Assembly: GCA_018644935.1 (NCBI GenBank)
Contig: JABGPL010000042.1
Coordinates: forward strand, 1 to 35,462
Source of the DNA: Calditrichota bacterium
GTDB taxonomy: Bacteria; Electryoneota; AABM5-125-24; Hatepunaeales; Hatepunaeaceae
DNA: 35,462 nucleotides
Reading direction: 5' to 3'
The notes under the pieces were generated by a model. It was not told the origin of the DNA. It did no database searches and saw nothing but the letters and a program-made list of their open reading frames with translations. Positions 1 to 35,462 of the stretch are shown in pieces. How positions within the stretch are numbered: position 1 is the stretch's first letter; each line of letters starts with the position of its first letter. A program made the position numbers and the translations under genes.

Positions 1-393
1 AAATGTGACCAATTCCTCTTGAGGAAAGCCGTCATCATCCGAACTAAAAACGGCAACTTCCATTCCCGGATTACCATTTCTATCGTCCATATTAAATAAC
101 ACAACCTGCAAACCAATCAGGCTGAATGGTGCTTCAACGGGCGAGAATCTGACATTATAACTTGAATCATCAAAACCGCTGCCTTCTGGTAAGGTTATGT
201 AAAATTCGAGAGAATTACCATCGTCATATGAAATGACATCCACGGGATCGCGATGTGGATCATCTCGATCAGGTTCCGCGGAGACGGCAGGACTGCCATC
301 ATTATTGACGTGCCTTATCACTCGTTTTGGAGTGGCAAAAACCGTTGTTGCTGAAAACAGCAGGATTAAAATAAAACTCAAAGTTCTGTACAT
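1..393 (-). CDS. Secreted protein, N-terminal part, cut by the left window edge (paralogue of the next gene)
   Basis: The frame is open from an ATG at 393 down to base 1, so this is the first 131 codons of a longer gene. A GGAGG ribosome site (399-403) lies five bases before the ATG. The product begins with a signal peptide (MYRTLSFILILLFSATTVFA). Downstream blocks such as DPHRDPVDVISYDD, LIGLQVVLFNMDD and GNPGMEVAVFSS match the same blocks of the complete gene at 574-2502 in the same order. That paralogue ends in a type IX sorting domain, so this one probably does too, but its C-terminus is outside the window. Function is unknown; an extracellular or surface structural role is inferred only from the relative. 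Confidence 0.85.
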   Translation of the reverse strand, partial: MYRTLSFILILLFSATTVFATPKRVIRHVNNDGSPAVSAEPDRDDPHRDPVDVISYDDGNSLEFYITLPEGSGFDDSSYNVRFSPVEAPFSLIGLQVVLFNMDDRNGNPGMEVAVFSSDDDGFPQEELVTF

Positions 394-469
394 GTGATCC
401 TCCATAGTTAATAGCAAACAGTTCACAATTAATTAGTATAATGCTGATAGTAATATACAAAACAATAGT

Positions 470-500
470 AAGAAACCCACTTTTGGAAGTGGGTTTCTTT
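470..500 (-). terminator. Rho-independent terminator after the 574-2502 gene
   Basis: Thirteen-base perfect arms (470-482 and 487-499) around a four-base loop. It sits just past the stop of the minus-strand gene and is followed on that strand by an AT-rich run. The symmetric A/T ends could also let it work on the plus strand, but no plus-strand gene reads into it. Confidence 0.75.
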
Positions 501-508
501 TAAAACTT

Positions 509-577
509 GTAGCCTCGACCTTTACGGTCGTGGAAAACAACATTCCCTTTTCCACGACCACAAGGGATCGAGGCTAC
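509..577. repeat. Large imperfect palindrome overlapping a stop codon
   Basis: Arms of about 29-30 bases (509-537 and 548-577) pair with few mismatches around a ten-base loop. The right arm contains the TAG stop (574-576) of the minus-strand gene. Its outer edge, read on the minus strand, is TTAAGTAGC, the same edge as the palindrome at 16724-16760. It looks like a REP-type intergenic element, not a simple terminator, since a separate terminator follows at 470-500. Confidence 0.6.
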
Positions 578-2502
578 TTAACTAAATTGATCGTCTGCGT
601 CTCAACCTGTTGGTTCTGCTGAAGTCTGATTGTATAGCTTCCAGCAGGTAGATCAGAGGCCTCAACAATAATGCAATGTTCCCCTGTTCCCAGATTGTTC
701 CCAGAAATTAAATCTCGGACCAGATGCCCAGTTATATCAAACATCTCTATCGATACTTCACCTTGAGAGACAATCGAGAATTCAACTGTAGCGGTCGAGT
801 TAAACGGATTTGGGTAAATTGCGTTTAAACCGAATTTTGCAGGTATCACTAAATCGTCATTAATCCCCAACTCAGTGACCTCAAGGCTGATATGAACAAT
901 AACTTCTGGATTGACGGGATCATTTGAGTCGAAAACGAGATCAGCTACGTATTGGTCCGGTTCTAAACCAGTCGTATCAATTGTCAAAATGAGGTCAATC
1001 GGATTCCAGGAATCCAGTTGACCTTCGGAAGGATCAATAGATAACCACTCTTCTTCAATTGTTGTTGACCATTCTAATAAAGAACTACCCTCATTTATGA
1101 GAATCAGTTCGTAATCCCCGCCATCGACGGACTCAATGATTAATGGGTCAACTCCGATTGTAGGAGGTGTTATATATATGGCGTGAACTGGAACCTGAAG
1201 GTCATTGTTTTCAGGATCGTTGGATACTATTGATATGTTATCCCTGTGCTCCCCCGGTACATTTGGTGTAAAAGTAACATTGATCTCAGTGCTCTCAAGT
1301 GGTTCAAGGTTAATTTGGTTAGCAAAGTCAACTGAGAAAATATCACTGTTGATTAAGATATCTTCTATTATCAGAAGATCAGTGCCTATGTTTGAAATTG
1401 TCATTATCTCAGTTCGAGGCTCCGGATCTTCGACATTGCCAAAATCAATCTCAGCTGGATTGACTTCAATTTCTGGAATTCCAGTGTAAGCCATTGATAT
1501 GTTTACTAAAACTTCTGGGGTTTCCGGATCATTAGAAAAGAAATGCATTTCAGCTTCGTACAGACCTCCAATTAATCCATCGACATTAATGGTTACCAAT
1601 ACTTCAACAGATTCATCAGGCTGAAGTTCACCTTCCTCAGGTTCCCATCCACTAACCCATTGCTGATCAACCCCATCTGGCTGATTAGTTATCTCGAGTT
1701 CTGTTCTCCAGATTAAGGCTTCTCCTCCTGCATTGCTAACGTTAATCGGGAACTCTCCCCCTTCCTCCCCCACATTAATTGCAAGTGGATCAACAACAAT
1801 CAATGGATGATCCGGATACTCAACAACAGCTCTTACACCAAAATTGTATCCTCTTTCGTAGACAATCTCGATCAAATCCCATACTTCCCATTCTGCATTC
1901 CAGAAACCGCTGCGGTCAGTTGGTTCGGCTTCTCCATCGTCTAATAGTACTGCGAGAGTATCTCTCTGGTTTCCCTGTAAAACATTCAACACAATGTGAA
2001 AATCGGCGATATCTTCAAAAAGAACAGGTTCAACATCATAGTCGGCAAAACTGAGGTCGGTCCATTGTATGTTATTCTCGGCTGAAAAGGTCAGGTCACC
2101 GTTTGGTACTTCAAAAGATGTGATTTCCTCGAGGGGGAATCCTTCTTCTGAGCTAAAAACAGCGACATCCATTCCAGGATTGCCGATATTCCCATCCATA
2201 TCAAATAGAGCTACTTGCAAACCAATTAGTTGAAATGGAGCTTCTTGAGGTGTAAACCTGACATTAAAACTGTGATCCTCAAGACCGTTGTAATCTGGTA
2301 ATGACAGATAATTTCCGAAGGTTTCTTCATCATCATAGGAAATGATCTCAACGGGATCACGGTGAGGGTTGTCTCGAACTTGTCCCGAAATGCCGATGTA
2401 TGTGGGTTGGTTGGCAAGGTTTCTTGTTGCCCGATTCTGATTGGCAAAAACTGCTGTTCCTGAAACCAGCAGAATTAAGAGAAAAACGATAGTTCTTCGC
2501 AT
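574..2502 (-). CDS. Secreted multi-domain protein with type IX C-terminal sorting domain
   Basis: The ATG at 2502 is preferred over in-frame starts further upstream because a GGAGA site precedes it and it places a clean signal peptide (MRRTIVFLLILLVSGTAVFA) at the N-terminus; the product is 642 residues. After an N-terminal region shared with the truncated paralogue at 1-393 come Ig-like modules (about 233-330), an ASH/choice-of-anchor-type module with N-I-G-T and F-T-P signatures (about 340-445), and a further module with E-E-W-L-S-I-D-P and S-N-D-P motifs (about 448-548). The last 85 residues are a sorting domain: Y-P-N-P-F-N near 561, then G-S-Y-T-I-R-L and the terminal N-L-V-K. Expected location is the cell surface or medium. 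No catalytic motif is visible, so it is probably structural or adhesive. Confidence 0.88.
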   Translation of the reverse strand: MRRTIVFLLILLVSGTAVFANQNRATRNLANQPTYIGISGQVRDNPHRDPVEIISYDDEETFGNYLSLPDYNGLEDHSFNVRFTPQEAPFQLIGLQVALFDMDGNIGNPGMDVAVFSSEEGFPLEEITSFEVPNGDLTFSAENNIQWTDLSFADYDVEPVLFEDIADFHIVLNVLQGNQRDTLAVLLDDGEAEPTDRSGFWNAEWEVWDLIEIVYERGYNFGVRAVVEYPDHPLIVVDPLAINVGEEGGEFPINVSNAGGEALIWRTELEITNQPDGVDQQWVSGWEPEEGELQPDESVEVLVTINVDGLIGGLYEAEMHFFSNDPETPEVLVNISMAYTGIPEIEVNPAEIDFGNVEDPEPRTEIMTISNIGTDLLIIEDILINSDIFSVDFANQINLEPLESTEINVTFTPNVPGEHRDNISIVSNDPENNDLQVPVHAIYITPPTIGVDPLIIESVDGGDYELILINEGSSLLEWSTTIEEEWLSIDPSEGQLDSWNPIDLILTIDTTGLEPDQYVADLVFDSNDPVNPEVIVHISLEVTELGINDDLVIPAKFGLNAIYPNPFNSTATVEFSIVSQGEVSIEMFDITGHLVRDLISGNNLGTGEHCIIVEASDLPAGSYTIRLQQNQQVETQTINLVK

Positions 2503-2580
2503 TGGTGTCTCCATTTCGTGAGTTAACCGGTTCGACCACATTTATGAGCATGTAGTTTCGTTTAATATACATAAATTAAA

Positions 2581-2615
2581 AAAGAAACCCGCATACTAAA
2601 AGCGGGTTTCTTTTT
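2581..2615 (-). terminator. Hairpin terminator after the first Gly-rich protein gene
   Basis: Twelve-base perfect arms (2581-2592 and 2602-2613) containing AAACCCGC/GCGGGTTT, with A and T runs on both outer sides. It lies 23 bases past the stop of the gene at 2639-3403 and separates it from the next minus-strand gene. Confidence 0.8.
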
Positions 2616-2638
2616 GATAAAACAGGCACGCAGGATCA

Positions 2639-3403
2639 TTACCTGACGCTGCGTATACCGTTACTGCGGTTGTTTTCGATGATGCCACCACCACCGCCCC
2701 AGCCGCCGCCACCCCAGCCACCGCCGTCGCCACGTCCTTCAATTTGTAGCTCAACTTCGGTGTTCTGGTCTGCTTCGACTACGATTTCGGCACGAACCAT
2801 ACCTGCCATCATTGCGTTTGCCATAATGTTGTGATTCCCTGCGGGAACTTCATCAAAGGCAAAAGCACCTTCACGGTCGGTCATAACGAAAAGAGGTCTG
2901 AAACCGCCACGACCCATACCTCTAAATCCGCGCATTTCACGGAAATCAGGCATGATATTCACAAAAGCGCGTGCAACGGGTTCACCGTCAGCGTCAATGA
3001 CGACTCCGGAAACGGAACCAAATTCCACTTCCTCGTCTTCACCATCGCCGCCGCCGAATACTTCAAGCTGCAACTCAACATTTGTGACTTCATCGTCAGC
3101 CACTTCAACTTCCGCACGAACATGACCTGCTTCACGCGCACCAGCTGAGATGAAATATTCACCAGCTGGAACTTCTTCGAATAAGAATCCACCATTTTCA
3201 GCAGATTCGCCTCGAGCGTGAAACGGGCGTTCGCCACGTTCCCTGACAGCAGCGACTAAAACAACATGAGCCCCGGCAACCGGTTCACCATCTTGATCAA
3301 TCACTGCGCCTGCGACAACACCTTCAGCTTGAACCGCGTTCATTCCTGTAAAACCGAACGCGACCAATGCTAACAATGCGGCCATCAAGATTCCCTTTTT
3401 CAC
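2639..3403 (-). CDS. Small secreted protein, two carboxypeptidase-regulatory-like domains and a Gly-rich tail (copy 1)
   Basis: The start is GTG at 3403. A TTG at 3409 is also in frame but abuts the AAGGAG site (3410-3415) with no spacer, whereas the GTG is six bases away, and the ATG of the tandem paralogue (4266) aligns with it. The 254-residue product has a signal peptide ending near Q-A-E, then two repeats with G-A-V-I-D-Q-D-G-E-P-V-A-G-A type openings and E-V-P-A-G closings (about 27-115 and 130-215), the pattern of carboxypeptidase regulatory-like beta-sandwiches. The tail is G-G-G-W-G-G-G-G-rich and ends G-I-R-S-V-R. There is no Y-P-N-P-F-N sorting domain, so it is presumably exported to the periplasm by Sec. 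Role unknown; a structural or scaffold protein is a guess. Confidence 0.85.
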   Translation of the reverse strand: MKKGILMAALLALVAFGFTGMNAVQAEGVVAGAVIDQDGEPVAGAHVVLVAAVRERGERPFHARGESAENGGFLFEEVPAGEYFISAGAREAGHVRAEVEVADDEVTNVELQLEVFGGGDGEDEEVEFGSVSGVVIDADGEPVARAFVNIMPDFREMRGFRGMGRGGFRPLFVMTDREGAFAFDEVPAGNHNIMANAMMAGMVRAEIVVEADQNTEVELQIEGRGDGGGWGGGGWGGGGGIIENNRSNGIRSVR

Positions 3404-3409
3404 GAACAA

Positions 3410-3415
3410 CTCCTT
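3410..3415 (-). promoter_or_regulatory. Ribosome binding site deciding a GTG start
   Basis: AAGGAG on the minus strand, six bases before GTG 3403 and zero bases before TTG 3409. The spacing favours the GTG. Confidence 0.75.
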
Positions 3416-3456
3416 ATGTTAGGTTAAAGGGGGAAAATATATATACAAAACTAGTC

Positions 3457-3487
3457 AAGGGAACCCGTGTTTCACACGGGTTCCCTT
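3457..3487 (-). terminator. Hairpin terminator after the second Gly-rich protein gene
   Basis: Perfect 14-base arms (3457-3470 and 3474-3487) with a three-base loop, GC-rich in the middle and AAGG/CCTT at the ends. It lies 23 bases past the stop of the gene at 3511-4266, nearly the same spacing as the paralogue's terminator, although the hairpin sequences differ. Confidence 0.8.
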
Positions 3488-3510
3488 AAATAAGTTGCTA
3501 TGCAAACTTA

Positions 3511-4266
3511 CTATCTGGCGCTACGAATGCCCTGGTTTCGATTGTTGATGATACCACCACCACCACCATGATCGCCACGACCGCCGCCACCGTTACCACC
3601 GCCTCGTTCTTCAAACTGAAGTTCGATTTCGGTATTCTGATCGGCTTCTACTGCGACTTCGCCACGAACCATGCCAACTCTCATAGCGGTTGCGATAATG
3701 TTGTGATTCCCGGCCGGAACTTCGTCAAAAGCAAATGCGCCTTCTCTGTCGGTCACTACAAATAAACGTCCGCGGTGACCGCGCATGCCACGTACACCAC
3801 GCATTTCGCGGAAATTAGGCATGATTGCTACCATAGCGCGTGCTACAGGTTCACCTTCAGCATCAAGAACGACTCCGGAAACGGAACCAAATTCCACTTC
3901 CTCATCTTCACGATCTTCAAAGGCTTCAAGTTGCAATTGAATTTCGGTAACTTGATCGTCAGATACTTCAATTTCTGCACGAACATGACCTGCATCACGC
4001 ATACCAGCAGAGATGAAATATTCACCAGCCGGTACTTCTTCAAACATGAATCCACCATTTTCAGCTGATTCGCCTCGAGCGTGAAATGGGCGTTCGCCTC
4101 TTTCTCTTACAGCAGCCACTAATACAACATGAGCACCTTCAACCGGTGCGCCGTCTTGATCAATCACTGCACCTGCGACAACACCTTCAGCCTGAACCGT
4201 GTTCATTCCTGTGAAACCGAACGCGACCAAAGCCACCAATGCAGCCATTAAGATTCCCTTTCTCAT
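3511..4266 (-). CDS. Small secreted protein, two carboxypeptidase-regulatory-like domains and a Gly-rich tail (copy 2)
   Basis: The ATG at 4266 follows an AAGGAG site eight bases upstream. The 251-residue product is collinear with its neighbour at 2639-3403 and nearly identical in the signal peptide and first repeat, for example in A-A-V-R-E-R-G-E-R-P-F-H-A-R-G-E-S. They diverge in the acidic linker between the repeats (E-D-R-E-D-E-E here, a longer Gly/Asp stretch in the other) and in the Gly-rich tail, which here is G-G-N-G-G-G-G-R-G-D-H and carries no Trp. The two are a recent tandem duplication. Each has its own ribosome site and terminator, so they are probably separate transcripts. Function unknown. 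Confidence 0.85.
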   Translation of the reverse strand: MRKGILMAALVALVAFGFTGMNTVQAEGVVAGAVIDQDGAPVEGAHVVLVAAVRERGERPFHARGESAENGGFMFEEVPAGEYFISAGMRDAGHVRAEIEVSDDQVTEIQLQLEAFEDREDEEVEFGSVSGVVLDAEGEPVARAMVAIMPNFREMRGVRGMRGHRGRLFVVTDREGAFAFDEVPAGNHNIIATAMRVGMVRGEVAVEADQNTEIELQFEERGGGNGGGGRGDHGGGGGIINNRNQGIRSAR

Positions 4267-4609
4267 GTGTTACTCCTTTAGTTTAGAATTAGGGATTAAA
4301 AATCCAAAATCAAAATTGTTTATCTTTAGCATTTATTAACGCAATGAGTGTGCCATTTTTCTAAGTGGTTGATTATAAAAGAAAAAGCTTTATGGGGCTT
4401 GGGATGGTCTAATTTAGACATACAAACTGTGAACATTGTTCGCATTGGGTGGGCGTTTTGTGAGCAGGGGATCGTTGGGGCGCACGGAGTGCGCCCTGGA
4501 TTAAGGTTTTGCAATTCTGGACTTGATTTAGACTATAAGGCGCATGGCATGCGCCAGTGTATCTCTACGTAGAGGCACGTCCCCACGTGTCCTTACATTT
4601 CCAGCTGAA
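4267..4609. other. Intergenic region with a cluster of short palindromes
   Basis: No convincing gene. The part next to 4266 is AT-rich and probably holds the promoter of the minus-strand Gly-rich gene. The part from 4478 to about 4592 holds four adjacent palindromes: GGGCGCACGGAGTGCGCCC (4478-4496), GGCGCATGGCATGCGCC (4539-4555), CTCTACGTAGAG (4563-4574) and an ACGT...ACGT hairpin (about 4576-4590). The last two lie just past the stop at 4610 and could end that transcript. A short ORF across 4348-4572 looks spurious. Confidence 0.6.
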
Positions 4610-7600
4610 TTATCTCACCAAGACAACCTCATGGATTCGTGTATGTCTTTGATTGTTGAGTCTGAGTAAATAAACTCCCGATGCAACACCATTACTATCC
4701 CAGACGATACAGTGTTTCCCGGCAGAAATGTTACCATTGATGAGGGTGTTAACTAAGCGACCGGATAACGTGTAAATGCTCAATTTGATATCCGTTTCTG
4801 ATAGAATACTAAAAGAAATTCTGGTTTGGGAGTTGAATGGATTTGGATATATTCCAGAAAGTTCGATTTCAATTGGCAGGGATGGAGTTTCGATTAACTG
4901 GATTGCCCAAAAACCGTTTGTCTCGTATATGTCTTGTCCGGTAAGGGTTTCGTAATCAAGAGATGATTCACCATCTGGGCTGAATATTCGCAGTTCGAGA
5001 TTGTCACCTTTGTGCGCACCATCCGGTTCTGCGGTTGTCTCGTCATCTCCATAGATTGCAATTCCGCACTGATTTCCTGAAATAGTTTCCGTCCCAACAA
5101 GTGCACCATTCGCGTAAACACCGATTTCATGATTATCAAAAGAAAGGTATTCGCAATCGATGATCAGCAGGCTCATATTTGACCCTGTATTAATATGAGC
5201 CGATAATATCTCAGGTTCTGTATTTCTTTGATTAGCGTTGAATTCATCTTCAGGTTCGATAGGATAAACCAATTCGACATCAGCCGAGAGTTTTATCAGG
5301 TAACCCAAACCCGGTTGGAGATCTCCCATATTACTAAAATTAAATCCCGGAGAATAGAACCGTCCAACTCCGTCTTTCAGAAGCTCGAGATCATTGACTA
5401 TTCCTGACATTGCTTCGATAGCATCGATTGGTACGCGAGGATAATAACCGATCATGTGCCAACCTTCGGTTAACGGTATGGGTTGATCAGGAGGAACAGC
5501 GAACCCCTCGAGAGTTAGATCAACTTCAGCATTGGTTTTGAACAAATAGCCCTCTGCTACTTCCCATCTCTGAATGTTGTTGAAGTTAAAGGCAGGGCTA
5601 TAAAAGTTGCCGGCACCGTTTTTCACCATCAAGAGAAGGTCCTGTTCTACAAGGTCGTTGCATAGGTCTACTATATTTGGGTTTTCTGGTTGAACGTGTG
5701 AAGAGACCATTGTCCAACCATTAATAAACTCAAGCGTCTGTTGTTCAATCTCATTGTCGGTGACAGTTAAGATTACGGCAAGATACGATGCTTCATTAAT
5801 ACCATCATGGCTAAATATCAATTCACCTTCGTAACTCACGGGGGGGAGACCGGTCGGGTCGAAGGCCAATTCAAACTCCTCAACCTCACCGGCTTCAATT
5901 ATGCCTTCTTCAGGTTCAACTACAAACCACCCGACATAGGAATCGACATGCCAGATGTCTATTCTGTCATCCGCTCCATTGTTTGAAACAGAAATAAATG
6001 CCCAGTTATAGATGTCAAATGTTCTTGTGATAAACGCTGATATTGGTGTACCACCTCCTTCTGGTTCGAGGACATGGATCAGCTCGATTTCTCCATTATC
6101 TGTATTCATTTTTGAGATAATCTGATCACCGATATCATTGTCTCTGTGGAAAATGTAGAGATTGTAACCATCCGGATCATCTTCCCAGTAAGCTAAACCG
6201 TAAGTTCGTAAATCTCCACGATCAAGCTCGGAAACGACATTACCTTCGATATCGATCCCGAATATGTTTGTTGTCGTACCTGAAGCCCAAAATATGCCAC
6301 GTTGAGTATCCCATGCAAGATTGTTGCACGGATTACACGGTGCTTGAATTGTTCTTACAAGCTCGCCATCGGGACGGAATCCATATATTTCAACAGAACC
6401 TGATCCCCAAATTAGTTCACCATCATAGGTAAGATCTTTGTACCCATATCTGCTATCACCAGCTTGGGCGAACTGGTCAATAATTTCGTCATCACGATTC
6501 ATTACATAAATAGAGGGATTATTATTACCACCACCAGCGATATAGAAGTTGGGATCAACAAAAACAGCTCCCTGTATCCGTGAATCTCCTGTGGTTTCGC
6601 CTGCGAGATATTGCAATCTAAAGGTCCAGGGATCCATTGCATCATCACCTAATAATCTTTTGTAAATTGAATAGTTGAGAGGTCCGTTACCATCGTTTGC
6701 AACATTAAATGAAACCACCGTCTGTTCATCAGGTGTTAGTTCAACCGTGATTTCTTCCTCTTCAATATTACATTCAGCATGAAGTAGGTCAATATCGTGA
6801 ATGAACTCTCCGGGCTCGTCAAATTCGACACCAAGGATTACTGGCAAATAATCTGTTGCTGTGAACGTAAATTGGTACTCACCAAGGGGTAAATCCGCAA
6901 AGTCATATTCTCCTTCTTCATCCGTAATACGAGACATTACATAGCGATTGTTTTCTACAAAACAGCGTTCTACAACTTCTCCAGTTTCGGCATCGGTTAT
7001 ATTTCCTGCGATTGTAGCCCCCTCTTCCATATAACTCATGACCATCGACATCTCAACCAGTTCGGTTGTCTCTCTCCTTGCATCGATAAGCTCGAGTTGA
7101 AGTATGAGGTGGTGAATTCCAGCCTCCAAGCCGGCAGGATCGAATGTAAGTTCTATTTGCCGTTCATCATCTGGTTCTAGTAAACCTTCCATGGGTTCAA
7201 AGCTGAGCCAGCTCACTTCCTCGATCCCGTCATCAATAACATAGAAACCCCAATCCCAATTACCCCCGGTATAATTAGATATCCAAAGATTTTCACAGTC
7301 ATGCGTTATGCCGTAGGTCCCACCCATTCCCCCGAATTGGGATTGTTGAATCACCTCTATAGCATTTTCTTCCAAATCTACATCGAATTGAATTAGAATT
7401 GATGCCTCGGAGATCGCCCATAGCTGTCCGTCCTGATGTTCAGGAACCCATGTCAGTGCATAACAACCAATCCCAGGCATATTCTGACAGTTAATTCGGT
7501 TTAATTCCTCGCCTTCAGGTGATATACGTCGAAGGAAGTTATCACCACCATAAGGATAGGTCCAAAGGTTTTCCCCGTCCCACGCAACTCCGGATGGCAT

Positions 7601-8116
7601 AAACCCGAGAACGATCTCGTTCAACAGGTCACCCTGACGATCTATTTGGTATAACCTGGTTGGAGCATCGACACCCACCCAGTAGTTTTCACCATCAAAC
7701 GCTATGCCCCAGGGGAAATACCCAGTTCCAAAATCTTCAACAAAATCCTCTTCCTCAATATTCCAGAAGTATATTCGTTGAGCGTCATAATCAGCTGCAA
7801 CAATCTCATCACCGTTGTAAGCAAGCCCACACCAACCACGATTTGGATAATCGAAGAAATCCATACGGTCACCAACATCATCGCGACGAGGTCCCAGGTT
7901 TTGCCCTTCATCATCAGGATAAGTGAAACCAATCTCAAATTCAATGTCTGTGTTCCCGACATTAGTGAGCATCATTTGAGCGGCCTCCTGATCGTCTTCC
8001 GGGACGAACACCGCTGTCCCAAAGGGTTCGATCAGAACATCACCTATTGCAGGGGTACAGAAAGAGGATAACATTGTTGCGAGAATCAATGCAGTAAATA
8101 AACAGTTTCTGTTCAT
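4610..8116 (-). CDS. Very large secreted protein with propeller-like repeats and type IX sorting domain
   Basis: The ATG at 8116 is preferred over one 60 bases upstream because CGGAG precedes it and it starts a signal peptide (MNRNCLFTALILATMLSS). The product is 1168 residues. Visible modules: a propeller-like region with repeated W-D-G-E-N and N-Y-W-V motifs (about 85-330); an Ig/ASH-like linker; a carboxypeptidase-regulatory-like domain (about 362-447); a second propeller-like region (about 480-720); two tandem copies of a module marked by G-x-F-Y-S-P-x-F-N-F (about 792-952); and a sorting domain from Y-P-N-P-F-N near 1089 to the terminal V-V-L-V-R. It is predicted to be surface-attached or secreted. 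No active-site motif is recognised; binding or adhesion is the likeliest role. It is divergent from the MATE gene at 8214. Confidence 0.88.
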   Translation of the reverse strand: MNRNCLFTALILATMLSSFCTPAIGDVLIEPFGTAVFVPEDDQEAAQMMLTNVGNTDIEFEIGFTYPDDEGQNLGPRRDDVGDRMDFFDYPNRGWCGLAYNGDEIVAADYDAQRIYFWNIEEEDFVEDFGTGYFPWGIAFDGENYWVGVDAPTRLYQIDRQGDLLNEIVLGFMPSGVAWDGENLWTYPYGGDNFLRRISPEGEELNRINCQNMPGIGCYALTWVPEHQDGQLWAISEASILIQFDVDLEENAIEVIQQSQFGGMGGTYGITHDCENLWISNYTGGNWDWGFYVIDDGIEEVSWLSFEPMEGLLEPDDERQIELTFDPAGLEAGIHHLILQLELIDARRETTELVEMSMVMSYMEEGATIAGNITDAETGEVVERCFVENNRYVMSRITDEEGEYDFADLPLGEYQFTFTATDYLPVILGVEFDEPGEFIHDIDLLHAECNIEEEEITVELTPDEQTVVSFNVANDGNGPLNYSIYKRLLGDDAMDPWTFRLQYLAGETTGDSRIQGAVFVDPNFYIAGGGNNNPSIYVMNRDDEIIDQFAQAGDSRYGYKDLTYDGELIWGSGSVEIYGFRPDGELVRTIQAPCNPCNNLAWDTQRGIFWASGTTTNIFGIDIEGNVVSELDRGDLRTYGLAYWEDDPDGYNLYIFHRDNDIGDQIISKMNTDNGEIELIHVLEPEGGGTPISAFITRTFDIYNWAFISVSNNGADDRIDIWHVDSYVGWFVVEPEEGIIEAGEVEEFELAFDPTGLPPVSYEGELIFSHDGINEASYLAVILTVTDNEIEQQTLEFINGWTMVSSHVQPENPNIVDLCNDLVEQDLLLMVKNGAGNFYSPAFNFNNIQRWEVAEGYLFKTNAEVDLTLEGFAVPPDQPIPLTEGWHMIGYYPRVPIDAIEAMSGIVNDLELLKDGVGRFYSPGFNFSNMGDLQPGLGYLIKLSADVELVYPIEPEDEFNANQRNTEPEILSAHINTGSNMSLLIIDCEYLSFDNHEIGVYANGALVGTETISGNQCGIAIYGDDETTAEPDGAHKGDNLELRIFSPDGESSLDYETLTGQDIYETNGFWAIQLIETPSLPIEIELSGIYPNPFNSQTRISFSILSETDIKLSIYTLSGRLVNTLINGNISAGKHCIVWDSNGVASGVYLLRLNNQRHTRIHEVVLVR

Positions 8117-8213
8117 TGCTAACTCCGAAGAAATGTTGCAGGGATTAGAAAAGTAAGGTAAGTCTTCTTTCATCAATGTTCAAGAGATATCTTCATATTG
8201 TTAGAGAATTACT

Positions 8214-9647
8214 ATGCTGATGTTATATATTATTTATATACATGGGGAAGACAATTTTAGTCAGAAAAAGGACATAATAATCCGCAAACAGGAAGCAAAC
8301 TCACCCGGCAAAGCCAAACTGGTCGAAGGTCCGATTATAACATCGCTGTTCAAGCTCTCAGCACCCATGCTGGTCGGGCTCGCAGCGATAACAGTATTTA
8401 ACCTTGCTGATGCTTTTTTTATTGCCAGATTAGGGACAACGGAGCTGGCTGCGATAAGTTTTACTTTCCCTGTTGTCGTATTGATAGCCGGATTGACACT
8501 TGGGATCGGGGTTGGTGTTACCGCAATAATCGCACAGCAAATAGGCAAAGGTGAATTCGAGGAAGTCAGACGGTTGACACGGGACGGATTGATCCTGGCA
8601 ATAAGTATCGTCGTGATCGTCTGCACCGTAGGTGTGTTAACCATTGATCCAGTTTTTCGAATGATGGGTGCCAGTGAAGATATATTACCTTTTATTAAAG
8701 AGTATATGTTGATCTGGTATTCCGGTGTTGCGTTTGTGATAATCCCTATGGTTGGCAACTCAGCAATCAGAGGAACCGGAAACACCCTGTTTCCAGCTTT
8801 AATTATGGTCTTTGCTGCTTTGGTCAATATCATTCTCGATCCAATACTGATATTCGGTTTTGGACCTGTTCCTGCAATGGGATTGAGAGGAGCCGCCATT
8901 GCGACGGTTATTGGGCGTGGAACAACTATGGTTTTTTCGTTGTGGGTGTTAATTAAGCGTGAGAAACTGCTCAGTCTTTCGATTCCGCGGATAAGCGAGT
9001 TATGGAGTCATTGGAAATCAATTATGGTAGTAGGTGGGCCTGCAGGATTGACGAGTGTAATAACTCCGGTGGCGGCAGCATTCATAACGCGATTGGTCTC
9101 AACTCATGGTCCTGTGGCTGTTGCCGGGATCGGAGCGGGTGTTCGTGTTGAACAGTTTGTGAATATGATTCCGATAGCATTGGGCTCCGGATTGGCACCT
9201 TTCATTGGTCAAAATTGGGGAGCAGGGCATAGGGATCGTGTGAGAGAAGCAATTAGGCTGAGTAATCGATTTTTGTTTCTGACCGGTCTCACCGTTTACA
9301 TAATTGTGGCAATACTCGCAAACCCAATATCAAATACCTTTACAAGCGATGCTGAAGTTGCGAGAATAATGTCGATGTTCCTGCAAATCGTCTTGATCGG
9401 TTTTTCGATGGAGAGCCTTTTTATTGTATCCGCATCGAGCTTCAATGCCCTCAGAAAACCCAAACAAGCTCTATCTCTGCACATGATCAGACTATTCGCT
9501 TTTCATGTCCCATTAGCTTACGCAGGATCAATGATTGGAGGTCTTATTGGAATATTTATTGGACTAGCGATCGCTAAGATTCTAACCGGGGTTGTTGGGT
9601 ATGTCTGGATAAGGAGGGTAGGGAAGAGGGATCTATTTAGTAATTAA
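8214..9647 (+). CDS. MATE-family multidrug/cation antiporter
   Basis: A 477-residue polytopic inner-membrane protein with the MATE layout: two homologous six-helix halves, about residues 45-230 and 260-470. The first half opens with L-F-K-L-S-A-P-M-L-V-G-L and N-L-A-D-A-F-F-I-A-R-L-G, followed by Q-Q-I-G-K-G. The second half contains P-A-G-L-T-S-V-I-T-P and F-I-G-Q-N-W-G-A-G. The family exports drugs or metabolites using a proton or sodium gradient; the substrate cannot be read from the sequence. The start is uncertain: ATG 8214 has only a weak AGAG site and ATG 8220 is an alternative, giving a hydrophilic N-terminal leader of about 40 residues. It lies on the same strand as the TrmB-type regulator 327 bases downstream, which might control it. 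Confidence 0.92.
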   Translation: MLMLYIIYIHGEDNFSQKKDIIIRKQEANSPGKAKLVEGPIITSLFKLSAPMLVGLAAITVFNLADAFFIARLGTTELAAISFTFPVVVLIAGLTLGIGVGVTAIIAQQIGKGEFEEVRRLTRDGLILAISIVVIVCTVGVLTIDPVFRMMGASEDILPFIKEYMLIWYSGVAFVIIPMVGNSAIRGTGNTLFPALIMVFAALVNIILDPILIFGFGPVPAMGLRGAAIATVIGRGTTMVFSLWVLIKREKLLSLSIPRISELWSHWKSIMVVGGPAGLTSVITPVAAAFITRLVSTHGPVAVAGIGAGVRVEQFVNMIPIALGSGLAPFIGQNWGAGHRDRVREAIRLSNRFLFLTGLTVYIIVAILANPISNTFTSDAEVARIMSMFLQIVLIGFSMESLFIVSASSFNALRKPKQALSLHMIRLFAFHVPLAYAGSMIGGLIGIFIGLAIAKILTGVVGYVWIRRVGKRDLFSN

Positions 9648-9974
9648 TTCTGAAGAATGTAAAGAAGTACACACCTCACATTTTAGTTGATTTGCTTTTG
9701 CCACAACCACGCCTTCTTCCCAACTTGATTGTGAATCCAGAGCAGTTGTCAATATTTCTGGATGAATTCGCAAACGAGGCAGAATTCCAGCTTTTGCGGG
9801 TAGAAAGAGGATCGTTAAGCCTATTTAGCCTGATACTCTCACCCTGGTTTCCTCGAATATTTCAAAGCCTCAATTTAAATAGCTAATTAATCCAGTGACA
9901 ATTTTTACCTTTGCGTGGGGTGAATAAATTTGTATATTGATCATTAGTATTTAACGAAAAAAGTAGGGTTTACT
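9648..9974 (+). other. Intergenic region before the TrmB-type regulator
   Basis: A 64-codon ORF at 9692-9886 is present but has no ribosome site and an unconvincing composition, so it is not called. The last 80 bases are AT-rich and presumably contain the regulator's promoter. No clear hairpin follows the MATE stop. Confidence 0.4.
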
Positions 9975-10811
9975 TTGAGTGATATACGAAGTACGCGTAA
10001 ACTGATTGATATTGGTATGACAGAGCGGGAAGCGAAGCTTTATTTAGCAATGTTGCAGCGTGATGAGGCAGATGCGACCGAGTTACACAGGCTTTCCGGT
10101 GTTGTCAGGACTAAAGCATATGAGACTTTGCAAATTATGGTGCAGCGTGGTTATTGTCTGGAAAGAGTCTCTGGGAAACAGAGATACTTCAGGGCAGTAC
10201 CTCCGGACTCGTTGGTTGATATATTTAAGGATCGCTGGGCAAAAGAAACTGATGTAAAAAACGAAAATGCCGATCAAATATTTAACGACCTCGATAGAGT
10301 ATTCAGATTAAACTCGAAACTGAGTCATGAGTTTGATTTTGTAGAAGTTATTCGTAACCCTGAACAAAGTGCACAACGCTTTATTCAGTCGTTGAACGAA
10401 TCTCAGATTGAAATTCTTGCTTTATGCAGAACTCCCTATGCCGGTTCCGATCCAAAATACAGAGAAGCTCAGATAAAAGCTCATTACGAACTGTACAAAC
10501 GGGGAGTTGTCACTCGATCGCTATATATGTATGAGGAAGAAGTTTGGCCTTTGGTTCAAAATGTAATTGAATCTATCACAGAGCCCGGCCAGGAAGCGCG
10601 GATCGTTGATGATATCCCCACCAAAGTATTCATCTTCGATAAAAAGACAGTTCGTCTTGATGTACCCTCAACCCATTCAACCGACCATGCAATGTTCACA
10701 ACAGTTGTGGTAAAGGATGTCAGAATTGCTGCGGCATTTATAATTCTTTTTGAAACGATTTGGGCAAGATCATTGAACCTTGAGGATTGGCTTAAGAAAA
10801 TAGAAAAATAA
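9975..10811 (+). CDS. TrmB-family transcriptional regulator
   Basis: Residues 1-80 form a winged helix-turn-helix of the TrmB type: L-I-D-I-G-M-T-E-R-E-A-K-L-Y-L-A-M-L, the recognition region G-V-V-R-T-K-A-Y-E-T-L-Q, and the wing G-x-x-R-Y-F-R-A-V-P-P. A coiled linker and a C-terminal sensor domain follow (about 115-278, with E-I-L-A-L-C-R-T-P-Y and T-T-V-V-V-K-D). TrmB proteins are often sugar-responsive in archaea; in bacteria they are scattered and mostly uncharacterised. The 278-residue length fits. The start is taken as TTG at 9975 with a weak AGGG upstream; no ATG or GTG is better placed before the HTH. The gene converges on the pirin gene with only 11 bases between stops and no obvious terminator. 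Its target is unknown; MATE and pirin are candidates by position. Confidence 0.85.
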   Translation: MSDIRSTRKLIDIGMTEREAKLYLAMLQRDEADATELHRLSGVVRTKAYETLQIMVQRGYCLERVSGKQRYFRAVPPDSLVDIFKDRWAKETDVKNENADQIFNDLDRVFRLNSKLSHEFDFVEVIRNPEQSAQRFIQSLNESQIEILALCRTPYAGSDPKYREAQIKAHYELYKRGVVTRSLYMYEEEVWPLVQNVIESITEPGQEARIVDDIPTKVFIFDKKTVRLDVPSTHSTDHAMFTTVVVKDVRIAAAFIILFETIWARSLNLEDWLKKIEK

Positions 10812-10822
10812 AAGTGAATTAA

Positions 10823-11671
10823 CTATTTAGATTGAGCTCCCCAGACAAAAGTCCCACTTCTCAAATCCATAAGTGCCTTCCTGATTTCTTCCTGTGTGTT
10901 CATCACAAAAGGTCCGTAACGGGCGATAGGTTCATTGATCGGTTCGCCCGAAATCAGCAATAATCGAGTTGAACCTCCTGACTTTATCTGGATTTGATCT
11001 CCGTCTGAAAATATTACCATTTTAGGGCTCCCCACCTTCTGATTGTCAATTAATGCCTCCCCTTCAAAAACATAAGCAAAAGCACTATGGTTTCCGGGTA
11101 AATCAAATGAAAAAGTGGCATCTGGAGAAATTGTAACGTCCAGATAGGATGGCTTAATTTGAATGTCAGTGACTGGTCCGGTCACTGATTGATACACACC
11201 AGCAATAACACGCACTTTGATGCCGTTATTATCAATTACTTCCGGGATTAAATCAGACAATATCTCTTGATATCTCGGCTCGCTCATCTTCTGTTTTGCT
11301 GGCAGATTTACCCACAATTGAAATCCCGCCATTTTTCCGTCTACCGGTTCAGGCATTTCCTCATGCATTATCCCACCACCAGATGTCATCCACTGGACGT
11401 CTCCTGCTGTAATGCTCCCCGAGTTACTAAGACTGTCTTTGTGATTTACCTTTCCGGACAGCATATAAGTTACCGTTTCGATTCCTCTATGCGGATGCAT
11501 CGGAAATCCAGGCATGTAGTCATCCGGATTATCTGATCCGAAATGGTCAAACAGCAGAAATGGATCGAGGTGATCCAATTCAGGTGATGCTATGCTGCGG
11601 ATGAGTTTAACACCTGCACCTTCGGTGACTCCAACCGGATTTATGATTTTTTCAATCGATCTGATTTTCAT
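10823..11671 (-). CDS. Pirin-family bicupin (quercetinase-like)
   Basis: Starting at ATG 11671, which gives the usual pirin N-terminus (MKIRSIEKIINPVG), the product is 282 residues, the normal family length. The 17 extra upstream codons are not pirin-like. The N-terminal cupin holds the metal ligands expected for pirins: H59 and H61 in M-H-P-H-R-G-I-E-T-V-T-Y-M-L-x-G, and H103 and E105 in S-G-G-G-I-M-H-E-E-M-P. The C-terminal cupin (about 175-280) contains F-V-M-N-T-Q-E-E-I. Family members bind iron; some cleave quercetin and others are redox-sensitive regulators, and sequence alone does not separate these. It is cytosolic. It faces the TrmB-type gene tail to tail. Confidence 0.93.
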   Translation of the reverse strand: MKIRSIEKIINPVGVTEGAGVKLIRSIASPELDHLDPFLLFDHFGSDNPDDYMPGFPMHPHRGIETVTYMLSGKVNHKDSLSNSGSITAGDVQWMTSGGGIMHEEMPEPVDGKMAGFQLWVNLPAKQKMSEPRYQEILSDLIPEVIDNNGIKVRVIAGVYQSVTGPVTDIQIKPSYLDVTISPDATFSFDLPGNHSAFAYVFEGEALIDNQKVGSPKMVIFSDGDQIQIKSGGSTRLLLISGEPINEPIARYGPFVMNTQEEIRKALMDLRSGTFVWGAQSK

Positions 11672-11777
11672 GGTTCTCTCGCTTTGACTATTACATAGTA
11701 CGAAAGATAAATCAACATTCAACTTGATTTACAAACTAATAATGGATATTCGAGTTTCATATTAAATAATAACAAAG

Positions 11778-11808
11778 CCGCCCCCCGACACCGAGGTGTC
11801 TGGGGCGG
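11778..11808 (-). terminator. GC-rich hairpin, probably the terminator of a decayed gene
   Basis: Arms CCGCCCCCCGACACC (11778-11792) and GGTGTCTGGGGCGG (11795-11808) pair around a two-base loop with one bulge. On the minus strand it is followed by CTTTGTTATT. It lies upstream of the pirin gene, so it cannot end that transcript. It lies just past the 3' end of the broken sorting-domain gene on the same strand (11818-12300), whose terminator it probably was. Confidence 0.55.
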
Positions 11809-11817
11809 GAATTGATA

Positions 11818-12300
11818 ACTATTTTGAGGAAGATGTTTGGACACGGTCACCTTCCGAGTCTTGATAGAATCAGGAGTCTGAAGACGGTAGAAATACATAA
11901 CTGATACTAACTTAGCGTCCCTGAATACGTAACCTTTAGTTTGATTTCTGCATCCTGAGACAATCCAAACTCAGTCTTTCTAATTTAGTACTGTCTCCAA
12001 AGTTATGCCGCGGACCACATTCAACTCATATCGATTTATTAAAGTGGGAGATCTGCTTGGAAAATTAAGTTTGAGTTTAGTTCTGCTGTTAATCGTATTG
12101 AGAGCTACGGATGGAATAAGCTCCTTGGGTACAATCGACTTGTTTCCTTCTATGCTAGTCTCCCATTCCTCATTTCCTACAGCAATTCCAAATCGTGCTT
12201 CACCCAGAAATCTTGGACCGAAATATGAAAATGATAGCCAAAATGTTCGTTTGGATTAAACTTCACTGTAACTTCAGGTGGATCGTATCTGAAAGCGCAA
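11818..12300 (-). pseudogene. Remnant of a secreted gene with a type IX sorting domain
   Basis: On the minus strand, codons 11898-11836 read M-Y-F-Y-R-L-Q-T-P-D-S-I-K-T-R-K-V-T-V-S-K. This matches the closing strand of type IX sorting domains (G-x-Y-F-Y-R-L...K-x-x-x-V-K), but it is not preceded by a usable gene. Upstream in the same frame, 12255-11980 is open for 91 codons and protein-like (F-G-P-R-F-L-G-E-A-R-F-G-I-A-V-G-N-E-E-W), ending in TAG, with a TGA two codons later. Further upstream a protein-like stretch continues in another frame (Y-D-P-P-E-V-T-V-K-F-N-P-N-E-H-F-G-Y). The simplest reading is a gene broken by stops and at least one frameshift, with no visible start. A GC-rich terminator follows at 11778-11808. 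The sorting-domain end is the firmest part. Confidence 0.45.
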
Positions 12301-12508
12301 GAGAGATATTAGCCGATAAATATTAAAACTACTATAATTTCTTCATTTTCCAATCGGATTAATTTCAACCCGGGTGATTTTCTTAAGGTAATAATTTTTT
12401 CATATAGAACAAGTAGATTCACTCCGGTCCGGGAGTCGAATAAATGAGTAAAATTGATGTATAGCTGAGAACCAGTGCAAATACACTAATTATTCCTAAT
12501 ATCGTTTA

Positions 12509-12537
12509 TTGTATAGATCAATATATTTCGCTAAATT
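12509..12537 (+). promoter_or_regulatory. Possible sigma-70-type promoter for the C25 peptidase gene
   Basis: TTGTAT (12509-12514) and TAAATT (12532-12537) are 17 bases apart, each matching four of six consensus positions, 48 bases before the ATG at 12586. The region is AT-rich, so a chance match is quite possible. Confidence 0.3.
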
Positions 12538-12585
12538 GCAGGTAGGTTTGAAATCGTAAAGTTTGTAAAACTCTGGAAAAGAAAA

Positions 12586-15500
12586 ATGCAGTACAAATCA
12601 TCAGTTTTTATTTTACTGGTATTTGGAATTCTACTCTCCTCGGTAATGACTTCTACAGGTGCAGTTTCAAAGGGCCAGACAATTAGGGTTGTTCAAGCTG
12701 CGGATAACACCGTAAGCATATCTGCCGACCTGAAAGAAATCGCAGAGTCATCCCTTCAGTTAATTAAGAATCAGGACGAGGACTTTCTGAATTGCGGGAC
12801 AGGAATTAATTATGAGTATAACAAGCCGATACTCCCATATATAAGTCGTTTCATCGTTATCCCGCCTCAAGCTGTGGTCAGATTGAATGTAGAAGCTGAG
12901 GATGTGAGAGCTGTACCCTTGGATTCCTATCCGCCTCTTTGCCTTGATTCAGAGTTAAGACCTGTAGATTTTGTTAATGCTGATTATGATATATACCCAC
13001 AGTCTTTTGCAGAGATCAGTAGTCCATTCATCATCCGTGGGGTGAGAATGGTGAAATTGTCTGTGAATCCTGTCAGGTATCAGAAAAGCACAAATAGCTA
13101 TCTGTTCTGTGATAACCTGAGAGCCACATTAGAATTCTCCGATGGCGATCCTGTTAATCCAGTCGAGAATCCTAATCGGCAACACAGGAGTCGCGAGTTT
13201 CTGAAGTTCCTTGATGATTTTGCAGAAAACAGTGATATTATCTCCAGAGATCACCCTGATGATCCTATACATTTTGGTGATCACTATTTGGTTGTAACGC
13301 ACGAAGGTTGTCTCGAATATGCTGCTCCATTTATTGAGTGGAGGAGGAAGACCGGACATGATGTAGATATCCTGTCCATCCCAAATAATATCTCAAGAGA
13401 TTCTGATCGAATAAAAGCACTTATTCAGGAACGATACGATTCCTATCTCAATGAAGGTCTCGATCCATTTGATCAACTGCTCTTAATCGGTGACAGAAGT
13501 AATTATGCATGGGGGGTAGTTGGTCCCTGGCAGCTTGAAGCAGACAGAGGCGAACGTATATGGGATGGTGCAAATCACGCAGATTATAAATATGCACTTT
13601 TAGAAGGGCGGGACAATTATCCCGACGTCGGATTCTCACGTTTCTGCGCAGGCAATCAACCGCTTATGGAGCTCTTCGTAAAAAGAACAATAGCCTATGA
13701 AGCTGAGCCATATGTTGAAGAAACGGACTGGTTCACGCGTGGAGGTGTCTATTCCCAGCATTGGGGAAATGATGAGCATCGTGCATGGAGAATAAGCATT
13801 CATTCAAACGTTAGGTGGGCTCGAGAGTTGCTAAGAATAAAAGGTTTCGAGGATGTGCGATTTTATGAAGATTATGAATATGATCAATCTGGAGCAGTAA
13901 TCGGACCATGGGTCAGAGACTTAATGAATGAAAAGACAAATTTGCTACTCGGTCGAGCGGAAACCCTGTATTGGCAGCAGATTTTTACAGGTGTGGACGT
14001 GAATGAAGTGTTTCCGGTCCGCCTTGTTCTCAGTGGGCACGGAGAGTACGCAGCATGGACTTCGCTCCGATCGGGGGATGGAGATAATCTCCGCGGGCCT
14101 GTTGTCTCAACCTGCAATTGGGGTGGACCTCCGACAATCACAACAACTGCAACATGGCTTGAATTAGTAAATTCAGTTGTCCAGCGAGGTATGTCCTATG
14201 GATGGGGAAGAGTTTCAACAATTGCAAATGTTGAAAGGTACTTTCCCAATTTTGAGTTTGGTGAGGGTTGGCGTGCCTATTCTCACATTAGAACGGATAT
14301 GGACTTCTATGGTGATCCGGGTTTAAGGGTCTGGATGGGAGTTCCTCAGCAGCTATCTGTGGAGTATCCAGAAGTTGTTGATGAGAATACGACGGTGATA
14401 GAAGTAGTCGTGACTGATGCAGACGATCATTCACCAGTTGCTGGAGCGTTTGTCACCCTGTATGATCCGGTTGACATCCCCGATTTTGCGGATGCAGATT
14501 ATGCGGATTACTCCGACATGAGAATACAGATGTTACGAACTGGCGCAGATGGCAAGGTGCAATTTGTTCCGGGAGAAGATTTTGAATTTCGCCCTGAGAG
14601 TACTATTCAATTGACCGCCTTTGGTGATCAAATCAGACCGTATTTTGGTGAAATTGAGATTGCCATTCCAGAGTTCGCTGTCGATATTTCTGCAACAATA
14701 ATCTCGGAAGTTCAAGGAAACGGAGACGAAAATACAAATCCTGGTGAGACATATGATGTTTCTTTAACCATTGGAAATAGTGGTGAAGCTGATCTTGAGG
14801 CTGTAGTAATGAGTATTTCTGCATCTTCACCATATTTTACCATCCTGTCTGAAGACAATATCGAAATTGGTGATATGGCAGCTGGGTCCGAGGTAGAGTT
14901 ACAGAATCCGGTACGTGTTCAAGTTGCCGATAATTCTCCAGATGGTGAAATTCACATCACCGGCAAACCAGTTTTAGTGACCAAGTTCTTCAATGAGACT
15001 GGAAATTCAAAATCCGGAATTCAGTTTGATGTCATAGCTCCCCATTTGTTTATGAGCGATGTTGTTGGGGGCTTTGATATGCCATTTAACGATGAAGTTT
15101 ATCCTCTCGATATTCAGATCACAAATGATGGCAGGTTGGATGCAGATGCTCTTAATGCGGAGTTAATCTCACTCGATTCATGGCTAACGATAATTAATCC
15201 AAGGTCGGAGTATCCGGCAATTGCTGTCGGTGAGAGCTCTGAACTTGGTGGAGAGGTCTTTACTGTCCAGACTGATGAACTTGCTTATCCCGGTGTCACT
15301 GCAGAATTACTCATGGTGTTGAGCAGGGATGAGATTATCATTGACTCCTGCTTCATTTCAATGGAGGTAGGAGGTGAACGGGCAGAGGCACCTCAGAAAC
15401 CGGATAATTATGGCTACATTTGTCTTGACGACACAGATTCAAATTGGGAAGCAGCCCCTGAGCATGACTGGGTTGAAATTAGTCTCCGTGATGATGACAG

Positions 15501-16683
15501 AGATTTCGATGGCGTGTTGATAGAAGAACTAACTCCAAACACCCCTTTTGACGTCGGAAATGTGGCTGTAATCCAACTTCCTTTTGATTTCAACTTTTAC
15601 GGTCAGGATTACGACAGAATCTCAGTGACGACAAATGGCTTCATATGTCCCGGAAATCAGGAAGTCACCAACCCTCAGAATTGGCCACTCGACAGAGGCA
15701 TGGGTGGCGGTGCAGGGATGATTGCGCCATTTTGGGATTGGTTGATGATGGATAATCAGTCGGGTGTCTACTATTATTACAATGAAGAAGAGCACTATGT
15801 TATAATTGAATGGCACCGCTTCAAGCAATACCCGGATGGTGAGACAGACCTTACTTTCCAGGTCATTCTTTATCACCCTCTGGTCTATCTCAATGATACT
15901 GGTGATTCCAAAATTTTAATGCAATACCATTCAATTGAGAACCTTGAGGGAGCAAATGAAACTGAAGACAACATCCCATTCGCTTCGGTAGGAATTTCTA
16001 GCCCTGATGGATTTTCCGGGATCAGCTATACATTCGGGGGGGAATATCCTGTCACTTCTGCACCTCTTGCCAATCGTCGGACGATTAAATTCACGACATC
16101 GATGTGGGAGGAGTATCAAGAACCTCCAGAGGTAATTGGTGTTGTCTACGGCACTGCCACAAATGCGGAAACAGAAGCAGGTATTTTCAATGTCAACATA
16201 GAACTGAGCTCCGGTCAGGTGACTCAAACCGATGAAAATGGGTATTTCCGCATACCGGAAATTCCGCTTGACAGTTTATTCGACATTTCAGTGAGTCATG
16301 ACGGTTATAGAGACACGACATTCTTTGAGCTTCAAATTGCGGATTCAGATTCTCTCGAATTCAACTTTGCCCTACAGGAAAATCTAAAAATTAATCCCGA
16401 AGACAATATTGATTTGTACAGCGGTTTTGAATTGATTTCGATATACCCTCAACCATTCAACAACATTGCGACCGTAAAGTTTTTCATCGAAGAAGCCGGT
16501 GAAATCAGCTTCTCAATATTCGACCTGAAAGGAAGGGAAGTTGAGACCCTGTTAAGAGACTACTCCTCTGCTGGTATCAAGACGATGAAAGTTGAGTCTT
16601 CATCACTGGTAGCCGGGTTGTATTTCCTAAGGGTAGATACCAAACTTGGTTCGGTCTCACGGAAGATTGTGTATGTGAAGTAA
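12586..16683 (+). CDS. Gingipain-like C25 cysteine peptidase, secreted, with type IX sorting domain
   Basis: A 1365-residue protein with a signal peptide, a pro-region and a peptidase C25 domain from about 228 (H-Y-L-V-V-T-H-E-G) to about 580. The expected catalytic pair is present: His485 in L-S-G-H-G-E and Cys510 in V-S-T-C-N-W-G-G, 25 residues apart. C25 enzymes cleave extracellular proteins, often after Arg or Lys; the specificity is not readable here. After it come an Ig-like domain, a CARDB-like domain (about 700-790), a region around 940-1180 with F-D-F-N-F-Y-G and T-N-G-F, a carboxypeptidase-regulatory-like domain (about 1184-1250) and a sorting domain. In the sorting domain the motif is Y-P-Q-P-F-N (near 1286), with Gln for the usual Asn, and the end is K-I-V-Y-V-K. 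The sorting domain makes it cargo, unlike the sortase-type C25 protein PorU, which lacks one. The ribosome site is weak. Confidence 0.92.
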   Translation: MQYKSSVFILLVFGILLSSVMTSTGAVSKGQTIRVVQAADNTVSISADLKEIAESSLQLIKNQDEDFLNCGTGINYEYNKPILPYISRFIVIPPQAVVRLNVEAEDVRAVPLDSYPPLCLDSELRPVDFVNADYDIYPQSFAEISSPFIIRGVRMVKLSVNPVRYQKSTNSYLFCDNLRATLEFSDGDPVNPVENPNRQHRSREFLKFLDDFAENSDIISRDHPDDPIHFGDHYLVVTHEGCLEYAAPFIEWRRKTGHDVDILSIPNNISRDSDRIKALIQERYDSYLNEGLDPFDQLLLIGDRSNYAWGVVGPWQLEADRGERIWDGANHADYKYALLEGRDNYPDVGFSRFCAGNQPLMELFVKRTIAYEAEPYVEETDWFTRGGVYSQHWGNDEHRAWRISIHSNVRWARELLRIKGFEDVRFYEDYEYDQSGAVIGPWVRDLMNEKTNLLLGRAETLYWQQIFTGVDVNEVFPVRLVLSGHGEYAAWTSLRSGDGDNLRGPVVSTCNWGGPPTITTTATWLELVNSVVQRGMSYGWGRVSTIANVERYFPNFEFGEGWRAYSHIRTDMDFYGDPGLRVWMGVPQQLSVEYPEVVDENTTVIEVVVTDADDHSPVAGAFVTLYDPVDIPDFADADYADYSDMRIQMLRTGADGKVQFVPGEDFEFRPESTIQLTAFGDQIRPYFGEIEIAIPEFAVDISATIISEVQGNGDENTNPGETYDVSLTIGNSGEADLEAVVMSISASSPYFTILSEDNIEIGDMAAGSEVELQNPVRVQVADNSPDGEIHITGKPVLVTKFFNETGNSKSGIQFDVIAPHLFMSDVVGGFDMPFNDEVYPLDIQITNDGRLDADALNAELISLDSWLTIINPRSEYPAIAVGESSELGGEVFTVQTDELAYPGVTAELLMVLSRDEIIIDSCFISMEVGGERAEAPQKPDNYGYICLDDTDSNWEAAPEHDWVEISLRDDDRDFDGVLIEELTPNTPFDVGNVAVIQLPFDFNFYGQDYDRISVTTNGFICPGNQEVTNPQNWPLDRGMGGGAGMIAPFWDWLMMDNQSGVYYYYNEEEHYVIIEWHRFKQYPDGETDLTFQVILYHPLVYLNDTGDSKILMQYHSIENLEGANETEDNIPFASVGISSPDGFSGISYTFGGEYPVTSAPLANRRTIKFTTSMWEEYQEPPEVIGVVYGTATNAETEAGIFNVNIELSSGQVTQTDENGYFRIPEIPLDSLFDISVSHDGYRDTTFFELQIADSDSLEFNFALQENLKINPEDNIDLYSGFELISIYPQPFNNIATVKFFIEEAGEISFSIFDLKGREVETLLRDYSSAGIKTMKVESSSLVAGLYFLRVDTKLGSVSRKIVYVK

Positions 16684-16723
16684 CTGTGGCATCCCTGCCT
16701 GAGAATTAGCACTCAGTGATAAG

Positions 16724-16760
16724 TTAAGTAGCTCGGGCACTTGCAGCCCGGGCTACTTAA
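16724..16760. repeat. AAGTAGC/CCCGGG palindromic element
   Basis: A 37-base palindrome with 14-15 base arms beginning TTAAGTAGC and ending GCTACTTAA around a short loop. It lies 40 bases past the C25 peptidase stop. No T-tract follows, so it is a better fit to a REP-like repeat than to a terminator. It shares the TTAAGTAGC edge with 509-577 and TTGCAGCCCGGG with 21585-21611. Confidence 0.6.
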
Positions 16761-16858
16761 CTAATTCTGAAGGAAACTCTATCTGATAATCAGCACTTGA
16801 TCTGTTTCTTAGATTTGACCTATGTAGGATTTTAATTTTATGAACTGCGGAGTGTAAA

Positions 16859-18679
16859 ATGAAAGCCTGTAATTTATTGTTAATTCTAATTTTTGGTTTC
16901 ACCTTAGTTTTCCCAATTCCTACTCACGCTGAAACTATCCATGTTCCGGCCGATCACGAGACCATTCAGGTGGCAATTAATGCTGCAGAAAACGGTGACT
17001 CTGTACTCGTTGCACCGGGAGAGTATGTTGAAAATATCAATTTTAGCGGGAAGTTGATCTCGGTTATTGGCAATCCGGGTAATCCATCCGAAGTAATCAT
17101 TAATGGAAATGAGAATGGGTCAGTCGTTCTATTTACTACTGGTGAGGGAGAAGAGGCTGTTTTAAATGGATTCACGATTACGGGAGGAAATGGAGATGTG
17201 TTCGAAAGAGGTGATAATTTTGGAGGGGGCATATTAATCTTTGAATCAAGCCCCATCATAAAAAATTCCATTTGCCAACGAAATGTAATGCAAGATCTTG
17301 GACGAAGTGAGGGAGGAGGTATTGCAATTGTGCGGGGTTCAGCAGTTATCGAACATTGTATCGTCAGAGGAAACATTGCCGGTGATGGTGGTGGCATCGC
17401 AGTTATCTGGGGAAGTTCAGCAAGATTGTTAAATGTGGAGATACTAAACAACGAAGCCCGAAGTGGAGAATCCAGCGATGGTGGCGGCATAAATATCACT
17501 GGGGAGGGGAGCAGTGTTGAACTTACGAATTGTCGCGTTTCAGGGAATTTTGCCGGTTGGGGTGCTGGAATATCTTTCAGATATGGAGCTAGTGGAGTTA
17601 TCAATAATTGCGAGATATCCAATCATGATGCCTATTATGGCTCTGCAGTTTTCGCACTTCAGTGTCTACTAGAAATGAGCAATGTGACAATATCAAACAA
17701 TATTGTTAGTGACAGGTTAGAAGATATTGGAGTGCTACAGCTCAGTGATGGAGCTTTAATGATGACAAATTCAATAATGCTCAACCCGGGTGAGATAGAG
17801 ATAACCGGCCTCTATGGAAATTTAGGTGGACAGGAGATAGATATTGCATATTCGTCTATTGAAGGTGGTCAGGGTGGTTTCGGGGACGAATTCGCGGAAA
17901 TCTTGTGGGGAAATGGTTGCATTGATGAGGATCCCTTGTTTGCGGATCCCGAAAATGGAGTTTACAACCTGACACCCGACTCACCTTGCATTGACACCGG
18001 AAATCCGAATGACGATTTCGACCCAGACGGTACGCGTGCTGATATGGGAGCCTATTATTTCCATCAGCAGGACATACAGATTGAGCAGGATTTATTAGAT
18101 TTCGGTCATCTCGATTGTGGGCTTCAGGACAGCCTTGAGTTAAGGATTCAGAACGTCGGCATAGTACCATTAAGCATTATTTCTCAAACAATCACTCAAA
18201 ATGAACCTGCCTTTTTACAGGGATTGGGTAGAGGTGAGGTTGTAATTGAGCCTGAATCCGTTCATTCCAGTTGGATCATCTTCATACCGACTGATTTAGT
18301 GCCGTTCGAGGGCATTCTCGAAATAGAATCAGACGACCCTGATGAACCGGTAGTCCAGGTAATTCTCCGAGGCGAAGCGGAACTTACTATTAATTCTGAT
18401 GTGAGTGACATACCGGGCAGATTCGCAATAACTGAAATCTACCCAAATCCGTTCAACACAAAAACAAGAGTGACTTATTCTCTTGGATATCCATCGAAAG
18501 TGTCTGCCCAGATTTTCGACCTTTCAGGCAGAGTTATTGAATCATTAGTGAATGAAATACAACCGGCCGGTCAACATTTAATAACATGGAACAGCCGAGA
18601 TGCAGTCTCAGGAGTTTATTTACTTCGGATGGAATCTTCTGACTTTAGTGATGTTCGGAAGGTTGTGCTGGTTCGATGA
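16859..18679 (+). CDS. Secreted right-handed beta-helix protein with type IX sorting domain
   Basis: The ATG at 16859 follows a GGAG site. The 606-residue product has a signal peptide ending near T-H-A-E, then I-H-V-P-A-D-H-E-T-I-Q-V-A-I-N-A-A-E-N-G-D, the usual opening of pectate-lyase-like beta-helices. Coils rich in G-G-G-I and N-N follow (about 25-350), then the capping motif D-P-L-F-A-D...L-T-P-D-S-P-C-I-D-T-G-N-P (about 355-400), common in such surface proteins. Residues 405-505 look like an ASH/choice-of-anchor module. Sorting domain: Y-P-N-P-F-N near 528, then S-G-V-Y-L-L-R-M and the terminal V-V-L-V-R. The fold suggests polysaccharide binding or lysis, but no lyase catalytic residues can be named. 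It is downstream of the peptidase gene on the same strand, 175 bases apart with a palindrome between, so probably a separate transcript. Confidence 0.9.
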   Translation: MKACNLLLILIFGFTLVFPIPTHAETIHVPADHETIQVAINAAENGDSVLVAPGEYVENINFSGKLISVIGNPGNPSEVIINGNENGSVVLFTTGEGEEAVLNGFTITGGNGDVFERGDNFGGGILIFESSPIIKNSICQRNVMQDLGRSEGGGIAIVRGSAVIEHCIVRGNIAGDGGGIAVIWGSSARLLNVEILNNEARSGESSDGGGINITGEGSSVELTNCRVSGNFAGWGAGISFRYGASGVINNCEISNHDAYYGSAVFALQCLLEMSNVTISNNIVSDRLEDIGVLQLSDGALMMTNSIMLNPGEIEITGLYGNLGGQEIDIAYSSIEGGQGGFGDEFAEILWGNGCIDEDPLFADPENGVYNLTPDSPCIDTGNPNDDFDPDGTRADMGAYYFHQQDIQIEQDLLDFGHLDCGLQDSLELRIQNVGIVPLSIISQTITQNEPAFLQGLGRGEVVIEPESVHSSWIIFIPTDLVPFEGILEIESDDPDEPVVQVILRGEAELTINSDVSDIPGRFAITEIYPNPFNTKTRVTYSLGYPSKVSAQIFDLSGRVIESLVNEIQPAGQHLITWNSRDAVSGVYLLRMESSDFSDVRKVVLVR

Positions 18680-18812
18680 TTTGGGATCAGTATATGGGTG
18701 AATGATTATTCAATCTAAGCTCCTGCTTTGCCTTGCAAATTGCACATCTAAGTAGCAGTGCTCTCCCAGCCCGGGAATCTCAATGTTATCAAACAAAAAG
18801 ACAAAACTGGTT

Positions 18813-18843
18813 AAACACCCTGACAAATACATTCGGGGTGTTT
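18813..18843. terminator. Bidirectional hairpin terminator between convergent genes
   Basis: AAACACCC (18813-18820) pairs with GGGTGTTT (18836-18843) over a 15-base loop, followed on the plus strand by a T-rich run (TTTTCTTTTT). It lies between the beta-helix gene (plus) and the response-regulator gene (minus, stop at 18860) and can serve both. Confidence 0.7.
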
Positions 18844-18859
18844 TCTTTTTCCTAAAAGA

Positions 18860-19678
18860 TTACTTGTGTTTGGGTAAATCCGGATATATTTCTCTTAAGC
18901 AATCGGGACAGATCCCGTGAATGAATTCACTCATTTCACTATCGGGTATATGATTCTCGGTATCTTGCCAGTTGCCTTTGTCATCTTTGATCCTCCCACA
19001 GGATGCACATAAGAAGGGTTTACTATTTCCATCATCAATTTTTTTGTGCTCAAGAAAATCCGGAAATATCTCTTTTTTACAACCTGGACAGATCCCATGT
19101 GAAAACTCAACCTTTGTACTGGCTCCTATGTAATCTTCGACCTCCTGCCAATATCCTTTGTCATCTCTAATTTTCTTGCATGATGCACATATTGGCAGCA
19201 AACCACTCAATGTCTGAATCCGAGATTGAGCCAATTCTAATTCTTCGTTCTTCTTTTTTAACTCATCTCTTTGGATTCGGATTTTTTTATATGAATCTGC
19301 GAGTGAGATTACCGAGCGAACACGCGCGATTAGCTCTATCATGTCATATGGTTTTCTTAAATAGTCAATTGCTCGCGCTTGGAAGGCAGTACTCAGGTCT
19401 TCAGACGATGTCATAAAACCGGTACATATAATCACAGGTATGTTTTCTGTTTTTTTATTGGATTTTAGTCGGTTGATTACCTCAATCCCTGAAATCCCTG
19501 GCATTACCCAGTCTATTATGATTAAATCCGGATCTTTTTCAGACGCTATTCGCAGACAAGTTTCACCATCCATAGCTTGGATAATGTCGTAATTCTCTTC
19601 AGTTCTCTCAAGGTATGCCACTAAAACCTTGAGACTTGAAGGTTCATCATCAACTACAAGAATTATCTTAGTACTCAT
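18860..19678 (-). CDS. Response regulator with two tandem four-cysteine (zinc-ribbon-like) modules
   Basis: The ATG at 19678 has a GGAG site upstream. Residues 1-125 are a receiver domain with the acidic pair D10/D11, phospho-acceptor D56 in I-I-D-W-V-M-P-G, T86 and K109 in L-R-K-P-Y-D. A charged coiled coil follows (about 128-157). The rest is two copies of a module of about 50 residues: L-P-I-C-A-S-C-K-K-I-R-D-D-K-G-Y-W with H-G-I-C-P-G-C (C164, C167, C197, C200), and F-L-C-A-S-C-G-R-I-K-D-D-K-G-N-W with H-G-I-C-P-D-C (C224, C227, C257, C260). This module is known at the C-terminus of many kinases and regulators, usually singly; its role is not established, and zinc binding is inferred from the cysteines. 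There is no DNA-binding or enzymatic output domain and no partner kinase in the window. Confidence 0.9.
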   Translation of the reverse strand: MSTKIILVVDDEPSSLKVLVAYLERTEENYDIIQAMDGETCLRIASEKDPDLIIIDWVMPGISGIEVINRLKSNKKTENIPVIICTGFMTSSEDLSTAFQARAIDYLRKPYDMIELIARVRSVISLADSYKKIRIQRDELKKKNEELELAQSRIQTLSGLLPICASCKKIRDDKGYWQEVEDYIGASTKVEFSHGICPGCKKEIFPDFLEHKKIDDGNSKPFLCASCGRIKDDKGNWQDTENHIPDSEMSEFIHGICPDCLREIYPDLPKHK

Positions 19679-20153
19679 TAAACTACTCCGGACGTGTTGA
19701 ATTTATCTGACGAATCCGAGTTCAAACTGATGAATGGGTAGATTACCCACTCAAATACTGACTTCACATGTTGCATCCTATAATCTAATAGTGAATTAGC
19801 TGCTTCACGTAATTATTTTTTAAGTTAAGGCTTTAGACTACTATTCTCCAATTTATTTTGCAACTAATACTCTAATTTTACAATTTGATTGGGAATTCAA
19901 GATTTTTGACTCAATGTTCAGAAGGCTTGGCTTGTTCGGTGAGTCAGATATAAAGCCCGGGCTCGTTCCGTAAGGAACTCCTTCTATTGAAATTAAAATT
20001 AGAAAAACCTCAATAATCCCGATCCCGTCGATCGGTGTTTTGCAACTATGCAGTTAAATCCCTATTCCGAATCCCTAACATCCCACTCACTTGCTAACAG
20101 ACCAAATTATGTGTATTAATATCTATTAAATCCAATATCTATGGAGATTTTTT
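19679..20153. other. Intergenic region without a recognisable gene
   Basis: AT-rich, many stops in all frames. It contains a CCCGGG-type palindrome (about 19956-19963), a GTTCCGTAAGGAAC hairpin right after it and a CCGATC...GATCGG hairpin near 20020-20036. The part next to 19678 should carry the response-regulator promoter and the right end the promoter of the broken gene at 20154. Confidence 0.45.
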
Positions 20154-20385
20154 ATGTCTGAACTGACATTTGATTTTTGTATAGACGGAGACAATGCCGA
20201 AGTTGGTGCAAATGAAAAATAGTAATACTTGAAGCGGAATTTGAAACACATGTGCTTGTCAGGAAGGGACCTATCTGCCCGGTAAATCTGAGAAGCTCGG
20301 GATTGATCCTGTAACATCTGCGATAATCCTTACACAGCTGGGCGCAGTCGCGGAATGGGTTTCGGAAGCTTGGGCAGGAGAGTGA
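20154..20385 (+). pseudogene. Small gene broken by two frameshifts
   Basis: A GGAG site lies seven to eight bases before ATG 20154. The first frame reads MSELTFDFCIDGDNAEVGAN and stops at TAG 20220, inside an A-run. Shifting frame there continues K-I-V-I-L-E-A-E-F-E-T-H-V-L-V-R-K to about 20263. A second shift, in the GGAAGGGA stretch, continues E-G-T-Y-L-P-G-K-S-E-K-L-G-I-D-P-V-T-S and then I-I-L-T-Q-L-G-A-V-A-E-W-V-S-E-A-W-A-G-E with a stop at 20383-20385. The rejoined product is about 79 residues, acidic, with a hydrophobic C-terminal helix. Both shifts fall in short homopolymers, so real decay, assembly error and programmed frameshifting are all open. I do not recognise the family. Confidence 0.55.
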
Positions 20386-20450
20386 GGCGAAACAGGTGTA
20401 GGATTTGATTAATTAGTTATTGGGGTGATGTAGTGTTATGGTGTAGGGTG

Positions 20451-20487
20451 AGTGGCCTGGGATAATTGTTACTAAAGTTTCTTTACT
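20451..20487 (+). repeat. Solitary copy of a 37-bp repeat arm
   Basis: Matches the left arm of the inverted repeat at 25030-25129 at 31 of 37 positions without gaps (shared blocks TGGGATA, TTGTTAC, GTTTCTTTAC). No second arm was found nearby. It lies between the broken gene and the metallophosphoesterase gene. Confidence 0.6.
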
Positions 20488-20582
20488 ATTTAAATTGCAA
20501 TAATCCTCAATCTTTCATCAAACAATGAGTTTTTAGGAAATACTGGCAGGGAATCAATCTAAAAAATATAAGGAGAATTATC

Positions 20583-21563
20583 TTGAAATTGAAAACAATT
20601 GTACCAGTACTGCTTTTAGTTCTTTTACTAATTCTCGGCTGCTCACAGTCGGGTGTCTCACATCTCTCGCAAGCGGATGGTGGTCTTCCGCCGTTTACGA
20701 GCATGAAGGGAACAGGAACACTAAGTCCTTCCCAGAATAATCACTTCAGCTTTGCCGTCTTTGGCGATAGCCAGGGAGATGAAAAATCACGCATAATGAT
20801 CGGTAAAATCTTTGAAGAGATTAATCAGTATCAACCTGTGCGCCCAGTGTTTGCCTTCTGCTTAGGAGATATTGTCAAAGGAAAAGATCCTCAAGATCCC
20901 ACGAAACACATCAGGCAGAAATTCTCAGACTATCTGGAACTCGCGAAAACAGCAGGGGTTCCAGTGTTTAATACACCGGGCAATCATGAGATGGACGACG
21001 CTGATGATATTCCCAGTGAAAGGATGCAAAAGATATATCAAGAGAGTGTTGGTCCGACCCATGGGTCTTTCGACTATGGAAATTCACACTTCATTGCCCT
21101 GAACACCGAGGATGTTCCTCCAGCAGGCACACCACCTCCACCAAAAGGAGTTGAGTTCAGTTTTATCAGCGATAAACAGCTTGCACAACTCGATAAAGAC
21201 CTCGAAGCAAACCGGGACAAAACACACATCTTTGTCATGATGCATTATCCCATGAAACCGCACCGACGACAGGACATTCTAAATCCTGCCAGCCTCAAAA
21301 AGGTGATTAACATTTTCAAGAAATACGACAACATTGCTTATGTCTTTGCATCTCATGAACATCTGTTCTATAACCCACAAGATCCGGGCAATGTAGAGAC
21401 TGTTGCACCTTTTAGCGTGGGAGATCCCACTCGCTATCTGGTTTCAGGAGGTGGAGGTGCAGGTATTTATGTTGATGGAGCAGAAGGGGGATTTCACCAT
21501 TACCTGATCATTGAAGTCGACGGGAACAAAATTTCTGTCAAAATACATAAAATGGATGGTTAA
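20583..21563 (+). CDS. Metallophosphoesterase lipoprotein (calcineurin-like)
   Basis: The TTG start at 20583 has AAGGAG eight bases upstream. The N-terminus is a lipoprotein signal ending in the lipobox L-I-L-G-C (Cys20), so the mature protein should be anchored to a membrane facing the periplasm or cell surface. The calcineurin-like dinuclear metal site is complete in order: D62 in F-G-D-S-Q (Gln64 in place of the classical His), D96 in L-G-D-I-V, N134-H135 in P-G-N-H-E-M, H221 in M-M-H-Y-P-M, and H258/H260 in A-S-H-E-H. The family hydrolyses phosphomono- or diesters; the substrate is not readable. The 326-residue length is normal. It stands alone and converges on the LVIVD-repeat gene, with a hairpin between. 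Confidence 0.92.
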   Translation: MKLKTIVPVLLLVLLLILGCSQSGVSHLSQADGGLPPFTSMKGTGTLSPSQNNHFSFAVFGDSQGDEKSRIMIGKIFEEINQYQPVRPVFAFCLGDIVKGKDPQDPTKHIRQKFSDYLELAKTAGVPVFNTPGNHEMDDADDIPSERMQKIYQESVGPTHGSFDYGNSHFIALNTEDVPPAGTPPPPKGVEFSFISDKQLAQLDKDLEANRDKTHIFVMMHYPMKPHRRQDILNPASLKKVINIFKKYDNIAYVFASHEHLFYNPQDPGNVETVAPFSVGDPTRYLVSGGGGAGIYVDGAEGGFHHYLIIEVDGNKISVKIHKMDG

Positions 21564-21584
21564 TAAGGAATTTGTAGAACCATG

Positions 21585-21611
21585 AAGCCCGGGCTATTGC
21601 AGCCCGGGGCT
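21585..21611. terminator. CCCGGG palindrome between convergent genes, terminator or repeat
   Basis: AGCCCGGGCT (21586-21595) and AGCCCGGGGCT (21601-21611) are separated by ATTGC. Each half is itself palindromic and the two can also pair with each other. It sits between the stops at 21563 (plus) and 21622 (minus), so it can stop both, but no T-tract is present. It shares TTGCAGCCCGGG with 16724-16760. Confidence 0.55.
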
Positions 21612-21621
21612 CTCCATCAAT

Positions 21622-24600
21622 TCATTTAACAAGCACCATTTTACTGGTCTGACTGTACCTATCCGCAGTCAACCGATAGAAATAGATCCCAGCCGGGGCA
21701 CGTGCGTTCCAGACAACATGATGATATCCAGCGTTTATTGGACCATCGACAAGTGAAGCTTCAAACCTGCCATATATGTCATAAATATCAATCCTGATTT
21801 GAGCAGTACTCGGAACCGTGAAAGATATTGTGGTAGAATTATTAAACGGGTTGGGGTAATTCAGCCCGAGTGAGAATTGATCAGGCAATACTATTTGTGG
21901 GTCATCGACTGACTGGGTGAAGGGGATTACAATATCATATCGATTGAAGGATTCGGTTAAAAGCAATCCATCTGATGCCTCAACGTACCATGTAGCGGTA
22001 ATCTGCTCCCATATTCCGAGATATGCGGATATTGTGTCCATTTCACTGATTGAAATTGTAGTATCAGTGCCAGTATCAAATGTGAAAATGGTGTCTAAAT
22101 CATTATAATCGATGTTCAAATTCAAACAATAACCGACAGAGTCGCTGTCTATATCGGAGCTCCCCTGCCAAATGAATGTGGCTTCATTTTCAGGAATTAC
22201 CGCCCCATCAGCTGGCACGAGTAATCCGAATCGTCTTGGGGCATCATTAACCGGTTCGATTCTCACATTGAATGCTTCACTTAATGCAGCACCCTCCGCA
22301 TCCTGGCATCTCAGGGTTATTTCCGCACCTCCAGGAAGGTTGAAATCCTGTTCCGGATTAAGAGAAAGCACAGCATTCCGCTCAATGCTCAAAGCCAATG
22401 GTTCCGGTGCATCAATTATGATATACTGGAGTTCCTCGTTGTCAGGATCGTGGAAGATTGTGTCAAGCATGGCAATTTCTAGGCGACCTCCATCTTCTAT
22501 GTGAACGATGTCAGCTAAGGGGTTTATTAAAAACGGTGCGCGATTTAGGTTTTCAATTTGAATGTTTACTATAATTGAGCTTTCACTTTCTCCATCGGAA
22601 GCAATAAATATCGGATTATATTCACCAGCGTCATCATATCCGGTAACCCAACGAAAGTGACCCCTGCCTTCACCTTCATCGGTGAATTCGATGTCGTCAG
22701 GCAGGTTCCTCTGGTCCATGTCCAAGGCAATCTCATTGCCGTTTGGGTCCACGGCTACCATCTCAAACTCGACGGTATCAGTTTCGGTGACAATAACGTT
22801 TTCCGGCTCAATTGACCAATCGGGGGGAAAGGGGATTCCCATGGCTCCTGCACAGTCGAAAATATTTAAGTGACTGCCATTAGCTATAAATGAATACTCA
22901 CCTTGAATGGCAAGTGACCCATAAGACGAATAGTCAATAAAAGATCCTCTAACTTCAGGATTTCCTGGATCGGAGATATCTAATATCCACATAGAATGAG
23001 GATACTTGCTCGTTACAACTGCAAATTCATTTTGCACGTCAATTCCACCTGGAGCGCATTCCCATTGAAAAAATGCTAATTCTTCCGGATTTGCAGGATC
23101 AGAAACATCAATTATCCACAACCCGGAGTCTGGTTCCTCTTGTTTATAAACAGGTAAAAATGCAATTTCATTTTGTACGGCAAGACTGCGAATTTTACGT
23201 CCTGGGAGATTCCCAACCTCCTCAGGATTTTCTCGGTCACTAACGTCAATAATTGTTAAACCTCTATTATTATTGGCGATATAAACAAATCCGTTATCAA
23301 TTACCAGATCAAATACTATGTCTTCTGTATCTATATCAGAGACTATAACTGGGTCCTCGGGATTTGTGACATCAACAATGGCCATTCTTGTCCTCCACCT
23401 CCGATCTAGTTGTGATGAGGATAGATAAGCATGGGTATCATCTGCGGCAACAATAAAGCATGGAAAATTCACGCGCCCAATCCTTCTTGGTCTTTGAGGA
23501 TCATTTATATCTAACACCTCCATCCCTCCAGAACCTGTGGCAAAATAAACATAATCACCAATCATGTCTACATCAGCAATGTCCCCTGAATTTGGAGCAT
23601 ATCCTGCTAAATATATTGGATTCTCTGGATTTGCAACGCTTATAAGATTTAGTTCAGCAAAATGTAACTCGTCTTCTTCGTCTTCAAATTCTGACCAAAG
23701 ATTCCCTTCGAGTAAAAACAGAATATCGTCCCTAACAAGGACTCCACTCGCATAACCCATTGAAAGAAAACGATCAGTTTGATTTGGTCTGATCGGGTCC
23801 TCAAGATCGTATAAATAAACGCCAACAGCAGTTTGACTGTTACGTGGAAAATCCTCACAGACATTCATTATCAACTTATCATCTTCAATTTCAAAATCAG
23901 AAGAGTGGCGATTTCCTACTCCATTTGAAAGTAGTTCTGGATTAGCAATATCTTCTATGTCATAAACAGATAAATAGCCCCAATCATATTGAGAATAAGC
24001 CAAATTGTCTCGGATTTGTGTCTTCTTGTACGAACGCCCCCTCTGAAACGAGGATATTTCATCCGGTTCTTGAATGTTAGAAACATCCAGAAAAATAACT
24101 CCGGATTCTTCAGTACTAAATACTGCCAGGTTTTCCTTTATGACAATATGGTTTACATCACCATATTCTTCAATCTGGAGAATAATCTCTGGTTCATTGA
24201 GATTCTCGATATTAATAATATACACCCCTTCATCATCGTAAGATGCGAAGATAGTAGAACCACATACAGCCACACCAAGTGGATCTTCAGGCATATCTGT
24301 TGCAGAAATTATCTCAGGCTGTTCAGGTTCTGAAACATCAACAATAATTAGACCTACTCTCAAGCATGAAATGACAGCTAAATCATCTTCAACGTCGAAA
24401 TACATTCCATAGTCTAAGTCTATTGATCCGATAATTACAGGATTCTCGTCGAGGTTGGTTATTGTCAAGTTTTGTTGTGCCAATAAATAAGCTTGATCAT
24501 TTTCAAATATAATGCTGTGAGGAGAAATACCTCTCAAATGACCAGCTTGAGAAAGATGATTTTCTTCGCTTATGGTCATCACATTCAACCCAGTGTGATC

Positions 24601-24759
24601 AGTTGCTACATAGACAATTTCACCAGAAATGGCTACAGCGTATGCCTCATCCCAATAGTTAAACATACTTCCCACCTGTCTAATTCCGAGACTATCCTGA
24701 GCGTTTAGCTGGATTGTGGTGAGCAAAACTACAAATAATAATGTAAAAAGATACTTCAT
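21622..24759 (-). CDS. Large LVIVD-repeat beta-propeller protein with type IX sorting domain
   Basis: Two ATGs are adjacent (24762 and 24759). GGAG at 24765-24768 is two bases from the first and five from the second, so 24759 is chosen; the product is 1045 residues starting with a signal peptide (MKYLFTLLFVVLLTTIQLNA). Residues about 20-636 are many repeats of the LVIVD type, with I-I-D-V-S-D-P-x-N-P-E and related motifs roughly every 40-50 residues, expected to fold as propellers. Cadherin/Ig-like modules follow (about 660-870, with D-D-A-G-E-Y and N-R-A-P), then another Ig-like module. Sorting domain: Y-P-N-P-F-N near 970, A-G-I-Y-F-Y-R-L and the terminal M-V-L-V-K. Surface or secreted; binding partner unknown. 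Confidence 0.9.
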   Translation of the reverse strand: MKYLFTLLFVVLLTTIQLNAQDSLGIRQVGSMFNYWDEAYAVAISGEIVYVATDHTGLNVMTISEENHLSQAGHLRGISPHSIIFENDQAYLLAQQNLTITNLDENPVIIGSIDLDYGMYFDVEDDLAVISCLRVGLIIVDVSEPEQPEIISATDMPEDPLGVAVCGSTIFASYDDEGVYIINIENLNEPEIILQIEEYGDVNHIVIKENLAVFSTEESGVIFLDVSNIQEPDEISSFQRGRSYKKTQIRDNLAYSQYDWGYLSVYDIEDIANPELLSNGVGNRHSSDFEIEDDKLIMNVCEDFPRNSQTAVGVYLYDLEDPIRPNQTDRFLSMGYASGVLVRDDILFLLEGNLWSEFEDEEDELHFAELNLISVANPENPIYLAGYAPNSGDIADVDMIGDYVYFATGSGGMEVLDINDPQRPRRIGRVNFPCFIVAADDTHAYLSSSQLDRRWRTRMAIVDVTNPEDPVIVSDIDTEDIVFDLVIDNGFVYIANNNRGLTIIDVSDRENPEEVGNLPGRKIRSLAVQNEIAFLPVYKQEEPDSGLWIIDVSDPANPEELAFFQWECAPGGIDVQNEFAVVTSKYPHSMWILDISDPGNPEVRGSFIDYSSYGSLAIQGEYSFIANGSHLNIFDCAGAMGIPFPPDWSIEPENVIVTETDTVEFEMVAVDPNGNEIALDMDQRNLPDDIEFTDEGEGRGHFRWVTGYDDAGEYNPIFIASDGESESSIIVNIQIENLNRAPFLINPLADIVHIEDGGRLEIAMLDTIFHDPDNEELQYIIIDAPEPLALSIERNAVLSLNPEQDFNLPGGAEITLRCQDAEGAALSEAFNVRIEPVNDAPRRFGLLVPADGAVIPENEATFIWQGSSDIDSDSVGYCLNLNIDYNDLDTIFTFDTGTDTTISISEMDTISAYLGIWEQITATWYVEASDGLLLTESFNRYDIVIPFTQSVDDPQIVLPDQFSLGLNYPNPFNNSTTISFTVPSTAQIRIDIYDIYGRFEASLVDGPINAGYHHVVWNARAPAGIYFYRLTADRYSQTSKMVLVK

Positions 24760-24762
24760 CAT

Positions 24763-24768
24763 CTCTCC
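24763..24768 (-). promoter_or_regulatory. Ribosome binding site deciding between two adjacent ATGs
   Basis: GGAGAG on the minus strand. The GGAG core is two bases before ATG 24762 and five before ATG 24759, favouring the second. Confidence 0.6.
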
Positions 24769-25003
24769 AAAAATTATGCAAAAATTGGAAGTCGTGTGAG
24801 TTGTGTTTGTGTGGATGTGAGGTGTTTAGGAAAAGTGGGTGTAAAGGCTATTGATTTATTTGATCAGGTTGATTCTTGAAATGAATCCCTAAAATCATTT
24901 TATCCACTACTCCTAATTACAAGATAACAAGAAGCAAGATTAAAAGCAAGAGGGAGCTATTCTGATTCCTATGAATCTGGATTAGGTTATTAATCGAGGA
25001 TTT

Positions 25004-25028
25004 GGGTTGAAGATATTCAACCCCTACA
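25004..25028. repeat. 25-bp palindromic direct repeat, copy 1
   Basis: GGGTTGAAGATATTCAACCC (25004-25023) followed by CTACA. It is identical to 25574-25598 and can form a hairpin with GGGTTGAA/TTCAACCC arms. Confidence 0.8.
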
Positions 25029-25029
25029 T

Positions 25030-25129
25030 GTGTGGCATGGGATACTTGTTACCCATGTTTCTTTACTGAAGAGTGCTGAGGGTGTTTGAATTGTAAGGAA
25101 ACACGGGCAATTAATAGCCCGTGCCACAC
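25030..25129. repeat. Miniature inverted-repeat element with 37-bp arms
   Basis: Left arm 25030-25066 (starts GTGTGGCATGGG) and right arm 25093-25129 (ends GTGCCACAC) are inverted copies matching at 29 of 37 positions without gaps, around a 26-base centre. A third, solitary arm is at 20451-20487. The form resembles a MITE or REP doublet, but no transposase or clear target duplication is visible. Confidence 0.65.
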
Positions 25130-25141
25130 TCGATTTTCTCT

Positions 25142-25203
25142 CACGAAGTAATGAATCCCGAAGGGTCGTGATGGTCGGGCAGGAATGCCCAACCTACTGG
25201 GCA
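25142..25203. repeat. Nested short palindromes
   Basis: CACGA...TCGTG (25142-25170) encloses CCCGAAGGG (25157-25165) and is followed by GGGCAGGAATGCCC (25177-25190). No T-tract follows. It looks like part of a dispersed intergenic element. Confidence 0.45.
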
Positions 25204-25326
25204 CGAAATCGGGAAAGATAAAGGAATCATTGACTTATCGTTCGGAATAGAGTATCTTCTGCAAAAGATAAGGCGATGCTGTTGGTTTCAATTGCATCAA
25301 AAAAACCATAAAGCTGGAGACGAAAA

Positions 25327-25545
25327 ATGGACGAAGAGCACGAATGTCATTGCATGTCGGATAAAGACTTCAAGGCTGATCTGGCAAAAGATATTTTTCT
25401 AAAGGTTATGGAAAAAGCCGAGGAACGGTATTTTGAAATGACCTTTGAGGATGAATCCAACGAACCACTCACCGAAAAACAAATCACAGAATACATGTCT
25501 TGGTCAATCAATGTTGTGAACAAGATGTTTAAAGAGCTTGAGTAA
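25327..25545 (+). CDS. Small acidic hypothetical protein
   Basis: A 72-residue ORF with a GGAG site seven bases before its ATG. The N-terminus has a small Cys/His cluster (E-H-E-C-H-C-M), and the rest is highly charged and probably helical (L-A-K-D-I-F-L-K-V-M-E-K-A-E-E-R-Y-F-E-M), with P-L-T-E-K-Q-I-T-E-Y-M near the end. No signal peptide or membrane segment, so it should be cytosolic. I do not recognise the family. It is bracketed by identical 25-bp palindromes (25004-25028 and 25574-25598) and lies 185 bases before the ECF sigma gene on the same strand. Codon use and ribosome site favour a real gene. Confidence 0.6.
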   Translation: MDEEHECHCMSDKDFKADLAKDIFLKVMEKAEERYFEMTFEDESNEPLTEKQITEYMSWSINVVNKMFKELE

Positions 25546-25573
25546 GTTATTGATTTCTTTAGGAATTTCAAAA

Positions 25574-25653
25574 GGGTTGAAGATATTCAACCCCTACAGA
25601 AAGAAAATGTTCATCCCATACAAAAAACGGGTTTGATTAAATATTTTCAAAAC
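25574..25653. repeat. 25-bp palindromic direct repeat, copy 2, plus a degenerate third copy
   Basis: 25574-25598 repeats 25004-25028 exactly (GGGTTGAAGATATTCAACCC then CTACA). About 30 bases on, 25629-25653 (GGTTTGA...TCAAAACC, then TATG) looks like a diverged third copy. The hairpin may also end the transcript of the small gene at 25327. Confidence 0.7.
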
Positions 25654-25730
25654 CTATGCAACCAATTCATGAATTGGGGTGTCTCATAGTCAGAAGATTA
25701 CTGCAGTGATATTCTTTTTTTAGAGGAAAG

Positions 25731-26246
25731 TTGGATTTCGAACAATTATTAAAAGCCTGTTACAACGATGTTGTCAGGTATTCGCGGGCAATGGCTGGGT
25801 CAGCAGTTGATGGGGATGACCTCCTTCAGGATGCGCTGATTCGGGCGTGGAAGGGATTTCCGCGACTGAATGACCCGGACAGGTTTAAGTTCTGGTTGCT
25901 CAAAATTATCAAGAACACACACTTTTCAAGGTCCCGTTTACAATGGGCGAAGAGAATGTTTGGTCTTGAGGCAGCAGGAGATTTGCCCAGCACAGATGTT
26001 CTTCCATATGAGGAAAAAGAGCTCGTCAGGATGGCATTAAAACGATTACCTGAAGCACAGCGGGAGGCATTAATATTGTTTGAAGTCCTCAACATGAGCA
26101 TAGCTGAAGTAGCTATGCAACAGAAAATCACTAATTCCGCCGCAAAAAGCCGTCTGGCGCGAGGTAGAATCAAACTTCGCGAGGCGTATCAAGCTTTGTC
26201 AAACATGGAGGCTCGTCATGGAGCAAGAGTCGTACAACCCGGTTGA
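25731..26246 (+). CDS. ECF-type RNA polymerase sigma factor
   Basis: A 171-residue protein with the two ECF domains: region 2 (about 5-70, with D-D-L-L-Q-D-A-L-I-R-A-W-K-G and F-K-F-W-L-L-K-I-I-K-N) and region 4 (about 97-150, with L-P-E-A-Q-R-E-A-L-I-L-F-E-V and the HTH M-S-I-A-E-V-A...S-A-A-K-S-R-L-A-R-G-R). The start is TTG at 25731 with GAGG four bases upstream; there is no better start before region 2. The 3' end overlaps the next gene by 29 bases, so the two are translated together. By family knowledge it directs polymerase to an extracytoplasmic stress regulon and is held inactive by a partner anti-sigma factor, here probably the next gene. The targets may include the metal-efflux operon 1.5 kb downstream, which is inference from position. 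Confidence 0.92.
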   Translation: MDFEQLLKACYNDVVRYSRAMAGSAVDGDDLLQDALIRAWKGFPRLNDPDRFKFWLLKIIKNTHFSRSRLQWAKRMFGLEAAGDLPSTDVLPYEEKELVRMALKRLPEAQREALILFEVLNMSIAEVAMQQKITNSAAKSRLARGRIKLREAYQALSNMEARHGARVVQPG

Positions 26247-27063
26247 TCGAGGTTTGAAGCAACTGGCTGATGAAGAGCTCAAGCCTTTTCACTATGAACG
26301 AATGATGGCGGGAGTGCGGAGTAAAAACGAGAGGATTAGCCCAATCATGAACATCACAAGAAAAACAGCGCTCATTTCGGTAGCATTTGCAGTAATCGTA
26401 CTGGCTATGGTTCTTATTCCAGCCACTTATTCGATGAAAGTCGGGGATCTGGTCACCGCCGAGTTTGCGGTGGATGTTAATATCCCGAAGGGCGGAGCAT
26501 CACCGGCAGTAATGCCTGATTTGGATAATGTCATGAAGGCAGTTGAGGGTATTGAGGGAGTTGTCAACCGGAATTTGAATATCAATAACGGTAATGCCGA
26601 ATTGGTTATGACGTTCGTTGATAGAGACATTAAAGACGTTGAACCTGAGATAAGAGCAGCTCTGGCTGGAGTTGTCGACAAAAATGCAACAATATCTCTG
26701 CGAAGTGAAGAGATCACCAAACCGGTTGGAGGAAACGCACTTGCGGCTGTAACCAATGGAAGAGTTTGTATTGGTGTTGAAGGTCCGACAGATGAAGAGT
26801 TAGAAAATACCTTGAGAGCTGCTTTTGCATCTCAAGGACTCCAACTTACCGAAGTAGATGTAAAAACGGAACATATGGGAGACGGGGAGATTCGGCGGGA
26901 GATCAGAATTGGTGCAGTCGGAGCCGATGAAGGAGCTCTAGAAGACTGTGAAGGAGCCGCTGGAGTTGCTTTGGAGGCAATAGAAATCAACATGGATCAG
27001 GATGGTCAGGTTAGGATAATTAAGAAGTACATTGATGGGGATGATGAGAAAATAAGCCCTTGA
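26218..27063 (+). CDS. Single-pass membrane protein, probable anti-sigma factor of the preceding ECF sigma
   Basis: The ATG at 26218 lies inside the sigma gene, with GGAGG six bases upstream. The 281-residue product has a cytosolic N-terminus of about 50 residues (helical, R-G-L-K-Q-L-A-D-E-E-L), one membrane segment (about 51-69) and an extracytoplasmic part of about 210 residues. That part seems to hold two related halves of about 70-80 residues, each with an acidic helix followed by a beta-strand pair (D-V-E-P-E-I-R-A-A-L-A-G-V and D-E-E-L-E-N-T-L-R-A-A-F-A-S). The position and topology are those of an anti-sigma factor, but the H-x3-C-x2-C zinc motif is absent and I do not recognise the outer domain. 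The transcript should end at the hairpin at 27091-27122. Confidence 0.7.
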   Translation: MEQESYNPVDRGLKQLADEELKPFHYERMMAGVRSKNERISPIMNITRKTALISVAFAVIVLAMVLIPATYSMKVGDLVTAEFAVDVNIPKGGASPAVMPDLDNVMKAVEGIEGVVNRNLNINNGNAELVMTFVDRDIKDVEPEIRAALAGVVDKNATISLRSEEITKPVGGNALAAVTNGRVCIGVEGPTDEELENTLRAAFASQGLQLTEVDVKTEHMGDGEIRREIRIGAVGADEGALEDCEGAAGVALEAIEINMDQDGQVRIIKKYIDGDDEKISP

Positions 27064-27090
27064 GCCTGCTCGAAACATAAATAAGAGTAC

Positions 27091-27122
27091 CGTGACGCCT
27101 GATTAAAAAATCAGGCGTCACG
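27091..27122 (+). terminator. Terminator of the sigma/anti-sigma operon
   Basis: Perfect 14-base arms (27091-27104 and 27109-27122) containing GACGCCTGATT/AATCAGGCGTC around an AAAA loop, followed by AATTT. It lies 28 bases past the stop. Confidence 0.8.
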
Positions 27123-27257
27123 AATTTAACCCAAAAATAATATTGTAGGTGTAAGGAAATAGAATACACTGGTATATGATTTTAGAAAGTATTATATTAT
27201 AAAATATCTTGTTCATGAAAAATGGAACCAGAGGACAGTTATTATTGTAAAAGGGAT

Positions 27258-27587
27258 ATGAGGAAACACCCCAACATATTAAAAAATCTGATTTCGATTC
27301 TTGTTGTTTTTGCATTTTGTGTCGCAATGACTCACGTTTTGATTGATTATGCCGCACCGCATGAATCACATTCAGATCATTGTTCAGAAGATGTTCCAGT
27401 TCGGGCGAATAATCAGGATATGGGTGCCTCGGATGATTGCTCATGCTTATGTCACATCTTTGAGCAAAAGTCATTAACTTTCTCAAGCCTGCAAATATAC
27501 ATGCCCAGCTTCCTGTTGGAGCTTCCACCAAACCTATCACCGAAATCGACCTATCCCGAGAGGATAGAGCGTCCCCCTCAAGCTTAG
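27258..27587 (+). CDS. Small exported Cys/His-rich protein ahead of the metal-efflux operon
   Basis: From ATG 27258 the product is 109 residues, starting with a signal sequence or anchor (MRKHPNILKN then I-S-I-L-V-V-F-A-F-C-V-A-M). An in-frame ATG at 27222 is possible but has no ribosome site and would add 12 residues before the signal. After the membrane segment come H-E-S-H-S-D-H-C and then D-D-C-S-C-L-C-H, a dense cluster of metal-type ligands. The end, Y-P-E-R-I-E-R-P-P-Q-A, resembles small proteins I recall being encoded beside heavy-metal RND operons in several phyla. No domain name can be given with certainty. It lies 163 bases before the outer-membrane factor gene on the same strand. 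A periplasmic metal-binding or sensing role is inferred from residues and context. A longer antisense ORF (27118-27540) was considered a shadow. Confidence 0.6.
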   Translation: MRKHPNILKNLISILVVFAFCVAMTHVLIDYAAPHESHSDHCSEDVPVRANNQDMGASDDCSCLCHIFEQKSLTFSSLQIYMPSFLLELPPNLSPKSTYPERIERPPQA

Positions 27588-27750
27588 TTTTTTACCAATC
27601 GAATGTATTTCCTAATCTGATTTTCTAAAATACGGATTATGGACATACTCAGACTTAGCTTAAATAAACGAAAAAAACACCTTAAGAAACTTCTTTCCGA
27701 ATAAACGGGATTAAAGAAGTTATTACGAGTTACAACTCGGAGGAACACCA

Positions 27751-29073
27751 TTGTTTGGTAAAATTATTATCTTCCTGTTGATGATTTCTGCATCCATATC
27801 TGGGATAACATCCCTCCTTGCAGAACCATTGACTATAAATGAGGCGGTTCGGTTAACGCTTAAAACACATCCAGATGTGAAGATTGCTTCAGCCCTGATT
27901 GAGGAGGCTAAAGGGAATCGAATGAGTGAGCTTTCTCTCTCTTCTCCCGGATTAGCGATCGAATACGAAGGCATTCCAGATGGGGAGGGATTTTCAGAAT
28001 ATGAGGAAAGGCGGATTGCAATTTCTCAGGAGTTTGAATTTCCACTTCGATACATCTGGCTCAGTCGATCTGCTAATATAGAGGTTGAGCTTGCTAGATT
28101 GGAAAGTAGATCTTTGCTACTCGACCTTGAAGCTCGAATTAGGCAAACTTATTTTGATACCTGGATTCAAATTCGCTCGAATGAAATCCTAACAGAAATT
28201 TCATTGGGTGCGGAAAGCTATGCTCAAAAAATTGAGAGACAATTCGAGTTAGGAGAAGCCTCTCGGCTTGACGCAAAACGGGCTCGCCTTGAGGCTCTCG
28301 AAGTTAAGGGGCAGCTTAAAAATGCAATTCGGTCTGTTGCGACGGCAAAATTAAAATTGGCGTCACTAACAGGTTATGATGTTAGTGACGTGGAATTGGT
28401 GTTCTCACTAGATGACAACCAAATTGACACAGACCGGATAGGTAGAGCATTGTTAGATCTCAAAAGCACCTCTAATCAGGTGATAAAAGAGCCAATTGCA
28501 GATAATCCGGAGACAGCCTTCATACAGGCGGAATTAGAACTTGCGGGAACTGCAAAAACGCTCAGTAGAACAGCATGGTTGCCCGAGCTCGAATTCAGTT
28601 ACTTTCAGCAAACAGTTCCAGACGATGATTCTGAATTCTGGGGAGTTGAGCTCGGCTTCAATTTGCCAGTTTGGTTCTGGTGGGGTGGAAGAGGGGATAT
28701 GAAAGTTGCTGAAGCTCATGAGAAAAATATTAAAGAACAACTCGCAGCCAATCAGATAGATGTGCTCTCCGAATGGCAGGAGATTGCACAGAATCTCGTA
28801 TCGGCGGTTGAAAGGTATGACTTATACAAACATGATATTCTGCCTCTTAGTCAAGAAACTTATGAACTTTCCATACGAAGTTTTGATGTAGGTGAGGCGG
28901 ATTACTTTGAGGTAATAGATGCTCAAAGAAACTTGCTGGATGTGCAGCTCGACTTCCTCGAGACAACAGGTGATGTATACAGCAATCAGATCGAAATCGA
29001 CCGTCTCGAAGGACGATCGATTCTTGATTATGAAAATAAAGGTAATGAAGGCGATACCCGGAGAAAACCATGA
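27751..29073 (+). CDS. Outer-membrane efflux protein (TolC/CusC-type)
   Basis: The TTG start at 27751 has GGAGG seven bases upstream and begins a signal peptide (MFGKIIIFLLMISASISG). The 440-residue product has the usual outer-membrane efflux layout: L-T-I-N-E-A-V-R-L-T-L-K-T-H-P-D-V near the mature N-terminus, two repeated helical halves (about 35-220 and 235-420), and the motif S-F-D-V-G-E-A-D-Y-F-E-V-I-D-A-Q-R-N-L-L-D near the end, typical of the second half. It should form the trimeric outer-membrane channel of the efflux system. Its TGA overlaps the ATG of the adaptor gene (ATGA, 29070-29073), showing translational coupling. Confidence 0.92.
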   Translation: MFGKIIIFLLMISASISGITSLLAEPLTINEAVRLTLKTHPDVKIASALIEEAKGNRMSELSLSSPGLAIEYEGIPDGEGFSEYEERRIAISQEFEFPLRYIWLSRSANIEVELARLESRSLLLDLEARIRQTYFDTWIQIRSNEILTEISLGAESYAQKIERQFELGEASRLDAKRARLEALEVKGQLKNAIRSVATAKLKLASLTGYDVSDVELVFSLDDNQIDTDRIGRALLDLKSTSNQVIKEPIADNPETAFIQAELELAGTAKTLSRTAWLPELEFSYFQQTVPDDDSEFWGVELGFNLPVWFWWGGRGDMKVAEAHEKNIKEQLAANQIDVLSEWQEIAQNLVSAVERYDLYKHDILPLSQETYELSIRSFDVGEADYFEVIDAQRNLLDVQLDFLETTGDVYSNQIEIDRLEGRSILDYENKGNEGDTRRKP

Positions 29074-30434
29074 AACTAAGATTTCAGAAAATAAATTTAA
29101 AAGTGCTTTTCTTTGCAATGATAGGTATTTCACTCATCGGTTATGTTGGTGGTTCTTTTGCAGTAGATGATGATCCACACGCCGGGCACGACCATGCTAA
29201 GGTTGAAGAATATGAAGCTGAGGAACTCGATCCACATGCTGGGCATGACCACGGATCTGAAGAGGCTGAAGAAGCTGACTCACATGCGGGTAATGATCAT
29301 GAAGCAGAAGAGGTTGATCCTCATGCCGGACATGACCACGGAGTTGATGAAGCTGATGATCATGCGGGTGTTATACATATAGGGATGCAGGGGATTAAAG
29401 AGGCAGGAATTGTTGTAGAACGGGTGAAAAAGGGAACTTTGAAAAGCAACTTAAATTTACCCGGTACAGTTTTGCCGCATCCGAATGGAGAAGGACTGGT
29501 CGGGGCGTTGATCGAAGGGAGGATCAAAGCTCTGTATGCAGATTACGGTGACTACGTTGAGGCTGGAGAAGCTCTTTGTATGATTGAATCTCCGACGGTA
29601 GGTGAGGCAGAAGCGGCATTTGCTATATCAATGGCTGAATATACATTCATAAAAAGTGATCATATCCGTCACCAACAGCTTGTTCAAGAGGGGATTGGCT
29701 CTCAGAAGGAAGTACTCGAACTGAAAATGCAGCTTGATATGGTTCAGAATACCTTGAAGTCTGCTGAAAACACCTTAATGGCATTAGGTTTTTCAATGAG
29801 TGATATTGAGAAACTGAGATCGGGGCAGCAAACAGCCGGTGTCGTTACGCTTCGCAGTCCGATCTCAGGATCAGTAGTAAACAGGGAAGCTCGATTGGGG
29901 ATGAAAGTAAACCCTGACATGGATTTGTTTCACATTGTTAATAACAGTAGGGTCAGGGTGCAGGTCAATATTCCTGAACATGAAATACAAAACATCATTC
30001 CAGGTATGGACGTACAGGTTTCATCACTTAATGGCACTGGAAATGTTCTTTTCGCATCAATAGATAGAATTTCAGGCATGATCTCGGAGGATACCAGAAC
30101 TGTCACGGCATTCGTAGACGTATCCAATCCCAAAAAGAATCTCCTGCCCGGAGCTTATGTCACAGTCAACATCGACATGGATAAGGGATCAGAAGAAGCG
30201 TTTTTAGTTCCTGTTGAATCGGTCATTTGTGACGAGCACGGAGACAAGCTCGTGTATGTAGAGGTTGAACCCGGAGGTTTCGGCGAACGCGAAATAGAAA
30301 CCGGATACAGTAAGGGTGGGTGGTATGAAGTATCCGAAGGGCTGATGATGGGTGAGCGCATTGTTATGAAAGGTGCGTTTGCTATTAAATCCGAGGCTGG
30401 AAAAAGTGAGTTTCATGGCGGTTGTTCACACTAA
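29070..30434 (+). CDS. Periplasmic adaptor (membrane fusion) subunit with His-rich repeats, CusB/CzcB-type
   Basis: A 454-residue membrane-fusion protein. After a signal or anchor (about 1-31) residues 37-103 hold four H-A-G-[HN]-D-H repeats separated by acidic spacers, with 13 histidines in all. A standard adaptor body follows: a barrel-sandwich half-motif (G-A-L-I-E-G-R-I-K-A-L-Y-A-D-Y-G-D-Y-V), a helical hairpin (about 185-250), the second lipoyl half (L-R-S-P-I-S-G-S-V-V) and a beta-barrel (V-Q-V-N-I-P-E-H-E-I, P-G-A-Y-V-T-V-N-I). It bridges the RND pump and the outer-membrane channel. The His repeats probably bind divalent metal such as zinc, nickel, cobalt or copper. GGAG lies six bases before the ATG, and the gene overlaps its upstream neighbour by four bases. 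Confidence 0.93.
   Translation: MKLRFQKINLKVLFFAMIGISLIGYVGGSFAVDDDPHAGHDHAKVEEYEAEELDPHAGHDHGSEEAEEADSHAGNDHEAEEVDPHAGHDHGVDEADDHAGVIHIGMQGIKEAGIVVERVKKGTLKSNLNLPGTVLPHPNGEGLVGALIEGRIKALYADYGDYVEAGEALCMIESPTVGEAEAAFAISMAEYTFIKSDHIRHQQLVQEGIGSQKEVLELKMQLDMVQNTLKSAENTLMALGFSMSDIEKLRSGQQTAGVVTLRSPISGSVVNREARLGMKVNPDMDLFHIVNNSRVRVQVNIPEHEIQNIIPGMDVQVSSLNGTGNVLFASIDRISGMISEDTRTVTAFVDVSNPKKNLLPGAYVTVNIDMDKGSEEAFLVPVESVICDEHGDKLVYVEVEPGGFGEREIETGYSKGGWYEVSEGLMMGERIVMKGAFAIKSEAGKSEFHGGCSH
29178..29339 (+). repeat. In-frame tandem repeats encoding D-P-H-A-G-H-D-H
   Basis: Four imperfect units spaced 39-57 bases apart encode the His-rich segment of the adaptor. They share a GAYYCNCAYGC...GAYCAYG pattern with mostly synonymous changes, showing selection on the protein motif. 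Confidence 0.75.
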
Positions 30435-30446
30435 AAGAGATAAACT

Positions 30447-33400
30447 ATGTTGAAGAATCTTATTGAATTTTCCATCAACCGTCGGTTGCTTCTTGGATTA
30501 TTCCTACTTGTAGTGATCGGAGTGGGAGCCGTTTCATATCGACAACTTCCAGTCGATGCTTTCCCGGATATCTCACCAATCATGGTGCCTGTTTTTGCAG
30601 AAGCTCACGGTATGGCTCCGGAGGAGGTTGAGAGGTTAATTACATATCCCATCGAAACGGCAATGAATGGTTTGCCCGGTATTACTGATATTAGGTCAAC
30701 ATCTGCGTTTGGTATGGCTGTAATTTATATCTATTTCAAGGATGAAATCGATATATACTTTGCCCGGCAATTAGTGTCTGAACGATTAAATACTGCAATG
30801 GCAGACTTACCGGAAATGCATGAACCACCGGGATTAGGTCCAATATCTACAGGACTGGGTCAGGTATTCATGTATTACCTTACAGCTGATGAAACAGTAG
30901 ACACTGATGGGCAACCGCTGGATATTTACCTGAGAACGTTGAATGACTGGGTGGTAAAATACCAGATCGGTACCGTTCCAGGTGTTACGGAAGTACTATC
31001 AATGGGCGGAAACGTACTTCAGTTTCAAGTTAATTTAGATCCACACAAATTAATGGCATACGACCTTGGTCTTGAAGAAGTTGTTGAAGCCATTCAGGAG
31101 AACAACAGAAATGTTGGTGGTCAGTTTATAATCCGGGGTAGAGAAGAATATCTCATTCGGGGTCTTGGACTACTGGAAAACGCAGAGCAACTCTCGCAAA
31201 TTAAGATTAAGGAAGTTGATGGTGTTGTAGTCCGCTTAAGTCAAGTCGCGAATGTTAATATCGGTCCAGAAATTCGGCGCGGTGTTGTCCTGAAGGATGG
31301 AGTTGGTGAGGTTGTCTCTGGAATAGTGTTAAAACTCTTCGGGGAGAATACCAGTAATGTAATTGAAAACCTCTACACAAAAATCGATGATATAAAAGAG
31401 GGTCTACCGCAAGGTGTCCAACTCGTTCCATTCTACGAGCAAGCCGATCTCGTCACCAAAGCCACCGGCACTGTAAAGAACGCATTGTTTACGGGTGCGA
31501 TCCTGGTAATTTTGGTACTTCTGCTGTTTTTGGGAAATGTTCGAAGTGCGCTGGTTGTGGCGGTTTCTTTGCCAATGTCAATGTTGATGGCATTTCTGTT
31601 TATGAAACAAACGGGGATATCAGCAAATCTTATGTCGCTCGGGGGATTGGCAATCGCAATTGGTATGATTGTCGATGGTGCGGTGGTAATGGTCGAAAAT
31701 ATCTGGCGGCATTTGGCGGAGTCTGATGGCAAAAAGTCGCTAAAAGAAGTTATTCTAATTGCAGGGCAAGAGGTCTCAAGACCGATTGCATTTGCAATTG
31801 TTATCATCATCATCGTATTCCTGCCACTGTTTACACTGGAAGGAATTGAAGGAAAAATGTTCAGTCCGATGGCTTTCACAATTACATTCGGATTGATCGG
31901 TTCGTTAATTTTCAGTTTCACGCTCATCCCTTTCCTTGCTTCATTATTTTTCAGAGGAAAAATATCCAATAAGGATAACTTTTTAGTTAAGGGAATTAAA
32001 AGTTCCTATAAAGCAATTCTAACTAAGATTATTGCTAAACCACTAATGGTAATTCTGCCTTCTGTAATAGCTCTGGGGATTAGTCTTCTCCTCATACCAC
32101 ATTTGGGTACAGAATTCATTCCCACGCTGGAGGAAGGAGCAATCTCTGTTCAAGTGATTGCTGCTCCTTCAACTTCTTTGGAAGAGATGACGCGGATTCT
32201 TGAAATTCAGCAGGAAAAGATGGCAAAGCACCAGGAGGTGACGTATTGTGTAACCTTAATTGGCAGACCAGAAGCTGGGTCGCATCCTCATCCAGTTAAT
32301 ACCGCTCATATCCAATTAGGCTTGATACCATTTAAGGAATGGGATTCTGGGCGAACCAAGCAAGATCTTATCAACGAGATACGAGTTGAATTAGAAGCCT
32401 ATCCGGGTATTCAAATTGCCGTTTCTCAGCCAATCCAAAACATGTTTGATGAGCTTTTGTCCGGTGTTAAGGCTGAGCTTGCAATTAAACTGTTCGGCGA
32501 AGACCTCGAGGTGTTAAGAACAAAAGGTGATGAAATCAAAAATCTGCTGGGCAACGTCGAGGGCATTGCTGATTTATCGCTTGAACAATCATTCGGTCAA
32601 CCGCAGGTTCAAATTGATGTCGATAATGAGATTGCTGCGAGATACGGTCTTGGTGTCGATGACATAATGGAGACCATTGAGATCGGTATTGGTGGCGAGG
32701 TTATCGGTCAGGTATATCAACAGACGCGCAGATTCGGAATATTAGTCAGGTATGATGACCGATTCAGAGATGATGTTGACGCTATTGGAAACATCAGGAT
32801 TCATACCTCTAGCGGGAGTTTTGTACCTCTTTCTACAGTTGCAAAAATCAGCGAGGTTTTAGGTCCGATCCAGATTAATCGGGAGAAAAATCAGCGTCGT
32901 ATTGTGGTACAGGCAAATGTTGAAGGTCGAGATCTCGGAAGTGTTGTCAATGAAATGCAAGCTGTGTTAAAGGAAAATTTGGAGCTGCCACCTGGATACT
33001 TCATTGAATATGGTGGACAATTTGAGAATCAACGTAGGGCAATGGCACGATTAGGGATTATTGTGCCATTGACAATGCTAATTATTTTCATCCTGTTGTT
33101 CTCAGCATTCAACAATATGCGCCATGCGATATTAATTTACCTGAACATTCCTTTTGCATTAATCGGTGGTGTTTTAGCCCTTTATATAACAGGCCAATAT
33201 TTGTCTGTACCGGCATCAATCGGTTTTATTGCCCTGTTCGGGAATGCTGTACAAAATGGCATTGTGATGGTCAGCTATTTCAATGATCTTCGAAAGAAAG
33301 GACTGCCTCTTAACGAAGTAATTCTAAAAGGAGCTGTTTTGCGAGTCAGGCCAGTTTCTATGACTGCACTTACAACAATTTTGGGATTAGTCCCGTTACT

Positions 33401-33545
33401 TATTGCAACTGGAATTGGTTCTGAAATTCAAAGACCTCTGGCTATTGTTGTCGTTGGTGGCCTTCTTACATCCACCACCCTGACCTTGTACTTGTTGCCA
33501 TCACTATACGGCATCATCGAACGTAAGTGGGGTAAGGAAAATTGA
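30447..33545 (+). CDS. Heavy-metal efflux RND pump, CusA/CzcA family
   Basis: A 1032-residue inner-membrane RND transporter, complete and of normal family length. It starts M-L-K-N-L-I-E-F-S-I-N-R-R and has Y-R-Q-L-P-V-D-A-F-P-D-I-S-P, two large periplasmic loops and twelve helices. TM4 reads A-I-A-I-G-M-I-V-D-G-A-V-V-M-V-E-N, with the proton-relay Asp410 and Glu417 but without the earlier Asp of the CzcA-type D-F-G triad. This is nearer to CusA-type (monovalent Cu/Ag) pumps, although D-G-A-V-V-M is mixed. Later motifs include G-F-I-A-L-F-G-N-A-V-Q-N-G-I-V-M-V. The gene is 12 bases after the adaptor gene, third in the operon. Substrate call: heavy metal, ion uncertain. Confidence 0.94.
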   Translation: MLKNLIEFSINRRLLLGLFLLVVIGVGAVSYRQLPVDAFPDISPIMVPVFAEAHGMAPEEVERLITYPIETAMNGLPGITDIRSTSAFGMAVIYIYFKDEIDIYFARQLVSERLNTAMADLPEMHEPPGLGPISTGLGQVFMYYLTADETVDTDGQPLDIYLRTLNDWVVKYQIGTVPGVTEVLSMGGNVLQFQVNLDPHKLMAYDLGLEEVVEAIQENNRNVGGQFIIRGREEYLIRGLGLLENAEQLSQIKIKEVDGVVVRLSQVANVNIGPEIRRGVVLKDGVGEVVSGIVLKLFGENTSNVIENLYTKIDDIKEGLPQGVQLVPFYEQADLVTKATGTVKNALFTGAILVILVLLLFLGNVRSALVVAVSLPMSMLMAFLFMKQTGISANLMSLGGLAIAIGMIVDGAVVMVENIWRHLAESDGKKSLKEVILIAGQEVSRPIAFAIVIIIIVFLPLFTLEGIEGKMFSPMAFTITFGLIGSLIFSFTLIPFLASLFFRGKISNKDNFLVKGIKSSYKAILTKIIAKPLMVILPSVIALGISLLLIPHLGTEFIPTLEEGAISVQVIAAPSTSLEEMTRILEIQQEKMAKHQEVTYCVTLIGRPEAGSHPHPVNTAHIQLGLIPFKEWDSGRTKQDLINEIRVELEAYPGIQIAVSQPIQNMFDELLSGVKAELAIKLFGEDLEVLRTKGDEIKNLLGNVEGIADLSLEQSFGQPQVQIDVDNEIAARYGLGVDDIMETIEIGIGGEVIGQVYQQTRRFGILVRYDDRFRDDVDAIGNIRIHTSSGSFVPLSTVAKISEVLGPIQINREKNQRRIVVQANVEGRDLGSVVNEMQAVLKENLELPPGYFIEYGGQFENQRRAMARLGIIVPLTMLIIFILLFSAFNNMRHAILIYLNIPFALIGGVLALYITGQYLSVPASIGFIALFGNAVQNGIVMVSYFNDLRKKGLPLNEVILKGAVLRVRPVSMTALTTILGLVPLLIATGIGSEIQRPLAIVVVGGLLTSTTLTLYLLPSLYGIIERKWGKEN

Positions 33546-33570
33546 TGATTCTGGAAAATCGTTAACTTAT

Positions 33571-33639
33571 AAGGATGTTTAAGGGACAATTCTGTCTGTA
33601 TGTGTCCAATACGCCCTGAGAGACAGAACCTGTATCCTT
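33571..33639. repeat. Imperfect long inverted repeat between convergent RND genes
   Basis: AAGGAT (33571-33576) with ATCCTT (33634-33639), and TTCTGTCT (33590-33597) with AGACAGAA (33621-33628), form a nested imperfect hairpin. The strong terminator at 33695-33725 follows, so this may be a weaker first stop or an RNA stability element. Confidence 0.35.
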
Positions 33640-33694
33640 CAGATCAATAATCTACGCACATCACCTCCGAATCAGCAAATATAAGACATAAAAA

Positions 33695-33725
33695 CGCCCT
33701 TGGGAGATCGTCTCTCCTAAGGGCG
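33695..33725. terminator. Bidirectional terminator between the two RND pump genes
   Basis: CGCCCTTGGGAGA (33695-33707) pairs with TCTCCTAAGGGCG (33713-33725), with one mismatch, over a five-base loop. A-rich sequence precedes and CTTCTTT follows. It can end the plus-strand efflux operon and the minus-strand second pump. Confidence 0.75.
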
Positions 33726-33780
33726 CTTCTTTACAAAATATCATTTTGACAATTGATAACATTCATTTTGGCAACTTTCC

Positions 33781-35462
33781 TTATGAATCCTCTACTGAGT
33801 GGTAACGTGTCCCCCAACGTTTGTATAGAACCGGCAATACCAGCAAAGTAAGAATTGTGGAGGTTATAATTCCTCCGATGACGACAGTTGCAAGCGGTCG
33901 TTGAACCTCCGCCCCAACACCATTTGACATTGCCATCGGAACAAAACCGAGGGATGCTACAAGCGCTGTCATTATCACCGGACGCAACCGCTGGAGACCT
34001 CCCAGTTTAATTGCGACATCAATTCCATTACCTTGTTTTACGAGATTACGTATCGCCGACACCAAAACAAGACCATTGAGGACCGCTATGCCGGATAAAG
34101 CGATGAATCCTACACCTGCAGAAATACTAAATGGCATAGCACGAATCACCAAAGCAAATACCCCGCCTACCGCTGCCAATGGTACACCACTAAAAATTAA
34201 TAATGCGTCCCTGATACTCTTGAATGACAGATAGAGGAGACCAAAGATCATCATCAACGCGATGGGAACCACAATCATTAATCTTGTGCGAGCGCGTTCA
34301 AGATTTTCAAACTGCCCTCCATAGCGAATGAAATAACCAGTCTCCAATAGAACTTCTTTTTCTAATTTTGCTCGAACCTCGCCGATGAATGAGTCAATAT
34401 CCCGTCCACGTACATTACATTGGACAACGACTCGTCGTTTGCCCCATTCCCGGGTGATTGTTGAAGGTCCCTCTGTCTGTTCAAATCTGGCAACTTGACC
34501 TAAAGGAATATGCTCCCCGGCTTGACCATATAGCAATATTTTATGCAGTGCTTCAGGCGTACGGGTAAATGTCGTATCGAATTTGACTGCCAATTCAAAC
34601 CGCCTTTGATCCTCCCGAACCTCGCCAACCACCGAACCACCGATCATTTTGATTGACTCGAGAACGACTTCCGAGGAGAGCGAATATCTGGAAAGTGACT
34701 TCCGATCTACAATCAATTTCAGAACCGGTTGACCTGTGATCTGCTCCTGATTCAGGTCAGCCACTCCTTGAATTTCACCGACTATTTTGGATATTTGATC
34801 TGCTTTTTGTTTTAGAATTTCCATATCATCACCAAAAACCTTTATACCTACATCGGTGCGGATGCCTGAGATCATCTCATTAAAGCGCATTTCTATCGGC
34901 TGGGTAAAGCCCATGTTCATTCCTGGAAGATCCGATAACTCGGCATCCATCATCTCCACAAGTTGCTGTTGGTTATTCGTCTGCTTCCACTCCTCTCTTG
35001 GCTTCATGGCAATAAACACATCAGCTAACTCGACTCCCATCGGATCAGTTGCAACTTCCGGAGTTCCAGTTCTTGTCCAGATCTCAGCAACCTCGTCAGG
35101 AAATTTCTCCTTCAGTAATTTCTCGACATGTGCGCCTTGATCGGTGGACTGTTCGAGTGAAATTCCAGCAAGGCGTATAAGATTGACGACAATACTTCCT
35201 TCAGAGAGCTTTGGTATAAATTCCGCACCCAAACGAGTAAAAGTTATCCCCGCAATCGCCACTAGCACTAAAGTGCCAATCAGGACGAGGCGACCTCTGC
35301 TCATACACCACTCAAGAATCGGTCTATAAAGACTTTGGAGAGTTTTTACCAACCACATTTCCCCTGGGTCTTTTTTTGATCTCATTGGTAGGATAGTCGC
35401 ACATAGTGCTGGAATTGCAGTGAATGAGAGTATTAAAGATCCTCCCAACGCCAGGATTACCG
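33781..35462 (-). CDS. Second heavy-metal efflux RND pump, C-terminal half, cut by the right window edge
   Basis: The frame is open from the right edge to TAA 33781-33783, giving about 560 residues with no start in the window. The apparent start at 35448 is an internal TTG; codons before it continue V-I-L-A-L-G-G-S-L-I-L. The sequence covers the end of the first transmembrane block (L-S-F-T-A-I-P-A-L-C-A-T-I-L), the second periplasmic loop (R-T-G-T-P-E-V-A-T-D-P-M-G-V-E) and the last helices (G-F-I-A-L-S-G-I-A-V-L-N-G-L-V). The L-S-G-I-A-V-L-N-G signature and the T-D-P-M-G motif are nearer to CzcA-type (divalent) pumps than the pump at 30447-33545. The TM4 signature that would settle this is outside the window. 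Its operon partners should lie to the right. Confidence 0.9.
   Translation of the reverse strand, partial: VILALGGSLILSFTAIPALCATILPMRSKKDPGEMWLVKTLQSLYRPILEWCMSRGRLVLIGTLVLVAIAGITFTRLGAEFIPKLSEGSIVVNLIRLAGISLEQSTDQGAHVEKLLKEKFPDEVAEIWTRTGTPEVATDPMGVELADVFIAMKPREEWKQTNNQQQLVEMMDAELSDLPGMNMGFTQPIEMRFNEMISGIRTDVGIKVFGDDMEILKQKADQISKIVGEIQGVADLNQEQITGQPVLKLIVDRKSLSRYSLSSEVVLESIKMIGGSVVGEVREDQRRFELAVKFDTTFTRTPEALHKILLYGQAGEHIPLGQVARFEQTEGPSTITREWGKRRVVVQCNVRGRDIDSFIGEVRAKLEKEVLLETGYFIRYGGQFENLERARTRLMIVVPIALMMIFGLLYLSFKSIRDALLIFSGVPLAAVGGVFALVIRAMPFSISAGVGFIALSGIAVLNGLVLVSAIRNLVKQGNGIDVAIKLGGLQRLRPVIMTALVASLGFVPMAMSNGVGAEVQRPLATVVIGGIITSTILTLLVLPVLYKRWGTRYHSVEDS

Follow-up and report, generated by a model that had tools for sequence, protein, structure and literature searches.

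The window, a 35,462-nucleotide stretch of DNA, raises the question of what a very small exported protein, rich in cysteine and histidine, does at the head of a heavy-metal efflux operon. An earlier note had described one membrane segment, HESHSDHC and DDCSCLCH clusters and a PPQA end in this protein. All of these were confirmed in the translation of 27258-27587 (MRKHPNIL...HESHSDHC...DDCSCLCH...IERPPQA), in which the C-terminus reads RPPQA, and the position ahead of a tripartite heavy-metal pump was also borne out, with genes for a TolC/OEP protein, a CusB/HlyD adaptor and a CusA/CzcA-family RND permease following (Table 1). An alternative in-frame ATG of this upstream open reading frame (uORF) stands at 27222; 27258 is preferred as the start on account of the homologs and the AAAAGGGA stretch that precedes it. 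The hydrophobic helix near the N-terminus could, from its sequence, be either a signal peptide or an N-in/C-out anchor.

Table 1. Positions of the uORF, its leader and the pump genes in the window.
Feature	Position	Strand	Basis or remark
uORF, 109-aa exported Cys/His mini-protein ending in RPPQA	27258..27587	+	
Export helix, residues 11-27	27288..27338	+	Hydropathy; AlphaFold2 helix 5-32 at high pLDDT
HESHSDHC, residues 35-42	27360..27383	+	His/Asp region, loose conservation
DDCSCLCH, putative metal site, residues 59-66	27432..27455	+	C61/C63 conservation, spacing
RPP, putative ribosome-arrest motif, residues 105-107	27570..27578	+	Both Pro invariant in family
Anti-SD CCUC (P107 codon and first Q108 base)	27576..27579	+	Predicted pairing with TolC-gene SD
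Intergenic leader with hairpins, 163 nt	27588..27750	+	Folding
Leader hairpin AACTTCTTT / AAAGAAGTT	27688-27696 / 27713-27721	+	Folding
Leader hairpin CGAGT-TACA-ACTCG	27726-27739	+	Folding
Shine-Dalgarno (SD) CGGAGG of TolC-family gene	27738..27743	+	Predicted sequestered
TolC/OEP outer-membrane factor, CusC/CzcC-like, TTG start	27751..29073	+	Pfam PF02321, E 2.4e-36
CusB/CzcB-like (CusB/HlyD) periplasmic adaptor	29070..30434	+	Pfam PF16576; NCBIfam TIGR01730 above cut-off
Heavy-metal RND permease, CusA/CzcA family	30447..33545	+	TIGR00914, 1079.7 bits; closest structure ZneA

Judged from its relatives, the 109-aa ORF is genuine and not a product of chance. In each of seven related genomes, a relative at 22-34% identity lies just 5' of a TolC gene. 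Among a trio of relatives (L046, L047 and L048), dN/dS for the uORF was 0.28-0.43 and the shifted-frame pN/pS was about 1, which indicates that the uORF protein is under purifying selection. Pfam and NCBIfam scans gave no real match to the window protein, which none of their models recognises, and for the uORF family as a whole they gave weak CopL and DUF2946 matches only. A profile search showed the family to be conserved: a profile of 17 members matched 18 of 39 phylum genomes and, at the same cut-off, 1 of 347 genomes outside. Its named relatives, Candidatus Electryonea, Hatepunaea, Tariuqbacter and LCP-89, put the lineage in the phylum Electryoneota. Throughout this Electryoneota / LCP-89 lineage the members stand 5' of TolC/RND metal-efflux genes, and both the ORF and its cysteines are conserved before orthologous pump operons, where their absence would have spoken against the earlier proposal. 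In the lone match outside the phylum (L065), the downstream gene reads as an RND adaptor.

A search of the named genomes that started from TolC recovered the uORF in 8/9, a result only partly independent of the first because the query alignment was built from uORF-selected loci. One TolC homolog (L051) lacks an RPP uORF and has, in the same position, another exported Cys-bearing small ORF (LCSGKNGHLAIE...) with no PP. The TolC search of plasmids returned distant homologs only, at about 24% identity or less; of the leaders inspected, two carry CzcI-like proteins (L071 and L073), and the remainder have no uORF of this type. These two loci bear on the reading, still open for CzcI-like proteins, that the mini-protein is a stable, membrane-anchored inhibitor or sensor acting on a separate regulator. 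CzcI-like proteins with an ERPxW end precede czcCBA-type genes in the Betaproteobacterial plasmids, and a role as metal-sensing regulator has been proposed for CzcI (PMC9973294). We consider this reading most improbable for the window, since no two-component system adjoins the operon, what lies upstream is an ECF sigma factor with a single-helix protein and a strong hairpin, and the RNA evidence described below is in cis. The ECF sigma factor and its single-helix partner, which belongs to no recognised family, occupy 25731-27063 (+), 5' of the uORF, and a hairpin of 15 bp (27090-27123) separates them from it.

Several loci of the survey depart from the usual arrangement. In L031, two different uORFs ending in RPP lie divergently at 1868-2488 (+) and, on the other strand, at 1471-1821 in reverse-complement coordinates, each followed by a TolC-family gene; on the + side, a further short ORF stands between the uORF and the TolC-family gene. 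In L030 (genome G028) and L064 (G008), Cys-rich uORFs ending in HPP precede genes resembling those for carboxypeptidase-regulatory-domain proteins or TonB receptors instead of TolC, which suggests that this type of leader serves other envelope genes too. A CruR-like uORF with CPIC ... NPRAPPLTTA was found ahead of an outer-membrane-receptor-like gene in L033 (G006), and the same genome additionally carries an HPP-type uORF before its efflux operon.

Conservation within the protein is confined to a few elements. Across 19 aligned sequences, M1, C61, P106 and P107 are the only invariant residues and C63 is nearly invariant; the family retains the export helix, the CxC(xCH) cluster and the C-terminal (R/H)PP only. 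The C-termini follow (E/D/Y)(R/H)PP(E/Q/R), with Q also occurring before PP, and the window ends in ERPPQA. Both clusters had been put forward as metal ligands: the cysteines of DDCSCLCH are conserved in the family, and HESHSDHC is kept only loosely. The distance from the last cluster Cys to PP was 42.5 +/- 2.2, and its distance from the N-terminus was 58.0 +/- 8.7. In nearly all of the 21 members compared, a set that takes in one CruR-like member at 47, the last cluster Cys lies 41-46 residues ahead of PP, and the cysteines of the window are at PP-45, -43 and -41. L065 has a spacing of 37 by its last Cys, though Cys is also present at 40-46.

This pattern bears on the possibility that the mature protein is a periplasmic metallochaperone or buffer, comparable to CusF, that passes metal to the pump or stores it. 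Export, the abundance of Cys and His and the place as first gene of the operon would all suit such a protein, but the fixed Cys-PP spacing and the invariant C-terminal PP have no obvious chaperone purpose, and exported CutF is rapidly degraded (PMC9973294). The predicted fold is likewise limited to the export helix and a low-confidence helix: AlphaFold2 gave a confident helix at residues 5-32 only (mean pLDDT 62.5, pTM 0.30), with the remainder of the model largely disordered. A folded chaperone is therefore unlikely, within the limits that a shallow alignment sets on this inference, and we regard the chaperone or buffer as very unlikely overall. Of the roles of sensor, chaperone or buffer offered earlier, the mature chaperone or buffer was disfavoured, with only CxC(xCH) and PP conserved at fixed spacing and a largely disordered model. 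The sensor was retained as one acting in cis during its own translation, as the codons around and after RPP are predicted to serve also as the anti-SD of the pump gene.

In the window, the CCUC at 27576-27579 was predicted to pair with the SD with a probability of about 0.86. In several relatives, the TolC-gene SD is predicted to be paired with the last uORF codons and the stop codon, for example UUCUCCUGA with GGAGGA. The first folding null, in which the intergenic region alone was shuffled, was dropped as uninformative for SD pairing because the anti-SD sits inside the uORF. Against a null of synonymous uORF recoding plus shuffling of the intergenic region, SD-complementary helices of at least 5 bp peaked at +12 to +17 nt, counted from the first nucleotide of RPP's first Pro codon, in 12 of 19 loci (null mean 3.5). 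When the null was allowed to choose its own position, p was 0.002-0.01, whether all loci were used, the window was left out or the set was thinned to 13 loci, 9 of which carry such a helix at the peak. A 5-bp anti-SD at the peak is absent in L048, L050, L043, L044, L026, L030 and L065; L026 is nonetheless part of the set with a covarying stem. The strong anti-SD of the window, at +3 to +6, lies within the ribosome footprint and off the +12 to +17 peak.

The stem covaries over five loci, with 86.7% of cells paired versus 32-52% in slid versions and four pairs altered on both sides; comparable stems of differing sequence occur at the same place in L029 and L063. Depending on the length of the tail past PP, the anti-SD lies ahead of the stop codon, overlaps it or follows it, and thus appears tied to the position of arrest rather than to that of the stop codon. 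Toeprints lie about 15 nt away from the codon in the P-site. When RAPP peptides stall, the P-site holds the first of the two prolines (PMC10951233), and the same is true of CruR (PMC12992588). Given this stall state and the ribosome edge, +12 to +17 would correspond to the leading edge of a ribosome with the first Pro in its P-site.

The effect of a ribosome at RPP on the leader was also computed. Masking 27558-27588, the RPP footprint, in the window raised P(GGAGG unpaired) from 0.05 to 0.38, an effect matched by none of 300 synonymous recodings and by one of 300 leaders with a shuffled intergenic region. When the whole leader was folded with ribosome masking in 18 loci, clear SD release was seen only in the window and L064, and at most other loci alternative pairings held the SD closed or the effect of masking was small. 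For this reason, a full switch is not claimed for every locus. An Rfam search of the window gave no match.

Considering these results, we propose that the mini-protein is probably a metal sensor that works in cis as a nascent chain, in the manner of CutF, and turns on translation of the pump. In this model, the N-terminal helix would target the mini-protein to the Sec translocon, and with the ribosome at the RPP codons the CxCxCH cluster would stand about 41-45 residues from the peptidyl-transferase centre, past the exit tunnel, at the translocon or within it. Metal on the cluster would delay release of the chain, and the stalled ribosome would sit over the RPP codons and those immediately following, a stretch predicted to pair with the TolC-gene SD when the mRNA is free. 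The SD would be freed and the pump made. Without metal, translation would be completed, the stem would re-form and the peptide would be discarded. We infer arrest at RPP and metal binding by the cluster; as the ends read (E/D/Y)(R/H)PP(E/Q/R) and not RAPP/RGPP, arrest cannot be assumed. The direction in which metal would promote the stall and so turn translation on, as in CutF, was chosen because it makes sense for an efflux pump and that of CruR does not. More tentatively, and as a possibility rather than an expectation, the family may form a distinct sensor clade in which a single mRNA stretch holds the (R/H)PP(E/Q/R) arrest motif, a tail and an anti-SD at the leading edge of the ribosome, and in which arrest itself would work the switch.

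The leader of the window also allows a mechanism closer to CruR, in which an RPP stall would keep Rho off the leader and metal would alter the stall, so that Rho-dependent termination and not SD masking would set expression. The 163-nt intergenic region is long, which argues against a simple switch, and it is close to the Rho-controlled 162 nt of CruR (PMC9426467). A search of the + strand from the uORF to the TolC gene showed no intrinsic terminator, and the CPIC/RAPP uORF of L033 places a CruR-like leader in the same phylum. However, a short leader, of 58-69 nt, is common in the family, and in CruR metal turns the operon off, a poor fit to an efflux pump. Pairing of SD and anti-SD at the ribosome edge is enriched in this family and showed no clear peak in DUF2946 comparison loci (4/14, null 2.4, p 0.18), although this is a weak comparison because start codons were assigned automatically and some are doubtful. 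The lack of a clear peak in the DUF2946 loci agrees with their different, Rho-based control. We therefore judge Rho-dependent control unlikely for this family and retain SD release by a stalled ribosome as the preferred reading.

The pump suggests which metal might be sensed. Among solved structures, the zinc pump ZneA is nearest to the permease (E 5.6e-215, against 2.7e-186 for CusA). At the positions of the CusA methionine triad and Glu625, the alignment, read by eye, gave Gln, Thr and Glu for the triad and His for Glu625. Copper specificity was rejected as unproven, because the permease is closer to ZneA and lacks the methionine triad of CusA, and from these residues divalent ions appear at least as likely as copper. 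As the pump has no copper-type methionine relay, the sensor may respond to a divalent ion, for instance zinc, cobalt or nickel, and not to copper.

Other parts of the window contain further possible metal sites. The adaptor has repeated HAGHDH-type His-rich segments ahead of its barrel-sandwich domain and HGGCSH at its C-terminus, which together form a second candidate metal-binding region of the operon. A second CusA-like RND permease gene (33781-35448, -) faces the first in convergent orientation and is apparently truncated where the contig stops, and its leader falls outside the window. In the product of the gene at 18860-19678 (-), a response-regulator receiver precedes two copies of a CASCxxIxDDKGxWQ motif, which resemble a module for metal or redox binding. 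Tandem paralogs at 2639-3409 and 3511-4266 (-) encode Gly-rich repeat proteins, each with two repeats of the carboxypeptidase-regulatory-like type.

The principle of cotranslational sensing is already known from CutF and CruR, and so are CutF-like proteins 5' of OEP genes as a class. The lineage, the putative non-RAPP arrest motif and the predicted anti-SD built into the codons that follow it are new. The proposed reading would carry cotranslational metal sensing into an uncultured phylum and into genes left unlabelled by family models. The positional rule, with Cys about 41-46 residues before PP and an anti-SD about 12-17 nt past the first Pro codon, could be used to find such sensors from DNA alone. 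The system also opens tests of how metal outside the tunnel holds the ribosome, and of sensors for metals other than copper.

A close parallel is CutF of Rhodobacter capsulatus, whose nascent chain binds copper, so that export is delayed and the ribosome opens a stem over the cutO SD; by experiment, this regulation depends on the stem as well as on the Cys motif and the proline-rich end (PMC9973294). The two share a small exported protein, a Cys metal motif that is putative in the window, a C-terminal Pro motif, first place in a metal operon and the SD of the next gene in a stem-loop, which for the window is predicted. By the rules used for CutF-like proteins, the window protein is below 150 aa (109 aa), has a hydrophobic helix at 11-27 where a signal peptide is expected, ends in RPPQA and has a TolC gene 163 nt downstream; CutF-like genes most often have an OEP (TolC) gene as neighbour (PMC9973294). 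In contrast, CutF has CxxxC and a multicopper oxidase downstream where the window uORF has CxCxCH and an RND pump, and the predicted partner of the SD in the window is formed by the codons at and after RPP.

CruR, a DUF2946 protein (PF11162) of Bordetella pertussis, shares the export signal, putative here, the Cys motif, the place at the operon head and a C-terminal Arg/Pro-Pro. In more than 2,000 homologs of CruR, the 45 residues from CXXC to RAPP are constant within one or two residues, and lengthening the spacer by five strongly reduced the copper effect (PMC9426467); a conserved Cys-to-arrest-motif spacing of about 45 residues is thus common to both. CruR differs in its CxxC and RAPP, its Rho-dependent termination, a copper response that switches the operon off and an import receptor downstream, whereas the window has CSCLCH (C-x-C-x-C) and ERPPQA in place of CXXC and RAPP/RGPP. 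PF11162 gave no match to the window protein at E<=10, and in the DUF2946 search of the phylum no genome lay above the cut-off, the weak matches leading to L033.

Three members of the uORF family match the CopL family (NF033807) weakly, from the Cys region to the C-terminus, at 14-20 bits (19.6 for the best relative) versus a cut-off of 40; NF033807 did not match the window protein itself. In the account cited in PMC9973294, Cu regulation of the gene that follows requires CopL, which is inactive in trans. CzcI-like proteins have in common an exported His/Cys protein immediately 5' of a TolC gene and a C-terminal ERPxW, but they lack the PP motif, are otherwise unrelated in sequence and act by an unproven mechanism. 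SecM, ApdA and ApdP also combine an exported uORF, a C-terminal Arg/Pro arrest element (putative here) and regulation of the next gene (PMC10951233), but they monitor protein export instead of metals and use RAPP or RAGP, compared with (R/H)PP(E/Q/R). As far as sequence can tell, the uORF works like CutF and CruR, yet it is not a DUF2946 protein by present models.
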